A stretch of DNA of 64,000 bases from the NCBI RefSeq assembly GCF_019355055.1, contig NZ_CP048411.1, positions 868,001 to 932,000 of the forward strand, written 5' to 3'. The position numbers and the translations under genes were made by a program. The stretch's first letter is position 1. Every line of letters starts with the position of its first letter. The notes under the pieces are model-generated. The model had not been told where the DNA came from. It saw only the letters and a program-made list of their open reading frames with translations, and did no database searches. This stretch comes from Pseudomonas sp. MTM4 (GTDB lineage: Bacteria; Pseudomonadota; Gammaproteobacteria; Pseudomonadales; Pseudomonadaceae). Of this stretch, positions 1 to 64,000 are shown one piece after another.

Positions 1-118
1 GCAAAAAGCAGGACTGGCGGACAACGCGAAGCTAACCCCCTCTTTCATCCCGCCGAGGCTCGACCCAACAGCCTGCCTCGGCGGAGTACTTTCGGCTTTC
101 TAGCCAAAGTGGCTCGGC
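1..118. other. Edge region downstream of prpF
   Basis: This is the stretch after the prpF stop codon. In the pseudomonads I know, prpD follows prpF, so prpD may start just outside the window. I cannot recognise a PrpD N-terminus here. A short minus-strand frame is open to the edge but resembles nothing I know. The only clear structure is the inverted repeat described separately. Confidence 0.5.
50..84 (-). terminator. Possible terminator or mRNA 3' hairpin after prpF
   Basis: Nine-base arms CCGCCGAGG (50-58) and CCTCGGCGG (76-84) are perfectly complementary around a 17-base loop. No U-tract follows on the minus strand. It may therefore be an intercistronic stabilising hairpin before a further prp gene rather than a true terminator. 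Confidence 0.3.
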
Positions 119-1306
119 TCAGAAGCAGTCGCCCGGCACGCGCACCCAACCCTCCATCAGGATGCGCGCGCTGCGGCTCATGACTGCTTTGGTCACTGTC
201 CACTGACCATCTACCTGCTTCGCCTCGGCGCCGACCCGCAGGGTGCCGGATGGATGGCCGAAGCGCACCGCCTCGCGATCACCGCCACCGGCCGCCAGAT
301 TGACCAACGTACCCGGAACCGCCGCTGCCGTGCCGATCGCGACTGCACAGGTGCCCATCATGGCATGGTGCAGCTTGCCCATGGACAGCGCGCGCACCAG
401 CAGGTCCACTTCGCCGGCCTCGATGGTCTTGCCGCTGGAAGCCACGTAGGTTTTCGGCTTGGAGACGAAGGCGACCTTTGGCGTGTGCTGGCGGGTCAGC
501 GCTTCGTCCGCCGTCTTGATTAGCCCCATGCGCAACGCACCGGCCACGCGGATGGCCTCCAGACGCGCCAGCGCCTCGGGGTTGCCGTTGATATCCTCGC
601 GCAGCTCCGTGCCCTGATAGCCAATGTCCTCGGCATTGACGAACACAGTGGGGATACCGGCGCTGATCATGGTCGCCTTCAACGCGCCGATGCCCGGCAC
701 CTCTAGTTCGTCGACCAGGTTGCCGGTGGGGAACATAGAGCCGCCCTCCTCGCCATCATCGGACGGGTCGAGAAATTCGAGCACGATTTCGGCCGCCGGA
801 AAGGTCACGCCGTCCAGCTCGAAATCGCCGGTTTCCTGCACCTGGCCATTACTGACCGGCACATGGGCGATGATGGTCTTCTGGATATTGGCCTGCCAGA
901 TGCGAACCTCGCAGGTGCCGTTCTCGGGAATGCGCGTCGGATCAATCAGTCCGGCATGAATGGCGAAGGCGCCGGCACCGGTAGACAGATTGCCGCAGTT
1001 ACCACTCCAATCGACGAACGCCTTGTCGATTGAAACCTGGCCGTAGAGGTAATCCACGTCGTGATCGGGCTGGTTGCTCTTCGAGAGGATCACGCACTTG
1101 CTGGTGCTGGAGGTGGCGCCGCCCATGCCGTCGATATGCGCGGCATAAGGATCTGGGCCGCCGATCACGCGCATGAACAGCTTGTCGCGGGCTGCGCCTG
1201 GAAGCTGGCAGCGCTCGGGAAGGTCCTGCAGGCGGAAGAACACGCCCTTGCTGGTGCCGCCACGCATATAGGTAGCGGGAATCTTGGTCTGGGACACACA
1301 AGCCAT
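119..1306 (-). CDS. prpF: 2-methylaconitate cis-trans isomerase PrpF
   Basis: The 395-residue protein matches the full usual length of PrpF. It belongs to the diaminopimelate-epimerase-like fold and isomerises trans- to cis-2-methylaconitate, so that the AcnD product can re-enter the methylcitrate cycle. The N-terminus reads PATYMRGGTSKGVFF, the family's opening signature, and SGNCGNLSTGAGAFAI contains the conserved cysteine region. It is the most distal visible gene of the minus-strand prp operon, 115 bases after acnD, and its presence next to acnD (rather than a PrpD-only route) is the usual pairing. The ribosome binding site is weak, so translation may depend on the upstream gene. Confidence 0.95.
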   Translation of the reverse strand: MACVSQTKIPATYMRGGTSKGVFFRLQDLPERCQLPGAARDKLFMRVIGGPDPYAAHIDGMGGATSSTSKCVILSKSNQPDHDVDYLYGQVSIDKAFVDWSGNCGNLSTGAGAFAIHAGLIDPTRIPENGTCEVRIWQANIQKTIIAHVPVSNGQVQETGDFELDGVTFPAAEIVLEFLDPSDDGEEGGSMFPTGNLVDELEVPGIGALKATMISAGIPTVFVNAEDIGYQGTELREDINGNPEALARLEAIRVAGALRMGLIKTADEALTRQHTPKVAFVSKPKTYVASSGKTIEAGEVDLLVRALSMGKLHHAMMGTCAVAIGTAAAVPGTLVNLAAGGGDREAVRFGHPSGTLRVGAEAKQVDGQWTVTKAVMSRSARILMEGWVRVPGDCF

Positions 1307-1324
1307 AAAGAGTTCTCATGAAAC

Positions 1325-1398
1325 GTTGCCGCCACGGCGGCAACGGGAATGGAATGCGGTCTCTGCCAGACCGATCTTTCTGCTGTCGTCGACAGCAG
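1325..1398. repeat. Two hairpins in the acnD-prpF gap
   Basis: Two perfect inverted repeats lie in the 115-base spacer. The first has arms GTTGCCGCC (1325-1333) and GGCGGCAAC (1336-1344). The second has arms CTGCTGTCG (1380-1388) and CGACAGCAG (1390-1398). Neither is followed by a U-run on the minus strand, so they look like intercistronic mRNA structures rather than intrinsic terminators. The role is inferred. Confidence 0.5.
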
Positions 1399-1421
1399 GA
1401 GATCGATCAGCGAAAACGCGC

Positions 1422-4025
<2,604 letters not shown>

Positions 4026-4066
4026 GCCGGAAGAACTCAATCAGAAATGTTCCGTAAAGCAAGGAA

Positions 4067-4088
4067 GGGAAGCCCTTGCGGGCCTCCC
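4067..4088 (-). repeat. GNRA-type hairpin in the prpC-acnD gap
   Basis: On the minus-strand RNA the arms GGGAGGCCC and GGGCUUCCC pair, with one G-U, around a GCAA tetraloop. There is no U-run afterwards. It is probably an intercistronic stability or processing element; this role is inferred. Confidence 0.45.
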
Positions 4089-4097
4089 CTCTTCCGA

Positions 4098-5225
4098 TCA
4101 GCGCTCGGCGATCGGTACGACCTTGCGCTGTTCCGGACCGATGTAATCGGCGCTCGGCCGAATGATCCGGTTGTTGCTGCGTTGTTCGAACACATGGGAC
4201 GCCCAGCCGGTGACACGCGAGCAGACGAAGATCGGCGTGAACAGCTTGGTGGGGATGCCCATGAAGTGATAGGCCGAAGCGTGGTAGAAGTCGGCGTTGG
4301 GGAAGAGCTTCTTCTGCTCCCACATGGTCTCATCGACAGCTACCGATACCGGATACAGCACGGTATCGCCGACTTCCTCGGCCAATTTCTTAGCCCAGAC
4401 CTTGATGACTTCGTTGCGGGGATCGGAAACGCTGTAGATGGCGTGACCGAAGCCCATGATCTTTTCCTTGCGCTCGAGCATGCCCAACAGGCCTTCGCGT
4501 GCCTCTTCGGGAGTATTGAAGCGCTCGATCAGCTCCATGGCCGCCTCGTTGGCGCCGCCATGCAGCGGGCCACGCAGCGAACCGATGGCGCCGGTCACGC
4601 AGGAGTACAGGTCGGAGAGGGTCGAAGCACAGACCCGCGCGGTGAAGGTCGAGGCGTTGAACTCGTGCTCGGCATAGAGGATCAGCGAGACGTTCATCAC
4701 CCGGACGTGAAGGTCGCTCGGCTTCTTGCCGTGCAGCAGCGCGAGGAAATGCCCGCCCAGGGTGTCTTCGTCGCTGGTGCACTCGATGCGTACGCCGTCG
4801 TGGGTGAAGCGATACCAGTAGCACATGATCGCCGGGAATGCGGCCATCAGGCGCTCGGCGACGTCACGCTGCTGCTCGAAGCTGACTTCCGGCTCCAGAG
4901 TGCCGAGCACCGAAGCGCCGGTACGCATGACATCCATCGGATGAGCGCTGGCCGGTATGCGCTCCAGCACTTCCTTCAGCGCCTGCGGCAGATCGCGTAG
5001 CGTCTTCAGCCGGTTCTTGTAAGCCGCCAGTTGCTCGACATTGGGCAGCTCCCCGTGGAATAGCAGGTAGGCCACTTCCTCGAAATCGGCCACGGCAGCC
5101 AGATCGCGAACGTCATAACCGCGATAGGTCAGACCGGCGCCTTCCTTGCCGACGGTACACAAAGCGGTCTGTCCAGCGATCTGACCGCGCAGGCCCGCCC
5201 CGCTCAATACTTTTGCTTCAGCCAT
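4098..5225 (-). CDS. prpC: 2-methylcitrate synthase PrpC
   Basis: The 375-residue type II-like citrate synthase condenses propionyl-CoA with oxaloacetate. Family landmarks are LTYRGYDVRDLA near residue 30, LHGGANEAAMELI and GFGHAIYSVSDPR with the two active-site histidine regions, and SVAVDETMWEQKKLFPN near the C-terminus. The ATG at 5225 (MAEAKVLSGAGLRGQ) is preceded by AAGGAG at good spacing; the frame stays open 36 codons further upstream, but that part is not PrpC-like. It sits between prpB and acnD as in other pseudomonads. Length and context favour methylcitrate synthase over GltA, which is about 430 residues. Confidence 0.96.
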   Translation of the reverse strand: MAEAKVLSGAGLRGQIAGQTALCTVGKEGAGLTYRGYDVRDLAAVADFEEVAYLLFHGELPNVEQLAAYKNRLKTLRDLPQALKEVLERIPASAHPMDVMRTGASVLGTLEPEVSFEQQRDVAERLMAAFPAIMCYWYRFTHDGVRIECTSDEDTLGGHFLALLHGKKPSDLHVRVMNVSLILYAEHEFNASTFTARVCASTLSDLYSCVTGAIGSLRGPLHGGANEAAMELIERFNTPEEAREGLLGMLERKEKIMGFGHAIYSVSDPRNEVIKVWAKKLAEEVGDTVLYPVSVAVDETMWEQKKLFPNADFYHASAYHFMGIPTKLFTPIFVCSRVTGWASHVFEQRSNNRIIRPSADYIGPEQRKVVPIAER

Positions 5226-5280
5226 GGTTATCTCCTTATTGGATTTATTCTGGATATCGCACATCGGTGGAAGGCTCCGA

Positions 5281-5297
5281 CGGTTCTGCCGGAACCG
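5281..5297 (-). repeat. Small hairpin in the prpB-prpC gap
   Basis: Arms CGGTTC (5281-5286) and GAACCG (5292-5297) enclose a five-base loop in the 79-base spacer upstream of the prpC ribosome binding site. All three visible gaps between the prp enzyme genes therefore contain a hairpin. The function is unknown. Confidence 0.35.
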
Positions 5298-5304
5298 GAC
5301 GCGC

Positions 5305-6192
5305 TCAGCTCTTCTTCTGAGCGAACAACGCATCGAGGCTCTGCTCGAAAGCGTGGTAGTTGATGCGGTCGTACAGCTCCATGCGGGTCTGCATGGTATC
5401 GATCACGTTCTTCTGCGTGCCGTCACGGCGCAGCGCGGTGTAGACGTTCTCCGCCGCCTTGTTCATGGCGCGGAAGGCCGATAGCGGATAGAGCACCAGA
5501 GAGACGTCGACGCTGGCCAGCTCCTCGGTGGTATACAGCGGCGTCGCTCCAAACTCGGTGATATTGGCCAGGATCGGCGCATTCACGCGATCGGCGAACG
5601 TCTTGTACATCGACAGCTCGGTGATGGCCTCCGGAAAGATCATGTCGGCGCCCGCCTCGATGCAGGCTTGGGCACGCTCAAGGGCGGACTCCAGCCCCTC
5701 CACTGCCAGCGCATCGGTGCGCGCCATGATCACGAAGCTGTCATCAGTGCGCGCATCCACCGCCGCCTTGATGCGGTCAACCATCTCCTGCTGGGAGACG
5801 ATCTCCTTGTTCGGGCGATGGCCGCAGCGCTTGGCGCCAACTTGGTCCTCGATATGGATCGCCGCCGCGCCGAACTTGATCATCGACTTGACGGTACGCG
5901 CCACGTTGAAGGCCGAGGAGCCGAAACCGGTGTCGACATCCACCAGCAGCGGCAGATCGCAGACATCGGTGATGCGGCGCACATCGGTCAGCACGTCGTC
6001 GAGCCCGGTGATGCCGAGATCCGGCAGTCCCAACGAACCGGCCGCGACACCGCCACCGGACAGGTAAATGGCCTTGAAGCCGGCGCGCTTGGCCAGCAGC
6101 GCATGGTTGGCATTGATCGCGCCGACGACCTGCAGCGGGTGCTCACTGGCCACGGCGTCACGGAAACGCTGACCGGCAGTAGGAAGAGTCAT
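5305..6192 (-). CDS. prpB: 2-methylisocitrate lyase PrpB
   Basis: The 295-residue protein of the PEP mutase / isocitrate lyase superfamily cleaves 2-methylisocitrate to pyruvate and succinate. The catalytic loop KRCGH is at residues 121-125, following the metal-binding segment VDVDTGFG (84-91) and AIHIEDQ (111-117). Full length, with no sign of damage. Its ATG overlaps the stop of the upstream gntR gene in an ATGA arrangement, so the regulator and the first enzyme are translationally coupled. It is the first structural gene of the methylcitrate operon. Confidence 0.97.
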
Positions 6193-6911
6193 GCATTGCC
6201 CCTTTCATATGGTATTTGTTCGAGAACGCCCTGGAAGTGACGCTCGACGTTGCGCTTGGAAGCCGCGATATGGCGGCGCATCAGCAGCTCCGCCAATTCG
6301 CCATCGCGCTCGGCGATGGCATCGAGGATTCGGTGATGTTCGGCGAAGGCCTGATGCGGCCGGTTCGGCGTGGTGGAAAACTGGATGCGATACATGCGCA
6401 CCAGCTGATAAAGCTCGTCGCAGAGCAACTTGGCCAGGGTGCGATTGCCACTGCCTTGGATGATCCGGTAGTGAAAATCGAAATCGCCTTCCTGCTGGTA
6501 ATAACCGACGCCCGCCTGGAAGGCCTCATCGCGCTCATGCGTGCTCAGCACGCGCCGCAGCTCTTCGATCTCGGCGTCGCTCATGCGCTCGGCGGCCAGC
6601 CGACAGGCCATGCCCTCCAGGGATTCGCGGATCTCGTAGAGCTCGATCAGCTCGGCATGGCTGAGGGAAACAACCCGTGCGCCCACATGGGGAATCCGCA
6701 CTAGCAGCTTCTGCCCTTCCAGGCGGTGGATCGCCTCGCGCAACGGCCCACGACTGATGCCATAGGTGCGCGCCAGCTCCGGCTCGGAAATCTTGCTGCC
6801 GGGTGCGATATCGCCCTTGACGATGGCCGCCTGAATCAGCCGGAACACGTGTTCGGACAGGGTTCCGCTATCTAATTGATCAGAACGGAGGTTTTCGACG
6901 GTATCGAGCAT
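6189..6911 (-). CDS. GntR-family (FadR subfamily) regulator of the prp operon
   Basis: A 240-residue regulator with an N-terminal winged helix-turn-helix (residues about 15-80; [25 protein letters not shown] is typical) and a helical FCD-type C-terminal ligand domain rich in His, Arg and Glu (about 90-225). It heads the operon and overlaps prpB by four bases. By position it should sense a methylcitrate-cycle intermediate and repress its own operon, as the equivalent pseudomonad GntR is thought to do. This differs from enterobacteria, where PrpR is a sigma-54 activator. The ligand is inferred, not visible. Confidence 0.9.
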
Positions 6912-6972
6912 ATTGTTGACACCACGGATAACAATTGCCGATAAATTACGCCATTAATCGCGAGATGGTCAA
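6912..6972 (-). promoter_or_regulatory. Candidate prp operon promoter with proximal operator-like half
   Basis: On the minus strand TTGACC (6967-6972) and TAATTT (6943-6948) are separated by 18 bases, a reasonable sigma-70 pair. ATTGTTGAC (6912-6920), immediately before the gntR start codon, matches most of the palindrome at 6987-6998 and may be a second operator. This is assigned by eye. Confidence 0.45.
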
Positions 6973-6986
6973 TGGGACGAAAGTAG

Positions 6987-6998
6987 ATTGTCGACAAT
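6987..6998. promoter_or_regulatory. Probable GntR operator
   Basis: ATTGTCGACAAT is a perfect 12-base palindrome just upstream of the candidate prp promoter, in the divergent region between gntR and the 7.2 kb operon. Palindromes of this type are expected for FadR-subfamily GntR proteins, and similar sites are known to me upstream of other GntR-controlled prp operons. Binding is inferred. Confidence 0.6.
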
Positions 6999-7187
6999 AC
7001 GGCCAGCGAGGCGCGATTGGTATCGATGACTTTACGCGCCCGAGCTCAAGGCATAAGCCTAGTCGGGGGAACGAACGGCCATGTAGAATGCGCCGGTATT
7101 CCGCGCCTGGCGCTCGCCTCGCCATGCCCTCCTAGCTCACGGGCTGCCGTTTCGCCCATGCTTTCCGACTCGACTAATCCTGGACCT

Positions 7188-7724
7188 ATGAGCGCCAAAC
7201 CCTTCCTTCTGTCGCTGTGCCTTCTGGCCTCCCCGCTCTTCGCCCAGGCGGATGGCAAAACCATCTATGGCCTGAACGAACATGTCGCTCTACCCGACTT
7301 TGGTATCGAGCTGCCTGCGAAACTCGATACGGGCGCGCAGACCGCCTCGCTCAGCGCGCGCGATATCGAAAACTTCAAGCGCAAAGGGAAGGAATGGGTT
7401 CGCTTCTACCTCGCCGTCGACGAGGCTCATGACCACCCGATCGAGCTGCCGCTGCAGCGCATCAGCAAGATCAAACGTCGCGCTGGAGACTTCGATCCAG
7501 AAGAAGAAAAAACCTATACACCGCGCCCCGTCGTGGAGCTCGAGCTGTGCATGGGCAAGGCCAAACGCAGCATTGAAGTGAACCTCACGGACAGAAGTGC
7601 ATTCCAATATCCACTTTTAATAGGTTCCGATGCGCTTACTCGCTTCGGTGCCTTGGTCGATCCAAGCCTTAAGTACGCTGCTGGCAAACCCGGCTGCATT
7701 ATCGAATCCGACGCTGACGAGTAA
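7188..7724 (+). CDS. Exported retropepsin-like protease, PF05618 (RimB / 'ATP-dependent zinc protease') family
   Basis: A 178-residue protein with a cleavable signal peptide (FLLSLCLLASPLFAQA) followed by one domain. The motif LPAKLDTGAQTASLSA carries the DTGA signature of PF05618, once called a zinc protease but now viewed as retropepsin-like. The start is the ATG at 7188; another in-frame ATG at 7158 would put a polar stretch ahead of the signal peptide. It ends five bases before the 7TM gene and is the first of three co-oriented genes that include an ATP-grasp ligase. PF05618 proteins often sit beside RimK-like ATP-grasp enzymes, so it may trim or process the ligase's product. Substrate unknown. 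Confidence 0.85.
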   Translation: MSAKPFLLSLCLLASPLFAQADGKTIYGLNEHVALPDFGIELPAKLDTGAQTASLSARDIENFKRKGKEWVRFYLAVDEAHDHPIELPLQRISKIKRRAGDFDPEEEKTYTPRPVVELELCMGKAKRSIEVNLTDRSAFQYPLLIGSDALTRFGALVDPSLKYAAGKPGCIIESDADE

Positions 7725-7728
7725 TTCC

Positions 7729-9255
7729 ATGCGCGCCCTTACCCTGCATCTCAAAGTCCTGATTTTCCTGCTCGTCACGCTGGGCATCGCGATCACCGCG
7801 TACCAGATTTTCGTCCTCGGCATCCCGATTACCGAAGACGAAACCGATGACCTATGGAATATCGACGCCAAAGTCGAGTTCCAGGCCAGCCCGCGCGAGC
7901 CCGTGAAGCTGCAGATGTACGTACCTCCGCTGAACCAGGAGTTCGTCAGCCTCAACGAAAGCTTCATCTCCAACAATTACGGTGTCAGCATCAACCGCGC
8001 CGACGGCAACCGTCGTGTCACCTGGTCGGCGCGGCGCGCCAGTGGTAATCAGACGCTCTACTACCGCCTGGTGCTCACCAGACGCTACAGCGGCGAACAA
8101 ACCGCGGCCACCGGCCCGATCTTCCGCGACAGCATTCCGGTCGAAGGGGCCGAAAAAATTGCTGCCGAGGCCCTGCTCTCACCGATCCGCCAGCATTCGG
8201 CCGATGTCGAGACCTTCATCAGCGAAGCCATCAAGCGTGTAAACAATGTCGATGATGACAACGTTAAGCTGCTGCTCGGCGGCGACTCGTCGACCCCGAA
8301 CAAGGCCCGCGTGATCGATTTGCTGCTGTCCATCGCCCATGTTCCGATGGAGCGCGTGCATACCGTTCGACTGCTCGCCGATATGGCGCAAACGCCCGAG
8401 CTCTGGCTGCGCAGCTTCAACGGTGACAAATGGTTGTATTTCAATCCGGAAACCGGCGAGCAGGGTCTGCCGAAGGATCGTCTGGTCTGGTGGACCGGTG
8501 GCGAACCGCTCCTGACTCTCGAAGGTGGGCGTAACGCACAGGTGACGTTCACCCTCAACAGCAGCGAGATGAACGCCATTCGCCTGGCGAAGCTGACGGA
8601 CGAAAACACCGACGCGGACTTCCTCGAATATTCGCTGTATGGCCTGCCGCTGCAGACTCAGCAGACCTACCAGATCATGATCATGATCCCGATCGGCGTA
8701 CTGGTGATTCTGATTCTGCGCAACCTCGGCGGCCTGCAGACGCTGGGCACCTTCACCCCGGTACTGATCGCCCTGGCCTTCCGTGAAACCCAGATTGGCT
8801 TCGGCATCATTCTGTTTACCCTCATTACCGCGCTTGGTCTGTCCCTACGCTCTTATCTCGAACACCTCAAGCTGCAAATGCTGCCGCGTCTCTCGGTCGT
8901 ACTCACGTTCGTCGTCGTGTTGATTGCAGTGATCAGCCTGCTGAGCCACAAACTTGGATTGGAGCGCGGACTCTCCGTCTCGCTGTTCCCGATGGTGATC
9001 CTGACCATGACCATCGAGCGCCTGTCGATCACCTGGGAAGAACGCGGTGGCGGTCATGCCTTCAAGGTGGCGGTCGGCACCCTGATCGCGGCAAGCCTGG
9101 CGTTCATGCTGATGAACATCCCGGAACTGACCTACTTCATCTTCACCTTCCCGGCAGTGCTGCTGATCATGGTGGGCTTCATGCTGGCTATGGGTCGCTA
9201 TCGTGGCTACCGCCTGACCGAGCTGTTCCGTTTCAAAGCCTTTCTGAAGGATTGA
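7729..9255 (+). CDS. Inactive transglutaminase fused to seven transmembrane helices
   Basis: A 508-residue inner-membrane protein. One N-terminal helix (about 9-30) is followed by a periplasmic domain (about 35-310) resembling the transglutaminase-like domain that has lost its catalytic residues (PF14400 type). From about residue 315 a block of hydrophobic helices fits the PF14402 7TM module. The start is the ATG at 7729, five bases past the preceding stop; the same frame is open further upstream inside the neighbour but reads out of character. It is probably the membrane anchor or receptor for the protease and ligase encoded on either side. Function not established as far as I know. Confidence 0.85.
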   Translation: MRALTLHLKVLIFLLVTLGIAITAYQIFVLGIPITEDETDDLWNIDAKVEFQASPREPVKLQMYVPPLNQEFVSLNESFISNNYGVSINRADGNRRVTWSARRASGNQTLYYRLVLTRRYSGEQTAATGPIFRDSIPVEGAEKIAAEALLSPIRQHSADVETFISEAIKRVNNVDDDNVKLLLGGDSSTPNKARVIDLLLSIAHVPMERVHTVRLLADMAQTPELWLRSFNGDKWLYFNPETGEQGLPKDRLVWWTGGEPLLTLEGGRNAQVTFTLNSSEMNAIRLAKLTDENTDADFLEYSLYGLPLQTQQTYQIMIMIPIGVLVILILRNLGGLQTLGTFTPVLIALAFRETQIGFGIILFTLITALGLSLRSYLEHLKLQMLPRLSVVLTFVVVLIAVISLLSHKLGLERGLSVSLFPMVILTMTIERLSITWEERGGGHAFKVAVGTLIAASLAFMLMNIPELTYFIFTFPAVLLIMVGFMLAMGRYRGYRLTELFRFKAFLKD

Positions 9256-9258
9256 GCC

Positions 9259-10242
9259 ATGTTCGGTCTGATCAAGACGTGGAAGGCCCTGGAAGCCAAG
9301 GGCATCATGGGCATTAACCGCCGCAACGCGGACTATGTGCTCAAGTACAACAAGCGCAACCTGTACCCGATCGTCGATGACAAGATCATCACCAAGGAAC
9401 GGGCCATCGAAGCCGGTATCGATGTGCCGGAAATGTACGGCATCATCGAGACCGAGAAGGATATCGAGAAGCTCAAGGACATCGTAAAGGGGCGCCCCGA
9501 TTTCGTCGTCAAGCCGGCACAGGGCGCTGGTGGCGACGGCATTCTGGTGATCGCCGATCGATTCGAGGGCCGCTACCGGACGGTTTCGGGCAAGATCATC
9601 ACCCATGAGGAGATCGAGCATCAGATCTCCAACATCCTCACCGGGCTCTACTCCCTGGGCGGACACCGCGATCGGGCGCTGATCGAATACCGCGTTACGC
9701 CGGACCCGATCTTCAAGAGCATCAGCTACGAAGGCGTGCCGGACATCCGCATCATCGTACTGATGGGCTACCCGGTCATGGCCATGCTACGCCTGCCGAC
9801 CCGCCAGTCCGGCGGCAAGGCCAACCTGCACCAGGGCGCCATCGGCGTCGGCGTGGATCTGGCCACTGGTATCACCCTGCGCGGCACCTGGCTGAACAAC
9901 AAGATCACCAAACACCCCGACACCACCAACGCGGTAGATGGCGTGCAGCTGCCCAACTGGGACGGTTTCATGAAGCTCGCCGCCGGCTGCTATGAGCTGT
10001 GCGGGCTGGGCTACATCGGCGTCGACATGGTGCTCGACCAGGACAAGGGCCCGCTGATTCTCGAGCTCAACGCACGCCCTGGCCTGAACATCCAGATTGC
10101 CAATGACTGCGGTCTGACTCACCGGGCGCATGCGGTAGAATCGCGCATCGCCCAGCTTAAGGAAAAAGGCATCCAGGAGACTCCGGAAGAGCGAGTGGCA
10201 TTCGCCCAACAGCTGTTCGGGCATATTCCAGCCCACGACTAG
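9259..10242 (+). CDS. ATP-grasp ligase, alpha-L-glutamate ligase-like
   Basis: A 327-residue cytoplasmic ATP-grasp enzyme starting three bases after the 7TM stop. PDFVVKPAQGAGGDGI (about residues 80-95) is the nucleotide-binding lysine and glycine loop, and LILELNARPGLNIQIAN supplies the metal-binding Glu and Asn near residue 275. It resembles RimK-related and 'sugar-transfer associated' ATP-grasp proteins (PF14397 type). Such enzymes couple a carboxylate to an amine by an acyl-phosphate. The acceptor is unknown; tight linkage to an exported protease and a transglutaminase-like membrane protein suggests a peptide or amino-acid conjugate handled at the envelope. Confidence 0.85.
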   Translation: MFGLIKTWKALEAKGIMGINRRNADYVLKYNKRNLYPIVDDKIITKERAIEAGIDVPEMYGIIETEKDIEKLKDIVKGRPDFVVKPAQGAGGDGILVIADRFEGRYRTVSGKIITHEEIEHQISNILTGLYSLGGHRDRALIEYRVTPDPIFKSISYEGVPDIRIIVLMGYPVMAMLRLPTRQSGGKANLHQGAIGVGVDLATGITLRGTWLNNKITKHPDTTNAVDGVQLPNWDGFMKLAAGCYELCGLGYIGVDMVLDQDKGPLILELNARPGLNIQIANDCGLTHRAHAVESRIAQLKEKGIQETPEERVAFAQQLFGHIPAHD

Positions 10243-10253
10243 CTCACCGCTCT

Positions 10254-10277
10254 CGCCCGGCCCTCAGCGGTCGGGCG
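10254..10277 (+). terminator. Weak hairpin after the ATP-grasp gene
   Basis: Arms CGCCCG (10254-10259) and CGGGCG (10272-10277) close a GC-rich stem just after the ligase stop and before pabB. There is no U-run, so it may be a weak terminator or only a 3' end stabiliser. Confidence 0.35.
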
Positions 10278-10301
10278 CTCCTGCCTAGCCGATCATTGCC
10301 A

Positions 10302-11648
10302 ATGCCTGTCTGCACCCTATACGCCCTCGAATACAAACCTGACCCCGCGAGCTGGTTCGAGCGAATTCGTCACGCCCACGGTGCGGTGCTGCTGGACTCC
10401 GGCAGGCCAGTCGCCGAGCGTGGTCGCTATGATCTGCTCAGCGCCTGGCCGCTCAGCATCTTCGAGCCCGACGCAAACGAATCCGGTGCAGCTTTTTTCC
10501 AGCGCCTGCGCCAGGCGCTCGAGCTGCTTGGCCGCGCCGACATCCCTGACGATTGCCCCCTACCCTTTGCGGGTGGCTTGATCGGCCTGCTGGCCTACGA
10601 CTTTGGCAGACGGCTCGAGGCATTACCGAACCGTGCTCGGGATGACCTGGCGCTACCCGCCGCCCGGTTCGGCCTCTACCCGTGGGCACTGATCAACGAT
10701 CACCAGCTCAAGCGCTGCCATCTGGTATTTCATCCCAGCCTTGGCGATATAGACCGCCAGCGCCTGATACGGTTATTCGAGACCGATGCCGAATATGAAC
10801 ACGAGCCATTCGAGCTCCAAGCGAAGTTCACTGCCGAGCTCGAGCTTAACGGCTATAAGCAGGCCGTCGAGAAGATCCAGCGCTATATCCAGGAAGGCGA
10901 TTGCTATCAGGTGAACTTTGCCCAGCGCTTCCAGGCGCCCTGTCAGGGCGATGAATGGGATGCTTATCGTCGTGTGCGTAATGCTTGCCCCACGCCTTTT
11001 TCTGGCTTTATCGCGCTCGACGGTGGTGCTATTGCCAGCTTTTCACCAGAGCGCTTTCTTCGGCTAAAGGAAGGTCGCGTCGAAACCCGGCCGATCAAGG
11101 GCACCCGCCAAAGGGGCATGGACCCGCACACCGATGCGGAGCAAGCTCAGGCGCTGCTGGCAAGCGACAAGGATCGAGCGGAAAATCTGATGATCGTCGA
11201 CCTGATGCGCAACGACCTCGGCCGCAGCTGCCGAATCGGCAGCGTGCAGGTGCCTGAGCTTTTCGCGTTGGAAAGCTATCCCAACGTGCATCACCTGGTC
11301 AGCTGCGTCAGCGGAACCCTGGCCTATGGTCAGGACGCGTTCGGTCTTCTTGCTGGCAGCTTTCCCGGCGGTTCGATCACAGGCGCACCAAAAATCCGCG
11401 CGATGCAGATTATCGACGAACTGGAAGCCACCTGTCGCTCGATTTACTGTGGCTCTCTGCTGTATATCGACGTTCGCGGCGAGATGGACAGCTCCATCGC
11501 CATCCGCACCCTACTGATAAAAGACCAGTTGGTTACCTGCTGGGGCGGTGGCGGAATCGTCGCAGACTCTGATTGGCACGCGGAATACGAGGAGTCCATA
11601 GGCAAGGTCAAGGTGCTTATGGAAGTGCTGGAAACCATCCCTCATTAA
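10302..11648 (+). CDS. pabB: Aminodeoxychorismate synthase component I PabB
   Basis: A 448-residue chorismate-utilising enzyme that aminates chorismate for p-aminobenzoate and folate synthesis, working with a PabA glutaminase encoded elsewhere. The N-terminal domain carries GGLIGLLAYDFGRRLEALP. The C-terminal chorismate-binding domain shows CYQVNFAQRF, SFSPERFL, TRPIKGTRQRG and FPGGSITGAPKIRAMQIIDELE. The PIKGT motif separates PabB and TrpE from isochorismate synthases, and the context next to thrH and cysH in pseudomonads points to PabB. The ATG at 10302 is chosen over the in-frame TTG at 10296. The following SMC operon begins 68 bases downstream on the same strand with no evident terminator. 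Confidence 0.93.
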   Translation: MPVCTLYALEYKPDPASWFERIRHAHGAVLLDSGRPVAERGRYDLLSAWPLSIFEPDANESGAAFFQRLRQALELLGRADIPDDCPLPFAGGLIGLLAYDFGRRLEALPNRARDDLALPAARFGLYPWALINDHQLKRCHLVFHPSLGDIDRQRLIRLFETDAEYEHEPFELQAKFTAELELNGYKQAVEKIQRYIQEGDCYQVNFAQRFQAPCQGDEWDAYRRVRNACPTPFSGFIALDGGAIASFSPERFLRLKEGRVETRPIKGTRQRGMDPHTDAEQAQALLASDKDRAENLMIVDLMRNDLGRSCRIGSVQVPELFALESYPNVHHLVSCVSGTLAYGQDAFGLLAGSFPGGSITGAPKIRAMQIIDELEATCRSIYCGSLLYIDVRGEMDSSIAIRTLLIKDQLVTCWGGGGIVADSDWHAEYEESIGKVKVLMEVLETIPH

Positions 11649-11716
11649 CCATGCGCCAGGCATGGCTCGAATTGCCGTCCACGGTCGGACACATAACCAT
11701 TGATAGAAGAAACCCA

Positions 11717-14700
11717 ATGCCCAGCCTGAATCGCATCATTCTCATAAACACCCACCTCAAGGGTGTGGTCGAGCTGGTGGTGGATGATCACACCAACATC
11801 TGCGGTACCAACGCTTCCGGTAAAACCACCCTCCAGCGCCTGGTACCGGTGTTTTATGGCGAATACCCGAGCCGCGTAGTGCCCTCAACGCGCGACAGTT
11901 TCGAGCGCTGGTATCTACCTACGGACCAGAGCTTCATCGTGTTCGAATACCGGCGTATGGACGACGAGCTGTGTCAGGCCGTGCTCGCAGCCGCCAGTGA
12001 CGGCAAGGGTGTTGACTACCGCCTAGTGCTCAAGGCGTTCGACCTGGACGATTACATTAAGAACCGCCAGGGCGACCGCATCAGCTGCCTGACCATGAAT
12101 GAGCTGGGCCGCCACTTCAAACAGATGGGTGTGGCCACGACCAATCAGCTGAACACTCGTCAGTTCCGCGCGATCATTCAAAACGATCGCAGCCTGCTCG
12201 CTGCCGATAACCAGCGCAGCGAGCTGCGCAGTCTGGCTCGCCAGTTCTCCCTGTGCGCGGGCGAGCATTCTCTACGGCATATCGAAAAGCTGGTGCGCGC
12301 CGTGCATTCGCGCGAAGGCAAGATGGAGACTATCAAGTCGATGATCGCGGCCATTCTCGAAGAGGATGGTGTGACACCGCCGACTACTCACCTGAACCCT
12401 CAGCGGGTCGAGGACTGGATTCGCGACAGCCAGCTGATCCAGGGCTTCGATGCGATTCGACCGGAGTTCGCCCGGCTGGAAGGCGATCATCAGGACTTGC
12501 AAAGCTGCGAGGCTCGCCTGAGCGGCCTGCTGTTGGCCTATCGCACTGACGAGCCCGTGCTGTTTGCGCGCCAGGAACAACTCAAGGACACGCTCGAACA
12601 GACCGGTTTCGCGCTCAAGCAGCTTGAAGAAAAGTGGCGCGACGAGCGCGACGAACTTTCCCTCTCGCTTTCCCAGGCCCAAGGCCAAATTGAAAGCGCA
12701 GAAACTCAGCTGACGCACATCGAGGAGCAATATCAGGGTTACCTTGACGTCAATATCGATCAGGCCAAGGCCGACCTGGAAAAGCTCGATGGCTGGAAGC
12801 TTGAACTCAACAATCTCAAGGAGCGGCTGCGACTGCTTACCGAGCAGCATGCAGACGTCCAAAACGCCTACCTGGAGCGCAAACAGGAGATTCAAGAGCA
12901 ACAGCAGGAAGCGCTGGAGCGCCTGCACGATCAGGAGCGTCAGCTACACGACGAGCTGGCCGCACGCAACCAGCAGAAGAACAGCGCCATTGGCCAGTTG
13001 GAGAAATCTTTTGGAAATCGCCAACAGGAAGCTGACGGTCGCTTTCGCGAGCAGAAACACGCCGTCCAGCTAGAGCAGCGCAGCCTGGAACAGCAGATCG
13101 CCAGTTTCAGCTACAGCGAGGAAGAAGTCCTTAGCCTGAACATTTTCGACCGCCGCCTGGATGATGCCGAACACAAGCGAGAAGAAGCCAGCCAGACGCT
13201 GGATACCCTGATTCAAGAAGAACGCAAGCTACTGCGACAGCGAGAAGAAGGCAGCCAGCAACTCAACCTGGCCGCTCGCCGCGTAGCCGAGCGTCAGCGG
13301 ACGCGGGACGAGGCCGAACAGCTCCTCTACCCACGCCAGAACACCTTGCTCGAATTCCTGCGCCGCGAACAGCCTGGTTGGGAATTGCAGCTGGGGAAGG
13401 TGATCGAGCCTGCCCTGCTGCAGCGAACCGACCTGAAACCCGTACTCAGCGAGCTGCAGAGCGATAGCCTGTATGGCGTGCACCTCGAACTGGCTGCCTT
13501 GGAAACACCGGAGCATGCGGCTAGCGAAGCCGAGTTGCGCCATCGTCTGCAGCTCGCCGAAGACAACCTGCAGGATGCGCAGCATCAGCAGCAGCAGTCG
13601 GAGCAGGAACTGGCGGAAACCAGCGCCGTCCTGGAAGCGTTTAACCCCCGCCTTGTGGTAGCACGTACCGAGCTTCAGAACCGCAAGGGCGATCATCAGC
13701 GGCTTAAGGAAGAACGTGCTGCGCTCAGGGGGCGTCTGGAGGCTGCCTTAGCCGAACGGCGACTTGAAGCCAAGAAACAGCTCAGTGAGCTGGACAATGT
13801 GATCAAACAACTCCAGCTGGAACAGGAAAACCTGCAGGAAGAGCTGGAAGCGCAATTCCAGGAAGCACGAATGGAAACTCTTGCGCATTGGCAGCAGGTG
13901 ATCGGCGATCTGGATCAACGGCTGGCGCAGCTCAAGACCCAGATCGACAACCAGCGTCGCACTGGTAAGACCGAACTGGAGGCCTGTGAACAGTGGTACC
14001 AGAACGAACTGAAATCTCGCGGTGTGGATGAAACCCAGCTGATCCAGCTCAAAACCGATCTGCGCACGCTCGACCAGCGCATCAGGGACACCGAAGCCCG
14101 CCGAGCCGAAGTCAACCGCTACCAGGAGTGGTATGCGTTGAGCTGGCTGAAGGTCAAACCCAGGTTGCAGGATGAGCTGACCAGCCAGAAAGTACTGGCC
14201 ACCGATCTCAAGCAGCAGCTAGATGCCGCCTCTACCCGGTTCAAGGCCAACCGCGGAGCTCTGGAAAAGCAGAAGCAACAGGCTCAGCAGGCCCAAGGCG
14301 TTGTCGGCGACCAGCTGGACAGCCTGAAGACACTGCTGCGTCGTTTGGGCGAGCTCAAGCTGCCGCGCGAAGGCACGCTCGCAGAAGGCGAGCTCGATGA
14401 GCGTCTGCGGCACGGCCAGGAGCAACTGCATCACCGCGACGCCCTGCTCGCCGCCATCAAACAGCACGTGGACCGCTTCGACACCCTCATCGCAAGCAAG
14501 TCCGGCTCCAGCCTGGCGGAAACCTGGGAGCGCAGCCGTGAAGAATGCAGCCGAATCAACGAACGTGGCATCCCCAGCTTGGATTATCGCCGCCTGGTAC
14601 CGGCGCTCGACGAGCTGCTCAACAAGCTGGTTCCGCAAAGCCTCAACGGCCTGCGCGAGCAAGGGCGGATCTTTGGTAACGAGCTGTTTACCTTCTTCGA

Positions 14701-15391
14701 CATTCTGACGGACATCGATAAGCGCATCGCCAACCAGAGCGCCCGCATCACTCGGGAAGTCAGCGAGGACCTGCTTCTCGAAGGCGTATCCAATTCCGCG
14801 GTGACGATTCGCTCACGCATCACCGAACTGGAGTTCTGGCCGGAGCTGCGTGCCTTCGCTCGTGCCTACCTAGCCTGGGAAGAAAGCGGCTTTGCCGAGC
14901 TGCCCAATGGCGACTACACCGGCAGCATGCGCCGCGCATTGGAAGTTCTTGGCCGCTCTGCGTTGAACAGCGGTATTGCAGGTTTATTGGAAATCGAACT
15001 GCGTCTACGTGAAGGTCGAAGCGATCTCGTCATCCGCACCGACCGCCAGCTCAATGAATCCTCCAGTCACGGGATGGCTTATCTGATTCTCTGCAAGTTT
15101 CTGCTGGCGTTCACTCGGCTGCTACGAGGTAACGCGCCCGCGGTTATTCATTGGCCGATCGACGAGCTGGGCACCTTACACCACGCCAACGTGAAGAAAA
15201 TCTTCGATGCTTGCGGCAACAACTCGATCCGCATCCTCGGCGCTTTCCCTAACCCGGACTCTGAAGTGCTGTCGCTGTTTGCCAATCGCTACATTGTCAA
15301 CAAACAGACCCGCCAGCTGCAGGTGGTCAAACCGCGTCTGGACGTGATCGGCGAACGCCTCAAGGCGCGCATGGCCGAGGAGACCGTCTAA
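11717..15391 (+). CDS. SMC/MukB-like coiled-coil ATPase of a Wadjet/MksBEFG-type system (JetC/MksB-like)
   Basis: A 1224-residue SMC-like ATPase. Walker A is GTNASGKT at residues 30-37. Long Gln/Glu/Leu-rich coiled coils occupy roughly 270-540 and 615-950, broken by a non-coiled hinge-like segment at about 540-610. The C-terminal head has the ABC signature-like SSSHG (about 1115-1119) and a Walker B region ending WPIDELG, with D1149 and E1150. This resembles the DUF3584 (PF12128) family. It should load on DNA with the next two genes as kite and kleisin partners. The start is the ATG at 11717 (MPSLNRIILINTHLKG); upstream codons overlap pabB. TAATG overlap with the next gene. I do not recognise a standard symbol. 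Confidence 0.85.
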   Translation: MPSLNRIILINTHLKGVVELVVDDHTNICGTNASGKTTLQRLVPVFYGEYPSRVVPSTRDSFERWYLPTDQSFIVFEYRRMDDELCQAVLAAASDGKGVDYRLVLKAFDLDDYIKNRQGDRISCLTMNELGRHFKQMGVATTNQLNTRQFRAIIQNDRSLLAADNQRSELRSLARQFSLCAGEHSLRHIEKLVRAVHSREGKMETIKSMIAAILEEDGVTPPTTHLNPQRVEDWIRDSQLIQGFDAIRPEFARLEGDHQDLQSCEARLSGLLLAYRTDEPVLFARQEQLKDTLEQTGFALKQLEEKWRDERDELSLSLSQAQGQIESAETQLTHIEEQYQGYLDVNIDQAKADLEKLDGWKLELNNLKERLRLLTEQHADVQNAYLERKQEIQEQQQEALERLHDQERQLHDELAARNQQKNSAIGQLEKSFGNRQQEADGRFREQKHAVQLEQRSLEQQIASFSYSEEEVLSLNIFDRRLDDAEHKREEASQTLDTLIQEERKLLRQREEGSQQLNLAARRVAERQRTRDEAEQLLYPRQNTLLEFLRREQPGWELQLGKVIEPALLQRTDLKPVLSELQSDSLYGVHLELAALETPEHAASEAELRHRLQLAEDNLQDAQHQQQQSEQELAETSAVLEAFNPRLVVARTELQNRKGDHQRLKEERAALRGRLEAALAERRLEAKKQLSELDNVIKQLQLEQENLQEELEAQFQEARMETLAHWQQVIGDLDQRLAQLKTQIDNQRRTGKTELEACEQWYQNELKSRGVDETQLIQLKTDLRTLDQRIRDTEARRAEVNRYQEWYALSWLKVKPRLQDELTSQKVLATDLKQQLDAASTRFKANRGALEKQKQQAQQAQGVVGDQLDSLKTLLRRLGELKLPREGTLAEGELDERLRHGQEQLHHRDALLAAIKQHVDRFDTLIASKSGSSLAETWERSREECSRINERGIPSLDYRRLVPALDELLNKLVPQSLNGLREQGRIFGNELFTFFDILTDIDKRIANQSARITREVSEDLLLEGVSNSAVTIRSRITELEFWPELRAFARAYLAWEESGFAELPNGDYTGSMRRALEVLGRSALNSGIAGLLEIELRLREGRSDLVIRTDRQLNESSSHGMAYLILCKFLLAFTRLLRGNAPAVIHWPIDELGTLHHANVKKIFDACGNNSIRILGAFPNPDSEVLSLFANRYIVNKQTRQLQVVKPRLDVIGERLKARMAEETV

Positions 15392-16032
15392 TGTTATCCA
15401 TCAAAGGCAACGTGATTGAATTGCTGCTGCAAGGGGCTTTCATCTGCCGGACCAGCAATGAAGAAGGCTGGCGATTCTTGAAGAACCCGGCCAACCGCGA
15501 ACAAGTGGACGAGTACCTGAACACCCTCAACCGAGTTGTCGCCACGGTCGGGGGCGCTGCCGACGCCGACGTGTTCTTCTGCGGCTATCGCCAGTTGGGA
15601 GACGCCGAGCGACGGATCGTCAGCCAGCAATTCCGCGACATTTGCAATGCGCTGACGCCGCTCGCGGAGTGGCTGGTCTTGGTACAGGAAGCCAGCGCTC
15701 AGGATGCCCCGCTGACTGAAGGAAGCCCGATTCGTCTCAACGAACTGCAAAGCATCGTCGAAGACACGCCGGCGTTCCGCGAGCAGCTCAACCGTATCAG
15801 CCATTACGCCTTGTTTCGCTCTACCAGTAGCAACGTCGACGCTCAGATCAAGCAGGTATTTAAAAAGCTGTGCGAACTAGGCTATCTGTTGCGCCCAAAT
15901 CCCGACAAACAGATATTTCTCGGCACCGGTAAGCTGGATTACCTCTACGAAGTGATCCGTTTCATCGACGAAGCAGAAGGGCTGGCACTGGAGGAGCGTG
16001 CCGAAGCCTCCAGCCAGGGCAATCTGATATGA
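15391..16032 (+). CDS. Winged-helix 'kite' subunit (JetB/MksE-like)
   Basis: A 213-residue, mostly helical protein. Its ATG shares one base with the stop of the SMC gene (TAATG), indicating translational coupling. The size and the C-terminal winged-helix look (QIKQVFKKLCELGYLLRPNPDKQIFLGTGK) fit the small MksE/JetB component that bridges kleisin and ATPase in Mks and Wadjet complexes. No catalytic motif is visible. The assignment rests on length, fold impression and position rather than a recognised motif, so the subunit name is an inference. Confidence 0.7.
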   Translation: MLSIKGNVIELLLQGAFICRTSNEEGWRFLKNPANREQVDEYLNTLNRVVATVGGAADADVFFCGYRQLGDAERRIVSQQFRDICNALTPLAEWLVLVQEASAQDAPLTEGSPIRLNELQSIVEDTPAFREQLNRISHYALFRSTSSNVDAQIKQVFKKLCELGYLLRPNPDKQIFLGTGKLDYLYEVIRFIDEAEGLALEERAEASSQGNLI

Positions 16033-17249
16033 ACAACAACCTGCATCAGGCCGGCGTGCGCTTCCTGCGCCAGCTGGGGCGCCATGCCGAACCAATTATG
16101 GGCGCCTATCTGGCGGGCTCTGTGCCTGACCAGAGCCTCGAGCCCGGCGTACAGGAGCGCCTGATCAAGGACGGCATTCTGTATCGCCCCGAGCCTGGCT
16201 CCGATCTGCACTTGCGCCGTGTGGTGCGCGCGTTACTCGAGGAAGCGCTGCGCGACGACCGCAATCGGCAGATCGACGCCAACACCGGCTCGACGCTTGC
16301 TACGTTCAAGACCTTGGCTGCGCATTACAAGGAAGCCCATCACCAGGGTGACTTTCCAGCGGCAGACGCCTATCTGGCCGATTTACGCGAGCACGTCTAC
16401 AGCTTTACCGAAGGGCTGAGCCACAGCATTCGAGTGCTGTGGAGCCGGATCAATAACGAGTTCGGCTATGTCGGCAGCCTGACTGCGAAAATCCGCGAAA
16501 ACGAGCTGGCCCAGTCTCAGGTGAGCGAACTGCTCAATGGGCTGGAAATGATCGATTTCCAGGAGCTAGCAGATACTGCGGGCGATTTAAGAGAGCTACG
16601 CCGCCTACTGGTGGCCAGCCTGCAACGCAGCGTCAGTGCCTGTTCGCAGGAGCTGAGTATCGTCCAGGGCCGCTTGTTGGAGCTGCTGGGCCGCTTCCGA
16701 AAGATTCAAGGCCGCACCCTGCTGCTCAAGGGCTGGCTGCTGCACGGCGAGCAGCAACCGGACTATCAGGTCGGCAACCACACGGCCCGCTCACAGTTGC
16801 CGCAGCTTTTCAGCCTGGCCCCGCCTACCCTGGGCCCAGCCGCAGTTAACATCCATGCCAGTAGTCATGAAGCCGACCTGCTCGCCCTGCTCGCACAAAT
16901 CAAGGCCTCGCAACAAGCGGAGAATATGCTCACCCCGCCGCCAGAAGCCGAAGAGTTGCTGCTGCAGGAAGTCGAAGGCTTCGAGGTGCAAACCAGTCCG
17001 ATTCAGGAAGCAGTGCAGGACTATCTCTGCCATGTGATAGAGAACGGTCACCCCGTCACAGCCCTGACTTGGCATTTACAACAGGCGCTGCCCTGGGAAA
17101 CGGAATCCTGGCTCTATCAGGTGATCGGCGGCTACGACGCCCTGCCCGATGACCAGAAGAGCCATTTCGAACTGGACCTGCAGGGCGAGTCCCATCCGAT
17201 TTACAGCGGCAACTACATCGTGCGGGACATTGCCTTGTGGCTAGCCTAG
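16029..17249 (+). CDS. Kleisin-like subunit (JetA/MksF-like)
   Basis: A 406-residue helical protein overlapping the previous gene by four bases (ATGA). The N-terminal half contains winged-helix and helical-bundle character (ERLIKDGILYRPEPGSDLHLRR, then long helices around residues 70-260); a low-complexity linker and a C-terminal segment follow. This domain plan and gene position match the kleisin of Mks/Wadjet complexes, which is usually around 400-500 residues. AACAACAA directly after the start codon looks like a Crc/Hfq motif but may only reflect three Asn codons. Homologues could carry misleading enzyme names in databases; I see no enzymatic motif. Confidence 0.68.
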   Translation: MNNNLHQAGVRFLRQLGRHAEPIMGAYLAGSVPDQSLEPGVQERLIKDGILYRPEPGSDLHLRRVVRALLEEALRDDRNRQIDANTGSTLATFKTLAAHYKEAHHQGDFPAADAYLADLREHVYSFTEGLSHSIRVLWSRINNEFGYVGSLTAKIRENELAQSQVSELLNGLEMIDFQELADTAGDLRELRRLLVASLQRSVSACSQELSIVQGRLLELLGRFRKIQGRTLLLKGWLLHGEQQPDYQVGNHTARSQLPQLFSLAPPTLGPAAVNIHASSHEADLLALLAQIKASQQAENMLTPPPEAEELLLQEVEGFEVQTSPIQEAVQDYLCHVIENGHPVTALTWHLQQALPWETESWLYQVIGGYDALPDDQKSHFELDLQGESHPIYSGNYIVRDIALWLA

Positions 17250-18058
17250 AGATGCGCCATCTCAATGCTGTCCACCGTGCGGTGCGGAACAAACCACTCG
17301 CGGTGCCGCTCGGTACTATCTGGGAGGATATTCGCCGCCACGTTGAAATCGGTACACCGCGTAGTGGAAAACTAAAATTGAACGACGCCGATTACCGGGC
17401 GCTGCGTACGTTTTTTCTTCGAGTTGAGGGCTGGGATCCGATAACGCCACCGCCTGCCGGTAATCGCACAGAGATTGCCCGCCAATTCCGAGATGACAAG
17501 CGAGGAGCGGAACGCCCGGGCGATAACTTCGTACTGGTCAAGGGTAACCTGCCCGCGCCTCTGCCGCAGTCGCCCGCAGAACTCAGCCTACGAGTCCCGC
17601 TGGACCGACTAGCCTTGGCACAGGTTCGCGATCTCGTGTTGGTAGAGAACCTGGACAGCTTTGACCAGTGGCAGGAATACCGCATCCCCGAAGCGCTCAA
17701 CGACGCGCTGGTGTTGTACCGAGGCCATGGCGGACTGGCTCGCGGCGCGCGAAAGCTGATTGCACAACTACCCGAGTCGGTGTGTCTGCATGTCTTTCCC
17801 GATTTCGATCCGGCGGGTCTTGTTATCGCGGTCAGCATGTCAGCCCGCGGCCTGTTAATTCCCGCACTCGGCGATAAGCTTATGGAGAGAAGCCACCGCG
17901 ATCATTTCGAGCGCCAATACCGCCAAAGCAAGCACCTCGATGAACTTGAACTAGGTGGTTGGCGGCCCGTCTGGCAGGCAATGCGTGAGCAGCGGCTGAG
18001 CATCAAACAGCAGCACATGCTGGCATTTGATGCAGCCTTACAGTTGGTAATGCGCTAG
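17237..18058 (+). CDS. Toprim-domain nuclease subunit (JetD/MksG-like), compact form
   Basis: A 273-residue protein (268 if the ATG at 17252 is used). The Toprim core is clear: LVLVENLDSF with E137, and VFPDFDPAGL with the acidic pair D189 and D191 and G194, as in topoisomerase VI-A-like JetD/MksG nucleases. In Wadjet systems this subunit cleaves the closed-circular plasmid DNA extruded by the SMC complex. I choose the GTG at 17237, which overlaps the kleisin gene by 13 bases and has GGGA nine bases upstream; the ATG lacks a good site. JetD proteins I know are about 380-400 residues, so the N-terminal arm domain is reduced here. Last gene of the four-gene operon. Confidence 0.8.
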   Translation: MASLEMRHLNAVHRAVRNKPLAVPLGTIWEDIRRHVEIGTPRSGKLKLNDADYRALRTFFLRVEGWDPITPPPAGNRTEIARQFRDDKRGAERPGDNFVLVKGNLPAPLPQSPAELSLRVPLDRLALAQVRDLVLVENLDSFDQWQEYRIPEALNDALVLYRGHGGLARGARKLIAQLPESVCLHVFPDFDPAGLVIAVSMSARGLLIPALGDKLMERSHRDHFERQYRQSKHLDELELGGWRPVWQAMREQRLSIKQQHMLAFDAALQLVMR

Positions 18059-18191
18059 CTGTGTGAGCCTGAGGCACAACTCACCGGCAGCTTGAAACGC
18101 CACTCGAAGATCAAGTCGAGCCTGTCACCGCTCGTCGCTGGCCATCGACCTGATCTCGATTCTTCCTGCTGCGTCGCTTGAACCGTCGCGC

Positions 18192-18809
18192 TTACAGCGA
18201 TAGCTCTCGGTTCGACGCCTTCAGGAATTCTTGCTTCAGCGCCTCGAACGTATGCACAGCCGGGAATTGCGGAAACTCGTGGATGACGTTGTCCGGTGCA
18301 TGGAAGAGGATGCCGGCGTGCGCCTCGGACAGCATGGTGGTGTCATTGTAGGAGTCGCCCGCCGCGATGACGCGGTAGTACAGGCTCTTCAGCGCGATCA
18401 CTGACTGCCGCTTGGGGTCTTTCTGGCGCAGCTCGTAATTTACGACACGCCCTGATTCGTCAGTGATCAGGCGATGGCAAAGCAGCGTCGGGAAGCCCAG
18501 CTGACGCATCAGCGGCTGCGAAAACTCATAGAACGTATCCGACAGGATCACAACCTGGAAGCGCTCGCGCAGCCAGTCGACGAACTCGACGGCGCCGTCG
18601 AGCGGTTTCAGGGTCGCGATGACGGCCTGGATATCCGACAATTTCAGACCGTGCTCGTCAAGGATGCGCAGCCGCTGCTTCATCAGCACGTCATAGTCAG
18701 GAATGTCCCGCGTGGTCGCCCGGAGGGATTCGATTCCAGTGGCCTCGGCAAAGGCGATCCAGATTTCCGGAACCAGCACACCTTCCAGGTCAAGACAGGC
18801 TATTTCCAC
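18192..18809 (-). CDS. thrH: Phosphoserine phosphatase / homoserine phosphotransferase ThrH
   Basis: A 205-residue HAD-superfamily enzyme, exactly the usual ThrH length. It dephosphorylates phosphoserine and can move the phosphate to homoserine. Motif I is CLDLEGVLVPE (DLEG instead of DxDG, typical of ThrH), motif II is VILSDTFYEF, and motif IV is IAAGDSYNDTTML. The start is a GTG at 18809, supported by the family N-terminus and by AAGGAG six bases upstream (18816-18821 on the minus strand); upstream codons are unrelated. It is convergent with the Toprim gene. Confidence 0.95.
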   Translation of the reverse strand: MEIACLDLEGVLVPEIWIAFAEATGIESLRATTRDIPDYDVLMKQRLRILDEHGLKLSDIQAVIATLKPLDGAVEFVDWLRERFQVVILSDTFYEFSQPLMRQLGFPTLLCHRLITDESGRVVNYELRQKDPKRQSVIALKSLYYRVIAAGDSYNDTTMLSEAHAGILFHAPDNVIHEFPQFPAVHTFEALKQEFLKASNRELSL

Positions 18810-18994
18810 GGGCCACTCCTTAAAGCAGAAAAATTGAAGCGGCACTCTAACGACAAGGGCGGAGCGGTGCAACGCGACGCCTTATTCACTAAAGTTAGGC
18901 GGCGCCTCAGCAAACGTTATTTAGCGTCATAAAGCCTATTTGTTACCATCCGCGGCCAGCAGAGCGCCCAAGCGCCAATCAAGGAAGCCGCCTG

Positions 18995-19729
18995 ATGACT
19001 CACCAAATTGAAGTAGCCGAGCTGGCCGCGGCCTATGCCGGCAAATCCCCGCAAGAGATTCTCAAGCTCGCCTTCGACCTCTTCGGAGATGACCTGTGGA
19101 TTTCGTTCAGCGGCGCTGAAGACGTCGTGCTGGTGGACATGGCCTGGAAACTGAACAAAAACGTAAAAGTGTTCAGCCTCGATACCGGCCGCCTGCACAG
19201 CGAAACCTACCGTTTCATCGAGCAGGTGCGAGAGCACTACGGCATTGCGATCGAGATCATGACGCCCAATCCTGCCCTGCTCCAGCCGATGATCAACGAA
19301 AAAGGATTGTTCAGCTTCTACCGCGACGGCCATGGCGAATGCTGCGGCATACGCAAAATCGAGCCGCTTCGGCGCAAACTGTCCGGCGTTCGCGCCTGGG
19401 CCACTGGCCAGCGCCGCGACCAGAGCCCAGGCACTCGCAGTCAGGTTTCGGTGCTGGAAGTCGACAGTGCTTTTTCAACGCCTGAACACACACTGTACAA
19501 ATTCAACCCCCTGGCGCAGATGACCAGCGAGGAAGTCTGGGGCTATATCCGCATGTTGGAAGTGCCTTACAACAGCCTGCACGAGCGTGGCTTCATCAGC
19601 ATCGGCTGCGAGCCTTGCACACGCTCGGTACTGCCGAACCAGCACGAGCGCGAAGGCCGCTGGTGGTGGGAGGAATCCACGCAGAAAGAATGCGGCCTGC
19701 ACGCCGGCAATCTGATCGCGAAGCAGTAA
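18995..19729 (+). CDS. cysH: Adenylyl-sulfate (APS) reductase CysH, [4Fe-4S] type
   Basis: A 244-residue assimilatory reductase that converts activated sulfate to sulfite with thioredoxin. The substrate loop is [13 protein letters not shown], and [12 protein letters not shown] is the pyrophosphatase-like motif. The paired cysteines GECCGIRK and CEPCTRSV ligate a 4Fe-4S cluster, which marks an APS reductase as in pseudomonads and plants rather than the cluster-free enterobacterial PAPS reductase. The C-terminal KECGLH holds the catalytic cysteine. The ATG at 18995 follows AAGGAA. It is convergent with its regulator gene cysB. Confidence 0.96.
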
Positions 19730-19740
19730 AGACAATCAAA

Positions 19741-19770
19741 AGCGGCAGCCTTGGCTTGAGGCGTGCCGCT
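19741..19770. terminator. Convergent terminator between cysH and cysB
   Basis: AGCGGCA (19741-19747) pairs with TGCCGCT (19764-19770), and an inner GCCT/AGGC stem extends it. On the minus strand the stem is followed by TTTTGATTGTCTTT, so it should terminate cysB; it may also act weakly on cysH. Confidence 0.65.
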
Positions 19771-19774
19771 GCTC

Positions 19775-20758
<984 letters not shown>

Positions 20759-21030
20759 TCAAAATGCCAATGGCGCTTGAACGCCACCTTTTATAACTTC
20801 TGCGCCAGAAAATCGGAATTCTAGGTCATTTCCGTATGTATCGCTCGTAGCATCCAGACGACGTCACGTTGCGGCAACCTTTGCAACGTAGAGTGTGATC
20901 GCAGCCAGAGACGCCGAGGCCGCGAGCATTAAAGGATATCGCGGCGTCGTTTGAGCGTAGCAGCCCCAAGAAAAACTACCGCGCCGAACGCCTGCCGGAC
21001 GGCCGATAGAGGCTACCCTAAGTGTGTTGG

Positions 21031-21984
21031 CTAGCGGGCTGCGCGCCCAGCAATAAAGCATAAGGCCTGGTACAGAGCCTCGGTCTTGGGCATCGCAAAC
21101 CCGGCATTCGCAGCTGCAGTCAGCGGAGCGGCATAGATCGCATCGAGCTCCAACGGGCGCCCGTGCGCATGATCGTGATACATGCTCGGCAGATAATTGG
21201 GCATATGATCAGTGGCCATCATCATCCGATCCACGAGCACGTCAGGTAGCGGATGACCACAAGCCGCTGCGGCTCCACAGGCTTCGAGCATGATTGACCT
21301 GACCAGCGCTCGACTGTCCGGATTGGACATTAGGGGCGCCGTGCCGGCATTCAGAAGCACAGAAAGGCCGTTATACGGTACGTTCCACACCAGCTTCTGC
21401 CAGCGTGCCTGCGCCAGATTGTCGGCCGCGTTGGAATCCACTCCCGCCGCGCGGAACATCGCCACGCCCTCTTCGACCAGCGCCTGCTGTTGCTCTAGGG
21501 TTGCAGCCGAACCCGAGTGATAGCCAAGGTTGACCCCGCCAAGCGCCTGATGCTCGACGACGCCTAACGCCGAGCGGTGCGCGCAGATGAAACAGAGGCC
21601 ACCAAGCAGATGAATGTTGTTCGGTAGAACCTGACGCAGGTCCTCCTCAACCCTCAGACCGTTCTGCAAGACCACAACCTTGGCATCCTCTCCCGCCGCC
21701 TCCACGATCAACGGGGCCAGCTCTGGATTACTGGTGCTTTTGGCACCAACCAGCAGCCAATCACACTTGGGCATATCCGCAGCGCTGCGATAGGCCTGCA
21801 CCGCATCCAGGTGCAACGAGCCATGCACCGTACTGTTTATCCGTAGCCCGCGCTGCAGGACCGTTTCGTATTCGCTGCGCAGTAGAAAGTGCACGTCATA
21901 GCCAGCGCGGGCGAGCATCACGCCATAAAAGCCGCCAATAGCACCGGTACCGATGATTCCGATTCGAGGGTTGGGTGCGGTCAT
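21031..21984 (-). CDS. Putative 2-dehydropantoate 2-reductase (PanE/ApbA family)
   Basis: A 317-residue NADP-dependent reductase. The Rossmann loop GIIGTGAIGGFYGVMLARAG is at residues 9-28, and the catalytic-lysine region WQKLVWNVPYNGLSVL is typical of ketopantoate reductases. Ketopantoate reductase makes pantoate for coenzyme A, but this family has several paralogues in pseudomonads and this one lies next to no pantothenate gene, so a different 2-oxo acid substrate is possible. GGAG eight bases upstream supports the start. The 281-base gap before cysB holds no gene I can support. Confidence 0.85.
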   Translation of the reverse strand: MTAPNPRIGIIGTGAIGGFYGVMLARAGYDVHFLLRSEYETVLQRGLRINSTVHGSLHLDAVQAYRSAADMPKCDWLLVGAKSTSNPELAPLIVEAAGEDAKVVVLQNGLRVEEDLRQVLPNNIHLLGGLCFICAHRSALGVVEHQALGGVNLGYHSGSAATLEQQQALVEEGVAMFRAAGVDSNAADNLAQARWQKLVWNVPYNGLSVLLNAGTAPLMSNPDSRALVRSIMLEACGAAAACGHPLPDVLVDRMMMATDHMPNYLPSMYHDHAHGRPLELDAIYAAPLTAAANAGFAMPKTEALYQALCFIAGRAAR

Positions 21985-22259
21985 GCAGGAACTCCATCTA
22001 CGGTTCAGTGGGACGCCATTAATGGCGCGCTTGCAGTCGCCACCTTATCAGCGTCCCAAGGCAGCGCCCAGCCGCCGCTAGCGGCCCGCTTTCCGGGCGC
22101 GAACCTACATTGAGCACACCGCAGTGCAGTCCGGCTTCAAGATTATTGTCGAGGCGAGGCAATACGCGATAAGGTTCCGCTCCCCGCTGCGCCCCAACGC
22201 TCCGCTCCGCCGCACCGGGATGGCTGGCGGACGACTCACGTGACCCTGACGAGTGACAG

Positions 22260-23336
22260 ATGGCTGATCTACCAATCGACGACCTAAACGTTGCATCCAA
22301 CGTGACCCTCATCACGCCGGAGCAACTGAAGCGTGAACTCCCGCTGACCGCCACGGCATTGCAGACCGTTTCACACGGGCGCCAGGTTGTCCGCGACATT
22401 CTCGACGGCAAAGACCACCGCCTGTTTCTGGTAATCGGTCCCTGCTCCATCCACGATCTCAAGGCCGCGCATGAGTATGCCGAACGCCTCAAGGTCCTGG
22501 CGGAGACGGTGTCCGACAGCCTGTTTCTCGTCATGCGGGTGTACTTCGAGAAGCCACGCACCACCGTCGGCTGGAAAGGCCTGATCAACGATCCCTACAT
22601 GGACGACTCGTTCAAGATTCAGGACGGCCTGCATATCGGTCGCAAGCTGCTACTGGACCTCGCCGAGATGGGGTTGCCTACCGCCACCGAAGCGCTGGAC
22701 CCCATCTCACCGCAATATCTGCAGGACCTGATCAGCTGGTCGGCAATCGGCGCCCGCACCACTGAATCCCAGACACACCGCGAGATGGCCTCAGGTCTAT
22801 CCTCTGCAGTGGGTTTCAAGAATGGTACGGACGGCAGCCTGACCGTCGCCATCAATGCGCTGCAATCCGTTTCCAGCCCGCACCGTTTCCTCGGTATCAA
22901 CCAGTCCGGTGGCGTATCCATCGTGACCACCAAGGGCAACTCCTACGGGCATGTGGTACTGCGCGGTGGCAATGGCAAGCCAAACTACGACTCGGTCAGC
23001 GTGGCGGTGTGCGAACAGGAATTGAACAAGGCTGGCGTTACCCCCAACATCATGGTCGACTGCAGCCATGCGAACTCCAACAAGGACCCTGCGCTGCAGC
23101 CTTTGGTCATGGAAAACGTGGCCAACCAGATCCTCGAGGGGAATAACTCAATCGTCGGATTGATGGTGGAAAGCCATTTGGGCTGGGGTAATCAGCCTAT
23201 TCCAAAAGACCTGTCGGACCTGAAATACGGGGTATCCGTTACCGACGCGTGCATCGATTGGGAAGCCACCGAGAAAGCCATTCTTGGCATGCATGCAAAG
23301 CTGAAGGATGTATTGCCCAAGCGCGCCCGCGGTTGA
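22260..23336 (+). CDS. 3-deoxy-7-phosphoheptulonate (DAHP) synthase, class I
   Basis: A 358-residue class I alpha aldolase (AroF/AroG/AroH type) that joins phosphoenolpyruvate and erythrose 4-phosphate in the first shikimate step. Landmarks are LVIGPCSIHDLKAA, RVYFEKPRTTVGWKG, SAIGARTTESQTHREMASG, and MVDCSHANSNKDP with metal-ligand residues. I cannot tell from sequence alone which aromatic amino acid inhibits it, so no paralogue letter is given. The 275-base upstream gap has no clear leader peptide. A strong terminator follows. Confidence 0.95.
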   Translation: MADLPIDDLNVASNVTLITPEQLKRELPLTATALQTVSHGRQVVRDILDGKDHRLFLVIGPCSIHDLKAAHEYAERLKVLAETVSDSLFLVMRVYFEKPRTTVGWKGLINDPYMDDSFKIQDGLHIGRKLLLDLAEMGLPTATEALDPISPQYLQDLISWSAIGARTTESQTHREMASGLSSAVGFKNGTDGSLTVAINALQSVSSPHRFLGINQSGGVSIVTTKGNSYGHVVLRGGNGKPNYDSVSVAVCEQELNKAGVTPNIMVDCSHANSNKDPALQPLVMENVANQILEGNNSIVGLMVESHLGWGNQPIPKDLSDLKYGVSVTDACIDWEATEKAILGMHAKLKDVLPKRARG

Positions 23337-23355
23337 CGGCTATTTCTGGTTCGAG

Positions 23356-23378
23356 AAAACGCCGCTTGCCGGCGTTTT
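23356..23378. terminator. Bidirectional terminator between DAHP synthase and the GNAT gene
   Basis: AAAACGCCG (23356-23364) and CGGCGTTTT (23370-23378) form a perfect nine-base stem with a five-base loop. A T-rich tail follows on the plus strand, and the A-tract gives a U-run on the minus strand. Confidence 0.85.
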
Positions 23379-23382
23379 CCTT

Positions 23383-23673
23383 TTATTCACTTTCGATAGT
23401 ATCCGTAGAGTTGCCCTGTCGCTCGATATACCGCTCTACGTACGAACAGGATGGAATCACCGTATAGCCTTCGCGCTTGGCGTAATCCAGCGCGTGCTGC
23501 GCCAGTACAGCTGCAACGCCACGGCCGCGGAGCGCATCAGGCACGAACGTCCGGTAAATATCCAGGGTCTGCTTACCCAAATCTACATAAGCCAGGTAGG
23601 CGCGATAGCCGTCCACGGTAGTTTCGAACTGGTGGCTCGTCCGGTCATGGTGGATGGTTAGCTTGTCGGTCAT
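23383..23673 (-). CDS. Small GNAT-like N-acetyltransferase (YjdJ/Gcn5-14 type)
   Basis: A 96-residue protein made almost entirely of the shortened GNAT fold. YRTFVPDALRGRGVAAVLAQHALDYA contains the acetyl-CoA loop RGRGVA, and GYTVIPSCSYVERYI is the hallmark end of the small PF14542 group. These proteins acetylate unknown small acceptors. It is convergent with DAHP synthase and shares its terminator. Substrate unknown. Confidence 0.88.
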   Translation of the reverse strand: MTDKLTIHHDRTSHQFETTVDGYRAYLAYVDLGKQTLDIYRTFVPDALRGRGVAAVLAQHALDYAKREGYTVIPSCSYVERYIERQGNSTDTIESE

Positions 23674-23997
23674 CTAGCCTCCTCAGCAGGCTTGCTGCCT
23701 TCAACTTGAGAGGTGCATGCGGAGCCCGCACATTCCCCATTTTCTTGTTTGTTTGACGACGCATGCTACCGCTATGTAAGACGTCGCTTCAATTGCTTAA
23801 AGCTAGTGATGCCTCTACGCCTGGGGGATTGATGCTTTTGATTTACGTAGCACTGCGAAGTGCAACTTTTCAGCATCCCGACTGGTCCATGTAACGAGTG
23901 CAACGCTGGTTCTGATTGTTTTTCAGCCAATCTGGCTAGCATATGCCGTGAAAGAATGAGCTTGCAGAAAAATTGTGGTAGCCGCTGCTTGCCTCAG

Positions 23998-24025
23998 TTT
24001 ACTTAGCGCAACTAATCGGTAGTAT
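23998..24025 (+). promoter_or_regulatory. Candidate oprI promoter
   Basis: TTTACT (23998-24003) and TAGTAT (24020-24025) are 16 bases apart, about 60 bases before the oprI start. The whole 411-base gap from 23674 to 24084 holds no gene; it is AT-richer than its surroundings, as expected for the strong control region of an abundant lipoprotein. The exact promoter is a guess from spacing. Confidence 0.35.
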
Positions 24026-24084
24026 GTGCGCGCCAACTTTCCATAACGGGAGTTGCCATGGATTTCATCCTTAAGGGGAACACG

Positions 24085-24339
24085 ATGAACAACGTTCTGA
24101 AATTTTCTGCTCTGGCTTTCGCCGCAGTTCTGGCTACTGGGTGCAGCAACAGCATGACTCAGGAAGGCGAAGCCCGTCTGACCGCGACCGAAGACGCCGC
24201 TGCCCGCGCTCAGGCCCGTGCCGACGAAGCGTACAGCAAGGCCGACGAGGCTCTGCAGGCTGCTCAGAAGGCTCAGCAGACTGCTGACGAAGCCAATGAG
24301 CGTGCGCTGCGTATGCTGGAACGTGCCAGCCGCAAGTAA
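24085..24339 (+). CDS. oprI: Major outer-membrane lipoprotein OprI
   Basis: An 84-residue Lpp-like lipoprotein. The signal peptide ends in the lipobox LATGC with the lipidated cysteine at residue 20. The mature part is an alanine-rich heptad coiled coil ([18 protein letters not shown]), and the protein ends in ASRK; the C-terminal lysine is the expected peptidoglycan attachment point. The start at 24085 ([10 protein letters not shown]) is the known OprI start and follows AAGGGG; an in-frame ATG nine codons upstream is rejected. An L,D-transpeptidase gene lies convergently just downstream. Confidence 0.96.
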
Positions 24340-24351
24340 GCTTCAGGCGAT

Positions 24352-24385
24352 AAAAAAAGCCGACCTGCTCCAGGTCGGCTTTTTT
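24352..24385. terminator. Strong bidirectional terminator between oprI and the L,D-transpeptidase gene
   Basis: GCCGACCTG and CAGGTCGGC flanked by A- and T-tracts form a near-perfect stem with a CTC loop, so it has a U-run in both directions. It serves two convergent genes. Confidence 0.92.
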
Positions 24386-24423
24386 ATGGGTGACGGATTA
24401 ACCTCTCGATTTAGCAGCTGCTG

Positions 24424-25386
24424 TCAGAAGATCGGGTCGTCCTGACTGGCCAATGCCTGCCCCTGCTCGGCAATCTGAATCGGCAAGCCGTCTTCACCAG
24501 CAATGATCTCCCGCACCATTTCCCAATCCAGTTGCAGCACACCGGCCGCTTCATCACGCTGAAGCAGCGTATTGACCACTACGGCGTGCTTATCCATGAG
24601 CGTCATGTGCTTGTCTTCGTCTTGCAACGGCGTATGCGCCTCCAGATAGATCTTGCCTTGGCTCACACCGAACTTGTAGGGCTCGTCAATGATCCGCACC
24701 GCAGTGCCGACCTTGACCCGCCCGGCCAGCTCTAGCACGTTGTGATTGAGCATGCGGAAGCAACCGTGACTGACACGCATGCCGATGCCGAACTTCTTGT
24801 TCGAACCGTGGATGAGGTAGCCGGGCATTGCCAGCGTCATCTTGTACGGGCCAAGCGGGTTATCCGGCCCCGGCGGGACGACTTTCGGCAGCGGATCGCC
24901 CTCGGCGGCGTGCTCGTCTCGAATCGACTGCGGCGGATACCAGGCAGGATTGTTGGTCATTGCTGAAATGCGGGTATTGCCTACAGGCGAACCCCATCCC
25001 TCCCGCCCGATTCCAAGGGGAAAGGTGTGTACGACGTTTTCGCCCTTCGGGTAGTAGTACAGCCGATACTCAGCCAGGTTGATCACGATGCCTTCACGCG
25101 GACCGGGCGGCAGAATGAAGCGCGTCGGCAGGATGATGTCGGTACCTTCACCCGGCAGCCATGGATCGACTCCCGGATTAGCCGCAACCAGCTCCAGATA
25201 GCCCAGATCATGCGTCTCGCCCAGCGCCGCGAAGGTGTCTTCGTATTTGGCCTTGATGACCTGGATCTGCCCAACCACGTCCTCGCCTTCCGGGGGCAAC
25301 GGCAACTCCAGCGCAGCGGAGCGGCCGGCCAACAGCAAAGCAGCGAAGGACAAACAGGAGGCGACTACAGACGCACGCGAGAGCAT
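24424..25386 (-). CDS. L,D-transpeptidase (ErfK/YbiS/YkuD family)
   Basis: A 320-residue exported enzyme. A signal peptide (SCLSFAALLLAGRSAA) precedes a LysM-like segment (YLELVAANPGVDPWLPGEG, about residues 60-85) and a YkuD domain with YLIHGSNKKFG and the catalytic RVSHGCFRM. Such enzymes form 3-3 cross-links or attach Braun-type lipoproteins to peptidoglycan through the C-terminal lysine. The convergent neighbour is OprI, the local Braun-lipoprotein homologue, so an OprI-anchoring role is attractive but inferred. Length is usual for the family. Confidence 0.92.
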   Translation of the reverse strand: MLSRASVVASCLSFAALLLAGRSAALELPLPPEGEDVVGQIQVIKAKYEDTFAALGETHDLGYLELVAANPGVDPWLPGEGTDIILPTRFILPPGPREGIVINLAEYRLYYYPKGENVVHTFPLGIGREGWGSPVGNTRISAMTNNPAWYPPQSIRDEHAAEGDPLPKVVPPGPDNPLGPYKMTLAMPGYLIHGSNKKFGIGMRVSHGCFRMLNHNVLELAGRVKVGTAVRIIDEPYKFGVSQGKIYLEAHTPLQDEDKHMTLMDKHAVVVNTLLQRDEAAGVLQLDWEMVREIIAGEDGLPIQIAEQGQALASQDDPIF

Positions 25387-25453
25387 CAGGGGTTCCTTGG
25401 AAAAATTGATCGTGTTGCCGGTGATTGTACTCGAAGCGATGGCGGCAGCCGAG

Positions 25454-25735
25454 CTACCAGGCGCTAACGGCAGACGAGAGGCCTTTGCGCTGTGCGCTCA
25501 GCGCGTCGCGGCATGCCGGACAGAGCTGGCGACTCTTGAGAATAGAGCGCTCGACATCCTGCCAGTGCGGTCGCGCAGGCAGAAAACCGCCACAGAGCGT
25601 ACGATCACCCCGGCCACTCAATTCGAGCTGACGCAACGCCAGATGCAGACGATTCTCGCGACAGGCGAAAAGGTCGAACTGCTCGTCCGGGACGATGAGG
25701 CGATAGGCAAATAGGGTCCAGGCTGGGCGCGGCAT
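25454..25735 (-). CDS. Hypothetical 93-residue cysteine-containing protein
   Basis: I do not recognise this family. The ATG at 25735 follows GGAG at about eight bases. The protein is soluble, with cysteines in FDLFACREN, RTLCGGFLPARPHW and RQLCPACRDAL; the CPAC pair together with the others could bind zinc or be redox-active. It lies between the L,D-transpeptidase and tesA genes, all on the minus strand, and a small gene occupies the same place in P. aeruginosa as I recall. That and the good ribosome binding site make it likely to be real. Confidence 0.6.
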   Translation of the reverse strand: MPRPAWTLFAYRLIVPDEQFDLFACRENRLHLALRQLELSGRGDRTLCGGFLPARPHWQDVERSILKSRQLCPACRDALSAQRKGLSSAVSAW

Positions 25736-25779
25736 CTGAGGCTCCAATCGAGGGCCGCGACAGTAGCCGCGCGCGCACC

Positions 25780-26385
25780 TCAAAGCAAGGGTTCGAGCAC
25801 TGGCCAGACGTTATCCAGCAGCCTCTGCTGCGCGCTGGCTGTAGGATGGATGCGATCGGGCTGCATCATGCCTTCGACCCCGCCTACGCCTTCAAGAAAA
25901 AACGGTACGTAAGGCAGTTCTTTGTCGGCGGCAAGCGAGTCGAACGCCTGGGCGAACGCCGTGGTGTATCGTTGGCCGAGATTCGGCGGCAACCGCATGC
26001 CCAGCAACAGCACCTTGGCATCTGCCTGCTGCGACATCTCGGTCATCGCCGCAAGATTCTGTTTCAATTGCGCCGGGGACTGACCACGCAGCCCATCGTT
26101 GCCGCCCAGCTCCAGAATCACCACCTCTGGCTCATGCTCATCGAGCAGCGCGGGCAGCCTGGAAAGCCCGCCGGCGCTGGTGTCGCCGCTGATCGAGGCG
26201 TTCACCACCCGATGATCCAACGCCTCATCTTCAAGACGTTGCTGAAGCAGATGGACCCACCCCTGGCTGGTTTCCAGCCCGAAAGCGGCGCTGATACTAT
26301 CCCCGACCACCAGCACCGTTCCCGCCAAGGCTCCCTGAGCCCAGCACAACAGCACCAGAACTCCACATTTAAGCCAATTTCGCAT
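25780..26385 (-). CDS. tesA: Periplasmic acyl-CoA thioesterase / arylesterase / lysophospholipase TesA
   Basis: A 201-residue SGNH hydrolase with an N-terminal signal peptide (WLKCGVLVLLCWAQGALA). Block I is VLVVGDSISAAFG with the serine nucleophile, block III is LELGGNDGLRG, and the Asp/His pair is in PDRIHPTASAQ. The start at 26385 follows GGAGA six bases upstream; the frame continues upstream into the divergent ybbA gene. Its start codon is only ten bases from that of ybbA, so each gene's promoter must lie in the other's coding region. Confidence 0.94.
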   Translation of the reverse strand: MRNWLKCGVLVLLCWAQGALAGTVLVVGDSISAAFGLETSQGWVHLLQQRLEDEALDHRVVNASISGDTSAGGLSRLPALLDEHEPEVVILELGGNDGLRGQSPAQLKQNLAAMTEMSQQADAKVLLLGMRLPPNLGQRYTTAFAQAFDSLAADKELPYVPFFLEGVGGVEGMMQPDRIHPTASAQQRLLDNVWPVLEPLL

Positions 26386-26395
26386 CGGAATCTCC

Positions 26396-27082
26396 ATGAG
26401 CGCCAGCATTCTCTACGCCCGGAACCTTAGCAAAGCGGTACCCAGCGCGGAAGGCGAGCTGGCGATACTCGACGATGTGTCCCTGAGCCTGAACAAGGGC
26501 GACAGCCTGGCTATCGTCGGCACTTCAGGTTCCGGCAAGTCGACCCTGCTCGGCCTGCTCGCCGGTTTGGACCTCCCCCGTTCGGGCGAGGTGCGACTGG
26601 TTGACCATTCATTAACCGAACTGGACGAAGATCAGCGCGCCAGGGTGCGTGCTGAACATGTCGGCTTCGTTTTCCAGTCGTTTCAACTGCTCGACAGCCT
26701 TAATGCGCTGGAAAACGTCATGCTCCCACTGGAGTTGCATGGCCGCCGCGATGCCCAGACGAAGGCGACCGAACTGCTCGAACGAGTCGGCCTCGGCGCT
26801 CGCCTGCACCACTATCCTCGCCAGCTGTCTGGTGGCGAGCAGCAACGTGTCGCGGTCGCCCGAGCCTTCGCCGCGGAACCCAAAATACTGTTTGCCGACG
26901 AGCCGACCGGCAATCTCGATAGCCACACCGGCGCGAACATCACCGAACTGCTTTTCGAACTGAATCGGGAGCGTGGCACGACACTCGTACTGGTGACCCA
27001 TGATGAGCGACTGGCACAGCGCTGCCAGCACCTGCTCCGCCTGGAAGGCGGCCGCGAACTGCGCGACGAGCAGACGCGATGA
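26396..27082 (+). CDS. ybbA: ABC transporter ATP-binding protein YbbA
   Basis: A 228-residue ATPase of the LolD/MacB-type group. Walker A is GTSGSGKST (about 42-50), the Q-loop is FVFQSFQLL, the signature is LSGGEQQRVAVARAF, and Walker B is ILFADEPTGNLD. It overlaps ybbP by four bases (ATGA), and the two form an exporter of the FtsX/MacB class. tesA is divergent, the same order as in E. coli, which hints at a lipid- or envelope-related task. The substrate is not known. Confidence 0.94.
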   Translation: MSASILYARNLSKAVPSAEGELAILDDVSLSLNKGDSLAIVGTSGSGKSTLLGLLAGLDLPRSGEVRLVDHSLTELDEDQRARVRAEHVGFVFQSFQLLDSLNALENVMLPLELHGRRDAQTKATELLERVGLGARLHHYPRQLSGGEQQRVAVARAFAAEPKILFADEPTGNLDSHTGANITELLFELNRERGTTLVLVTHDERLAQRCQHLLRLEGGRELRDEQTR

Positions 27083-29580
27083 AGCGCGTGCCCGCCAGCC
27101 GACTGGCTGCCCTGGCGCTGCGCCAATTGTTACGGGACGCGCGCGCCGGGGAACTGCGCGTGCTGTTCTTCGCATTGCTGATCGCCGTCGCGGCAAGCAC
27201 CGCCATCGGCTATTTCGGCGCACGCCTGAACGATGCGATGTTGCTGCGCGCCACCGAGTTTCTCGGTGCTGATCTGGTCTTGCGGGGCAGCGAACCCGCC
27301 GAGCCATCGCAGATTGAAGCTGGCCTGCGCCTACAGCTCGAGCACTCAGGTGTGGTGGAGTTTTCAAGCGTCGTCGCGACCGATGACAATCTGCAACTGA
27401 CCAGCGTCAAGGCCGCTGACAGCCACTACCCACTACGCGGCGAACTGCGCAGCGCGGCGGCGCCTTACCAGCCGGAACAATCCGGCCCCGGCCCGCAGCC
27501 AGGCGAGGCCTGGGCCGAAGCGCGCCTGTTCGCCGCGCTCGATCTGCAGATCGGCGACTACATCGAGGTCGGTAACAAGCCACTGCAGCTGACTCGAGTG
27601 CTGACTTACGAACCGGACCGAGTCGGAGATTTCTACAGCCTGACCCCTCGCGTCTTGATGCACCTCGACGACCTGGATTCGACCGGCGTCGTGCAGCCCG
27701 GTAGCCGCGTACGTTATCGCGAACTCTGGCGCGGCTCAGCGACTCAGCTCAAAGCCTATGAAGAGGCGATTAAACCTGAGCTGCAAGCGCATCAACGCAT
27801 CGAGACAGCCAAGGACGGCAATCGCCAGATCGGTGGTGCCTTGGGGCGCGCCGAGCGCTACCTGAACCTGGCCAGCCTGGCCGCAGTGCTGCTTGCCGGT
27901 GTCGCGGTAGCCTTGTCCGCCGCTCGTTTCGCCACTCGCCGCTTCGACGCCAGCGCCCTGCTGCGCTGCCTTGGGCTGTCCCGGCGCGAGGCGCTGACGC
28001 TCTACACATTGCAGCTGGGTTATCTAGGCCTGGTTGCCAGCGTAGCCGGCGCGTTGCTGGGTTGGGCGGCTCAACATGGTCTGTTTATCCTGCTGCGCGA
28101 CCTTGTGGTCAGCGAAGTGCCACCGGCCACGCTCTGGCCTGCTCTGGCAGGGATCGCCACAGGTTTGGTCGCCCTGGCTGGTTTCGCCTTGCCGCCGCTG
28201 GCTGCGTTAGGCCGCGTGCCGCCACTGCGGGTGCTGCGCCGTGACATGTTGCCGGTCCCACCTAGCTCCTGGCTGGTGTATGGAGCCGCGGTGTTAGCTC
28301 TAGGGCTGATCATGTGGCGCCTGAGCCTGGACTTGCAGATCACCCTGGCATTGCTAGGTGGCGGCTTGCTTGCCACCCTCGTACTCGGCGGGCTGCTGTT
28401 GCTGGCGTTGCGCGGATTGCGCCGCACCCTTTCGGGCGCCTCGCTGCGCTGGCGTCTCGGTCTTGGACAACTGCTCCGCCACCCGCTTGCGGCCGCCGGC
28501 CAATCACTGGCCTTTGGGCTGATTTTGCTGGCCATGGCGCTGATTGCGCTGCTGCGCGGCGAATTGCTCGATACCTGGCAAGACCAGCTACCAGACGACG
28601 CACCCAACCACTTCGTCCTTAACATTCTGCCGGCTGACCGCGATGCGTTCGCCGAACGTATCGAGAGCCTGTCGGATCACAGCGCACCCTTATATCCGGT
28701 GGTACCCGGTCGCCTGGTCGCGATCAACGGTGAGCCGGTACGTCAGCTGGTCAGCAAGGAAAGCCAGGGCGAGCGAGCGATTCGCCGGGACCTGAGCCTG
28801 ACCTGGGCGGCTGAGCTCCCTTCCGACAACCATCTGACGGCAGGCCATTGGTGGGACGGTAAACGCAGCGAGCTACCGGGCGTTTCTGTCGAAGCCGAAC
28901 TGGCCGAAAGTCTGCAGGTGGAGCTGGGCGACCGGCTCAGCTTCACAGTCGGCGGGCTGACCCGAGACGTCAGCGTAACAAGCTTGCGCGAGGTCAACTG
29001 GGACAGCTTCCAGCCTAACTTCTATATGATCTTCGAGCCGGGCACCTTGCAGGATGTGCCGGCCACCTACATGACCAGCTTTCACCTGCCCGAAGGCAAG
29101 GATCGCGAGCTGGTGCAGCTGGCACGAGACTTCCCATCGGCCACCATACTGCAGGTCGAAGCCCTGCTCAGTCAGCTGCGCAGCATCCTGGCGCAGGTTT
29201 CACTCGCGGTGGAATATGTGCTGATGTTCGTTCTGGCGGCGGGCCTGGCTGTACTGTTCGCGGGGCTGCAGGCGACGCTGGACGAACGCATCCGCCAGGG
29301 CGCACTTTTGCGCGCGCTGGGCGCAGAGCGCCGATTGTTGCTCAAAGCCAGACGTGCCGAATTCGGTGTACTCGGCGCGGCCAGTGGTCTGCTTGCCGCT
29401 CTGGGTTGCGAACTGGTCAGCGCCCTGCTCTATCACTTCGCCTTCGATTTACGCTGGCAGCCCCATCCCTGGCTCCTGCTGCTGCCACCGATTGGCGCGC
29501 TGCTGGTCGGTTCAGCCGGCGTGCTTGGTACGCGCCGGGCATTGAACGCCAGCCCACTTAGTGTGCTTCGCGAAAGCTAA
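27079..29580 (+). CDS. ybbP: ABC transporter permease YbbP (FtsX-like)
   Basis: An 833-residue inner-membrane permease. One N-terminal helix (about 25-45) and a large periplasmic domain are followed by FtsX helices around 265-380, a further transmembrane block around 395-490, a second periplasmic domain, and terminal FtsX helices from about 710 to 820. The protein ends NASPLSVLRES, typical of this family. ATGA overlap with ybbA shows a single unit. Such pairs act as mechanotransmitters or lipid/lipoprotein exporters; no specific substrate can be read. Confidence 0.93.
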   Translation: MKRVPASRLAALALRQLLRDARAGELRVLFFALLIAVAASTAIGYFGARLNDAMLLRATEFLGADLVLRGSEPAEPSQIEAGLRLQLEHSGVVEFSSVVATDDNLQLTSVKAADSHYPLRGELRSAAAPYQPEQSGPGPQPGEAWAEARLFAALDLQIGDYIEVGNKPLQLTRVLTYEPDRVGDFYSLTPRVLMHLDDLDSTGVVQPGSRVRYRELWRGSATQLKAYEEAIKPELQAHQRIETAKDGNRQIGGALGRAERYLNLASLAAVLLAGVAVALSAARFATRRFDASALLRCLGLSRREALTLYTLQLGYLGLVASVAGALLGWAAQHGLFILLRDLVVSEVPPATLWPALAGIATGLVALAGFALPPLAALGRVPPLRVLRRDMLPVPPSSWLVYGAAVLALGLIMWRLSLDLQITLALLGGGLLATLVLGGLLLLALRGLRRTLSGASLRWRLGLGQLLRHPLAAAGQSLAFGLILLAMALIALLRGELLDTWQDQLPDDAPNHFVLNILPADRDAFAERIESLSDHSAPLYPVVPGRLVAINGEPVRQLVSKESQGERAIRRDLSLTWAAELPSDNHLTAGHWWDGKRSELPGVSVEAELAESLQVELGDRLSFTVGGLTRDVSVTSLREVNWDSFQPNFYMIFEPGTLQDVPATYMTSFHLPEGKDRELVQLARDFPSATILQVEALLSQLRSILAQVSLAVEYVLMFVLAAGLAVLFAGLQATLDERIRQGALLRALGAERRLLLKARRAEFGVLGAASGLLAALGCELVSALLYHFAFDLRWQPHPWLLLLPPIGALLVGSAGVLGTRRALNASPLSVLRES

Positions 29581-29638
29581 GCCAGCGAAGCGCAAGTGCT
29601 TTTAGAATGTGCCTTTCTTGCCTTCCCCCGGATAACCT

Positions 29639-30136
29639 ATGAGCCGCTATCGACCTCCCCGCCCCGCCGGCACACCACTGATCACGCCCGAGGGGGAGGC
29701 ACGGCTGCGTGCCGAGCTGCACGAGCTCTGGCATGTCAGGCGTCCGCAAGTCACCCAGGCGGTTAGCGAAGCAGCGGCACAGGGCGACCGCTCCGAAAAT
29801 GCTGAATACACCTACGGCAAGAAAATGCTAAGGGAGATAGACAGCCGCGTGCGCTTTCTCACCAAGCGATTGGAAAAACTCAAGACCGTCAGCCAGAAGC
29901 CGAGCGATCCGGACAAAGTGTACTTTGGCGCCTGGGTGACCATAGAAGATGAAGAGGGTGAACAGGCCCGCTACCGTATCGTCGGACCGGACGAACTGGA
30001 CCTGCGCCAAGGCTTGATCAGCATTGATTCTCCGTTGGCCAGAGCATTGGTTGGCAAAGCACTGGATGCCGAGGTGCAGGTGCAAACGCCAACCGGCCCG
30101 AAACTTTGGTACATAATCGGCATCGCCTATCCATGA
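29639..30136 (+). CDS. greB: Transcription elongation factor GreB
   Basis: A 165-residue GreA/GreB family protein that stimulates transcript cleavage by backtracked RNA polymerase. The N-terminal coiled coil has the catalytic acidic tip in AAAQGDRSENAEYTYGKKML. The C-terminal FKBP-like domain includes FGAWVTIEDEEGE and SPLARALVGKALDAEV. The longer, basic N-terminus (SRYRPPRPAGTPLITPEGE) marks GreB rather than GreA. It stands alone 58 bases after ybbP. Confidence 0.95.
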   Translation: MSRYRPPRPAGTPLITPEGEARLRAELHELWHVRRPQVTQAVSEAAAQGDRSENAEYTYGKKMLREIDSRVRFLTKRLEKLKTVSQKPSDPDKVYFGAWVTIEDEEGEQARYRIVGPDELDLRQGLISIDSPLARALVGKALDAEVQVQTPTGPKLWYIIGIAYP

Positions 30137-30190
30137 CCGAGCAGTTTTTACATGACTAACTAGTCGACATCCTTCTCGAACTTCTTCGAT

Positions 30191-30214
30191 ATGGTCTTTA
30201 ACTGTCGAGACCAT
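30191..30214 (+). terminator. Possible greB terminator
   Basis: ATGGTCT (30191-30197) and AGACCAT (30208-30214) form a seven-base stem with a ten-base loop, followed by a pyrimidine-rich CACTTTCTT tail. It is 55 bases after the greB stop. A weak but plausible intrinsic terminator. Confidence 0.45.
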
Positions 30215-30235
30215 CACTTTCTTACCCACATCAGC

Positions 30236-30250
30236 GTTCCGTCCGGTAAC
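30236..30250 (+). promoter_or_regulatory. Candidate enhancer site for a CbrB/LipR-type activator
   Basis: GTTCCGTCCGGTAAC is an imperfect palindrome with GTT and AAC ends, about 90 bases upstream of the sigma-54 promoter of lipA. Known CbrB sites have GTTAC/GTAAC arms. The resemblance is partial, so this is a suggestion only. Confidence 0.3.
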
Positions 30251-30338
30251 AGGCGAATCGGCGCATTGCGATAGCTAAACGATATCAGCGACGCTGGGGG
30301 CGCCACGCCAGAGCGGACGCTCACGATCATTGTGGAAT

Positions 30339-30354
30339 TGGCACGATTGCTGCG
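30339..30354 (+). promoter_or_regulatory. Sigma-54 promoter of the lipase operon
   Basis: TGGCACGATTGCTGCG carries GG (30340-30341) and GC (30352-30353) separated by exactly ten bases, the required -24/-12 geometry, with TGGCAC matching the consensus perfectly. The predicted transcript would start near 30365 and have a leader of about 75 bases. Sigma-54 control of lipA is established in P. aeruginosa and P. alcaligenes. Confidence 0.75.
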
Positions 30355-30426
30355 CTTGTTCGGCGGCAGTACGCGCAGCGCGCGGTGAATGGCGAGGGAC
30401 TGCTCAATGCCCGATTCACCTACTGA

Positions 30427-31377
<951 letters not shown>

Positions 31378-31383
31378 GCTGCG

Positions 31384-31405
31384 GCCGGGGCCAATCGGCC
31401 CCGGC
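31384..31405 (+). other. Strong GC hairpin between lipase and foldase genes
   Basis: GCCGGGGCC (31384-31392) and GGCCCCGGC (31397-31405) form a perfect nine-base all-GC stem with an AATC loop, seven bases after the lipA stop. No U-run follows, so it probably stabilises lipA mRNA or reduces foldase expression instead of ending transcription fully. Confidence 0.6.
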
Positions 31406-31424
31406 TCTGACACAAGGCATATCG

Positions 31425-32435
31425 ATGAAAAAACTTGCGATCTTGTTCGTTCTCGCCGTGGCCATTGGCGTCCTGATCGATTGGCGTAGTACGGCTGAGC
31501 CGGCGCCCACCTCCGTAACGCCTGAGCTACCGGTCGCTAAATTATCCGCACCGACCCAGACAAGAAGCCTCTCGCCAGCCCAACCGACGGTGCAAACCCA
31601 GGCAACCCGCCGCCTTCCGGCCTCCTTCGCCGGCACGGAAGTCGACGGTCGACTTCGAACGGATTCCCATGGCGAGCTGATAATCGACGGCGATATCCGT
31701 CGTGTCTTCGACTATTTCCTGGCCTCGATTGGCGAGGAGTCGATCGACGCCAGCGTTACCCGCCTGCGTCGACATGTCGAAGAGCAGCTTTCGCAGCCCG
31801 CCGAAGGCCAGGCACTGCGCCTGCTGGGCCAGTACCTCGACTACAAACGGCAACTGCTAATACTTGAAAAGGACCATGTGCTACTGGCCGATCTGAATGC
31901 CATGCGTGAACGCCTGAGCGCGGTTCGGCTGCTGCGCGCCGGGATATTCGACGACCACGTCCATCAGGCATTTTTCGGCCTGGATGAAGCCAGCGATAGT
32001 TTCACGCTGGAAAGGCTGGCGATTCGACATGATTCAACGCTCGATGCCGCAGCGAAGGGAGCCGCCATCGACCGCCTGCGAGAAAGCTTGCCGGCCGACC
32101 TACTGGTTACGCTCGTTCCGCAGCTGCAGGCTGAGCTACGCGAGCAGACACAAGCGTTGCAAGCCAGCGGCGCTACTGGGGAGCTGCGTCAGCTGCGCCA
32201 GCAGCTTTTGGGCAATGCCGCAACAGAGCGCCTGGAACAGCTCGATCAAAAAAGACAGCAATGGCAGCAACGAGTGACAGCCTATCTCGAAGAAAAAGCC
32301 CTTGTGGAAAATAGCCGTGGCCTTGGCGAGACAGAAAAACGCGCCGCTATCGAGCGCTTGGCCGCAGAGCGTTTCGATGAAAACGAGCGCAAGCGCCTGC
32401 TGGTTGCTGAACATTCAGTAGTCGAACGCGACTAG
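31425..32435 (+). CDS. lifO: Lipase-specific foldase (lipase secretion chaperone)
   Basis: A 336-residue membrane-anchored steric chaperone that folds the LipA precursor in the periplasm. A single N-terminal helix (LAILFVLAVAIGVLI, residues 4-18) is followed by a Pro/Ala/Thr-rich linker (about 20-65) and a helical domain. The essential family motif RXXFDY(F/C)L appears as RRVFDYFLASIGE near residue 88. The ATG at 31425 follows AAGG; upstream codons overlap lipA. It ends in a highly charged helical region. Confidence 0.94.
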   Translation: MKKLAILFVLAVAIGVLIDWRSTAEPAPTSVTPELPVAKLSAPTQTRSLSPAQPTVQTQATRRLPASFAGTEVDGRLRTDSHGELIIDGDIRRVFDYFLASIGEESIDASVTRLRRHVEEQLSQPAEGQALRLLGQYLDYKRQLLILEKDHVLLADLNAMRERLSAVRLLRAGIFDDHVHQAFFGLDEASDSFTLERLAIRHDSTLDAAAKGAAIDRLRESLPADLLVTLVPQLQAELREQTQALQASGATGELRQLRQQLLGNAATERLEQLDQKRQQWQQRVTAYLEEKALVENSRGLGETEKRAAIERLAAERFDENERKRLLVAEHSVVERD

Positions 32436-32457
32436 CAGCTTCTGGAAAAACAGGATG

Positions 32458-32485
32458 GCAAAGCGCTCAGTTGGCGGCGCTTTGC
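32458..32485. terminator. Convergent terminator of foldase and MltF-like genes
   Basis: GCAAAGCGC (32458-32466) and GCGCTTTGC (32477-32485) form a perfect nine-base stem with a ten-base loop. It overlaps the stop codon of the minus-strand transglycosylase gene. No strong U-run on either side. Confidence 0.5.
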
Positions 32486-33870
32486 GGCCCACCTTCGAGC
32501 AGATAGCGCTCGCGCGTATAGGCCAGGTAGTACTTGTTCACCGCGTTGACGTAGCTGACCACGCCCATACCCATGGTTTCCATGGCGATCCGTTCGACCT
32601 GAAAAAACCATTGATCAGGGTTCAGCCCACGTCGGCGGGCCTCGGCCCGCATGCTTTGCACCCGCTGAGGCCCCATGTTGTAGGCAGCCAGGACGAACGC
32701 CATGCGTTCGCGTTCGTTCAGCCTGGGGCTGGCGAAGAATTCGCGACGGATCTTGGCCAGGTACTTCGCGCTGGCCAGCACGTTGTTGTCCAGCTTACCG
32801 ATATTGCTAACGCCCATGCTTCGGGCGGTGGCCGGGGTGACCTGCATGAGCCCAGTAGCACCGGATGCGCCCCGAGCCGCCGGGTTGAGGGTCGATTCCT
32901 TGAATGCCAGCGCGGCCAGGTTGAGCCAATCCATATCCTGCTGCTGAGCATGCCGCTGTAGAGTCGGACGTACCTTCTCCAGACGCTGTCGCCCGACGCG
33001 ATCAAGTGGATACTGCACCCGGTAGAGACGCCGATAGACCCGAACGAAAGCGGCGTCCTGGTTATCCGGTGCACTGTAGCCCTTGAGAAAGCGGTCAACG
33101 TTTGCGCGCAACGTGCTCGCTTCCTTGTGCATGAACCAATGCATATCGGCGCGCTTACCCAGCGTTAGCTGCGATTCGATGCGCAGCTTCGGCAGCACTT
33201 TTGCCCAGCGTTCGGCGATGGTCTGCTCGACCACGGTCGCGGGGTAGACGCCGGCCTGCACCATCTCCAGCACATCCTCCACAGCAAGCGTTGGGTCGAC
33301 CCACTCGACTGCAATCGGCGCACGCCCAGCCTGCATCAAGCTTTGGTTAATGGCTTCCAGCGCAGCGCCGGCAGCGCTGCCAGCCGGCAACGCCAGACTG
33401 CGCCCCGACAACTGTTCGAAGCTCTTATAGCGATGGCCGCCCTGTCGGCCCACCAGCACCATCGGAACCTCGTCGACAACAGCCCGACTGCGACTTACCC
33501 TGCGCATCGCTCCAAGATCGAGGAGCTCTCCCGGCGCAACCAGATCACCCTCACCTCTTTGCAGCGCGCCAAGCAATTGGTCTTTGGCTTTCGGAATGAT
33601 TTCCAGGGTGATCGAGCCCTTCGAACCGCGATTGAGAAACTGCTCGAATGCACGCAGACGCACATATTCGACACCGATGGCTTCGCCCTTGACCTCGCCC
33701 GAGCTGTTGCGGCTCTGATTGACCAGCACACGCAACGTCCCGCTGCGGCGAATCTCGGCCAGATCGCGTACCGTCTCCGTCGGCTGCCATGCCTGCGGGC
33801 CAACCACGCGCGCAGCGGCTGGCCAGGATGCAAGCATCAGCAGACACAGCAGGGACAATAGGCGGATCAT
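32467..33870 (-). CDS. Membrane-bound lytic transglycosylase, MltF-like
   Basis: A 467-residue exported protein. A signal peptide (LSLLCLLMLASWPAAA) leads into a periplasmic solute-binding-type domain (about 40-265; GTLRVLVNQSRNSSGEVKGE), then a lytic transglycosylase (SLT family 1) domain (about 295-440). The catalytic glutamate is in LAALAFKESTLNP, followed by GASGATGLMQVTPATA and VLAAYNMGPQRV. Such enzymes cut glycan strands with formation of 1,6-anhydro-muramyl ends. The signal end lacks a lipobox. Homologous to the second MltF-type protein of pseudomonads, not certain to be MltF itself. Confidence 0.9.
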   Translation of the reverse strand: MIRLLSLLCLLMLASWPAAARVVGPQAWQPTETVRDLAEIRRSGTLRVLVNQSRNSSGEVKGEAIGVEYVRLRAFEQFLNRGSKGSITLEIIPKAKDQLLGALQRGEGDLVAPGELLDLGAMRRVSRSRAVVDEVPMVLVGRQGGHRYKSFEQLSGRSLALPAGSAAGAALEAINQSLMQAGRAPIAVEWVDPTLAVEDVLEMVQAGVYPATVVEQTIAERWAKVLPKLRIESQLTLGKRADMHWFMHKEASTLRANVDRFLKGYSAPDNQDAAFVRVYRRLYRVQYPLDRVGRQRLEKVRPTLQRHAQQQDMDWLNLAALAFKESTLNPAARGASGATGLMQVTPATARSMGVSNIGKLDNNVLASAKYLAKIRREFFASPRLNERERMAFVLAAYNMGPQRVQSMRAEARRRGLNPDQWFFQVERIAMETMGMGVVSYVNAVNKYYLAYTRERYLLEGGPQSAAN

Positions 33871-33981
33871 TTAGGCTTATGCGCTCGAACGGAACAAAAG
33901 CAGGGATGGGCCACCCCTGCCGAGAGGTGGCGAAGGTTCTCACAGGCGTTGCTGAGCCGCCAGCGATAGCTTTCAACTAGC

Positions 33982-34020
33982 ATTAGATAACGAATCTAAT
34001 CTATTGATAGATAACGTTAT
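33982..34020. promoter_or_regulatory. AT-rich control region with palindromes and a direct repeat, upstream of tatD
   Basis: The region between the divergent MltF-like and tatD genes is strikingly AT-rich here. ATTAGAT (33982-33988) and ATCTAAT (33994-34000) are perfect arms around five bases. TAGATAACG occurs twice (33984-33992 and 34008-34016), and ATAACGTTAT (34011-34020) is a perfect palindrome. This looks like an operator for an unknown regulator and overlaps likely tatD promoter elements. Confidence 0.45.
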
Positions 34021-34048
34021 ATTTTCATCTTATAAGCGAGACAGTTTC

Positions 34049-34870
34049 ATGCAACTTGTCGACATCGGCGTCAACCTGACCCACCCGAGCCTATCCCGCG
34101 ACCCACGCGCGATCCTGGATCGCGCCTACGCGGCCGGCGTCGCACAGCTGATTTTGACGGGCACCAGCATCGATGAAAGCGAAGCGGCTTTGGCGCTCTG
34201 CCGCGAACTGGATGAAAGCCGGCAACGCTTGTTTTGCACGGCGGGCATTCATCCTCATGATGCAAACCAGTGGACCGCTGAAACCGCCACCCAACTCAAA
34301 GGTTTACTCGGCGAGCCGGAGGTTCGGGCAGTCGGTGAGTGCGGCCTGGATTTCAACCGCGACTTCTCCCCTCGCGCTCAACAGGATCGGGTTTTGGAAG
34401 AGCATCTGCAGCTGGCGGTGGAGACCGGGCTGCCGGTGTTTCTTCATGAGCGCGACGCCGATCAGCGCCTGGTAGAAATCCTGCGACCTTTTCGCGATCA
34501 GCTCAGCGCTGCGGTCGTGCATTGCTTCACCGGGGAGAAACGTGCCCTTTATGCCTACCTGGATCTCGACCTGCACATCGGCATCACCGGCTGGATCTGC
34601 GACGAGCGTCGCGGCACCCACTTGCATCCACTGGTTCGCGAGATTCCTGCAGCACGACTGATGCTCGAAAGCGATGCGCCCTACCTGCTGCCCCGTACGC
34701 TGCGGCCCAAACCCAAGGGTGGTCAGAACGAACCCGCCTTTCTGCCGGAGGTTTTGCGTGAGGTCGCCCGCCATTGCCGCGTAAGCGAAGAGGAACTGGC
34801 TGCCTCCAGTACCGCGTGCGCCCAGACGTTTTTTGGTATTTCGTATCTGGCTGAGCCTGTACAGCCCTAA
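34049..34870 (+). CDS. tatD: TatD-family metal-dependent hydrolase
   Basis: A 273-residue TIM-barrel metal-dependent hydrolase; TatD proteins have DNase or phosphoesterase activity. Metal ligands and family signatures are visible in [48 protein letters not shown] and [13 protein letters not shown]. The D-I-G-V-N-L start and 'PYLLPR' place it in the TatD branch instead of YcfH or YjjV, which begin differently. The ATG at 34049 is used; fifteen upstream codons of AT-rich sequence are non-coding in character. A sigma-28 promoter for the next gene overlaps its stop codon. Confidence 0.9.
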
Positions 34871-34894
34871 AGCCAGACGTTGTCCTGCCGTTAT
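34867..34894 (+). promoter_or_regulatory. Sigma-28 (FliA) promoter of the first chemoreceptor gene
   Basis: CTAAA (34867-34871), then 15 bases, then GCCGTTAT (34887-34894) matches the flagellar sigma consensus CTAAA-N15-GCCGATAA closely. The -35 element includes the tatD stop codon. Predicted start about 50 bases before the receptor ATG. Confidence 0.65.
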
Positions 34895-34952
34895 AAGAAC
34901 TGGTTCTCAACGTTTAGCAAACACCTCCTGCCACTACATAAGAAGCGCGCTC

Positions 34953-36425
34953 ATGGTTCTTTGGATTCGCGATCTTTCCCTGAAGTACAAATTCTGGGCC
35001 CTGAATATGGTGACCTTCGTCACCACCCTGTTGCTGGTGTTGTTCGCGTTACAGCTCGAGCAGCGGGCACGCAGCCAAGATGCGCAGACCAGCGCCCAAG
35101 AAATGGCCAGCGTGCTGCAGAGCTGGCCGCAGGAAGGCGCGGTTGCGCGGCACCCTGATCTACAGGTGTTTACGGCAGGTCAGCCGGTAGTCATCGAAGG
35201 CCAAAGCGTCGCGCCGCGCCAGGGCTGGGTGGACGTCGATCACGACCGTTTTTTCGCGACCACCCCGGTCATTGGCGCGCAGCTGATTGCCAGGCCAGGC
35301 GGCGAACACCTTGCGGTTCTGGCTCGCACACCCAGCGTCTTGGAGCTGCTGAAGGAGCACTTCTTCAGCTACGCGCTGGCGGTCGCTGTGCTGATGTTGG
35401 CGTTGCTGGCGGCTTCGCAGGTGATGATTCGCTTCCTCCTCAGCCATCTCAACACCTTGAAAGACGTCATGCTGCATGTGGAGCGCAGCGGTGATCTTGC
35501 CGTACGAGTACCGCTGGAAAGCCGCGATGAAGTGGGACAGATGGCCGCCGCGTTCAATGCCATGCAGGCCGGCTACCAGCGCATCGTCGGTACTGTGACC
35601 CAGGCTGCGACACGCCTGGATGAAGGAGCCAGTCGCCTGGCTTCGAGCATGAGCGATGTTCGCCAAGGCATGCTCGGCCAGAAGAGCGAAACCGATCAGG
35701 CGGCTACCGCGATCAACGAAATGACCGCGACCGTCCACCACATCGCCGATCACGCTCGGGAAACACGGGACCAATCCCAACATGCCGACCGCCTCGCAGG
35801 AGACGGGCACAGTGTCGTGACCCGCGTCGAACGCTCCATTTCCAGCCTGTCCAAAGGTGTCCAGCAGACGGCTGAGACGATCAGCCAGCTTGCCGCCGAC
35901 AGCCAGAAGATCAACGGCGTCGTCAGCGTCATTCACAGCATCGCCGAGCAGACCAACCTTCTCGCGCTGAATGCCGCCATCGAAGCGGCTCGTGCCGGCG
36001 AGATGGGTCGCGGCTTCGCGGTGGTCGCCGATGAAGTGCGCAATCTGGCCAAACGCGTACAAGTGTCGACGGACGAAATCACTCAGATGATTGCGGGACT
36101 GCAGGCCATGACCCGCGATGCGGTGGAATTCATGCAGGAAAGCTCGTTGAAAGCCGATGATTGCGTGAACGAAGCTCGTGAGGCGGGACTGGCGCTGGAA
36201 GCGATCACCGCGGCTGTGGCGCAGATGCGTGAGAGCAACACGCAGATCGCGGATGCCGCCGAGCAGCAGAGCGATGTGGCCGAAGAGCTCAATCGTTCGG
36301 TGACCGGCATTCGTGACGTCACCGAACAGACCGTCACACAGACCGCCGCGTCGGCTACCACCAGTTCCGAGCTGGCGGCACTCTCTGGAGAGCTGAGCAA
36401 GGCGATTCAGCAATTCAAGCTGTGA
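34953..36425 (+). CDS. Methyl-accepting chemotaxis protein
   Basis: A 490-residue chemoreceptor. The first transmembrane helix (about 18-36) and second (about 137-160) bracket a short periplasmic domain of about 100 residues. HAMP follows (about 160-215; [30 protein letters not shown]), then a long coiled coil with the signalling hairpin [35 protein letters not shown]. The ATG at 34953 gives the expected receptor start; upstream codons overlap tatD. The ligand is unknown; the sensor domain is too small for a dCache. A sigma-28 promoter ties it to the flagellar regulon. Confidence 0.93.
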
Positions 36426-36435
36426 CAAATCCTCG

Positions 36436-36466
36436 CCGGCGCAAGATCAGCTTAACCTTGCGCCGG
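36436..36466. terminator. Hairpin between the chemoreceptor and thioesterase genes
   Basis: CCGGCGCAAG (36436-36445) and CTTGCGCCGG (36457-36466) form a perfect ten-base stem with an eleven-base loop between convergent genes. There is no clear U-run, so termination may be inefficient. Confidence 0.5.
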
Positions 36467-36540
36467 TGATGGGCCGACAGCTGACAGCTCTCAGCAACCT
36501 CCTCGACGGCCCATTTTTTGAGGCCGCCCCTGAAAATCGG

Positions 36541-37338
36541 TCAGCCAAACACCGTTACCGTCTGACGACTCAGCGCCACCAGTTCACCCTCGGCTGTCCA
36601 GAGTGCCGCAGCACAATGACCGTAGCCATCCTGGGCATGCTCGATCACCGCGCGATAGCGACACCATTCGTGGGTGTCAAACTGCGGTACCGGCTGGATG
36701 AACTCAATGGTCCATGTCAGCGAACTGCCAGGTGCGAAGCGCTTCAAATGCGACAGTGGCGCTGGCGGCCAGGCGTCCACCAATGCCAGCAGATGCGCGA
36801 CAGTTACAGGCTCGCGTTCGACTTCACCGCGCAGCCGCACCCAACCGCCCATTTCGCGTGAAGGATTGCCACTGAACGGCAGCCCACCGATACCCCAACG
36901 CATCGCCAGATAACGTGTAAATTCCGGCGCCACGCCTGGAACGTAGGGCAGCTCCTGACACTCATCAACCGCCGGCATCGCTGGTGCTGGTTCCGCAGCC
37001 ACCCGAATGGCCGATGTCCGCGCCGCGCCGAAACTCCCCTGGATGATGGTCACCACCTGGCCGTCCTGCACAGCTCGCCCAAGCACCTGGCTGACAGCCT
37101 TGCCCTCGCGCAGCACTTCAGCCTCGAAACTCACCGGGGTATCAACCATCAACGGGCCGACGAAGGTAATAGCCAGCGAGCGTACCGGCCGACCTTCCGG
37201 CACCTGCGCCTGCATGGCCTCGTAGACCAGCGCTGCAACCAGCCCGCCAAAGCCGGCACGACCCTGCCCCCATGTGGCGGGTACGATAAGGTTGTTCGGG
37301 TTTTCACGCACGGCTTGTATCAACTCGGAAAGGGTCAT
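36541..37338 (-). CDS. Acyl-CoA thioesterase family protein (double hotdog, TesB-like)
   Basis: A 265-residue protein with two hotdog-like halves, as in the PF13622 thioesterase-like family. The first half carries WGQGRAGFGGLVAALVYEAM and LAITFVGPLMVDTPVSFEAEV; the second includes SHLKRFAPGSSLTWTIEFIQP. The ATG at 37338 (MTLSELIQAV) has GAGG upstream; a GTG two codons earlier is also possible. It presumably hydrolyses acyl-CoA, but chain length and role are unknown. It is the first gene on the minus strand beyond tgpA in a block conserved in pseudomonads. Confidence 0.82.
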   Translation of the reverse strand: MTLSELIQAVRENPNNLIVPATWGQGRAGFGGLVAALVYEAMQAQVPEGRPVRSLAITFVGPLMVDTPVSFEAEVLREGKAVSQVLGRAVQDGQVVTIIQGSFGAARTSAIRVAAEPAPAMPAVDECQELPYVPGVAPEFTRYLAMRWGIGGLPFSGNPSREMGGWVRLRGEVEREPVTVAHLLALVDAWPPAPLSHLKRFAPGSSLTWTIEFIQPVPQFDTHEWCRYRAVIEHAQDGYGHCAAALWTAEGELVALSRQTVTVFG

Positions 37339-37437
37339 GCCCACCTCGGCTTGTTCTTATCAGTCGGTCATCTTATCGCCGACACGCGAGTAACGGCATG
37401 CGATTGGCATTCGGTGATAACGCACCATCGCGCATCA

Positions 37438-39456
37438 CTATCGTTCGGGCGAGGCTGTTCTTCTGTTTCTGCCGATACCGGAGCGCCACGGCAGCTGACG
37501 TCTCACCTTTGCAAGAGCCGCTTGCATCGCGCTTCTGTCAGCCGGACGGCCGGCATAACGAGCCATCTCATAGAGCCGCGAAAAATCGAGAATCGAACCG
37601 GCGGCTACCGGAAGCTGATGTGCTGCACGCTCGGCGAAATCCCGCGCGCCCTCGCCCGCCTGTCGCTCGGTACCATGACGAGCCAGCAACCGTTCGAAGC
37701 GGCGAAACAGACGCAGCTGCGGGTCGCGCTCACGCCGCCAGGGTTTCAGCAGCATCAAGGCCAGGATCATCATCAACACAGCGGTTGTGATGACCGTCAG
37801 CAGCCCGAGCCTGCGTTCGTCGAGTTTGCCGAACAGACCTTTCAGAGCGTCCAGCTGGCGTTCGCCCTGATAGCCGAGCACCCAACGTTGCCAACCATAG
37901 TTGAGGCTGTCCCAGCCGAATCGCAGCTGGTTCAGCCAGCCAATGTCACGATAGCGCCGCAGCGCCAGCGGCGAATCATCGAGCAGCGCGTCTTCCTCGG
38001 AGAGCGCTTGTTCCAGCCCCAGCTCGATGCGCTCGGGCGCTACCTGGAACGTCGGATCGATCGCAATCCAGCCTCGATCCGCACTCCAGTATTCGACCCA
38101 GGCGTGTGCGTCGAGCTGACGAACCGAGAGGTAATTGCCCGACGGGTTGATTTCGCCGCCCTGATAACCCGCCACGACCCGGGCCGGTATTCCAGCGGCG
38201 CGCAAGACGAAGGTCATCGCCCCGGCATAGTGAATGCAAAAGCCGTTCAGCGTATCGAACAGAAAGCCGTCGACGATATCGGCGCCGACCGATGAAGGCT
38301 GCAGCGTGTAACGATAAGGCTGTCGATTGAAATGCTGAAGGAGCGCCTGCACGACGGCTTCGGGGTCCGAATGCTCACGGCGCAACGCCGCAGCCCAGGC
38401 ATGACTGCGCGGATTGCCTTGCGCGGGAAGCTGTAAGGCGCGCTCCAGCGTGGCGGGCTCGGCGGCGGGTTCGCGCAACGACTCGGGCCACGAGGTCGCC
38501 TGGTAAAGCAAAGCCTGATGAACCGGGCGCGGACGCTGCAGATGGAAATCGGCCATCAGTTGAACGGTGTCGGCATCGACCTGGGCCACGTCCAGCGCGT
38601 AGAGCCATGATCGGCCACTGGGCTGCATGACGACGGTGTAACTCACCGCAGTGCCGTCGGGCGTCCACTCAGGCGCAGGCGAAAACTGCGATGCGAGCGA
38701 CTGGGACCAGCGCCGGCCATCGAAGCGCTCGAAGGTGACGGCCCGCCAGTACAGCTGGTCCCGCTCTGGAATCGGACCTTCGAAACTGGCCCGGAATGCC
38801 AGCTCGGAGGACCGGCTCAGCTCGGCAATATCGCCTGGCGACATGCTGTCGGAAAGTCCGGTCACACCGCGATCCTTGGGCTGCGGCAATGACCAGAGCG
38901 GCCCCATGCGTGGAAACAGCACGAACAGCACAAGCATCAGCGGTATGGCTTGCAGCAGCAACGATCCGGCCAGACGCAGCGTTGGCCAGGGGTGAGTATC
39001 GGTACTGCTCTGCTGCAGGCCGATCATCGCCGCCAGCAGCGCGGTTACCGGTAGCAGGCTGTAGAGCCCGGCCGGCAGGCTGTCGTTGAACAGGTAACTC
39101 GTTGTCACTGCAAAGAAGCCGAGGAAGATCAGCACCCAGGCATCGCGCCGGCTGCGCATCTCCACCAGTTTGAGTATGAATGCGGCAATCAACAGCACCA
39201 CGCCGGAGTCGAGCCCGATCAGGCTGCCGCGTGAAAGGTACACCCCGCCGCCCACGCCGATCATCATCAGCGCTTTTACCCAGCCGCGCGGATAATGAGC
39301 GCGCATGCGGAAGATCTGCACCCGCCAACTGGCACAGGCCAGCCAGAGGCCGATGATCCACAGCGGCAAATGGCCGAGATGCGGCAGGATCACCAGCACC
39401 TGCGCAACCAGCAGCCAGAGCAACCCGTTTCGTGGAATGGTCTGGAGCGTGCTCAT
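37438..39456 (-). CDS. tgpA: Membrane transglutaminase-like protein TgpA
   Basis: A 672-residue inner-membrane protein. About six N-terminal helices (residues 10-190; NGLLWLLVAQVLVILPHLG onward) are followed by a periplasmic transglutaminase core with the catalytic triad in NGFCIHYAGAM (Cys), DAHAWVEYW (His) and AIDPTFQV (Asp), about residues 380-480. One more helix (VITTAVLMMILALMLL) and a cytoplasmic C-terminal domain follow. TgpA is essential for viability in P. aeruginosa but its substrate is unsettled. ATGA overlap with the DUF58 gene and linkage to moxR show the standard MoxR-DUF58-TgpA unit. Confidence 0.94.
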   Translation of the reverse strand: MSTLQTIPRNGLLWLLVAQVLVILPHLGHLPLWIIGLWLACASWRVQIFRMRAHYPRGWVKALMMIGVGGGVYLSRGSLIGLDSGVVLLIAAFILKLVEMRSRRDAWVLIFLGFFAVTTSYLFNDSLPAGLYSLLPVTALLAAMIGLQQSSTDTHPWPTLRLAGSLLLQAIPLMLVLFVLFPRMGPLWSLPQPKDRGVTGLSDSMSPGDIAELSRSSELAFRASFEGPIPERDQLYWRAVTFERFDGRRWSQSLASQFSPAPEWTPDGTAVSYTVVMQPSGRSWLYALDVAQVDADTVQLMADFHLQRPRPVHQALLYQATSWPESLREPAAEPATLERALQLPAQGNPRSHAWAAALRREHSDPEAVVQALLQHFNRQPYRYTLQPSSVGADIVDGFLFDTLNGFCIHYAGAMTFVLRAAGIPARVVAGYQGGEINPSGNYLSVRQLDAHAWVEYWSADRGWIAIDPTFQVAPERIELGLEQALSEEDALLDDSPLALRRYRDIGWLNQLRFGWDSLNYGWQRWVLGYQGERQLDALKGLFGKLDERRLGLLTVITTAVLMMILALMLLKPWRRERDPQLRLFRRFERLLARHGTERQAGEGARDFAERAAHQLPVAAGSILDFSRLYEMARYAGRPADRSAMQAALAKVRRQLPWRSGIGRNRRTASPER

Positions 39457-40415
39457 TGGGGGCCCTCCTGCTCCAGGCCGAACAGCGCCAACTCGCGCAG
39501 GCAACGATTTCGGTGATCGACTCCCGCGTCTGGACCGATGGTTGTCGCGGATATGCGCAAAGCGAAGGGTTGCTGACGTGCCGACAACTCGACGACCCAA
39601 TGGCAGAGCAGCGACAGCCGCGCCTCGAGATCGCCGTCGAGCGCATCCAGATCGAGCAGCGGTTCCTCCCCGAGCAAGGCGGTGAAATCCTTGACCAGCA
39701 AGCCCTGCCCACGGGAATAGGCCTTCCAGTTGAGACGTCGCCGTGAATCGCCCGGCTGCCAGGGCTTGAGCCCCTGGTAATCGTCAATGCCAGGCCCCGA
39801 TGCGCGGCTTCCCTCACGCTCTTCTTCGGCCACCCCGCCTGCTTCTGGCAGCTCGCCAACCGCAGGGCGGGGATATACCAGCGCGGCCAGTTGCAGGTCG
39901 ATCCAGCTCCAGGCCACCAGAATGCCCAGTGGGAAGCGGCTCTCGACACGCAGGCGCCCGGGCCGCAGCCAGCCACGGCGTTCGGTCGCCAGGCTCAAGT
40001 CGACCTCGCAAGTTCCACCCGCCGGTACGTCGACCACTTGCAGACCGCTTTTCGGCCATCCCAGCGCAACCGCCTGATAAAGACGTCCACGACTTTCCAG
40101 CCTGACCTGCAGACGCGCCTGTTCACCGAGAAACACAGCCTGCGAGCCACCGGCATGCAGCGTGAGCCCGGCCAGATTGCGCCAAGTATGCAGGATCGCG
40201 ACCATGTAGACCGAACCGAGCAGGAACGTCAGCGCGTAGGCGAGACTGTTCTGGTAATTGATCGCCGCAACCAGCATCAGCAGCAACGCAATCAGAAAGG
40301 TCATGCCCACCGGAGTCGGCATGATGAATATTCGCCGCTGGTCAAGGCGCATACTCGGACCCGGCGGGATGCGCTTCAGCAGCCAGCGATCACGTATCCG
40401 CGGTAGTAGTCGCAT
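39453..40415 (-). CDS. DUF58 domain protein (MoxR partner)
   Basis: A 320-residue protein with two closely spaced membrane helices (about 35-80; VGMTFLIALLLMLVAAINYQ and ALTFLLGSVYMVAIL) followed by a soluble part with the DUF58 signature EREGSRASGPGIDDYQGLKPWQPGDSRR region around residue 200. It lacks an obvious MIDAS DxSxS, as usual for the TgpA-linked subgroup. The start follows AAGGA. It overlaps tgpA and lies 33 bases after moxR; the three are probably co-transcribed and may form a chaperone-like assembly at the inner membrane. Confidence 0.9.
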   Translation of the reverse strand: MRLLPRIRDRWLLKRIPPGPSMRLDQRRIFIMPTPVGMTFLIALLLMLVAAINYQNSLAYALTFLLGSVYMVAILHTWRNLAGLTLHAGGSQAVFLGEQARLQVRLESRGRLYQAVALGWPKSGLQVVDVPAGGTCEVDLSLATERRGWLRPGRLRVESRFPLGILVAWSWIDLQLAALVYPRPAVGELPEAGGVAEEEREGSRASGPGIDDYQGLKPWQPGDSRRRLNWKAYSRGQGLLVKDFTALLGEEPLLDLDALDGDLEARLSLLCHWVVELSARQQPFALRISATTIGPDAGVDHRNRCLRELALFGLEQEGPQ

Positions 40416-40448
40416 GCTGATCCTTTGCGCAATTGCTGCGATTGCTCA

Positions 40449-41366
40449 TCAGAGCGCCGGCACTTCGCGCAGCAGCCACTGCACCAGGGCGCCGCCGCCG
40501 TGGCCGGTGGCATCGGCGCGCTCACGCAGACGATGGCCGACCACGGACGGCAGCACGGCCTGCACATCTTCCGGTATGGCGTAGTCGCGGCCATCGAGAA
40601 AGGCCCAGGCGCGTGCCGCGGCCAGCATCGCGAGACTGCCACGCGGCGACAGGCCCCAGGCGAACTGTGGTTGCGTGCGGGTGGCCTCGACCAGCCGCAG
40701 CACGTAATCGACCAACGCATCGCTGACCCGAACCTGCGCCACCACATCCTGAATTTCCACCAGCGCGGCGCGATCGAGCAGAGGCTCCAGCCGAACGAGC
40801 AAATCGCGACGCGAATCGCCCAGCAGCAGCGCTTTCTCTGCGGCTTTGGCCGGATAGCCCAGCGACAACCGCATGAGGAAGCGATCCAGTTGCGACTCGG
40901 GTAAAGAAAATGTACCGCCAGAACTGACCGGATTTTGCGTGGCGACGACGAAGAAGGGATCGGGCAATGGCCGCGTGGCGCCCTCGATGGTCACCTGCCC
41001 TTCTTCCATGGCTTCAAGCAATGCGCTCTGGCTTTTGGGCGTGGCCCGGTTGATTTCGTCGGCCAGAATCAGCTCGGAGAAGATCGGCCCCGGATGGAAC
41101 GCGAACTGGCCAGTGTCCTTGTCGAATACCGAGGTGCCGAGGATATCGCCCGGCAGCAGATCGGAGGTGAACTGAATCCGCTGAAACTCCAGTCCCATTA
41201 CCTTGGCGAGGGCGTGACTGAGGGTCGTCTTGCCCATGCCCGGCAGGTCCTCGATCAACAGATGCCCTCTCGCCAGCAGACAGGCCATGGCCAACCGCAC
41301 CTGTGATTGTTTGCCGAGCAGCACCTCATTCACCGCTCGCAGACAGACGTCCAATCTAGTGCGCAT
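40449..41366 (-). CDS. MoxR-family AAA ATPase
   Basis: A 305-residue AAA+ ATPase. Walker A is EDLPGMGKTTL (about 37-47), Walker B is SELILADEINRA, sensor I is VVATQNPVSSGG, and sensor II lies in the helical lid (SPRGSLAMLAAARAWA). These proteins act as chaperones for metal insertion or complex maturation with VWA-domain or DUF58 partners. The ATG at 41366 follows AAGGAG seven bases upstream; 22 further in-frame codons upstream are rejected. First gene of the moxR-DUF58-tgpA unit. Confidence 0.92.
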   Translation of the reverse strand: MRTRLDVCLRAVNEVLLGKQSQVRLAMACLLARGHLLIEDLPGMGKTTLSHALAKVMGLEFQRIQFTSDLLPGDILGTSVFDKDTGQFAFHPGPIFSELILADEINRATPKSQSALLEAMEEGQVTIEGATRPLPDPFFVVATQNPVSSGGTFSLPESQLDRFLMRLSLGYPAKAAEKALLLGDSRRDLLVRLEPLLDRAALVEIQDVVAQVRVSDALVDYVLRLVEATRTQPQFAWGLSPRGSLAMLAAARAWAFLDGRDYAIPEDVQAVLPSVVGHRLRERADATGHGGGALVQWLLREVPAL

Positions 41367-41566
41367 GCCGTTCTCCTTCTGTTCGTCCAGCGATGCTACT
41401 GACCCGGTACGCTCAGGCAAAGCCAGCTGCAATCTTTGTTGACGAAGTTGTGATCCGGAGCCTGATCAGACCCAGCGGCGATAGGACGACGCCAGCCTGC
41501 AACGCGCGCATGTTGGCGTCAGAATCGAGATTCGAGCCGACCGGCACATCGGCTCAGAAGAGAATG

Positions 41567-41591
41567 GGTGGCAGCCATAAAAGCTGCCACC
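41567..41591 (-). terminator. Terminator of the selD-mnmH-lipoprotein unit
   Basis: GGTGGCAGC (41567-41575) and GCTGCCACC (41583-41591) form a perfect nine-base stem with a seven-base loop, ten bases after the lipoprotein stop on the minus strand, followed by CATTCTCTTCT. A second smaller hairpin, GAGCCGA/TCGGCTC (41534-41555), comes next. The rest of the 235-base gap up to moxR holds nothing else I can support. Confidence 0.65.
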
Positions 41592-41601
41592 GGAAGTGCT
41601 G

Positions 41602-41880
41602 TCAGCGCCCCGCCCGTGATTCACGCAGGTAGAAGCGCGCCTTCTTGGCCTTTTCAACGCAGCCCTGGAACGCCTCGAATTGCTGTTGGGTCTTGGCGCC
41701 GGTCAGAAGAGCCATCGCCTTGGAATAGCTCACGGTGCCGGCGAAGCCTTCCGCTTCCGCGAGGCTCTGCTCTTCCCATGCTGCGTTCAGTTGCGAGGCG
41801 CAATTATCGCGATACGCGGTTTTCGCGGCGCAGCCTGTAAGGGCCAGCGCCAGAATGGACAAACAGATCAGATTTTTCAT
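41602..41880 (-). CDS. Small lipoprotein of unknown function
   Basis: A 92-residue protein with a typical lipoprotein signal (MKNLICLSILALALTGCAAK; lipobox LTGC, cysteine at residue 17). The mature part is helical with two more cysteines (RDNCAS and FQGCVEKAKKARFYL) that may form a disulfide. Residue +2 after the cysteine is alanine, so outer-membrane sorting is expected. The ATG at 41880 follows GAGAG. It is just downstream of mnmH on the same strand and perhaps co-transcribed. I recognise no family. Confidence 0.8.
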   Translation of the reverse strand: MKNLICLSILALALTGCAAKTAYRDNCASQLNAAWEEQSLAEAEGFAGTVSYSKAMALLTGAKTQQQFEAFQGCVEKAKKARFYLRESRAGR

Positions 41881-41891
41881 CGCTGCATCTC

Positions 41892-42998
41892 TCAATTGTG
41901 CTTACCTGCGGCGCGCTCGCGCAGGAATTCGACCACGGCGTCCTGCTCTCCCGCGAACTCGATTCGGGACGCTTTGCTCTCGCGCTGGTAGGCATACATG
42001 GGGTCGTAATATTGCCTCAGCAATGCCTCGATCCAGCCGCGATGCAGATCGACCGAGCCGCTAGTGGCCTGCTCGGCAAGCGCCTGTTCCATGATTGCAG
42101 CCAGTTGCTTGTAGCTCTCGCCACCGAGCCGCTTACTGATATTGACCAGACTTTGCCGCAAACGCTCGGCGAATGCTGTGAAGCCCTCCTCGCCCTGCTC
42201 ATGGATGAATTCGGCACAGAGATCGATCACATAGTCCTTGAGGATCCGTTCGACCCGCCCCTCGATGCTGTCTTCCAGCCACACCAGAGGATAACGCTGC
42301 ATGCCCTGGAACAGCGGCAGCGGGATCGAGCAGCGCCCCACCAGCCGCGCCTCGTCTTCGAGCACGAACTGCCTGACACCGGCGTGCTGCAGCTTCAGCA
42401 AGCGAATCGCCAGTGCGTTCTCGAAATCGATCTGCGCCGGTTGCGGCGTGGCGCGCTTGCCAAAACTCGAGCCTCGGTGATTGGCGATGCTTTCCAGGTC
42501 GACGCTGTGGTCCAGGCGCGCCAGTACTTCGGTCTTGCCGGTACCGGTCATGCCACCCACCAGCACGAAATCGTCGTGCGCCGCCGCATGCTCAAGCGTA
42601 TCGAGCAGAAAATGGCGCATCGCCTTGTAGCCGCCGGTCACGCGCGGATAGTCGATTCCCGCCTCGGTCTTGAGCCATTGCTGGACCAATTGCGAACGCA
42701 GCCCGCCACGGAAACAGTAGATGTAGCCCTGCGGATTGTGACGTGCGAAGTCGGCCCACGCCTGGATGCGCTCGGCCTTGAGTTTCCCACTGACCAGGCG
42801 GTGACCGAGTTCGAGCGCCGCCTGCTGGCCGTGTTGCTTGTAGCAGGTGCCGACTTTCTGCCGCTCGACGTCGTTCATCAGTGGCAGATTGACTACGCCC
42901 GGGAAAGCGCCTTTGGCAAACTCCACGGGTGCACGGGCATCCATCATCGGAACATCGTTGAGAAACAGTTCGCGAAAGTTGCTGGTATCGCTGCGCAT
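41892..42998 (-). CDS. mnmH: tRNA 2-selenouridine synthase MnmH (SelU/YbbB)
   Basis: A 368-residue enzyme that replaces sulfur by selenium (via geranylation) at the wobble 2-thiouridine of Lys, Glu and Gln tRNAs. The N-terminal rhodanese domain has the active cysteine in [11 protein letters not shown] (near residue 95). A P-loop domain follows, with Walker [12 protein letters not shown] (about 145-155). The gene starts at the ATG at 42998, which shares one base with the selD stop (TGATG); a TTG one codon earlier is also in frame. SelD supplies its selenophosphate. Confidence 0.95.
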
Positions 42999-44032
42999 CA
43001 ACAGACCTCGACCGCAAAGGCGCCGGCATCGACCAACTCGCCGATCGGTTCCAATGCCAGACCGAGCTCGGCTGCGACCGAGAGGAATTCCGCCTCGCCT
43101 TCGGGCGCCACCGCCACCAGCAGTCCACCGCTGGTTTGCGGGTCGCAGAGCAGTTGCTTGTGCGCTTCATCGAGCGTGGCGATGCGGTCGCCATAACTTT
43201 CGAAGTTGCGCCCGGTGCCACCGGGAACGCAGCCCTGCTCCAGGTAGTACTCGACGCCTTCCAGACGCGGCACGCGGGCGTAATCGATGCGCGCAGTCAC
43301 GCCGCTGCCATCGGCCATTTCTACCAGATGCCCGAGCAGGCCGAAACCGGTGACGTCAGTCATGGCGCGAACGCCCGCGAGCTTGCCGAAGCGGCTGCCT
43401 GGCCGGTTGAGCGTGCACATCAGATCACGCGCCCGGCCGACGTCTTCGTCCCGCAGCTTGGCCTTCTTTTCCGCGGTGGTGAAAATGCCGATGCCCAGCG
43501 GCTTGGTCAGATAAAGCTTGCACCCGACCGACGCCGTATCGTTGCGCTTCATCTGGGCTTTGTTCACCAGACCGGTAACCGCCAGGCCGAAGATCGGCTC
43601 GGGCGCGTCGATCGAATGGCCGCCGGCCAGCGGAATTCCTGCTGCATCACAGACGGCTCGCCCTCCAGCGATCACTTCGCGGGCCACTTCCGGCGGGAGC
43701 AGGTTGACCGGCCAGCCAAGAATCGCGATGGCCATCAGCGGATCACCGCCCATGGCATAGATGTCACTGATCGCGTTGGTAGCGGCAATGCGGCCGAAGT
43801 CGAACGGATCGTCGACGATGGGCATGAAAAAATCAGTGGTCGACACCACGCCGCGCTCTTCGTCGATGCCGTACACGGCGGCATCGTCACGCGAGGCGTT
43901 GCCGACCCACAGGCGCGGATCGAGATTCTGCGCGCCACTGCCGGCGAGGATCACATCCAGCACCTTCGGGGAAATCTTGCAGCCGCAGCCGGCACCATGG
44001 CTGTACTGAGTAAGGCGAATGGGTTCGCTCAT
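42998..44032 (-). CDS. selD: Selenide, water dikinase SelD
   Basis: A 344-residue enzyme producing selenophosphate from selenide and ATP. The N-terminal catalytic loop GAGCGCK has cysteines at 16 and 18 and Lys19; the first position is Cys, not selenocysteine. Nucleotide-binding segments include [20 protein letters not shown] and [19 protein letters not shown]. The last visible use of its product in the window is mnmH, immediately downstream and overlapping by one base. No selenoprotein machinery (selA, selB, tRNA-Sec) is present here, so tRNA modification is the supported role. Confidence 0.96.
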
Positions 44033-44143
44033 CTGGAAAGGCCCTCATGACGCTGGCAAAACGGGCGCCGATTGTAGCAAAGGCCAGAGCCGCCTTCGCT
44101 GCGCCGCGAGGGTGATGTTTTCGTTGCACGCTTGGCTTTAACT

Positions 44144-44172
44144 TGAAGCTTGCGGCATGAAGCTTGAAGCTA
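44144..44172. repeat. Short tandem TGAAGCTTG repeat before the patatin gene
   Basis: TGAAGCTTG occurs at 44144-44152 and 44158-44166, with a third partial copy TTGAAGCT at 44164-44171. Each copy contains AAGCTT, so the repeats are also self-complementary. Similar 'gaagcttg' clusters are common in intergenic pseudomonad DNA in my experience. Their function is unknown. Confidence 0.4.
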
Positions 44173-44197
44173 TTGCCCCTGCCATAGGGAGAATCGC

Positions 44198-45184
44198 ATG
44201 GGCAACAAGGTCGCACTGGTACTGGGGTCGGGTGGCGCGCGCGGTTATGCGCATATCGGGGTCATCGATGAACTGACGGCGCGGGGCTATGAAATCAAAT
44301 GCGTCGCAGGCTGCTCGATGGGTGCGGTGGTTGGTGGAATCTACGCAGCGGGCAAACTGGACGAGTATCGCGATTGGGTCGAAAGCCTGGATTACCTGGA
44401 CATGCTGCGCCTGGTCGATCCAAGTTTCAGTCTCGGGGCGATACGAGGTGAGAAGATCTTCGGACGTATTCGCGACATGCTGGGCTCGATCAACATCGAG
44501 GATCTGCCGATCCCCTTCACAGCCGTCGCGGCCGACCTGACCAACCAGCAGGAAATATGGTTTCAGGAAGGCAACCTGGAGCAGGCGATGCGCGCCTCGG
44601 CAGCCATCCCGAGCCTGTTCACGCCGGTTATGCAGGGCAACCGGATGCTGGTGGACGGTGGCATCCTCAATCCGTTGCCGATCGTGCCGGTGGTTTCCGC
44701 CCACTGCGACATCATCATCGCGGTCAACCTCAACGCCAACAACCATCGGCAGTACCCGCTGCCGGAGATAATCCGTCCGGGTCGCTTCGATGCGATGGTC
44801 AACTCGATCAGCTCGCACATCCCGTTCTGGCGCAGCAAGGGATTGGAAGAGCAACTTGCAGAGCTTCAGGCTGCGGAAGAAGGCGATGGCACCCAGCCGC
44901 CGGCAGCGCCCACCGGGCAGAGCGCGCCGAAATCGGCAGAAGGATCGATGGTCGTGGATGTGGGTAGCCCAGCGTCCTTGCTGGAGCTTATCAACCAGAG
45001 CTTCGAAGTCATGCAATCCTCGTTAACGCAGTACAAGATCGCCGGTTATCCGCCGAACGTGCTGGTCAACATTCCCAAGCGCGCGTGCCGCTTTTACGAG
45101 TTCTACAAGGCGCCGGAGCTAATCAAGCTGGGTCAGATCGTCGCCCGAGACACGCTCGACAAGTACGAGGAGGAACAGCTTTAG
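44198..45184 (+). CDS. Patatin-like phospholipase (RssA/NTE-type)
   Basis: A 328-residue cytoplasmic patatin-fold hydrolase. The oxyanion loop is GSGGARGYAHIG (residues 10-21), the nucleophile elbow is GCSMGA with serine near residue 40, and the catalytic Asp is in LVDGGILNPLP. The C-terminal third has an acidic, Ala/Gly/Pro-rich insert (about 225-255) and ends in a helical region. AGGGAG upstream supports the start. Likely a lipase or lysophospholipase; the substrate is unknown. It is divergent from selD and convergent with the permease gene. Confidence 0.88.
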   Translation: MGNKVALVLGSGGARGYAHIGVIDELTARGYEIKCVAGCSMGAVVGGIYAAGKLDEYRDWVESLDYLDMLRLVDPSFSLGAIRGEKIFGRIRDMLGSINIEDLPIPFTAVAADLTNQQEIWFQEGNLEQAMRASAAIPSLFTPVMQGNRMLVDGGILNPLPIVPVVSAHCDIIIAVNLNANNHRQYPLPEIIRPGRFDAMVNSISSHIPFWRSKGLEEQLAELQAAEEGDGTQPPAAPTGQSAPKSAEGSMVVDVGSPASLLELINQSFEVMQSSLTQYKIAGYPPNVLVNIPKRACRFYEFYKAPELIKLGQIVARDTLDKYEEEQL

Positions 45185-45202
45185 TCACCGCTGATCGCCC
45201 TT

Positions 45203-46294
45203 TCAGCGAGAGTGCGTCTGATCGAATCCACTGCCCGGCAGCTTTTCCGGGCTAGCGGCTTCCGGCACTTCCTTGATCAGCCAGTCACCCAACAGGCTGT
45301 AGGCAACCGCCAGCAGCGTCGGGCCTAGGAACAGGCCCATGAAACCGAACGCCAGTACGCCGCCAAACACGCCAAGCAGCACGACTACCAACGGCAGATT
45401 ACCGCCCCGGCTGATCAAGTAGGGCTTCAGCACGTTGTCCACGCCGCTGATGATGAACATGCCCCAGACACCGAGAAACACTGCCATACCGTACTGGCCC
45501 TGCCAGGCCAGCCAGGCCACCGCTGGCCCCCACACCAGTGGCGGAACCATCAGAAAGCTGAACGCGAAGGTCAGCAGGCCGAGAATCAACGCGCCTGGTA
45601 TGCCGGCAATGCTGAACCCCACATAAGCGAGAATCGCCTGGGCAGCGGCCGTACCGATCACACCGTTGACGACACGCTGTACCGTACCGGCTACCAACTC
45701 TAGGTAATGATCAGCACGGTCGCCAATCAACCGATGCAGCAGGCTGTGAATGAAGGCCGCGAGTTTCGGTCCGTCGCGGTAGAAGAAAAACACCAGCACC
45801 AGGCTGAGCGCCAGCTCCAGCATCCCACCGCCAATGCGTGCACTGCGCACCAGCATCCAGTTGCCGACCTGGCCGATGTAGGGCCGAATGGTGGCAAAAA
45901 AGGCCGTGCCCTGTTCGTCCAGAGTGTTCCATAGCGCTAACAAACGATCGCCTACCAGTGGCAACTCACCGACCCACTCGGGGGGCGGCGGCAAGCCTTG
46001 CATCTGAAGGTTGTGCACCAGCACGTTGACCTCTCGAATGTGGTCGGCGATGTTGAAGCCCAGCCACACCAGCGGCACCGCTACCGACACCATCCAGCCA
46101 AACGTTAGCAGCGTTGCGGCGAGCGTAGAGTTGCCTTTCAGCCAGCGTGTCAGTACGCGCATGATCGGCCAGCTCGCGAAGGCCAGCACCGCTGCCCAGA
46201 ACAACGCGGAAGCAAACGGAGCCAGCACCCACACACAGGCACCGAGCAGTACCAGGAGCAGAATCTGCACCAGCAGACGATCGTTGTTGAGCAT
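45203..46294 (-). CDS. AI-2E family transporter / PerM-like permease (YdiK type)
   Basis: A 363-residue membrane protein with the PF01594 topology: paired helices near the N-terminus (about 5-55), a helix around 65-85, a long amphipathic segment (about 90-150), then helices from about 155 to 345 (VLVFFFYRDGPKL is a family hallmark). Members are named after one AI-2 exporter but transport various substrates or ions, and this one is not necessarily linked to signalling. The ATG at 46294 (MLNNDRLLVQ) is preferred to upstream starts. Confidence 0.88.
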   Translation of the reverse strand: MLNNDRLLVQILLLVLLGACVWVLAPFASALFWAAVLAFASWPIMRVLTRWLKGNSTLAATLLTFGWMVSVAVPLVWLGFNIADHIREVNVLVHNLQMQGLPPPPEWVGELPLVGDRLLALWNTLDEQGTAFFATIRPYIGQVGNWMLVRSARIGGGMLELALSLVLVFFFYRDGPKLAAFIHSLLHRLIGDRADHYLELVAGTVQRVVNGVIGTAAAQAILAYVGFSIAGIPGALILGLLTFAFSFLMVPPLVWGPAVAWLAWQGQYGMAVFLGVWGMFIISGVDNVLKPYLISRGGNLPLVVVLLGVFGGVLAFGFMGLFLGPTLLAVAYSLLGDWLIKEVPEAASPEKLPGSGFDQTHSR

Positions 46295-46329
46295 CAGGTT
46301 ACCTATCGAAAAAAACGTGGCGCGAGCAA

Positions 46330-46347
46330 AGCGCACCGGGCAGTGCG
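46330..46347 (-). terminator. Possible hairpin after the DUF4892 gene
   Basis: GCGCAC (46330-46335) and GTGCGC (46342-46347) form a six-base stem with a six-base loop, 22 bases after the DUF4892 stop and followed on the minus strand by TTTGC. Weak terminator candidate. Confidence 0.35.
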
Positions 46348-46369
46348 CCATTGCAGTCTGAAACGCCCT

Positions 46370-47173
46370 TCAGCGCAACAGTTTGATTCGCAAGCCACTC
46401 TCTTCGGACACTTCGGCCTCCAGGCGTCGCGCCCGGATTCGCTCCTGCGTCAAGGCCTCATGCCACTCCGCCGCCCCCTCGCCCTCCAGTGCCACTCGAA
46501 TAGTGCTGTCGAGCCGCAGCACATTGGCCAGCAGGGCGCCCCACTCCGCCGTGGGTTCTTGAGGCAACCGCGGCAGCCAGAGCTCGCCGGTACTCTTCAG
46601 TTGGCGCAACAACGTTGCCGGATTCGGCAAAATGACGCCAAGCGTCTCATCGGGACTGAACTGTTCCACTTGCAGATAAGGGCGACCATTGCCACGGGTG
46701 ATGCCATAAAGCGCCATGAAGCGGTCGGAATCGCCAGGCAGGCGCGCCAACAGATAAGCCTGTCGGGCATCGGGGCCATAGAGCGTCGAGCGCTCGAATA
46801 TCTCATTGGCCCATAGACTGCTCGATCCACACTCGCGCCCTTCGCACCAGAAGAGCAATTCGGCACCGCTTTCCAACAGGCTATTGCGCGCCCGCTCGAA
46901 TGCTTCGATACCGGTATGGACCGCCGGTAACAGGTAAGTCACGGCCGTCAGTTGGCCGCTCGCCGTAACCTGATCGCTCATCCGCAGGCGACCGCTGATT
47001 CGCCGAATCGAATCCAACGGGTAGGTCCGCTCCAGCACCGGCTGTTCCTTGAACGCCACGATCTGCGCCTGCGGATAGCGTGGCAGCGAATCGAAATCCC
47101 GGCTACCAGGAAGGTCAGCAGCGCTCACCACACCGGCAAAAGCTCCCAATGTGAAAACCCATGCAGCTCGCAT
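46370..47173 (-). CDS. Exported DUF4892-family protein
   Basis: A 267-residue protein with a signal peptide (WVFTLGAFAGVVSAA) and a single soluble region. I recognise the arrangement DLPGSRDFDSLPRYPQAQIVAF at the mature N-terminus and LLFWCEGRECGSSSLWANEIF with two cysteines, which fit the DUF4892 family of pseudomonads. The C-terminus is charged and Glu-rich. The ATG at 47173 follows GAGGG. Function unknown; probably periplasmic or outer-membrane associated. Confidence 0.8.
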   Translation of the reverse strand: MRAAWVFTLGAFAGVVSAADLPGSRDFDSLPRYPQAQIVAFKEQPVLERTYPLDSIRRISGRLRMSDQVTASGQLTAVTYLLPAVHTGIEAFERARNSLLESGAELLFWCEGRECGSSSLWANEIFERSTLYGPDARQAYLLARLPGDSDRFMALYGITRGNGRPYLQVEQFSPDETLGVILPNPATLLRQLKSTGELWLPRLPQEPTAEWGALLANVLRLDSTIRVALEGEGAAEWHEALTQERIRARRLEAEVSEESGLRIKLLR

Positions 47174-47181
47174 ACCGGCCC

Positions 47182-47316
47182 TCAACGAATCACACCGCAA
47201 GCTTCTAGACATTCGGGTGCGCTTCTGAGCAGCTGCGTGCAAGAAGACAGGCCGAGTTCATCGAGCACAACGGATACCGTGTGGCCTTGGGCTTGGTGTG
47301 TATGGATGGCAATCAT
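47182..47316 (-). CDS. Possible small ORF, 44 residues
   Basis: An ATG at 47316 follows AGGGA seven bases upstream and opens a 44-codon frame (beginning MIAIHTHQAQGHTVSVV) that ends ten bases before the DUF4892 start. It contains two cysteine-bearing segments (LSSCTQLLRS, PECLEACGVIR). I know no homologue. It could be a genuine small protein or only chance; the rest of the gap from 47174 to 47418 shows nothing else. Confidence 0.3.
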   Translation of the reverse strand: MIAIHTHQAQGHTVSVVLDELGLSSCTQLLRSAPECLEACGVIR

Positions 47317-47418
47317 GGGTGGTCCCTGCTGAGGCGATTGCCCAGCCTCACCAGTTGGCAAAAGCAAGTCAAGCAAGGCTTTGCGACAGATTCTTGCGTA
47401 ACTGCGCTACCGCCTGAG

Positions 47419-48276
47419 TCAAGACGCGAAGAAGGGATTGAAAACAGCCGAAACCGCTTCGGCACCTGCCTGATCATCCAAGTGCAGATGGTGCCCGCCG
47501 GGCAATCGATGCAACGTGAACGGCAAGGAATCGCATAACTCAAGCGTTTCGGGCCGGGTCATCAGCCCCTGCTCCGCCAGGATCAGGCTGGCCGGACAGG
47601 CCACCCGCTGAGCGAATGCCAGCGCGTGCGCACGCGTCAAGCGCATTGGGGACGGCAGCATGAGCCGGGCATCAGTACGCCAGGTATAGCCACCCGGAAC
47701 CGGCATCAACCCCCGCAGGGCAAGGCGCTCGGCCGCCTCCAGGCTGACCGCTCCGACACCTTTCATGCGCGCCGCGACAGCCTGTTCGAAAGTGGCATAG
47801 ACCGGTTTGCGTTTCTCATCGACGGAGAGCAGCGCCTGCAACGATTCGCCGAGCTTCTGCGGCGCGGTGTCGGCCTCACCAGTAAAGGGGATCACCCCAT
47901 CGATCAATGCCAGACGCTCGATTCGATCGGGCATGGCGCCGGCCAATAGCACCGACACAATCGCCCCCATCGAATGACCCAACAGGGAGAACTGCTGCCA
48001 GCCGAATTGCTCGGCAGTCTGCAGCACGTCGTGAGCGTAATCCCAGATGTTGTAGGCGGCACCGACCGGACGATGATCGGAATGACCATGTCCCGGCAAG
48101 TCCAGCGCGACGATACGGACGCCGTTCAGCAACGGCGCCAGACGGGAAAAGGTAGCGGCATTGTCCAGCCAGCCGTGCAACGCAATGACTGGCCGACCAT
48201 CCTCTGGACCGTAGAGATGCGCCGCGACTTCGATATGCGGTAGGCTCAGGCGAATCTCTTCAAACACGACAGTCAT
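47419..48276 (-). CDS. Alpha/beta hydrolase
   Basis: A 285-residue alpha/beta-hydrolase. The oxyanion region is VIALHGWLDNAATF, the nucleophile elbow is LLGHSMGAIVS (Ser near residue 105), and the catalytic His is in LPGGHHLHLDD at the C-terminus. No signal peptide, so it is cytoplasmic. Substrate unknown; resemblance is to general esterase/lactonase-type enzymes. The ATG at 48276 overlaps the stop of the next hydrolase gene upstream (ATGA), so the two are translated together. Confidence 0.85.
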   Translation of the reverse strand: MTVVFEEIRLSLPHIEVAAHLYGPEDGRPVIALHGWLDNAATFSRLAPLLNGVRIVALDLPGHGHSDHRPVGAAYNIWDYAHDVLQTAEQFGWQQFSLLGHSMGAIVSVLLAGAMPDRIERLALIDGVIPFTGEADTAPQKLGESLQALLSVDEKRKPVYATFEQAVAARMKGVGAVSLEAAERLALRGLMPVPGGYTWRTDARLMLPSPMRLTRAHALAFAQRVACPASLILAEQGLMTRPETLELCDSLPFTLHRLPGGHHLHLDDQAGAEAVSAVFNPFFAS

Positions 48277-49079
48277 GCGGCACCTCTTCTGTTCAGATTG
48301 CTCCAGCGACTGAACAATTGTTTGAGCAAAGCCGCCGTATCGCTCGGATATTCGAGCGGAAACATGTGCCCACCGGGCAAGGTATGCGACTCGCCATGCG
48401 CAACCAGCCGAAGCAGATACGCATGATGCGGCAGCACCACCCGGCTTTGGCTACCGCGCACCACGGCAAGCGGAATCTTCAGAGCATGCGGCCAGCCAGG
48501 CGTAACATGCGGCACGCTGCGGTAGATACGGATTTCTGTTTCGGGGTCGAAGCGCAAACGCAGCCCATCAGCGGTTGGCTCCAGTCCATGCTCGACGTAG
48601 GCGTCCAGGCACTCTGGATCGAATGCACGAAACAACGTCTTGCTGGCGAAATATTCCCGCGCTTCATTCACGCACCTGAACGCCTCGCGGCGGCCGATGG
48701 TACGACCCGCTGGAGTGAGCCGATCAATGAAGCCGAAACGCTTCGCCACCCAGATCAGGGTCTGATCGAACCAGGTCGTCATCGGCGAATCGAGCATGAC
48801 AACCCCGCGGTAAAGCTCGGGACGTTGCAAGGCAGCGTGATAATGCAGCATGCCACCCAACGAATGACCCACGCCCCAGACCGGCTCATTCAGCGCCGTG
48901 AGCTGTTCGATGAGTTCCTGCACCAGGTTCTGCCAATTGTCATCCACCGGAAAGCGTGGATCATGACCGTGCTGGTCAAGATGAGTAACGGTGTACTCCG
49001 GCGCCAAGGCGCCGAACAGCTTGCGATAGGTGCCCGAAGGAAAACCGTTGGCGTGCGCGAAGAAGATGCGTTGCGTCAT
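48273..49079 (-). CDS. Alpha/beta hydrolase
   Basis: A 268-residue hydrolase with FFAHANGFPSGTYRKLF at the start, the nucleophile elbow GVGHSLGGMLHYHAAL (Ser near residue 95) and the catalytic His in LPGGHMFPLEYP. It is clearly different in sequence from the hydrolase it overlaps, so the pair is not a recent duplication. Cytoplasmic. Both may act on related esters, but no substrate can be named. A 104-base gap separates it from the hotdog thioesterase gene. Confidence 0.84.
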   Translation of the reverse strand: MTQRIFFAHANGFPSGTYRKLFGALAPEYTVTHLDQHGHDPRFPVDDNWQNLVQELIEQLTALNEPVWGVGHSLGGMLHYHAALQRPELYRGVVMLDSPMTTWFDQTLIWVAKRFGFIDRLTPAGRTIGRREAFRCVNEAREYFASKTLFRAFDPECLDAYVEHGLEPTADGLRLRFDPETEIRIYRSVPHVTPGWPHALKIPLAVVRGSQSRVVLPHHAYLLRLVAHGESHTLPGGHMFPLEYPSDTAALLKQLFSRWSNLNRRGAA

Positions 49080-49183
49080 GGGCTCGATTAAATAAGTGAA
49101 AGACAGCTATTTTCTGGGCGCCTTCCCCTTACGGCAAACGGCCTGAGCGGCAGAACCCAGGGCGGTCCTGCCAAACAAGGCAT

Positions 49184-49639
49184 CTATGACGCTTCTGAGG
49201 GCCGAGGGCTCTTCTCACCCACCGGCACGACAGCTACGGTCAGCCGGGAAATACAGCTGAGCTTGCCGTCATCGCCACTCAGACGGATATCCCAGACGTG
49301 GCTGGAACGCCCCAGGTGAACAGGACGGCAGACCGCCGTGACGCGACCGCTGCGCAGCGCGCGGATGTGGTTGGCGTTGACTTCGAGGCCAACGCAATAG
49401 AATCGGCTCGGATCGATGCACTGGAAGCTGGCCATGGAGCCCACGGTTTCGGCGAGTACTACCGAGGCGCCGCCATGCAGCAAACCAAAGGGCTGATGGG
49501 TTCGTGAATCGACCACCATGCTCGCGGTAAGGGACTGGTCGTCGACCGCTTCGAAACGAATGTCGAGCAGTTCGACGATGGTGTTCTGGCGGTTTGCATT
49601 GAATTGATCGAGGTCCGGGGGACGATGCCAAATGCTCAA
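49184..49639 (-). CDS. Hotdog-fold thioesterase (YdiI/MenI-like)
   Basis: A 151-residue single-hotdog thioesterase. The catalytic segment HQPFGLLHGGASVVLAETVGS has the Glu of the 4HBT-II (YdiI/EntH) type. The start is a TTG at 49639: no ATG occurs before residue 41, and CTCTCC (49646-49651, GGAGAG on the minus strand) lies six bases upstream. It likely hydrolyses an aryl- or acyl-CoA. Menaquinone genes are not nearby, so the MenI name is only by resemblance. Confidence 0.85.
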   Translation of the reverse strand: MSIWHRPPDLDQFNANRQNTIVELLDIRFEAVDDQSLTASMVVDSRTHQPFGLLHGGASVVLAETVGSMASFQCIDPSRFYCVGLEVNANHIRALRSGRVTAVCRPVHLGRSSHVWDIRLSGDDGKLSCISRLTVAVVPVGEKSPRPSEAS

Positions 49640-49704
49640 GTGACGCTCTCCGTGGTTTTTTATTCGAGATATTCAGGGGTGACGTAGCGTGCAAACGCCT
49701 TGGT

Positions 49705-50163
49705 TCATTCGGGATGCCGTAGCCCGGCAAGGCGCATCGAGCCCGTCGCAAGATGATCACCTTCCAACTCGGCCAGACTGGCCGTGGCCATGGACAGCGG
49801 CGCATCGCGATGGCCACTGACCAGCCAACCGCCCAATACACCAACGAAGGGCTGGTGAGTCACGAGCAATAAATGCTGCTCGATACGACGGTCGAGATAG
49901 AGCATGGCATCCTTCGGGTCGGACTCCGGCGTCAGCCAGGGTACCGTTTCGACCGCTCCAGTAAAACCAAGCGTCTGACGGACAATCTCGGCAGTTTGCT
50001 GGGCTCGCTGGTACGGACTGACGAGGATGGCCTGAAGAGGTTGTCCCTGCAAATGACTGGCAGCATGCTCCACTTCAAGTTGGCCGGCCCCAGTCAGATT
50101 GCGCTCCGCATCGGTACGGGCTCTGGGCTCGGCCTCGCCGTGGCGCAGGAGCCACAGCTTCAT
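49705..50163 (-). CDS. sixA: Phosphohistidine phosphatase SixA
   Basis: A 152-residue histidine-phosphatase-fold protein. The catalytic motif LLRHGEAEPRA is at the N-terminus, SPYQRAQQTAEIV provides the second arginine, and LLVTHQPFVG the second histidine. SixA removes phosphate from phosphohistidine of phosphorelay or nitrogen-PTS proteins. It overlaps the upstream DUF4389 gene (ATGA) and follows gpsA in the same direction. Confidence 0.92.
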   Translation of the reverse strand: MKLWLLRHGEAEPRARTDAERNLTGAGQLEVEHAASHLQGQPLQAILVSPYQRAQQTAEIVRQTLGFTGAVETVPWLTPESDPKDAMLYLDRRIEQHLLLVTHQPFVGVLGGWLVSGHRDAPLSMATASLAELEGDHLATGSMRLAGLRHPE

Positions 50164-50498
50164 GGCTGCGGCTCCTGCTTCGGGGCCTCGGGCGCGACAG
50201 GCGATGCCGTTTCAATGTCAGCGGGACGCGGCTTGGGCCAATCCGACATCGGCCACGGCTTGCGATCGGTGTTGAACGTGCCGAAGCGACCTATTTGCGC
50301 CACGTATTGGCTGAGACTGTCACCCAACTCTTGCAGGCTCACGTTGACCTTACCGTTTACCGCCCGCAGGACCAGCTGCGCCACCACGATAACCAGCAGC
50401 ACCAGCTCGGCCACTTGCCAGACAAAAAAGAAAAGCAGCATCCAGATTGCGCGCAAGATCAGCGACTCACGCTCCGCGCTGCGTTGTGGTGTGTTCAT
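50160..50498 (-). CDS. DUF4389 domain membrane protein
   Basis: A 112-residue protein with one long hydrophobic region (AIWMLLFFFVWQVAELVLLVIVV, about residues 17-40), probably two closely packed helices, followed by FGTFNTDRKPWPMSDWP, the DUF4389 hallmark, and a Pro/Glu-rich tail. GGAGG six bases upstream supports the start. It lies 20 bases after gpsA and overlaps sixA. Function unknown. Confidence 0.85.
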   Translation of the reverse strand: MNTPQRSAERESLILRAIWMLLFFFVWQVAELVLLVIVVAQLVLRAVNGKVNVSLQELGDSLSQYVAQIGRFGTFNTDRKPWPMSDWPKPRPADIETASPVAPEAPKQEPQP

Positions 50499-50518
50499 CC
50501 ATACCTCCGGTGTCGTTG

Positions 50519-51541
50519 TCAGAAGCCATCAGTGGAGATGAAATCCACGTCGGTCTTCGGCTCGCCGCGCATCAGCAGCTCGATTACCTGTTCCAGCGTA
50601 CGCCCCTCGAACAGAATGGCATGCAGCCCCGTGACCAGCGGCATGTACACCTGCAGCTCCTCGGCCTTGGTCTTCAATACCTTGATGGTGTTGACCCCCT
50701 CGGCAACCTCACCCAGTCGTGACACCGCCTCGTCTAGGCTCAAGCCCTCACCAAGCGCATGACCCACCTGAAAATTGCGGCTTTTCGACGAGGTGCAAGT
50801 AACGATCAGATCCCCGACACCCGCCAACCCCAGAAACGTCATGGGATTGGCTCCCAGCCTGACGGCAAAGCGCGTCATCTCGGCGAGCGCACGCGTGATC
50901 AGCATGCTACGTGTGTTCTCACCCATACCGAGCGCGGCGGCCATACCGGCCATGATCGCGTAAACATTTTTCAGCGCGCCCCCGAGTTCGACACCGAACC
51001 GATCGGCACTGGCATAGACGCGGAATGTCCGCCCGTGCAAAGCCTGCTGCACGCATCGGCAGAGTTCCTCGTCGTGGCTGGCCACCACGGTCGCGGTCAG
51101 CGCATGCTCGGCCACTTCGCGAGCGAGATTCGGACCCGAGATCACACCGATTCGGGCCTGTGGAGCGATTTCTTCCAAGATCTGGCTCATCAGCATGAAG
51201 CCATTCGTCTCGATGCCCTTGGTCGTGCTGACCAGCATCTTGCCCGACAGCTGAGCGGCGAACGGCGTTAGCGCCTGGCGTAACGCGCTGGACGGGAGCG
51301 CCACGAAGACCAGCGAGCAATCCGCCAGCGTCTGCCCCAGATCAGTAACCGGACAGACCTGAGAAAGGATCGTCACGCCTTTTAGGTATCGAGGGTTCTG
51401 GCGCTGCGTGCGAATGCACTCGGCCTGTTCGGCATCGCGCATCCACAGGCGCACGCCGTGACCATTCTCGGCCAATAGATTCGCAATGGCGGTACCGAAG
51501 CTACCGCCGCCAAGCACCGCAATGGGTTGCTGTTCAGTCAT
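50519..51541 (-). CDS. gpsA: NAD(P)H-dependent glycerol-3-phosphate dehydrogenase GpsA
   Basis: A 340-residue enzyme that reduces dihydroxyacetone phosphate to sn-glycerol 3-phosphate for phospholipid synthesis. The Rossmann motif is [20 protein letters not shown], and the catalytic lysine region is [27 protein letters not shown] and [15 protein letters not shown] are further family signatures. The ATG at 51541 is chosen; a start seven codons upstream is possible. It precedes the fabA promoter region divergently and leads the gpsA-DUF4389-sixA unit. Confidence 0.95.
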
Positions 51542-51858
51542 GGGGTATCCGTTTTGAGCCACCCGGTGGCAGTGCCGGCATTATACGTAGCCGTCAGCGC
51601 GCAGCCAGTGCAAAGCCCATCGTCATTCGAATCATCAGGTTACAGTTTCCAGCGATATATTGAGCCGGCAGAAGCCGCTTTATTCGGCTAGCTCTCGCTA
51701 TCGTCATGACACTTTGTTCATCGGTCCATAACGGACAGAACGTCACATGGTCGTTGTCATAGATCAGGAGTGTTAAAGTATCGGCCCGTTTCTACCATGG
51801 TCTTCCTACGAGTTGGTCGAAACGAGCGGTATCCTTGGGCTGTGACTTTCAGCGCAGG

Positions 51859-51886
51859 GTGACAGTCTATGACTAGTCTTTATGAT
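51859..51886 (+). promoter_or_regulatory. Candidate fabA-fabB promoter with an internal palindrome
   Basis: GTGACA (51859-51864) and TATGAT (51881-51886) are 16 bases apart, each one mismatch from the sigma-70 consensus. The spacer contains the perfect palindrome GACTAGTC (51871-51878), a candidate operator. The remaining part of the 414-base gap from 51542 shows no gene on either strand that I can support. Confidence 0.5.
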
Positions 51887-51955
51887 CGGACTCTTCAATC
51901 TCGAGTCAGATAAAAAGCAGCAAGCCCTCCATAAAGGGACCATTGAGGAATACGC

Positions 51956-52471
51956 ATGACCAAACAACAGGCCTTTACTCGGGAAGATCTGCTCCGTTGC
52001 AGCCGCGGCGAGCTTTTCGGGCCCGGTAATGCGCAACTGCCCGCGCCGAACATGCTGATGGTCGATCGCATCGTTCATATCAGCGAAGTGGGCGGCAAGT
52101 ACGGCAAGGGCGAGTTGGTCGCCGAGCTGGATATCAACCCTGATCTCTGGTTCTTTGCCTGTCATTTCGAAGGCGATCCGGTCATGCCTGGCTGCCTGGG
52201 CCTCGACGCCATGTGGCAGCTGGTCGGCTTTTACCTTGGATGGCAGGGCAACCCCGGCCGTGGTCGTGCGCTGGGTTCTGGCGAAGTGAAGTTCTTCGGC
52301 CAGGTCCTTCCGACCGCCAAGAAGGTCACCTATAACATTCATATCAAGCGCACCATCAGTCGCTCGCTGATCCTCGGCATCGCCGACGGCACCGTCAGCG
52401 TGGATGGTCGCGAGATCTACAGTGCCGAAGGTTTGCGCGTCGGCCTGTTTACCTCTACCGATAGCTTTTGA
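51956..52471 (+). CDS. fabA: 3-hydroxydecanoyl-ACP dehydratase/isomerase FabA
   Basis: A 171-residue hotdog enzyme introducing the cis double bond at the C10 stage of unsaturated fatty acid synthesis. The catalytic histidine is in [23 protein letters not shown], which also holds the catalytic Asp. Length and the PNMLMVDRI start region are typical. GAGGAA five bases upstream supports the ATG. It is followed after 11 bases by fabB, the standard pair, and the sequence is intact. Confidence 0.98.
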
Positions 52472-52482
52472 AGGACTTCCGC

Positions 52483-53700
52483 ATGCGTCGCGTCGTGATC
52501 ACCGGCCTGGGTATCGTTTCCTGCCTCGGCAATGACAAAGACACCGTTTCCGCCAACCTGCGCGCCAGCCGCCCTGGCATTCGTTTCAATCAGGCCTATG
52601 CGGACATGGGTCTGCGCAGCCAGGTCTCGGGTTCAGTCGATCTGAACCTTGAAGAGCTGATCGACCGCAAGGTCCTGCGCTTCATGGGCGATGCGGCGGC
52701 TTATGCCTATCTGGCCATGCAACAGGCATTGGAAGACTCCGGCCTCAGCGCCGATGACATTTCCAATCCGCGCATCGGTCTGATCGCCGGCTCTGGTGGC
52801 GCTTCGACCATCAACCAGATGGAAGCCATCGACATCCTGCGCGACAAGGGCGTCAAGCGCATCGGCCCATATCGGGTGCCACGCACCATGAGCAGCACGG
52901 TTTCCGCCTGCCTGGCTACGCCGTTCCGCATCAAGGGCATCAACTATTCCATCGCTTCGGCCTGCGCCACCAGCGCGCATTGCATCGGCCATGCCATGGA
53001 GCAGATCCAGATGGGCAAGCAGGACGTGGTCTTCGCCGGTGGCGGTGAAGAAGAGCACTACAGCCAGAGCTGCCTGTTCGACGCCATGGGCGCCCTCTCC
53101 AGCCAGTACAACGACACGCCGGAAAAGGCCTCACGCGCCTATGATTCCAAGCGCGACGGTTTCGTCATTGCCGGCGGCGGCGGCATGGTGGTGGTCGAGG
53201 AGCTGGAGCACGCGCTCAAGCGCGGCGCCAAGATCTACGCGGAAATCGTCGGCTACGGCGCCACGTCCGACGGCTATGACATGGTCGCCCCCAGTGGCGA
53301 AGGCGCGCTGCGCTGCATGCAGCAGGCGATGGCCACGGTCGACGGCCCGGTCGACTATCTCAACACCCACGGCACTTCCACCCCGGTGGGCGACGTGGCC
53401 GAGGCCAAGGCCGTGCGCAACATGTTCGGTGACAAGATCCCGGCCATCAGCTCGACCAAGAGCCTGTCCGGCCACTCGCTGGGCGCCGCCGGCGTTCACG
53501 AAGCGATCTACTGCATGTTGATGATGCAGGGTAACTTCATCGCCGGCTCGGCGAACATCGACGAGCTGGACCCAGAAGTCGCCGACCTGCCGATCGTTCG
53601 CGAAACCCGCGAGAACGCTCAGTTCGACACCGTGATGAGCAACAGCTTCGGCTTCGGTGGCACCAACGCCACCCTGGTGCTCAAGCGCTGGAAAGGCTGA
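52483..53700 (+). CDS. fabB: 3-oxoacyl-ACP synthase I FabB
   Basis: A 405-residue condensing enzyme that elongates the cis-3-decenoyl-ACP made by FabA. The active-site Cys is in [14 protein letters not shown], and the two histidines are in [11 protein letters not shown] and [13 protein letters not shown]. The ATG at 52483 follows AAGGA; a TTG at 52468, overlapping fabA, is rejected. C-terminal [15 protein letters not shown] is typical of the family. Co-transcribed with fabA and closed by a strong terminator. Confidence 0.98.
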
Positions 53701-53723
53701 TCGACCGAACAGCCGCAGTAATG

Positions 53724-53759
53724 AAAACGCCCCGATCAGCAAGCTGATCGGGGCGTTTT
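53724..53759. terminator. Strong bidirectional terminator after fabB
   Basis: A 16-base perfect stem (arms 53724-53739 and 53744-53759) with a four-base loop starts with AAAACGCCCC and ends with GGGGCGTTTT. It gives a U-run in both directions, so it ends fabB and the convergent sstT gene. Confidence 0.93.
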
Positions 53760-53804
53760 CGTTTGCACTTCAAAGTTTCAAGCTGAAGTAAATCGCAGGA
53801 CGGT

Positions 53805-55049
53805 TCAGCTCAAGCCTTCGTCCGTCACTGCGACTGTATCGCCATGAGCCATACAGGACGCCGCTGTAAACAGCACGTCAGTGGATGAATTCAGCGCAGT
53901 TTCAGCCGAATCCTGCACCACACCGATGATGAATCCGACCGCAACCACCTGCATGGCCATATCGTTGGATATTCCGAACAGACTGCAAGCTAGCGGAATC
54001 AACAACAGCGAGCCGCCAGCCACGCCGGAAGCACCGCAAGCGCAGATAGAGGCGAGCAGACTGAGCAGAATGGCGGTAGGAATATCTACAACGACACCCA
54101 GCGTATTGACTGCGGCGAGGGTCAGCACCGTGATGGTGATGGCTGCCCCACCCATGTTGATGGTCGCGCCCAGCGGAATCGACACCGAGTAGGTGTCCTT
54201 ATGCAACCCGAGACGTTCGCACAGCTGCATGTTGACTGGGATGTTCGCCGCCGAACTGCGCGTGAAGAACGCAGTGATGCCACTCTCACGCAGACAGGTG
54301 AAGACCAGCGGATAGGGATTCTTGCGAATCTGCCAGAACACGATCAACGGATTCACCACCAGCGCCATGAACAGCATGCTGCCAACCAGAACCAGCAGCA
54401 GTTTCAGGTAACCAGTCAGCATCGAGAACCCGGACTCGGCAAGTGTTCCGGCTACCAGACCGAAGATGCCCAGCGGCGCAAAGCGGATCACCACCTTGAC
54501 GATCAGCGTCACACCTTCCGACATATCGGTTATCAGGTCACGCGTGCTGTCACGAGCATGGCGGAAGGTAAATCCAAGGCCTATGGCCCAGGCCAGAATG
54601 CCGATGAAGTTCCCTTCGATAAGTGCCCGTACCGGGTTGTCTACTACGTTGAACATCAGCGTTTGCAGCACCGCGCCAACGCCCGAGGGCGGCACCACAT
54701 CGTTCGCCTGGCTGGTCAATATCAGAGTCGTTGGAAACAGTGCGCTGGCTGTCACCGCTACCACAGCGGCGCTCAAGGTACCCAAGGCATAGAGAATCAG
54801 AATCGGCCGAATATGCGTCGGCTGTCCGCGTTTATGGTTGGCCAGCGACGCTGTCACCAGCACAAACACCAGGATCGGGGCGACAGCCTTCAACCCAGAC
54901 ACGAACAGATCACCCAGCAAGCTGACCGACTTTGCCGCTTGCGGAAACAACCAGGCCAGCAGACAACCGGCGATAAGCCCGACAACGATCTGCGTCACCA
55001 GACTGACGCAGTTATAAGCTCTGAAAAGACGGGTTGATAGGTTGGACAT
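53805..55049 (-). CDS. sstT: Serine/threonine:sodium symporter SstT
   Basis: A 414-residue DAACS-family symporter with about eight transmembrane helices and two re-entrant hairpins. Signature elements are [21 protein letters not shown] (the serine-rich hairpin), [22 protein letters not shown] (NMGG sodium site), and [22 protein letters not shown]. These match SstT, which imports serine and threonine with Na+, more than GltP or DctA. The ATG at 55049 follows GAGAC. Confidence 0.93.
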
Positions 55050-55241
55050 CACAGAGTCTCGGCGTAAGAGGCTGGAGCGAACCCAAGGCTTTCCTGGCAC
55101 TGGAGCAGGCGAAGGTTCGAATAAAAACGCCGAATAGTACGCATCCTACGCCCATATGCCCAGCATTGAGACGAACCGAGGGCTGCCACGGAATTGGTTG
55201 CGGTACAGCGACGCCCCGGCGGGCGGGGCGTCGCGACTCCG

Positions 55242-56867
55242 TCAAATCCGGAAACGCGCAACCATCTCGTTCAATCGGATCGCCAAATGCGACAGCTCCT
55301 GGCTCGCTGCGCTGGTCTGATTGGCGCCCGCCGAGGACTGCAATGACAGGTCACGGATATTGACCAGATTACGGTCGACCTCACGTGCCACCTGGGCCTG
55401 CTGCTCCGAAGCGCTGGCTATGACCAGATTGCGCTCGCTGATCTGGCTGATGGCCTTGGTGATGTCCTCAAGCGCCTCACCTGCAGTGCGAGCGACGTCG
55501 AGCGTGCTGCGTGCTCGTTCGTTACTGGCCTGCATGGCTTGAACGGCCTTATCGGTGCCCTGATGCACGTCACCGATCATCTGCTCGATCTCTTGAGTGG
55601 ACTGCTGAGTACGATGCGCCAGCGCCCTTACTTCATCCGCAACGACGGCAAACCCGCGTCCGGCCTCGCCAGCACGTGCCGCTTCGATGGCGGCGTTGAG
55701 CGCCAGCAAATTGGTCTGCTCGGCGATCGAACGGATCACATCCAGCACCTTGCTGATGTCTCGAACCTGGCCTGCCAGTTGCTCGACCTGGCTGGCCGTG
55801 GTGGTGACATCAGCCGCCAGCATACCGATGGATTCAACTGTCTTGATCACCTGTCCACGGCCATGCTGCGCAGTCTTGTCCGACTCACGCGAAGCTTCTG
55901 AAGTTGCCACCGCATTGCGGGCGACCTCGTCCACCGCCGCAGTCATTTCATTCACAGCAGTAGCAGCCTGCTCGATCTCGTGATTCTGCTGATGCAGACC
56001 GCGAGTTGAGTCTTCGGTCACGGTATTGAGCTCTTCCGCCGCTGAAGCGAGCTGATTGGACGAATCGGAAATACCCTGAATGGTGTTACGCAAGCTTGCC
56101 TGCATCGCCTTGAGTGCTGCCAGCAGGCGCGCCGGCTCATCGCTGCCTTCGATAAGGAAATCTCGAGTGAGATCACCCGAGGCGACGGCTTCAGCCAGCT
56201 CGACAGCTTGCCTCAAAGGCCGAACGATACTTCGGGTAAACAGAACAGCCAGCGCCACGGTGACCAACGCAGCCATGACAATGGTGGTGATCACCCAGTT
56301 GAAGGCCGTTTCGTACGCAGCAAGCGCGCGGCCTGCAGCGCGCCCCGCTTCTTTCTCATTGATCTGCTGAAGGTCGGTTAAAGCCTTGGTCATTGCATCG
56401 GCGTGGGCATTGATAGAGCCGTTCATGACCTGCAGGGCTTGTTCCCGCTCGCGCTTGCTTGCGTAATCGACCACCTTTACCTGCTCAACCATATAAAGGC
56501 TTCGAGCCGCCTTGAACCGTTCATAAGCGGATTTCTCTTCCTCTGTGGTTAACAGCCGCTCATAGTCGGCCTGCATCGAACGAACATCACCGGAGAGCTT
56601 GTCGAGTGTCTGCCGTGTCGCGCTAAGCGCTTCGCTGCTGTCTAGCGTGACCATCCGAATGGTGAGTGCACGCGTGCGTTGCATGCCGATATCAAGACCA
56701 CCCAAACTGATGAGGCTCGGCAACCAGACCTGATCTACTTGGCTGGATTCCTTGCGCATATCAGCCATCTGTTTCATTGCAAACAGGCCAAGCGCCAAAA
56801 CCATGAAACCAATCAGGCCGAAGCCAATGGCCGAGCGGATGGAGATATTCAAACGTCGAATGGACAT
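55242..56867 (-). CDS. Methyl-accepting chemotaxis protein with 4HB sensor
   Basis: A 541-residue receptor. Helices at about 12-32 and 190-210 bracket a four-helix-bundle periplasmic sensor (4HB_MCP_1 type; about 35-185). HAMP ([25 protein letters not shown], about 210-265) and the signalling domain follow, the tip being [35 protein letters not shown]. The sequence [29 protein letters not shown] is the adaptation-helix region. The ligand is unknown. A sigma-28-like promoter precedes the gene. The short gap to sstT holds no further gene. Confidence 0.94.
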
Positions 56868-56918
56868 GAGGGCTTACTACTCCAAAGGAAGCGCTGCAGC
56901 ATCGCAGCGGTTACCTCG

Positions 56919-56945
56919 GTATCGGAGCCCGACCGATAAGCTTGA
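56919..56945 (-). promoter_or_regulatory. Candidate sigma-28 promoter of the second chemoreceptor gene
   Basis: On the minus strand TCAAG (56941-56945), then 14 bases, then TCCGATAC (56919-56926) resembles the FliA consensus TCAAG-N14/15-GCCGATAA. It lies about 50 bases before the ATG. One base is missing from the GCC and the final A is a C, so it is a fair match. Confidence 0.5.
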
Positions 56946-57047
56946 AAAATTGACGTCAGAAAAACACGTTTCATGGAAAGAACGCGACCGGCGGTTGCTA
57001 CCGCAGCGTTCTATTCATCAAATTCGCCTCGGTTCTTACTCCACATC

Positions 57048-58070
57048 TCAGCGAACCTCAGCCTGCCGCTTGCGAGGCAGCACATCAAGGAAGTTGTCAC
57101 GCGCAACCTTGTGAGCAATCGACTCGGGTAACGCATCGAGAAACGGGTCGAATGCATGCATTCCCTCACCCAGATTGTCGAACCGCCCGACCACGTCGGA
57201 ACCCAGCATGAATCGCGTGGGGTGGCGCTCGACCAAGTCCAGCCAGTCACTGTCTGGCTGACCAGACTCATTCACGAGATAGGGATCGAGCATCGTCCAG
57301 GAGAGATCGATGTAAAGGTTTGGATAGTCATCCAGCAACCGCGTGACCGTCTCCAAAAGAAAATCGAGCTTTTCCTGATGACGGTGCAGCTCCATGCTCG
57401 TCCCCGCATGCGCCCAAATGAAGCGAGTATGGGGGTGATTACGCAACGCCTCTTCCAGCTCGCCCAGATACAGCGGGTTACGCTCACGCTTGGAGGTGAT
57501 GTTCGAATGCAGCATCACGGGCAAATCGTATTCGGCGGCCAGATGATAGACACGCGTCAGCGCTTCGTTGTTGGCGCGAGGTGTATCGCCTTCGGTCAAG
57601 GCAGTGACGTCGTCGTGCCGCGTGAATATTTCTCCCAACCCCTGCCAGAGGCCCGGATCGAGTTCGAGCATCCGCCGGATATGCGCATCGGCATTCTTGT
57701 CGTTGGGATTGAAACCCGAGAGAAACGGATGGAAACGGCGTCGCTGCTCGTCGCTCAGCTCTTTCAAGGCCGCCGCAACCACCACGTCGGTCGCGCTGTA
57801 CCAATAAACCGGCGCATCATCGCCAGCATAGTAACGAGGCCGCTTGGGTTCGTTTTCGTGCCACTTTTTGGCAACGGGGATGCCACTGATCATCACATGG
57901 TCGATATCACCGGCGTCCATGGCCTCGAGCAACTTTGCCATGCCGTCGCTTTCCTGGAAGAAATCAACGAAATGCAGATGCGAGTCGCTATAGCGATAGT
58001 CCCGCGCTTGAACCGGTGCGATCAAGGCGACCAGACACATCGCGACAAAACAGTTTCGTAAGTTGAACAA
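57048..58070 (-). CDS. Exported amidohydrolase-family TIM-barrel protein
   Basis: A 340-residue protein of the amidohydrolase_2 (PF04909) type. A signal peptide (NCFVAMCLVALIAPVQA) precedes the barrel. Metal ligands are suggested by YSDSHLHFVDFF, LPVMLHSNI, FIWAHAGTS and ASDV-like FMLGSDVVGRF. Family members include decarboxylases and lactonases; an exported one is less common and no substrate can be named. The start is TTG at 58070, supported by AGGAGG exactly seven bases upstream; the next ATG (58040) would truncate the signal peptide. Confidence 0.82.
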   Translation of the reverse strand: MFNLRNCFVAMCLVALIAPVQARDYRYSDSHLHFVDFFQESDGMAKLLEAMDAGDIDHVMISGIPVAKKWHENEPKRPRYYAGDDAPVYWYSATDVVVAAALKELSDEQRRRFHPFLSGFNPNDKNADAHIRRMLELDPGLWQGLGEIFTRHDDVTALTEGDTPRANNEALTRVYHLAAEYDLPVMLHSNITSKRERNPLYLGELEEALRNHPHTRFIWAHAGTSMELHRHQEKLDFLLETVTRLLDDYPNLYIDLSWTMLDPYLVNESGQPDSDWLDLVERHPTRFMLGSDVVGRFDNLGEGMHAFDPFLDALPESIAHKVARDNFLDVLPRKRQAEVR

Positions 58071-58077
58071 CCAATGA

Positions 58078-58083
58078 CCTCCT
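58078..58083 (-). promoter_or_regulatory. Ribosome binding site that fixes a TTG start
   Basis: AGGAGG on the minus strand, seven bases upstream of TTG at 58070, is a perfect Shine-Dalgarno. It would be 37 bases from the next ATG, so it supports TTG as the amidohydrolase start. Confidence 0.8.
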
Positions 58084-58230
58084 GACAGCCAAGCGGATAG
58101 ACCGCCTTACAGCGTGGCGGTTCAGTAGTCGAATGCGGTTTGGCTCGGGTGTCGGTCATGCTCTGGGGATGGCCAGCCCCACTTATGACGCGGAGAGTGT
58201 CCGAAAAAGCAACTACAGGCCTGAACGCAA

Positions 58231-58253
58231 AAGGCCCGTCAATGACGGGCCTT
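58231..58253 (-). terminator. Terminator after htpG
   Basis: AAGGCCCGTC (58231-58240) and GACGGGCCTT (58244-58253) form a perfect ten-base stem with a three-base loop. On the minus strand it is followed by TTGCGTT, giving a U-run with the stem end. It lies 20 bases after the htpG stop. Confidence 0.85.
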
Positions 58254-58272
58254 CCAGACGCCTATATGTAAC

Positions 58273-60180
58273 TTAGGCTGAAAGCTCAACCAGCAGCTTG
58301 TTCAACCGTTGCACATAGCTGGCTGGGTCCTTGAGGCTGTCACCAGCGGCCAGCGCGGCTTGATCGAAGAGAATGTGCGACAGGTCGGCGAAGCGATCCT
58401 CGTCCGGCTCTGCGTCCAGCTTCTCGATCAATGGATGCTGCGGGTTAATCTCGAAGATCGGCTTGGACTCCGGCACCTTCTGCCCGCTAGCCTCGAGAAT
58501 CTGGCGCATCTGCAGCCCCAGATCCTGCTCGCCAATCGCGAGAATCGCTGGCGAGTCGGTCAGACGGTGCGATACACGTACCTCAGCAACGGCATCACCT
58601 AGCGCGCCCTTGAGACGTTCGACCAGCCCCTCCTTCGCTTTGGCGACTTCTTCCTGAGCCTTCTTGTCCTCCTCCGAGTCCAGCTTGCCCAGATCGAGAT
58701 CGCCTCGAGCAACATCTACGAACTGCTTGCCATCGAATTCGGTGAGGTAGCTCATCAGCCACTCATCGATACGATCGGTGAGCAGCAGCACTTCGATGCC
58801 CTTCTTGCGGAAGACTTCCAGATGCGGGCTGCTCTTGACCTGGGCGTAAGACTCACCGGTCAGGAAGTAGACCTTGTCCTGCCCTTCCTTCACGCGACCC
58901 AGGTAGTCGGCCAGCGACACGCTTTGCTCACCGGAAGCATCCTGGGTCGAAGCGAAGCGCAGGAGTCCTGCAATCTTCTCCTTGTTGGCGAAGTCTTCCG
59001 CTGGACCTTCTTTGAGCACTTGGCCGAACTGTTTCCAGAAGTTCTTGTAGTCCTCCGGCTTGTCCTTGGCCAACTTATCGAGCATGTCCAGGACGCGCTT
59101 GGTCAGCGCCGATTTCATCGAGTCGATGACCGGGTCCTTCTGCAGGATTTCCCGCGAAACGTTCAGCGATAGATCGTTGGAGTCGACCACACCTTTAATG
59201 AAACGCAGGTACAGCGGCAGGAACTCATCGGCCTGATCCATGATGAACACGCGCTGTACGTAAAGCTTGAGCCCCTTGAGTGCCTCGCGCTGATACAGAT
59301 CGAACGGCGCGCGGCCCGGTACGTAGAGCAACGAGGTGTATTCCAGTTTCCCCTCGACCTTGTTGTGGCTCCAGGCCAGCGGATTCTCGAAATCGTGGCC
59401 GACGTGCTTGTAGAACTCCTGGTATTCCTCGTCCTTCACCTCGGTGCGTGGACGAGTCCAGAGCGCGCTGGCGCGGTTGACGGTTTCCCACTCGGGCTCG
59501 GCCGGCTTGTCCTCCTCCTCGCCATGGAGTTCTTTGGGCAGTTCGATGGGCAGCGCAATGTGGTCGGAGTATTTCTTGATGATGTTGCGCAGACGCCAGC
59601 CATCGGCGAACTCTTCTTCGCCCGACTTGAGGTGCAGAACGATACGGGTTCCGCGCTCGGCTTTTTCGATGGTGGCGACCTCGAAATCACCCTCGCCCTT
59701 CGACGACCAGTACACGCCTTCCTCGGCAGGCGTGCCAGCGCGGCGGCTGAACACCTCGACCTGATCGGCAACGATGAATGCAGAATAGAAACCCACCCCG
59801 AACTGACCGATCAGGTGCGAATCCTTTTTCTGATCGCCCGTGAGGTGCTTCATGAAATCTGCGGTACCCGACTTGGCAATGGTGCCCAGATGGGTGATGA
59901 CGTCGTCGCGATTCATGCCTATGCCGTTATCCTCGAGGGTAACGGTCTTGGCATCCTTGTCGAACGTGACGCGGATCTTCAGGTCGGCACCACCTTCGAG
60001 CAGCTCCGGCTTGGCCAGCGCTTCGAAACGCAATTTGTCGGCGGCATCGGACGCGTTGGAAATCAGCTCGCGGAGGAAGATTTCCTTGTTCGAGTACAGC
60101 GAATGGATCATCAGGTGAAGCAGTTGCTTCACCTCGGTCTGGAAGCCCAGGGTTTCTTTGTTTTGAGTTTCCACACTCAT
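58273..60180 (-). CDS. htpG: Chaperone HtpG (bacterial Hsp90)
   Basis: A 635-residue Hsp90 homologue. The GHKL ATPase domain (about 1-230) shows [26 protein letters not shown], and [15 protein letters not shown]. The middle domain (about 240-500) includes [19 protein letters not shown] with the conserved arginine. The C-terminal dimerisation domain completes the usual bacterial length, without the eukaryotic linker or MEEVD tail. A sigma-32 promoter is present upstream. It lies alone between two minus-strand genes. Confidence 0.97.
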
Positions 60181-60237
60181 CGTCTTGCAAACTCCACATC
60201 GTCAATGGCAGGGACCGCAATTGCGGCAATGACAAGC

Positions 60238-60265
60238 AGATGGGGGCTGGGTGAGGAAAATCAAG
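60238..60265 (-). promoter_or_regulatory. Sigma-32 (RpoH) heat-shock promoter of htpG
   Basis: On the minus strand CTTGAT (60260-60265) and CCCCATCT (60238-60245) are 14 bases apart. This matches the RpoH consensus CTTGAA-N12/15-CCCCATNT with one mismatch. The predicted leader is about 50 bases. Confidence 0.75.
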
Positions 60266-60333
60266 TGCGTCGAGCGGCATCCTCTACTTCAGTTCGAAGC
60301 CGGAACCGCCAGACAGATGCCGGCGATCCGATG

Positions 60334-61584
60334 CTACGGCTCAAGCAGTTCGAGCAGGACGATATCGTCCGGCGCTAGATTGTAGATAGCCTCTCCAGGC
60401 CCTTCCAGAATCCGCCGAATTGCCAAATTTCCGTCTCGATCGACACCGACGAAGCGCCCTTCGGCCACCCCGCCGCGTTCCGTATGTGCCCGCATCTGAA
60501 GATGTTCATAGCGCGCTGGATTACGCAGTAACCGCTCGAGGGAAAACCGCTGTCGGCGATCGGTGCGAGGCAATGGTGTGCTGTCCGTAAGCACTTCCGA
60601 TCGGATTGCCTCCACCTTGGGTTGTGTTTCGACTTCTAAAGGCAGAGGTGGATAATCATCGTTTTCGACCGCCCAGCCTCGTTCATCCTTACGAACATTC
60701 AGCTCGAAACGGTCGGTCGTCCCCTTCACCTCTGCTTGCACAGAGATAACCAGAGCCGAGGCCGGAAAGCTGACGGGCGCTAGCAATTCGATGGTTACGG
60801 CGGGCGTCTGGAAACGTCTCTGCAGGTAATCCTTGGCCAGATAAGTGAGCGTATCGGTCGAGTCGTGAGTCAGATCGACCTGACCCGAGCGATAACGAAG
60901 CTCATCCGTGAAAAGCTCGACATGGCCGCTGATACTGGTGCGGTAGTACGCTGGCAGAACCAGGTGAAAGCCGCCGGCCAACCTGTTCGGTGGCACCGGT
61001 TGCAGATCGAGATGCAGGGTGTAGCCGCTCTTGATCGTACGCGCTTCTGGCAACACCTGCTCCGGACGCATCCAGTTGATCTCGATTTCGGGCATCGGAT
61101 TGGCATCCTGGGGCAGCACATCGACCTGCAGCGCGCCCGTCGGAGCGGCACCCAGGCGAATGATGATCTCCTGCAACGCGAATAGACCATCGCCCTCCCG
61201 CAGCGTCAGCACGCCATCCATGAGCGTGCCAGAGCGGGGATTGAACGGGAGCCCATCAAGCTGGCCACGCAGTTGGATGGCCAGGTCATGGCTCTGCGCG
61301 TGTTCGTCCGGCTCAAGCCATTTGAGGCTGGCAATCGCCGCGACTCGTTCCGGCTCATGATTGGCGAGCAGTGTGAACCCGACAACCAGAGGTATGAATC
61401 CCAGCCCTGAGAGGCCGATAGCCTTTCGAGCGACGCTCCAGTATCGAATCACGTAGAGCAGAGTGATCGGCGGAAGCAGGCTTCCAACACCCCACAGCAA
61501 GCCCGTTTCAAAGGCCAGAACGATCAACCAGACGATACCCGCTACTATCAGCAGCAGCCCGCCCAGTATCAGCAACGCATCCAT
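60334..61584 (-). CDS. Unclassified inner-membrane protein, 416 residues
   Basis: I do not recognise a named family, though the place beside htpG is occupied by a hypothetical gene in P. aeruginosa. Three transmembrane helices fill residues 1-75 (LLILGGLLLIVAGIVWLIVL; LLPPITLLYVI; LGFIPLVVGFTLLA). A large soluble beta-rich part follows (about 95-330). The last 50 residues, including GVAEGRFVGVDRDGNLAIRR and NLAPDDIVLLELLEP, look like a small Sm-like or SH3-type barrel. The ATG at 61584 is the first of a frame with no upstream extension. Function unknown. Confidence 0.75.
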   Translation of the reverse strand: MDALLILGGLLLIVAGIVWLIVLAFETGLLWGVGSLLPPITLLYVIRYWSVARKAIGLSGLGFIPLVVGFTLLANHEPERVAAIASLKWLEPDEHAQSHDLAIQLRGQLDGLPFNPRSGTLMDGVLTLREGDGLFALQEIIIRLGAAPTGALQVDVLPQDANPMPEIEINWMRPEQVLPEARTIKSGYTLHLDLQPVPPNRLAGGFHLVLPAYYRTSISGHVELFTDELRYRSGQVDLTHDSTDTLTYLAKDYLQRRFQTPAVTIELLAPVSFPASALVISVQAEVKGTTDRFELNVRKDERGWAVENDDYPPLPLEVETQPKVEAIRSEVLTDSTPLPRTDRRQRFSLERLLRNPARYEHLQMRAHTERGGVAEGRFVGVDRDGNLAIRRILEGPGEAIYNLAPDDIVLLELLEP

Positions 61585-61626
61585 TCAACACCCTTCATAC
61601 ATCTGTAGTGGCAACCGCCAGACGTA

Positions 61627-62073
61627 TCAGGGCTCGTTGACCTTGAAGTGACAACGTGCAGTGGCTATTGGCTCGGCCTGATTCGTTTGCCAGGCTGTCA
61701 CGGCGACGTTGGCTACCCGACGCCCCTGACGCCAGACCTGGCATGCGGCAAAGGTGTCACGATAGTGACCGGCCCGAAGATAATCTATCGAGAAGTCGAT
61801 GATTTTGGGCAAATGTGGCGCGCCCATGAACATCAACAGATGGAGCATCGCTGCATGCTCCATGAAGCCTGCAATCACACCACCGTGGATAGCCGGAAGC
61901 GTGGGATTACCGATGTTGTCCAGGTTCTTTGGCAGCCGGAATACCATCTCATCGCCCAACCGCAAACACTCGATGCCGATGAGCTTGGCATACGGCACCA
62001 TTTGCAGCAGCGCATCGTAATTGTTGCTGGCGTGAGCTTCGCTGACCAATACATCAAGATCCAGACGGCTCAT
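61627..62073 (-). CDS. PaaI-family hotdog thioesterase
   Basis: A 148-residue single-hotdog protein with LPAIHGGVIAGFMEHAAMLHLLM (the HGG segment of PaaI/YdiI enzymes) and PKIIDFSIDYLRAG. It lies downstream of, and overlaps by four bases (ATGA), a second thioesterase of similar length. They share fold but little sequence, so they may form a heteromeric pair. Substrate unknown, presumably an acyl-CoA. Confidence 0.85.
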   Translation of the reverse strand: MSRLDLDVLVSEAHASNNYDALLQMVPYAKLIGIECLRLGDEMVFRLPKNLDNIGNPTLPAIHGGVIAGFMEHAAMLHLLMFMGAPHLPKIIDFSIDYLRAGHYRDTFAACQVWRQGRRVANVAVTAWQTNQAEPIATARCHFKVNEP

Positions 62074-62528
62074 CGAGGCACCTCCGGCACCGGAACCGGG
62101 GCGTTCGTACCCATGCGCATAAATGCCCCGACGACGTGTGCGATCGGCTCATTGATATTGCGCTGGTAGGCCACCCCGCGCGTGAAGATTACCGTCGGTG
62201 TGACCCGATAGCATTCCGCGAAGCCGAACACATCATGATTCGGTTCCGCCGGGTGCATGTAATCGATGCGCAGGTCGAGCGTCGGACAGATTTCCAGTTC
62301 GGGTAGCGCACACGCCGTGGAGATACCGCAGGTCGTGTCCATGAGCGTAGTGATCGCCCCGCCGTGAACACGCCCGCTTTCAGGATCGCTGACGATCTTT
62401 TCGCTGTACGGTAGGCGCAGTGTGAGCCCTTTGGCATCGGCGTGTTCGACGCTCATGCCGAGGACTTGGCAGTGACGTAAAAATGAAAGGAAGCGCTGGG
62501 TGCGCTCCAGTATCAGGCTATCGCTCAT
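62070..62528 (-). CDS. PaaI-family hotdog thioesterase
   Basis: A 152-residue hotdog protein. The catalytic-type helix is GRVHGGAITTLMDTTCGISTACAL with the Asp of the PaaI group, and the beta-strand LDLRIDYMHPAEPNHDVFGFAEC follows. It is the upstream member of the pair and is translationally coupled to the downstream thioesterase. GAGAG is upstream of the ATG. Substrate unknown. Confidence 0.86.
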   Translation of the reverse strand: MSDSLILERTQRFLSFLRHCQVLGMSVEHADAKGLTLRLPYSEKIVSDPESGRVHGGAITTLMDTTCGISTACALPELEICPTLDLRIDYMHPAEPNHDVFGFAECYRVTPTVIFTRGVAYQRNINEPIAHVVGAFMRMGTNAPVPVPEVPR

Positions 62529-62583
62529 GCGAACTCTCGAATGGAAAAAAGCCGAGCATATTAACCGGGTCGGTCGTGGCGCT

Positions 62584-63309
62584 CTATTCCTTGGGAAGCT
62601 CGGCAGGCAAGGTTGGCGTAAATACCATCACCTTCAGCACGTCGGAATGAAATTCGCGCCGATAGAGGATCAACACGACTCCAGCCGTCACACCCATGAA
62701 GAACCAGGGATGGATGAACCACGCCAGCGTGGCCATGCCGAAATAATACGCACGCAGCCCGAAGTTGAACTGGTTGGCCGCCATCGAAATAACCCGGGCG
62801 GAGCGCTCGGCAAATGATTTGCGCTCCTGGTCGCTGACGTTGCGCTCACCGGCCATGGGCGCCGAAGCGACCAGCACAGCGGCAAAATTGTACTGCCGCA
62901 TGCACCAGCTGAAGGTAAAAAAGGCGTAGACGAAGACGACACCCAGTGAGAGCAGTTTGATTTCGGAAAGCCCTCGGCTCACTGGTTGCGCGAACGGCAA
63001 ATCAGCCAACAGCGAAACCGCTCTGTCCGAAGCGCCCAGCGCGGTGAGGATGCCCGCCAGGATAATCAGCGTACTGGATGCGAAGAAGCTGGCATTGCGC
63101 TCCAGATTGCCGATCACGTTCGCATCGGCGATTCGGTTGTCACGCATAAGCATGCGCTGCATCCAGTCCTGACGGTAAAGATGCAGTACCGAGGCCAGGC
63201 AAGCCGTATCCCTGGCTCGCCAACTGGCATACCGGGTATACCCGGCCCAACAGAGGATGAACCAGACCACGGCAATCAGGTGCGGCAGCAGATGACTCGG
63301 AATAGACAT
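62584..63309 (-). CDS. DUF599 family membrane protein
   Basis: A 241-residue membrane protein of the DUF599 (PF04654) family. Four hydrophobic regions are visible: LLPHLIAVVWFILCWAGY, FFASSTLIILAGILTALG, IKLLSLGVVFVYAFFTFSW, and LAWFIHPWFFMGVTAGVVLIL. RDNRIADANVIGNLERNASFFASS is the family's conserved loop, and RQYNF follows the third helix. The ATG at 63309 has GGAGG five bases upstream; the open frame continues upstream without family support. Function unknown. Confidence 0.86.
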   Translation of the reverse strand: MSIPSHLLPHLIAVVWFILCWAGYTRYASWRARDTACLASVLHLYRQDWMQRMLMRDNRIADANVIGNLERNASFFASSTLIILAGILTALGASDRAVSLLADLPFAQPVSRGLSEIKLLSLGVVFVYAFFTFSWCMRQYNFAAVLVASAPMAGERNVSDQERKSFAERSARVISMAANQFNFGLRAYYFGMATLAWFIHPWFFMGVTAGVVLILYRREFHSDVLKVMVFTPTLPAELPKE

Positions 63310-63392
63310 AACGCCTCCAAACACTCGCGCCTGATTATAGCCAGCCAATACCGACGCCTCGGCTCCCAGGCTTGCAGTCCCAGGGGCGCTCG

Positions 63393-64000
63393 CTAACGCT
63401 GGGCGGTCCGAGCGGTACCGAGCAGCCGATCGATCACAAATGCTATAGCCAGAGTGACCAGCACCGGCACCAGCCAACCCATGCTCTGCGCCGCCAGCGG
63501 CAACATGGTGAACATATCGGGAACCAGATTCGTGAAGCCGGCAGCCGAAAGACCATCCGCAACGCCGAAAACAAGGGTCACGGCCATCACCGGAACGAAA
63601 ACACGGCTCGGCGAGACCCAGCAACGGTCAAGCAGACTCAGCGCAACCAGCATGATCGCAAGCGGATAGAGTCCGACCAGCACCGGTACGGAAACGCTGA
63701 TCAGCTGAGTCAGCCCCTGGTTCGACACCAACAGGCTAAACAGAGTGAACACGACCACCACCACCCGGTAACTGACCGGAAGGAGACCGCTGAAATATTC
63801 GCCGCAGGCAGTTGTCAGTCCGACCGCAGTGGTCAGACACGCCAGGGTTATCACCACGGCCAACAACAAGCTGCCCGTAGTACCGAATGTGTGCTGCACG
63901 TAACTAGTGAGGATCTGCACACCGTTCTGCGCGTCGCCTGCGATGCCCTGGCTAGTCGCGCCAAGATAGAAAAGCGCCAGATAAACAAGCGAGAGCCCAA
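63393..64000 (-). CDS. braB: Branched-chain amino acid carrier BraB/BrnQ (C-terminal part, truncated by window edge)
   Basis: The C-terminal 200 or so residues of an LIVCS-family sodium-coupled Leu/Ile/Val transporter; the N-terminus lies beyond the window. Reading on the minus strand from the edge gives LVYLALFYLGATSQGIAGDA, which is typical of this family, then ACLTTAVGLTTACGEYFSGL and the terminal helix. It ends TARTAQR. The P. aeruginosa order htpG to braB supports the name. Not a real truncation, only the window limit. Confidence 0.9.
   Translation of the reverse strand, partial: GLSLVYLALFYLGATSQGIAGDAQNGVQILTSYVQHTFGTTGSLLLAVVITLACLTTAVGLTTACGEYFSGLLPVSYRVVVVVFTLFSLLVSNQGLTQLISVSVPVLVGLYPLAIMLVALSLLDRCWVSPSRVFVPVMAVTLVFGVADGLSAAGFTNLVPDMFTMLPLAAQSMGWLVPVLVTLAIAFVIDRLLGTARTAQR

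Follow-up and report, generated by a model that had tools for sequence, protein, structure and literature searches.

Wadjet systems of types I and III encode, like the operon described here, an SMC ATPase, a kite, a kleisin (in the operon a putative one), and a Topo-VI-A-like nuclease, and MksBEFG likewise has four parts. MukBEF has the gene order mukFEB and is not known to include a nuclease. The MukB family PF04310 is without match on the ATPase of the present operon. JetD and MksG are described as circular-DNA nucleases coupled to an SMC motor (PMC10586767, PMC10123090, PMC10512200), and the first of these papers also reports chromosomal use of the MksBEF core of P. aeruginosa (PMC10586767). 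Among the matches listed from the open-access literature, we found no description of the branch to which the present operon belongs; a mention in the founding Mks paper or in a main Wadjet paper is possible.

The window analyzed is a 64,000-nucleotide stretch of contig NZ_CP048411.1 of Pseudomonas sp. MTM4. Between positions 11717 and 18058, it carries four ORFs, all open and all on the plus strand, and neighboring ORFs share 1, 4, and 13 bases in the order ATPase, kite, kleisin, Toprim; coordinates, frames, and overlaps agree with a first-pass annotation, which had proposed a Wadjet- or MksBEFG-like operon. The operon and its flanks are as follows:

10296..11648, plus strand: upstream flank, chorismate-binding/anthranilate-synthase-like gene, which we take to be pabB (PF00425, 298 bits; PF04715, 64 bits)
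11717..15391, plus strand: SMC-type ATPase, 1224 amino acids, PF12128 (DUF3584) end to end
15391..16032, plus strand: predicted kite subunit, MksE/JetB/MukE-like tandem winged helix, 213 amino acids
16029..17249, plus strand: putative kleisin-like subunit, MukF/JetA-like, 406 amino acids
17237..18058, plus strand: Toprim protein, DUF7281, Topo VI A/JetD/MksG-like, predicted nuclease, 273 amino acids, GTG start
18192..18872, minus strand (opposite to the operon): downstream flank, presumably thrH

The four-gene set is not a chance arrangement because relatives in other genera have the identical gene order. Within the window's close clade, pabB lies upstream of the operon in 21 loci (13 genomes) and never on the other side, and thrH is on the downstream side in 17 of these 21. 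The pabB-flanked operons belong to Stutzerimonas, Pseudomonas, Serpens, and Azomonas; the pabB/thrH flank is absent from Azotobacter loci with close operons.

In a Pfam profile search, PF12128 spans residues 8-1196 of the ATPase at 1198 bits, bearing out its annotation as DUF3584-like. Across 20 aligned ATPases, the Walker A motif GTNASGKTT (from G30), the signature-like S1116/S1117/G1119, and the Walker B residues D1149/E1150 are invariant or nearly so. The annotated protein of 1224 residues with both Walker motifs thus holds up, and it has the Walker A, ABC signature, and Walker B of the SMC-like ATPase in an SMC-kleisin-kite complex. An upstream TTG start at 11573 was rejected; conservation starts at the ATG at 11717. 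DUF3584 matches all seven ATPases of the branch that were scanned, the window's own and six distant ones (445-763 bits), and had no match in the MksB or the JetC control scanned. Several PADLOC JetC models carry the label "DUF3584 domain," yet the scanned JetC is without a PF12128 match. One paper uses the name DUF3584 for a "chromosome segregation ATPase" that is encoded on a plasmid of Methanoperedens.

The Toprim protein matches PF23947 (DUF7281) at 172 bits. As a single sequence it had no match in the PDB; a 38-row profile, which includes three MksG-type rows, finds Topo VI A (1d3y, E 2.2e-4). Residues E137, D189, and D191, already singled out from the window sequence, are invariant both in the branch alignment (68/68 rows) and in the alignment that includes the MksG-type rows (38/38), giving the acidic E and DxD of a Topo-VI-A-like Toprim nuclease, as in MksBEFG.

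The predicted fold of the 213-residue protein places JetB and MukE at the top of the ranking, JetB being the closest structure in the PDB, and its assignment as a kite is well supported by this model. In sequence, only sub-threshold Pfam matches to MksE and DUF4194 were seen; the window's kite scores 17.7 bits against the MksE family PF21980 (cut-off 27), whereas the kite of MksBEFG matches at 119 bits, and some of the window's relatives do carry the domain. No PF21980 match was found in the window's genome, which is uninformative since the same search misses the window's own kite. For the 406-residue protein, MukF ranks top for the predicted fold, with weak scores, and its sequence had no Pfam match worth using; fold rank and gene position point to a kleisin. 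The first-pass pairing of these two proteins as kite and kleisin therefore stands for the kite, and the kleisin is a candidate by rank and place. Relatives of the latter are labeled phosphoenolpyruvate carboxylase in public records. With the kleisin assigned in this way, an SMC ATPase, kite, kleisin, and Toprim nuclease are encoded jointly, as in Wadjet.

Gene order was compared over 129 loci (L061-L189), picked by Toprim or kleisin similarity, of which 10 were set aside (eight with a Toprim gene beside other ATPase types and two cut before the ATPase). All 119 complete cores have ATPase-kite-kleisin on one strand, followed in 78 by a Toprim gene and in 41 by none. Because at least 11 genomes appear twice and the choice was by similarity, the figure of 119 refers to loci and should not be read as so many independent events. 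The annotated order ATPase-kite-kleisin-nuclease is found in the window and in every one of the 78 complete Toprim-bearing loci, and the ATPase-first arrangement is thus a rule of the whole branch rather than a peculiarity of the window. In contrast, in MksBEFG and in Wadjet types I and III the ATPase gene comes third: this holds for all 18 loci of these systems (15 of them Wadjet) that the same family provided for comparison, in which position and length served to identify the kleisin and kite. Neither the kleisin-kite-ATPase-nuclease order of Wadjet nor mksF-E-B-G was seen in the window's branch.

A tree of the ATPase heads (42 rows) placed the 20 ATPases of the window's branch in one clade (support 100/100), with the five MksB (100/100) as its sister clade (94/84); the type I and III Wadjet ATPases fall on the opposite side from both, and the program warns of long branches in this tree. 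The window's ATPase therefore lies outside the MksB clade as well as outside the Wadjet I/III clade, and the suggestion of a distinct branch is sustained, with a position beside MksB. Profile comparisons, in which the Wadjet sets were types I and III, agree with the tree for the N-terminal heads. The N-terminal head profile scored 97% to MksB (E 5e-11), 60-85% to three type I sets, and 6% to type III, and the C-terminal head profile reached 40% with MksB and no more than 3.4% with any other set. At odds with the ATPase heads, the kite profile scored 70% to one type I set versus 0.9% to MksE, and the kleisin profile had no signal with any set compared. The Toprim profile scored 84-93% to two type I sets and 11-51% to a third; built without the MksG-type rows, it scored 91-93% to MksG.

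The best PADLOC scores on the window's proteins were 17.3 (JetC3), 15.2 (JetD1), 12.9 (JetC1), and 11.3 bits (JetB1), with none for the kleisin, so a match to the type-specific JetA-D models of Wadjet types I-III was not reached. Five control Wadjet ATPases from the same family gave 1206 bits (type III) and 1303-1789 bits (four type I), and the proposed check against Wadjet models thus comes out as at most 17 bits for the window against 1206-1789 for controls. This failure is not peculiar to the window's branch because MksB, which scores 22 bits to JetC, and the ATPases of loci L099 and L240 are likewise missed by PADLOC. Likeness to MksBEFG extends, besides the sister ATPase heads, to the MksG-type Toprim, which also matches DUF7281 (37 bits); however, the Pseudomonas-type MksB, at ~920 amino acids and with no DUF3584, is shorter by ~300 residues than the window's ATPase. 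Similarly, type I JetD has 380-433 amino acids, whereas the window's nuclease, with DUF7281, has 273. The branch differs from Wadjet and MksBEFG in having a separate ATPase clade, a gene order not shared with them, and an intermittent nuclease; the parts are the same, and so, probably, is the chemistry.

In Pseudomonadaceae, the Toprim family occurs in 45/298 genomes (a count that includes MksG-type matches) and the kleisin in 36/298; the kleisin profile matches 9 of 369 genomes drawn from the window's class, the window's own included, and Toprim is also present in Thiocapsa and Thiorhodococcus. Distant copies were found on 6 of 72,556 plasmid records and on 1 of 50,697 phage records. The phage copy and three plasmid copies, each of the latter from a plasmid typed as conjugative, have the expected gene sizes and unchanged order, DUF7281 is in all four of the plasmid and phage copies opened, and DUF3584 is in the three ATPases scanned. 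In an Enterobacter plasmid copy, the ATPase is broken by an insertion sequence, and genes that we label CBASS-like are near. Among viral contigs, 117 pattern-matching stretches were searched by tblastn and none encodes a relative. Defense genes adjoin four of six distant-member loci, with one to five chosen neighbor proteins scanned per locus: type III restriction and a DrmD-like helicase at L075, type I restriction and a DRT-like protein at L076, an E1-E2/JAB protein at L078, and BREX genes at L081. The one neighbor scanned at L079 and the two at L080 had no defense match.

The intermittent nuclease is apparent in Shewanella. The kleisin is found in 129/129 genomes (sorted by hand into 122 close and 7 distant), although in one of the close copies, that of G380, a frameshift seems to divide it. 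Of 62 named Shewanella loci, 61 contain the complete set of three core genes, and the remaining one is cut by the contig. Three of the seven distant-kleisin genomes were examined (L209, L210, L214), and each has a whole distant operon at the same place, beside the same dicarboxylate-symporter-like gene; it seems that one operon was swapped for another without the site falling vacant. By contrast, a Toprim match, again sorted by hand, was detected in 62 of the 129 genomes and in none of the other 67. Of the 62, 52 are strong (>200 bits, including G380, whose Toprim is likewise frameshifted), 7 are in the distant-kleisin genomes, 2 (G414, G346) are distant copies not located at the close kleisin, and 1 is a stub (G371) in which only about residues 1-28 and 250-290 remain.

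Among 80 named loci, 44 have the Toprim gene (hereafter armed) and 36 do not (unarmed); one of the 36, L120, ends at a contig edge, and dropping it leaves 35. Whole-genome searches of 30 genomes from these 35 loci gave no Toprim match at all in 29, the exception being P. sagittaria with a weak match at an MksG locus. On a core tree of 79 loci, built by a quick method with SH-aLRT as its only support, a minimum of 11 changes of Toprim state is required (12 if L120 is included). A close pair illustrates the nature of the change: armed L116 and unarmed L158 are 97.6% identical to the end of the kleisin, after which realignment starts 834 bases on in L116 and 133 in L158, the difference of 701 bases being the site of the L116 Toprim gene. 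Six of seven other armed/unarmed pairs (two of which include L146) also realign, with the armed side 510-937 bases longer; L161/L127 does not. Over the 435 pairs among 30 Shewanella loci, Toprim and core distances are correlated (rho 0.886), and because the two agree, loss of Toprim is favored over its repeated gain. The nearest neighbors of L146, L170, and L182, all on long branches, differ between the Toprim and core trees.

The unarmed core shows little sign of decay. Walker A, Walker B, and signature are intact in 32/32 unarmed and 28/28 armed Shewanella ATPases. For pairs with 0.1-0.6 synonymous differences per site, the median dN/dS among unarmed Shewanella loci was 0.022 for the ATPase (26 pairs), 0.013 for the kite (32 pairs), and 0.023 for the kleisin (18 pairs), and 0.027, 0.023, and 0.029, respectively, among armed ones; the flanking symporter is similar, at 0.023 and 0.031. 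These medians are descriptive because pairs have branches in common. Toprim itself, at 0.142 (42 pairs), is about five times the core. Mixed armed/unarmed pairs, only two to nine in number, gave core values of 0.055-0.128, with the symporter also raised (0.068), and column entropy is somewhat greater in unarmed than in armed loci. Columns that separate armed from unarmed Shewanella (nine in the ATPase and two each in the kite and kleisin) are scattered, with no cluster as might mark nuclease docking. The constraint argument covers Shewanella and not the window's own clade because the two Pseudomonadaceae pairs gave 0.13-0.26. Since the unarmed core is intact and strongly constrained and the kleisin is in all 129 Shewanella genomes, a nuclease-independent core function is most likely, and the first-pass description of the operon as simply a plasmid-restricting condensin is too narrow. 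ScpA was found in 15/15 genomes searched, and Smc-ScpAB is therefore also there. MukB was rejected as the condensin of the unarmed genomes, as PF04310 matches 0/14 of them.

Our preferred reading, at a probability of about 0.6, is that the operon encodes a plasmid cutter akin to Wadjet/MksBEFG and that its motor additionally performs a job independent of the nuclease. A DUF3584 ATPase dimer with kleisin and kites would form a loop-extruding SMC complex, which the Topo-VI-A-like Toprim nuclease, the product of the fourth and last gene, would join. By homology to Wadjet/MksBEFG, the armed complex should then extrude DNA, sense a small closed circle, and cut it through the Toprim subunit. Even when the nuclease is absent, the extruding core would be of use to the host, probably as an additional chromosomal condensin alongside Smc-ScpAB; this role, for which P. 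aeruginosa MksBEF provides the analogy, is the simplest candidate. If the core is useful by itself, in-place loss of the nuclease can therefore occur under continued strong selection on the motor.

An ordinary Wadjet-like defense system, of which the unarmed Shewanella copies are decaying remnants, would account for the four parts, for the distant copies on plasmids and in defense neighborhoods, and for the Toprim stub of G371 and the frameshifts of G380. However, decay on such a scale predicts many broken copies and few were seen, the unarmed ATPases all retain their motifs, the kleisin is in all 129 Shewanella genomes, and unarmed dN/dS is as low as that of armed cores and the symporter; we consider this explanation unlikely. 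The fixed chromosomal locus and strong core constraint in Shewanella would suit a chromosomal condensin with an accessory topoisomerase-like Toprim that decatenates or cuts loops and does not act on plasmids, and the best PDB match of the Toprim profile is indeed Topo VI A. Y161, in the Toprim part, is nearly invariant in the 68-row alignment; but it is F in some distant rows of the 38-row alignment, and a covalent tyrosine mechanism is thus unsupported by invariance. The raised dN/dS of Toprim and its frequent loss, together with the defense genes that adjoin some related operons, also speak against such a role, which we regard as improbable.

It could alternatively be the nuclease-free complex that is ancestral, with the Toprim gene gained many times. 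The 11 state changes are a count that cannot separate gain from loss, and the discordant neighbors of L146, L170, and L182 would fit with gain. The broad concordance of Toprim and core distances, the G371 stub, and the clean gaps are nevertheless more readily read as loss, and Toprim is present in Pseudomonadaceae, Thiocapsa, and Thiorhodococcus as well as in the plasmid and phage copies; of the explanations considered, we rate this one as the least probable, if only slightly below the topoisomerase-like role. The reading of a plasmid cutter with a separately useful motor can be taken a step further, although tentatively and at somewhat less than even odds: one loop-extruding core may both organize the chromosome and, with Toprim, destroy small circles, the nuclease module being repeatedly discarded, and perhaps regained, at a fixed locus. 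If so, plasmid cutters would have become condensins many times within a single branch, and armed species would need a means of running a nuclease-bearing condensin without cutting their own chromosome. The many in-place transitions and close armed/unarmed pairs make the interconversion of plasmid defense and chromosome upkeep open to experiment. DUF3584, DUF7281, and the family named "phosphoenolpyruvate carboxylase" gain a likely role, and a Wadjet-like branch unmatched by PADLOC 2.0.0 is added.

The operon does not have a foreign base composition (GC 0.590 versus 0.600 for the window). A promoter scan found none, with 1.5 expected, and terminator-like sites numbered 12, with 7.2 (sd 2.3) expected, 11 of the 12 being on the minus strand. 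The chromosome is Stutzerimonas-like, the closest named kleisin being that of Stutzerimonas stutzeri 28a39, at 99% identity.

Three Shewanella genomes (loci L209, L210 and L214) carry a distant version of the operon at the usual site beside the symporter-like gene, where its ATPase scores 167-209 bits versus ~1400 for the usual Shewanella ATPase. In one of these genomes, G415, a 115-residue piece from the end of a closer kleisin, with a stop (133.7 bits), adjoins the distant operon, as though an exchange of the entire operon had taken place at this site.

In three Shewanella genomes, all of which are without the Toprim gene, the kleisin gene is followed by tandem copies of its own 3' end; the repeat unit is ~135-150 bases, and the copies are perhaps a trace of the route by which the Toprim gene was lost.

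Tandem copies of the kleisin 3' end in unarmed Shewanella loci
L202, 5221-5755
L203, 5081-5415
L204, 1-442
L205, 1-420

Copies of the operon were also found in phage and plasmid records. The 209-kb record of Dolichospermum phage Dfl-JY45 contains a four-gene copy (L245, 2678-9033), which is either truly phage-borne or part of a bacterial stretch inside the phage record. An Enterobacter hormaechei IncC plasmid, typed as conjugative, carries a distant copy (L243, 1124-8874) with its ATPase gene split by an IS256-type element; CBASS-like genes lie nearby.

Two more loci have gene sizes fitting a kleisin, kite, SMC-ATPase and nuclease, and perhaps represent further unnamed types; neither ATPase had a good match among the PADLOC JetC models.

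Loci with four genes of these sizes
L099, 851-8284, ATPase of 1473 aa
L240, 9790-17980, ATPase of 1650 aa

Public records give many relatives of the window kleisin (16029-17249) the name phosphoenolpyruvate carboxylase, apparently a misannotation.
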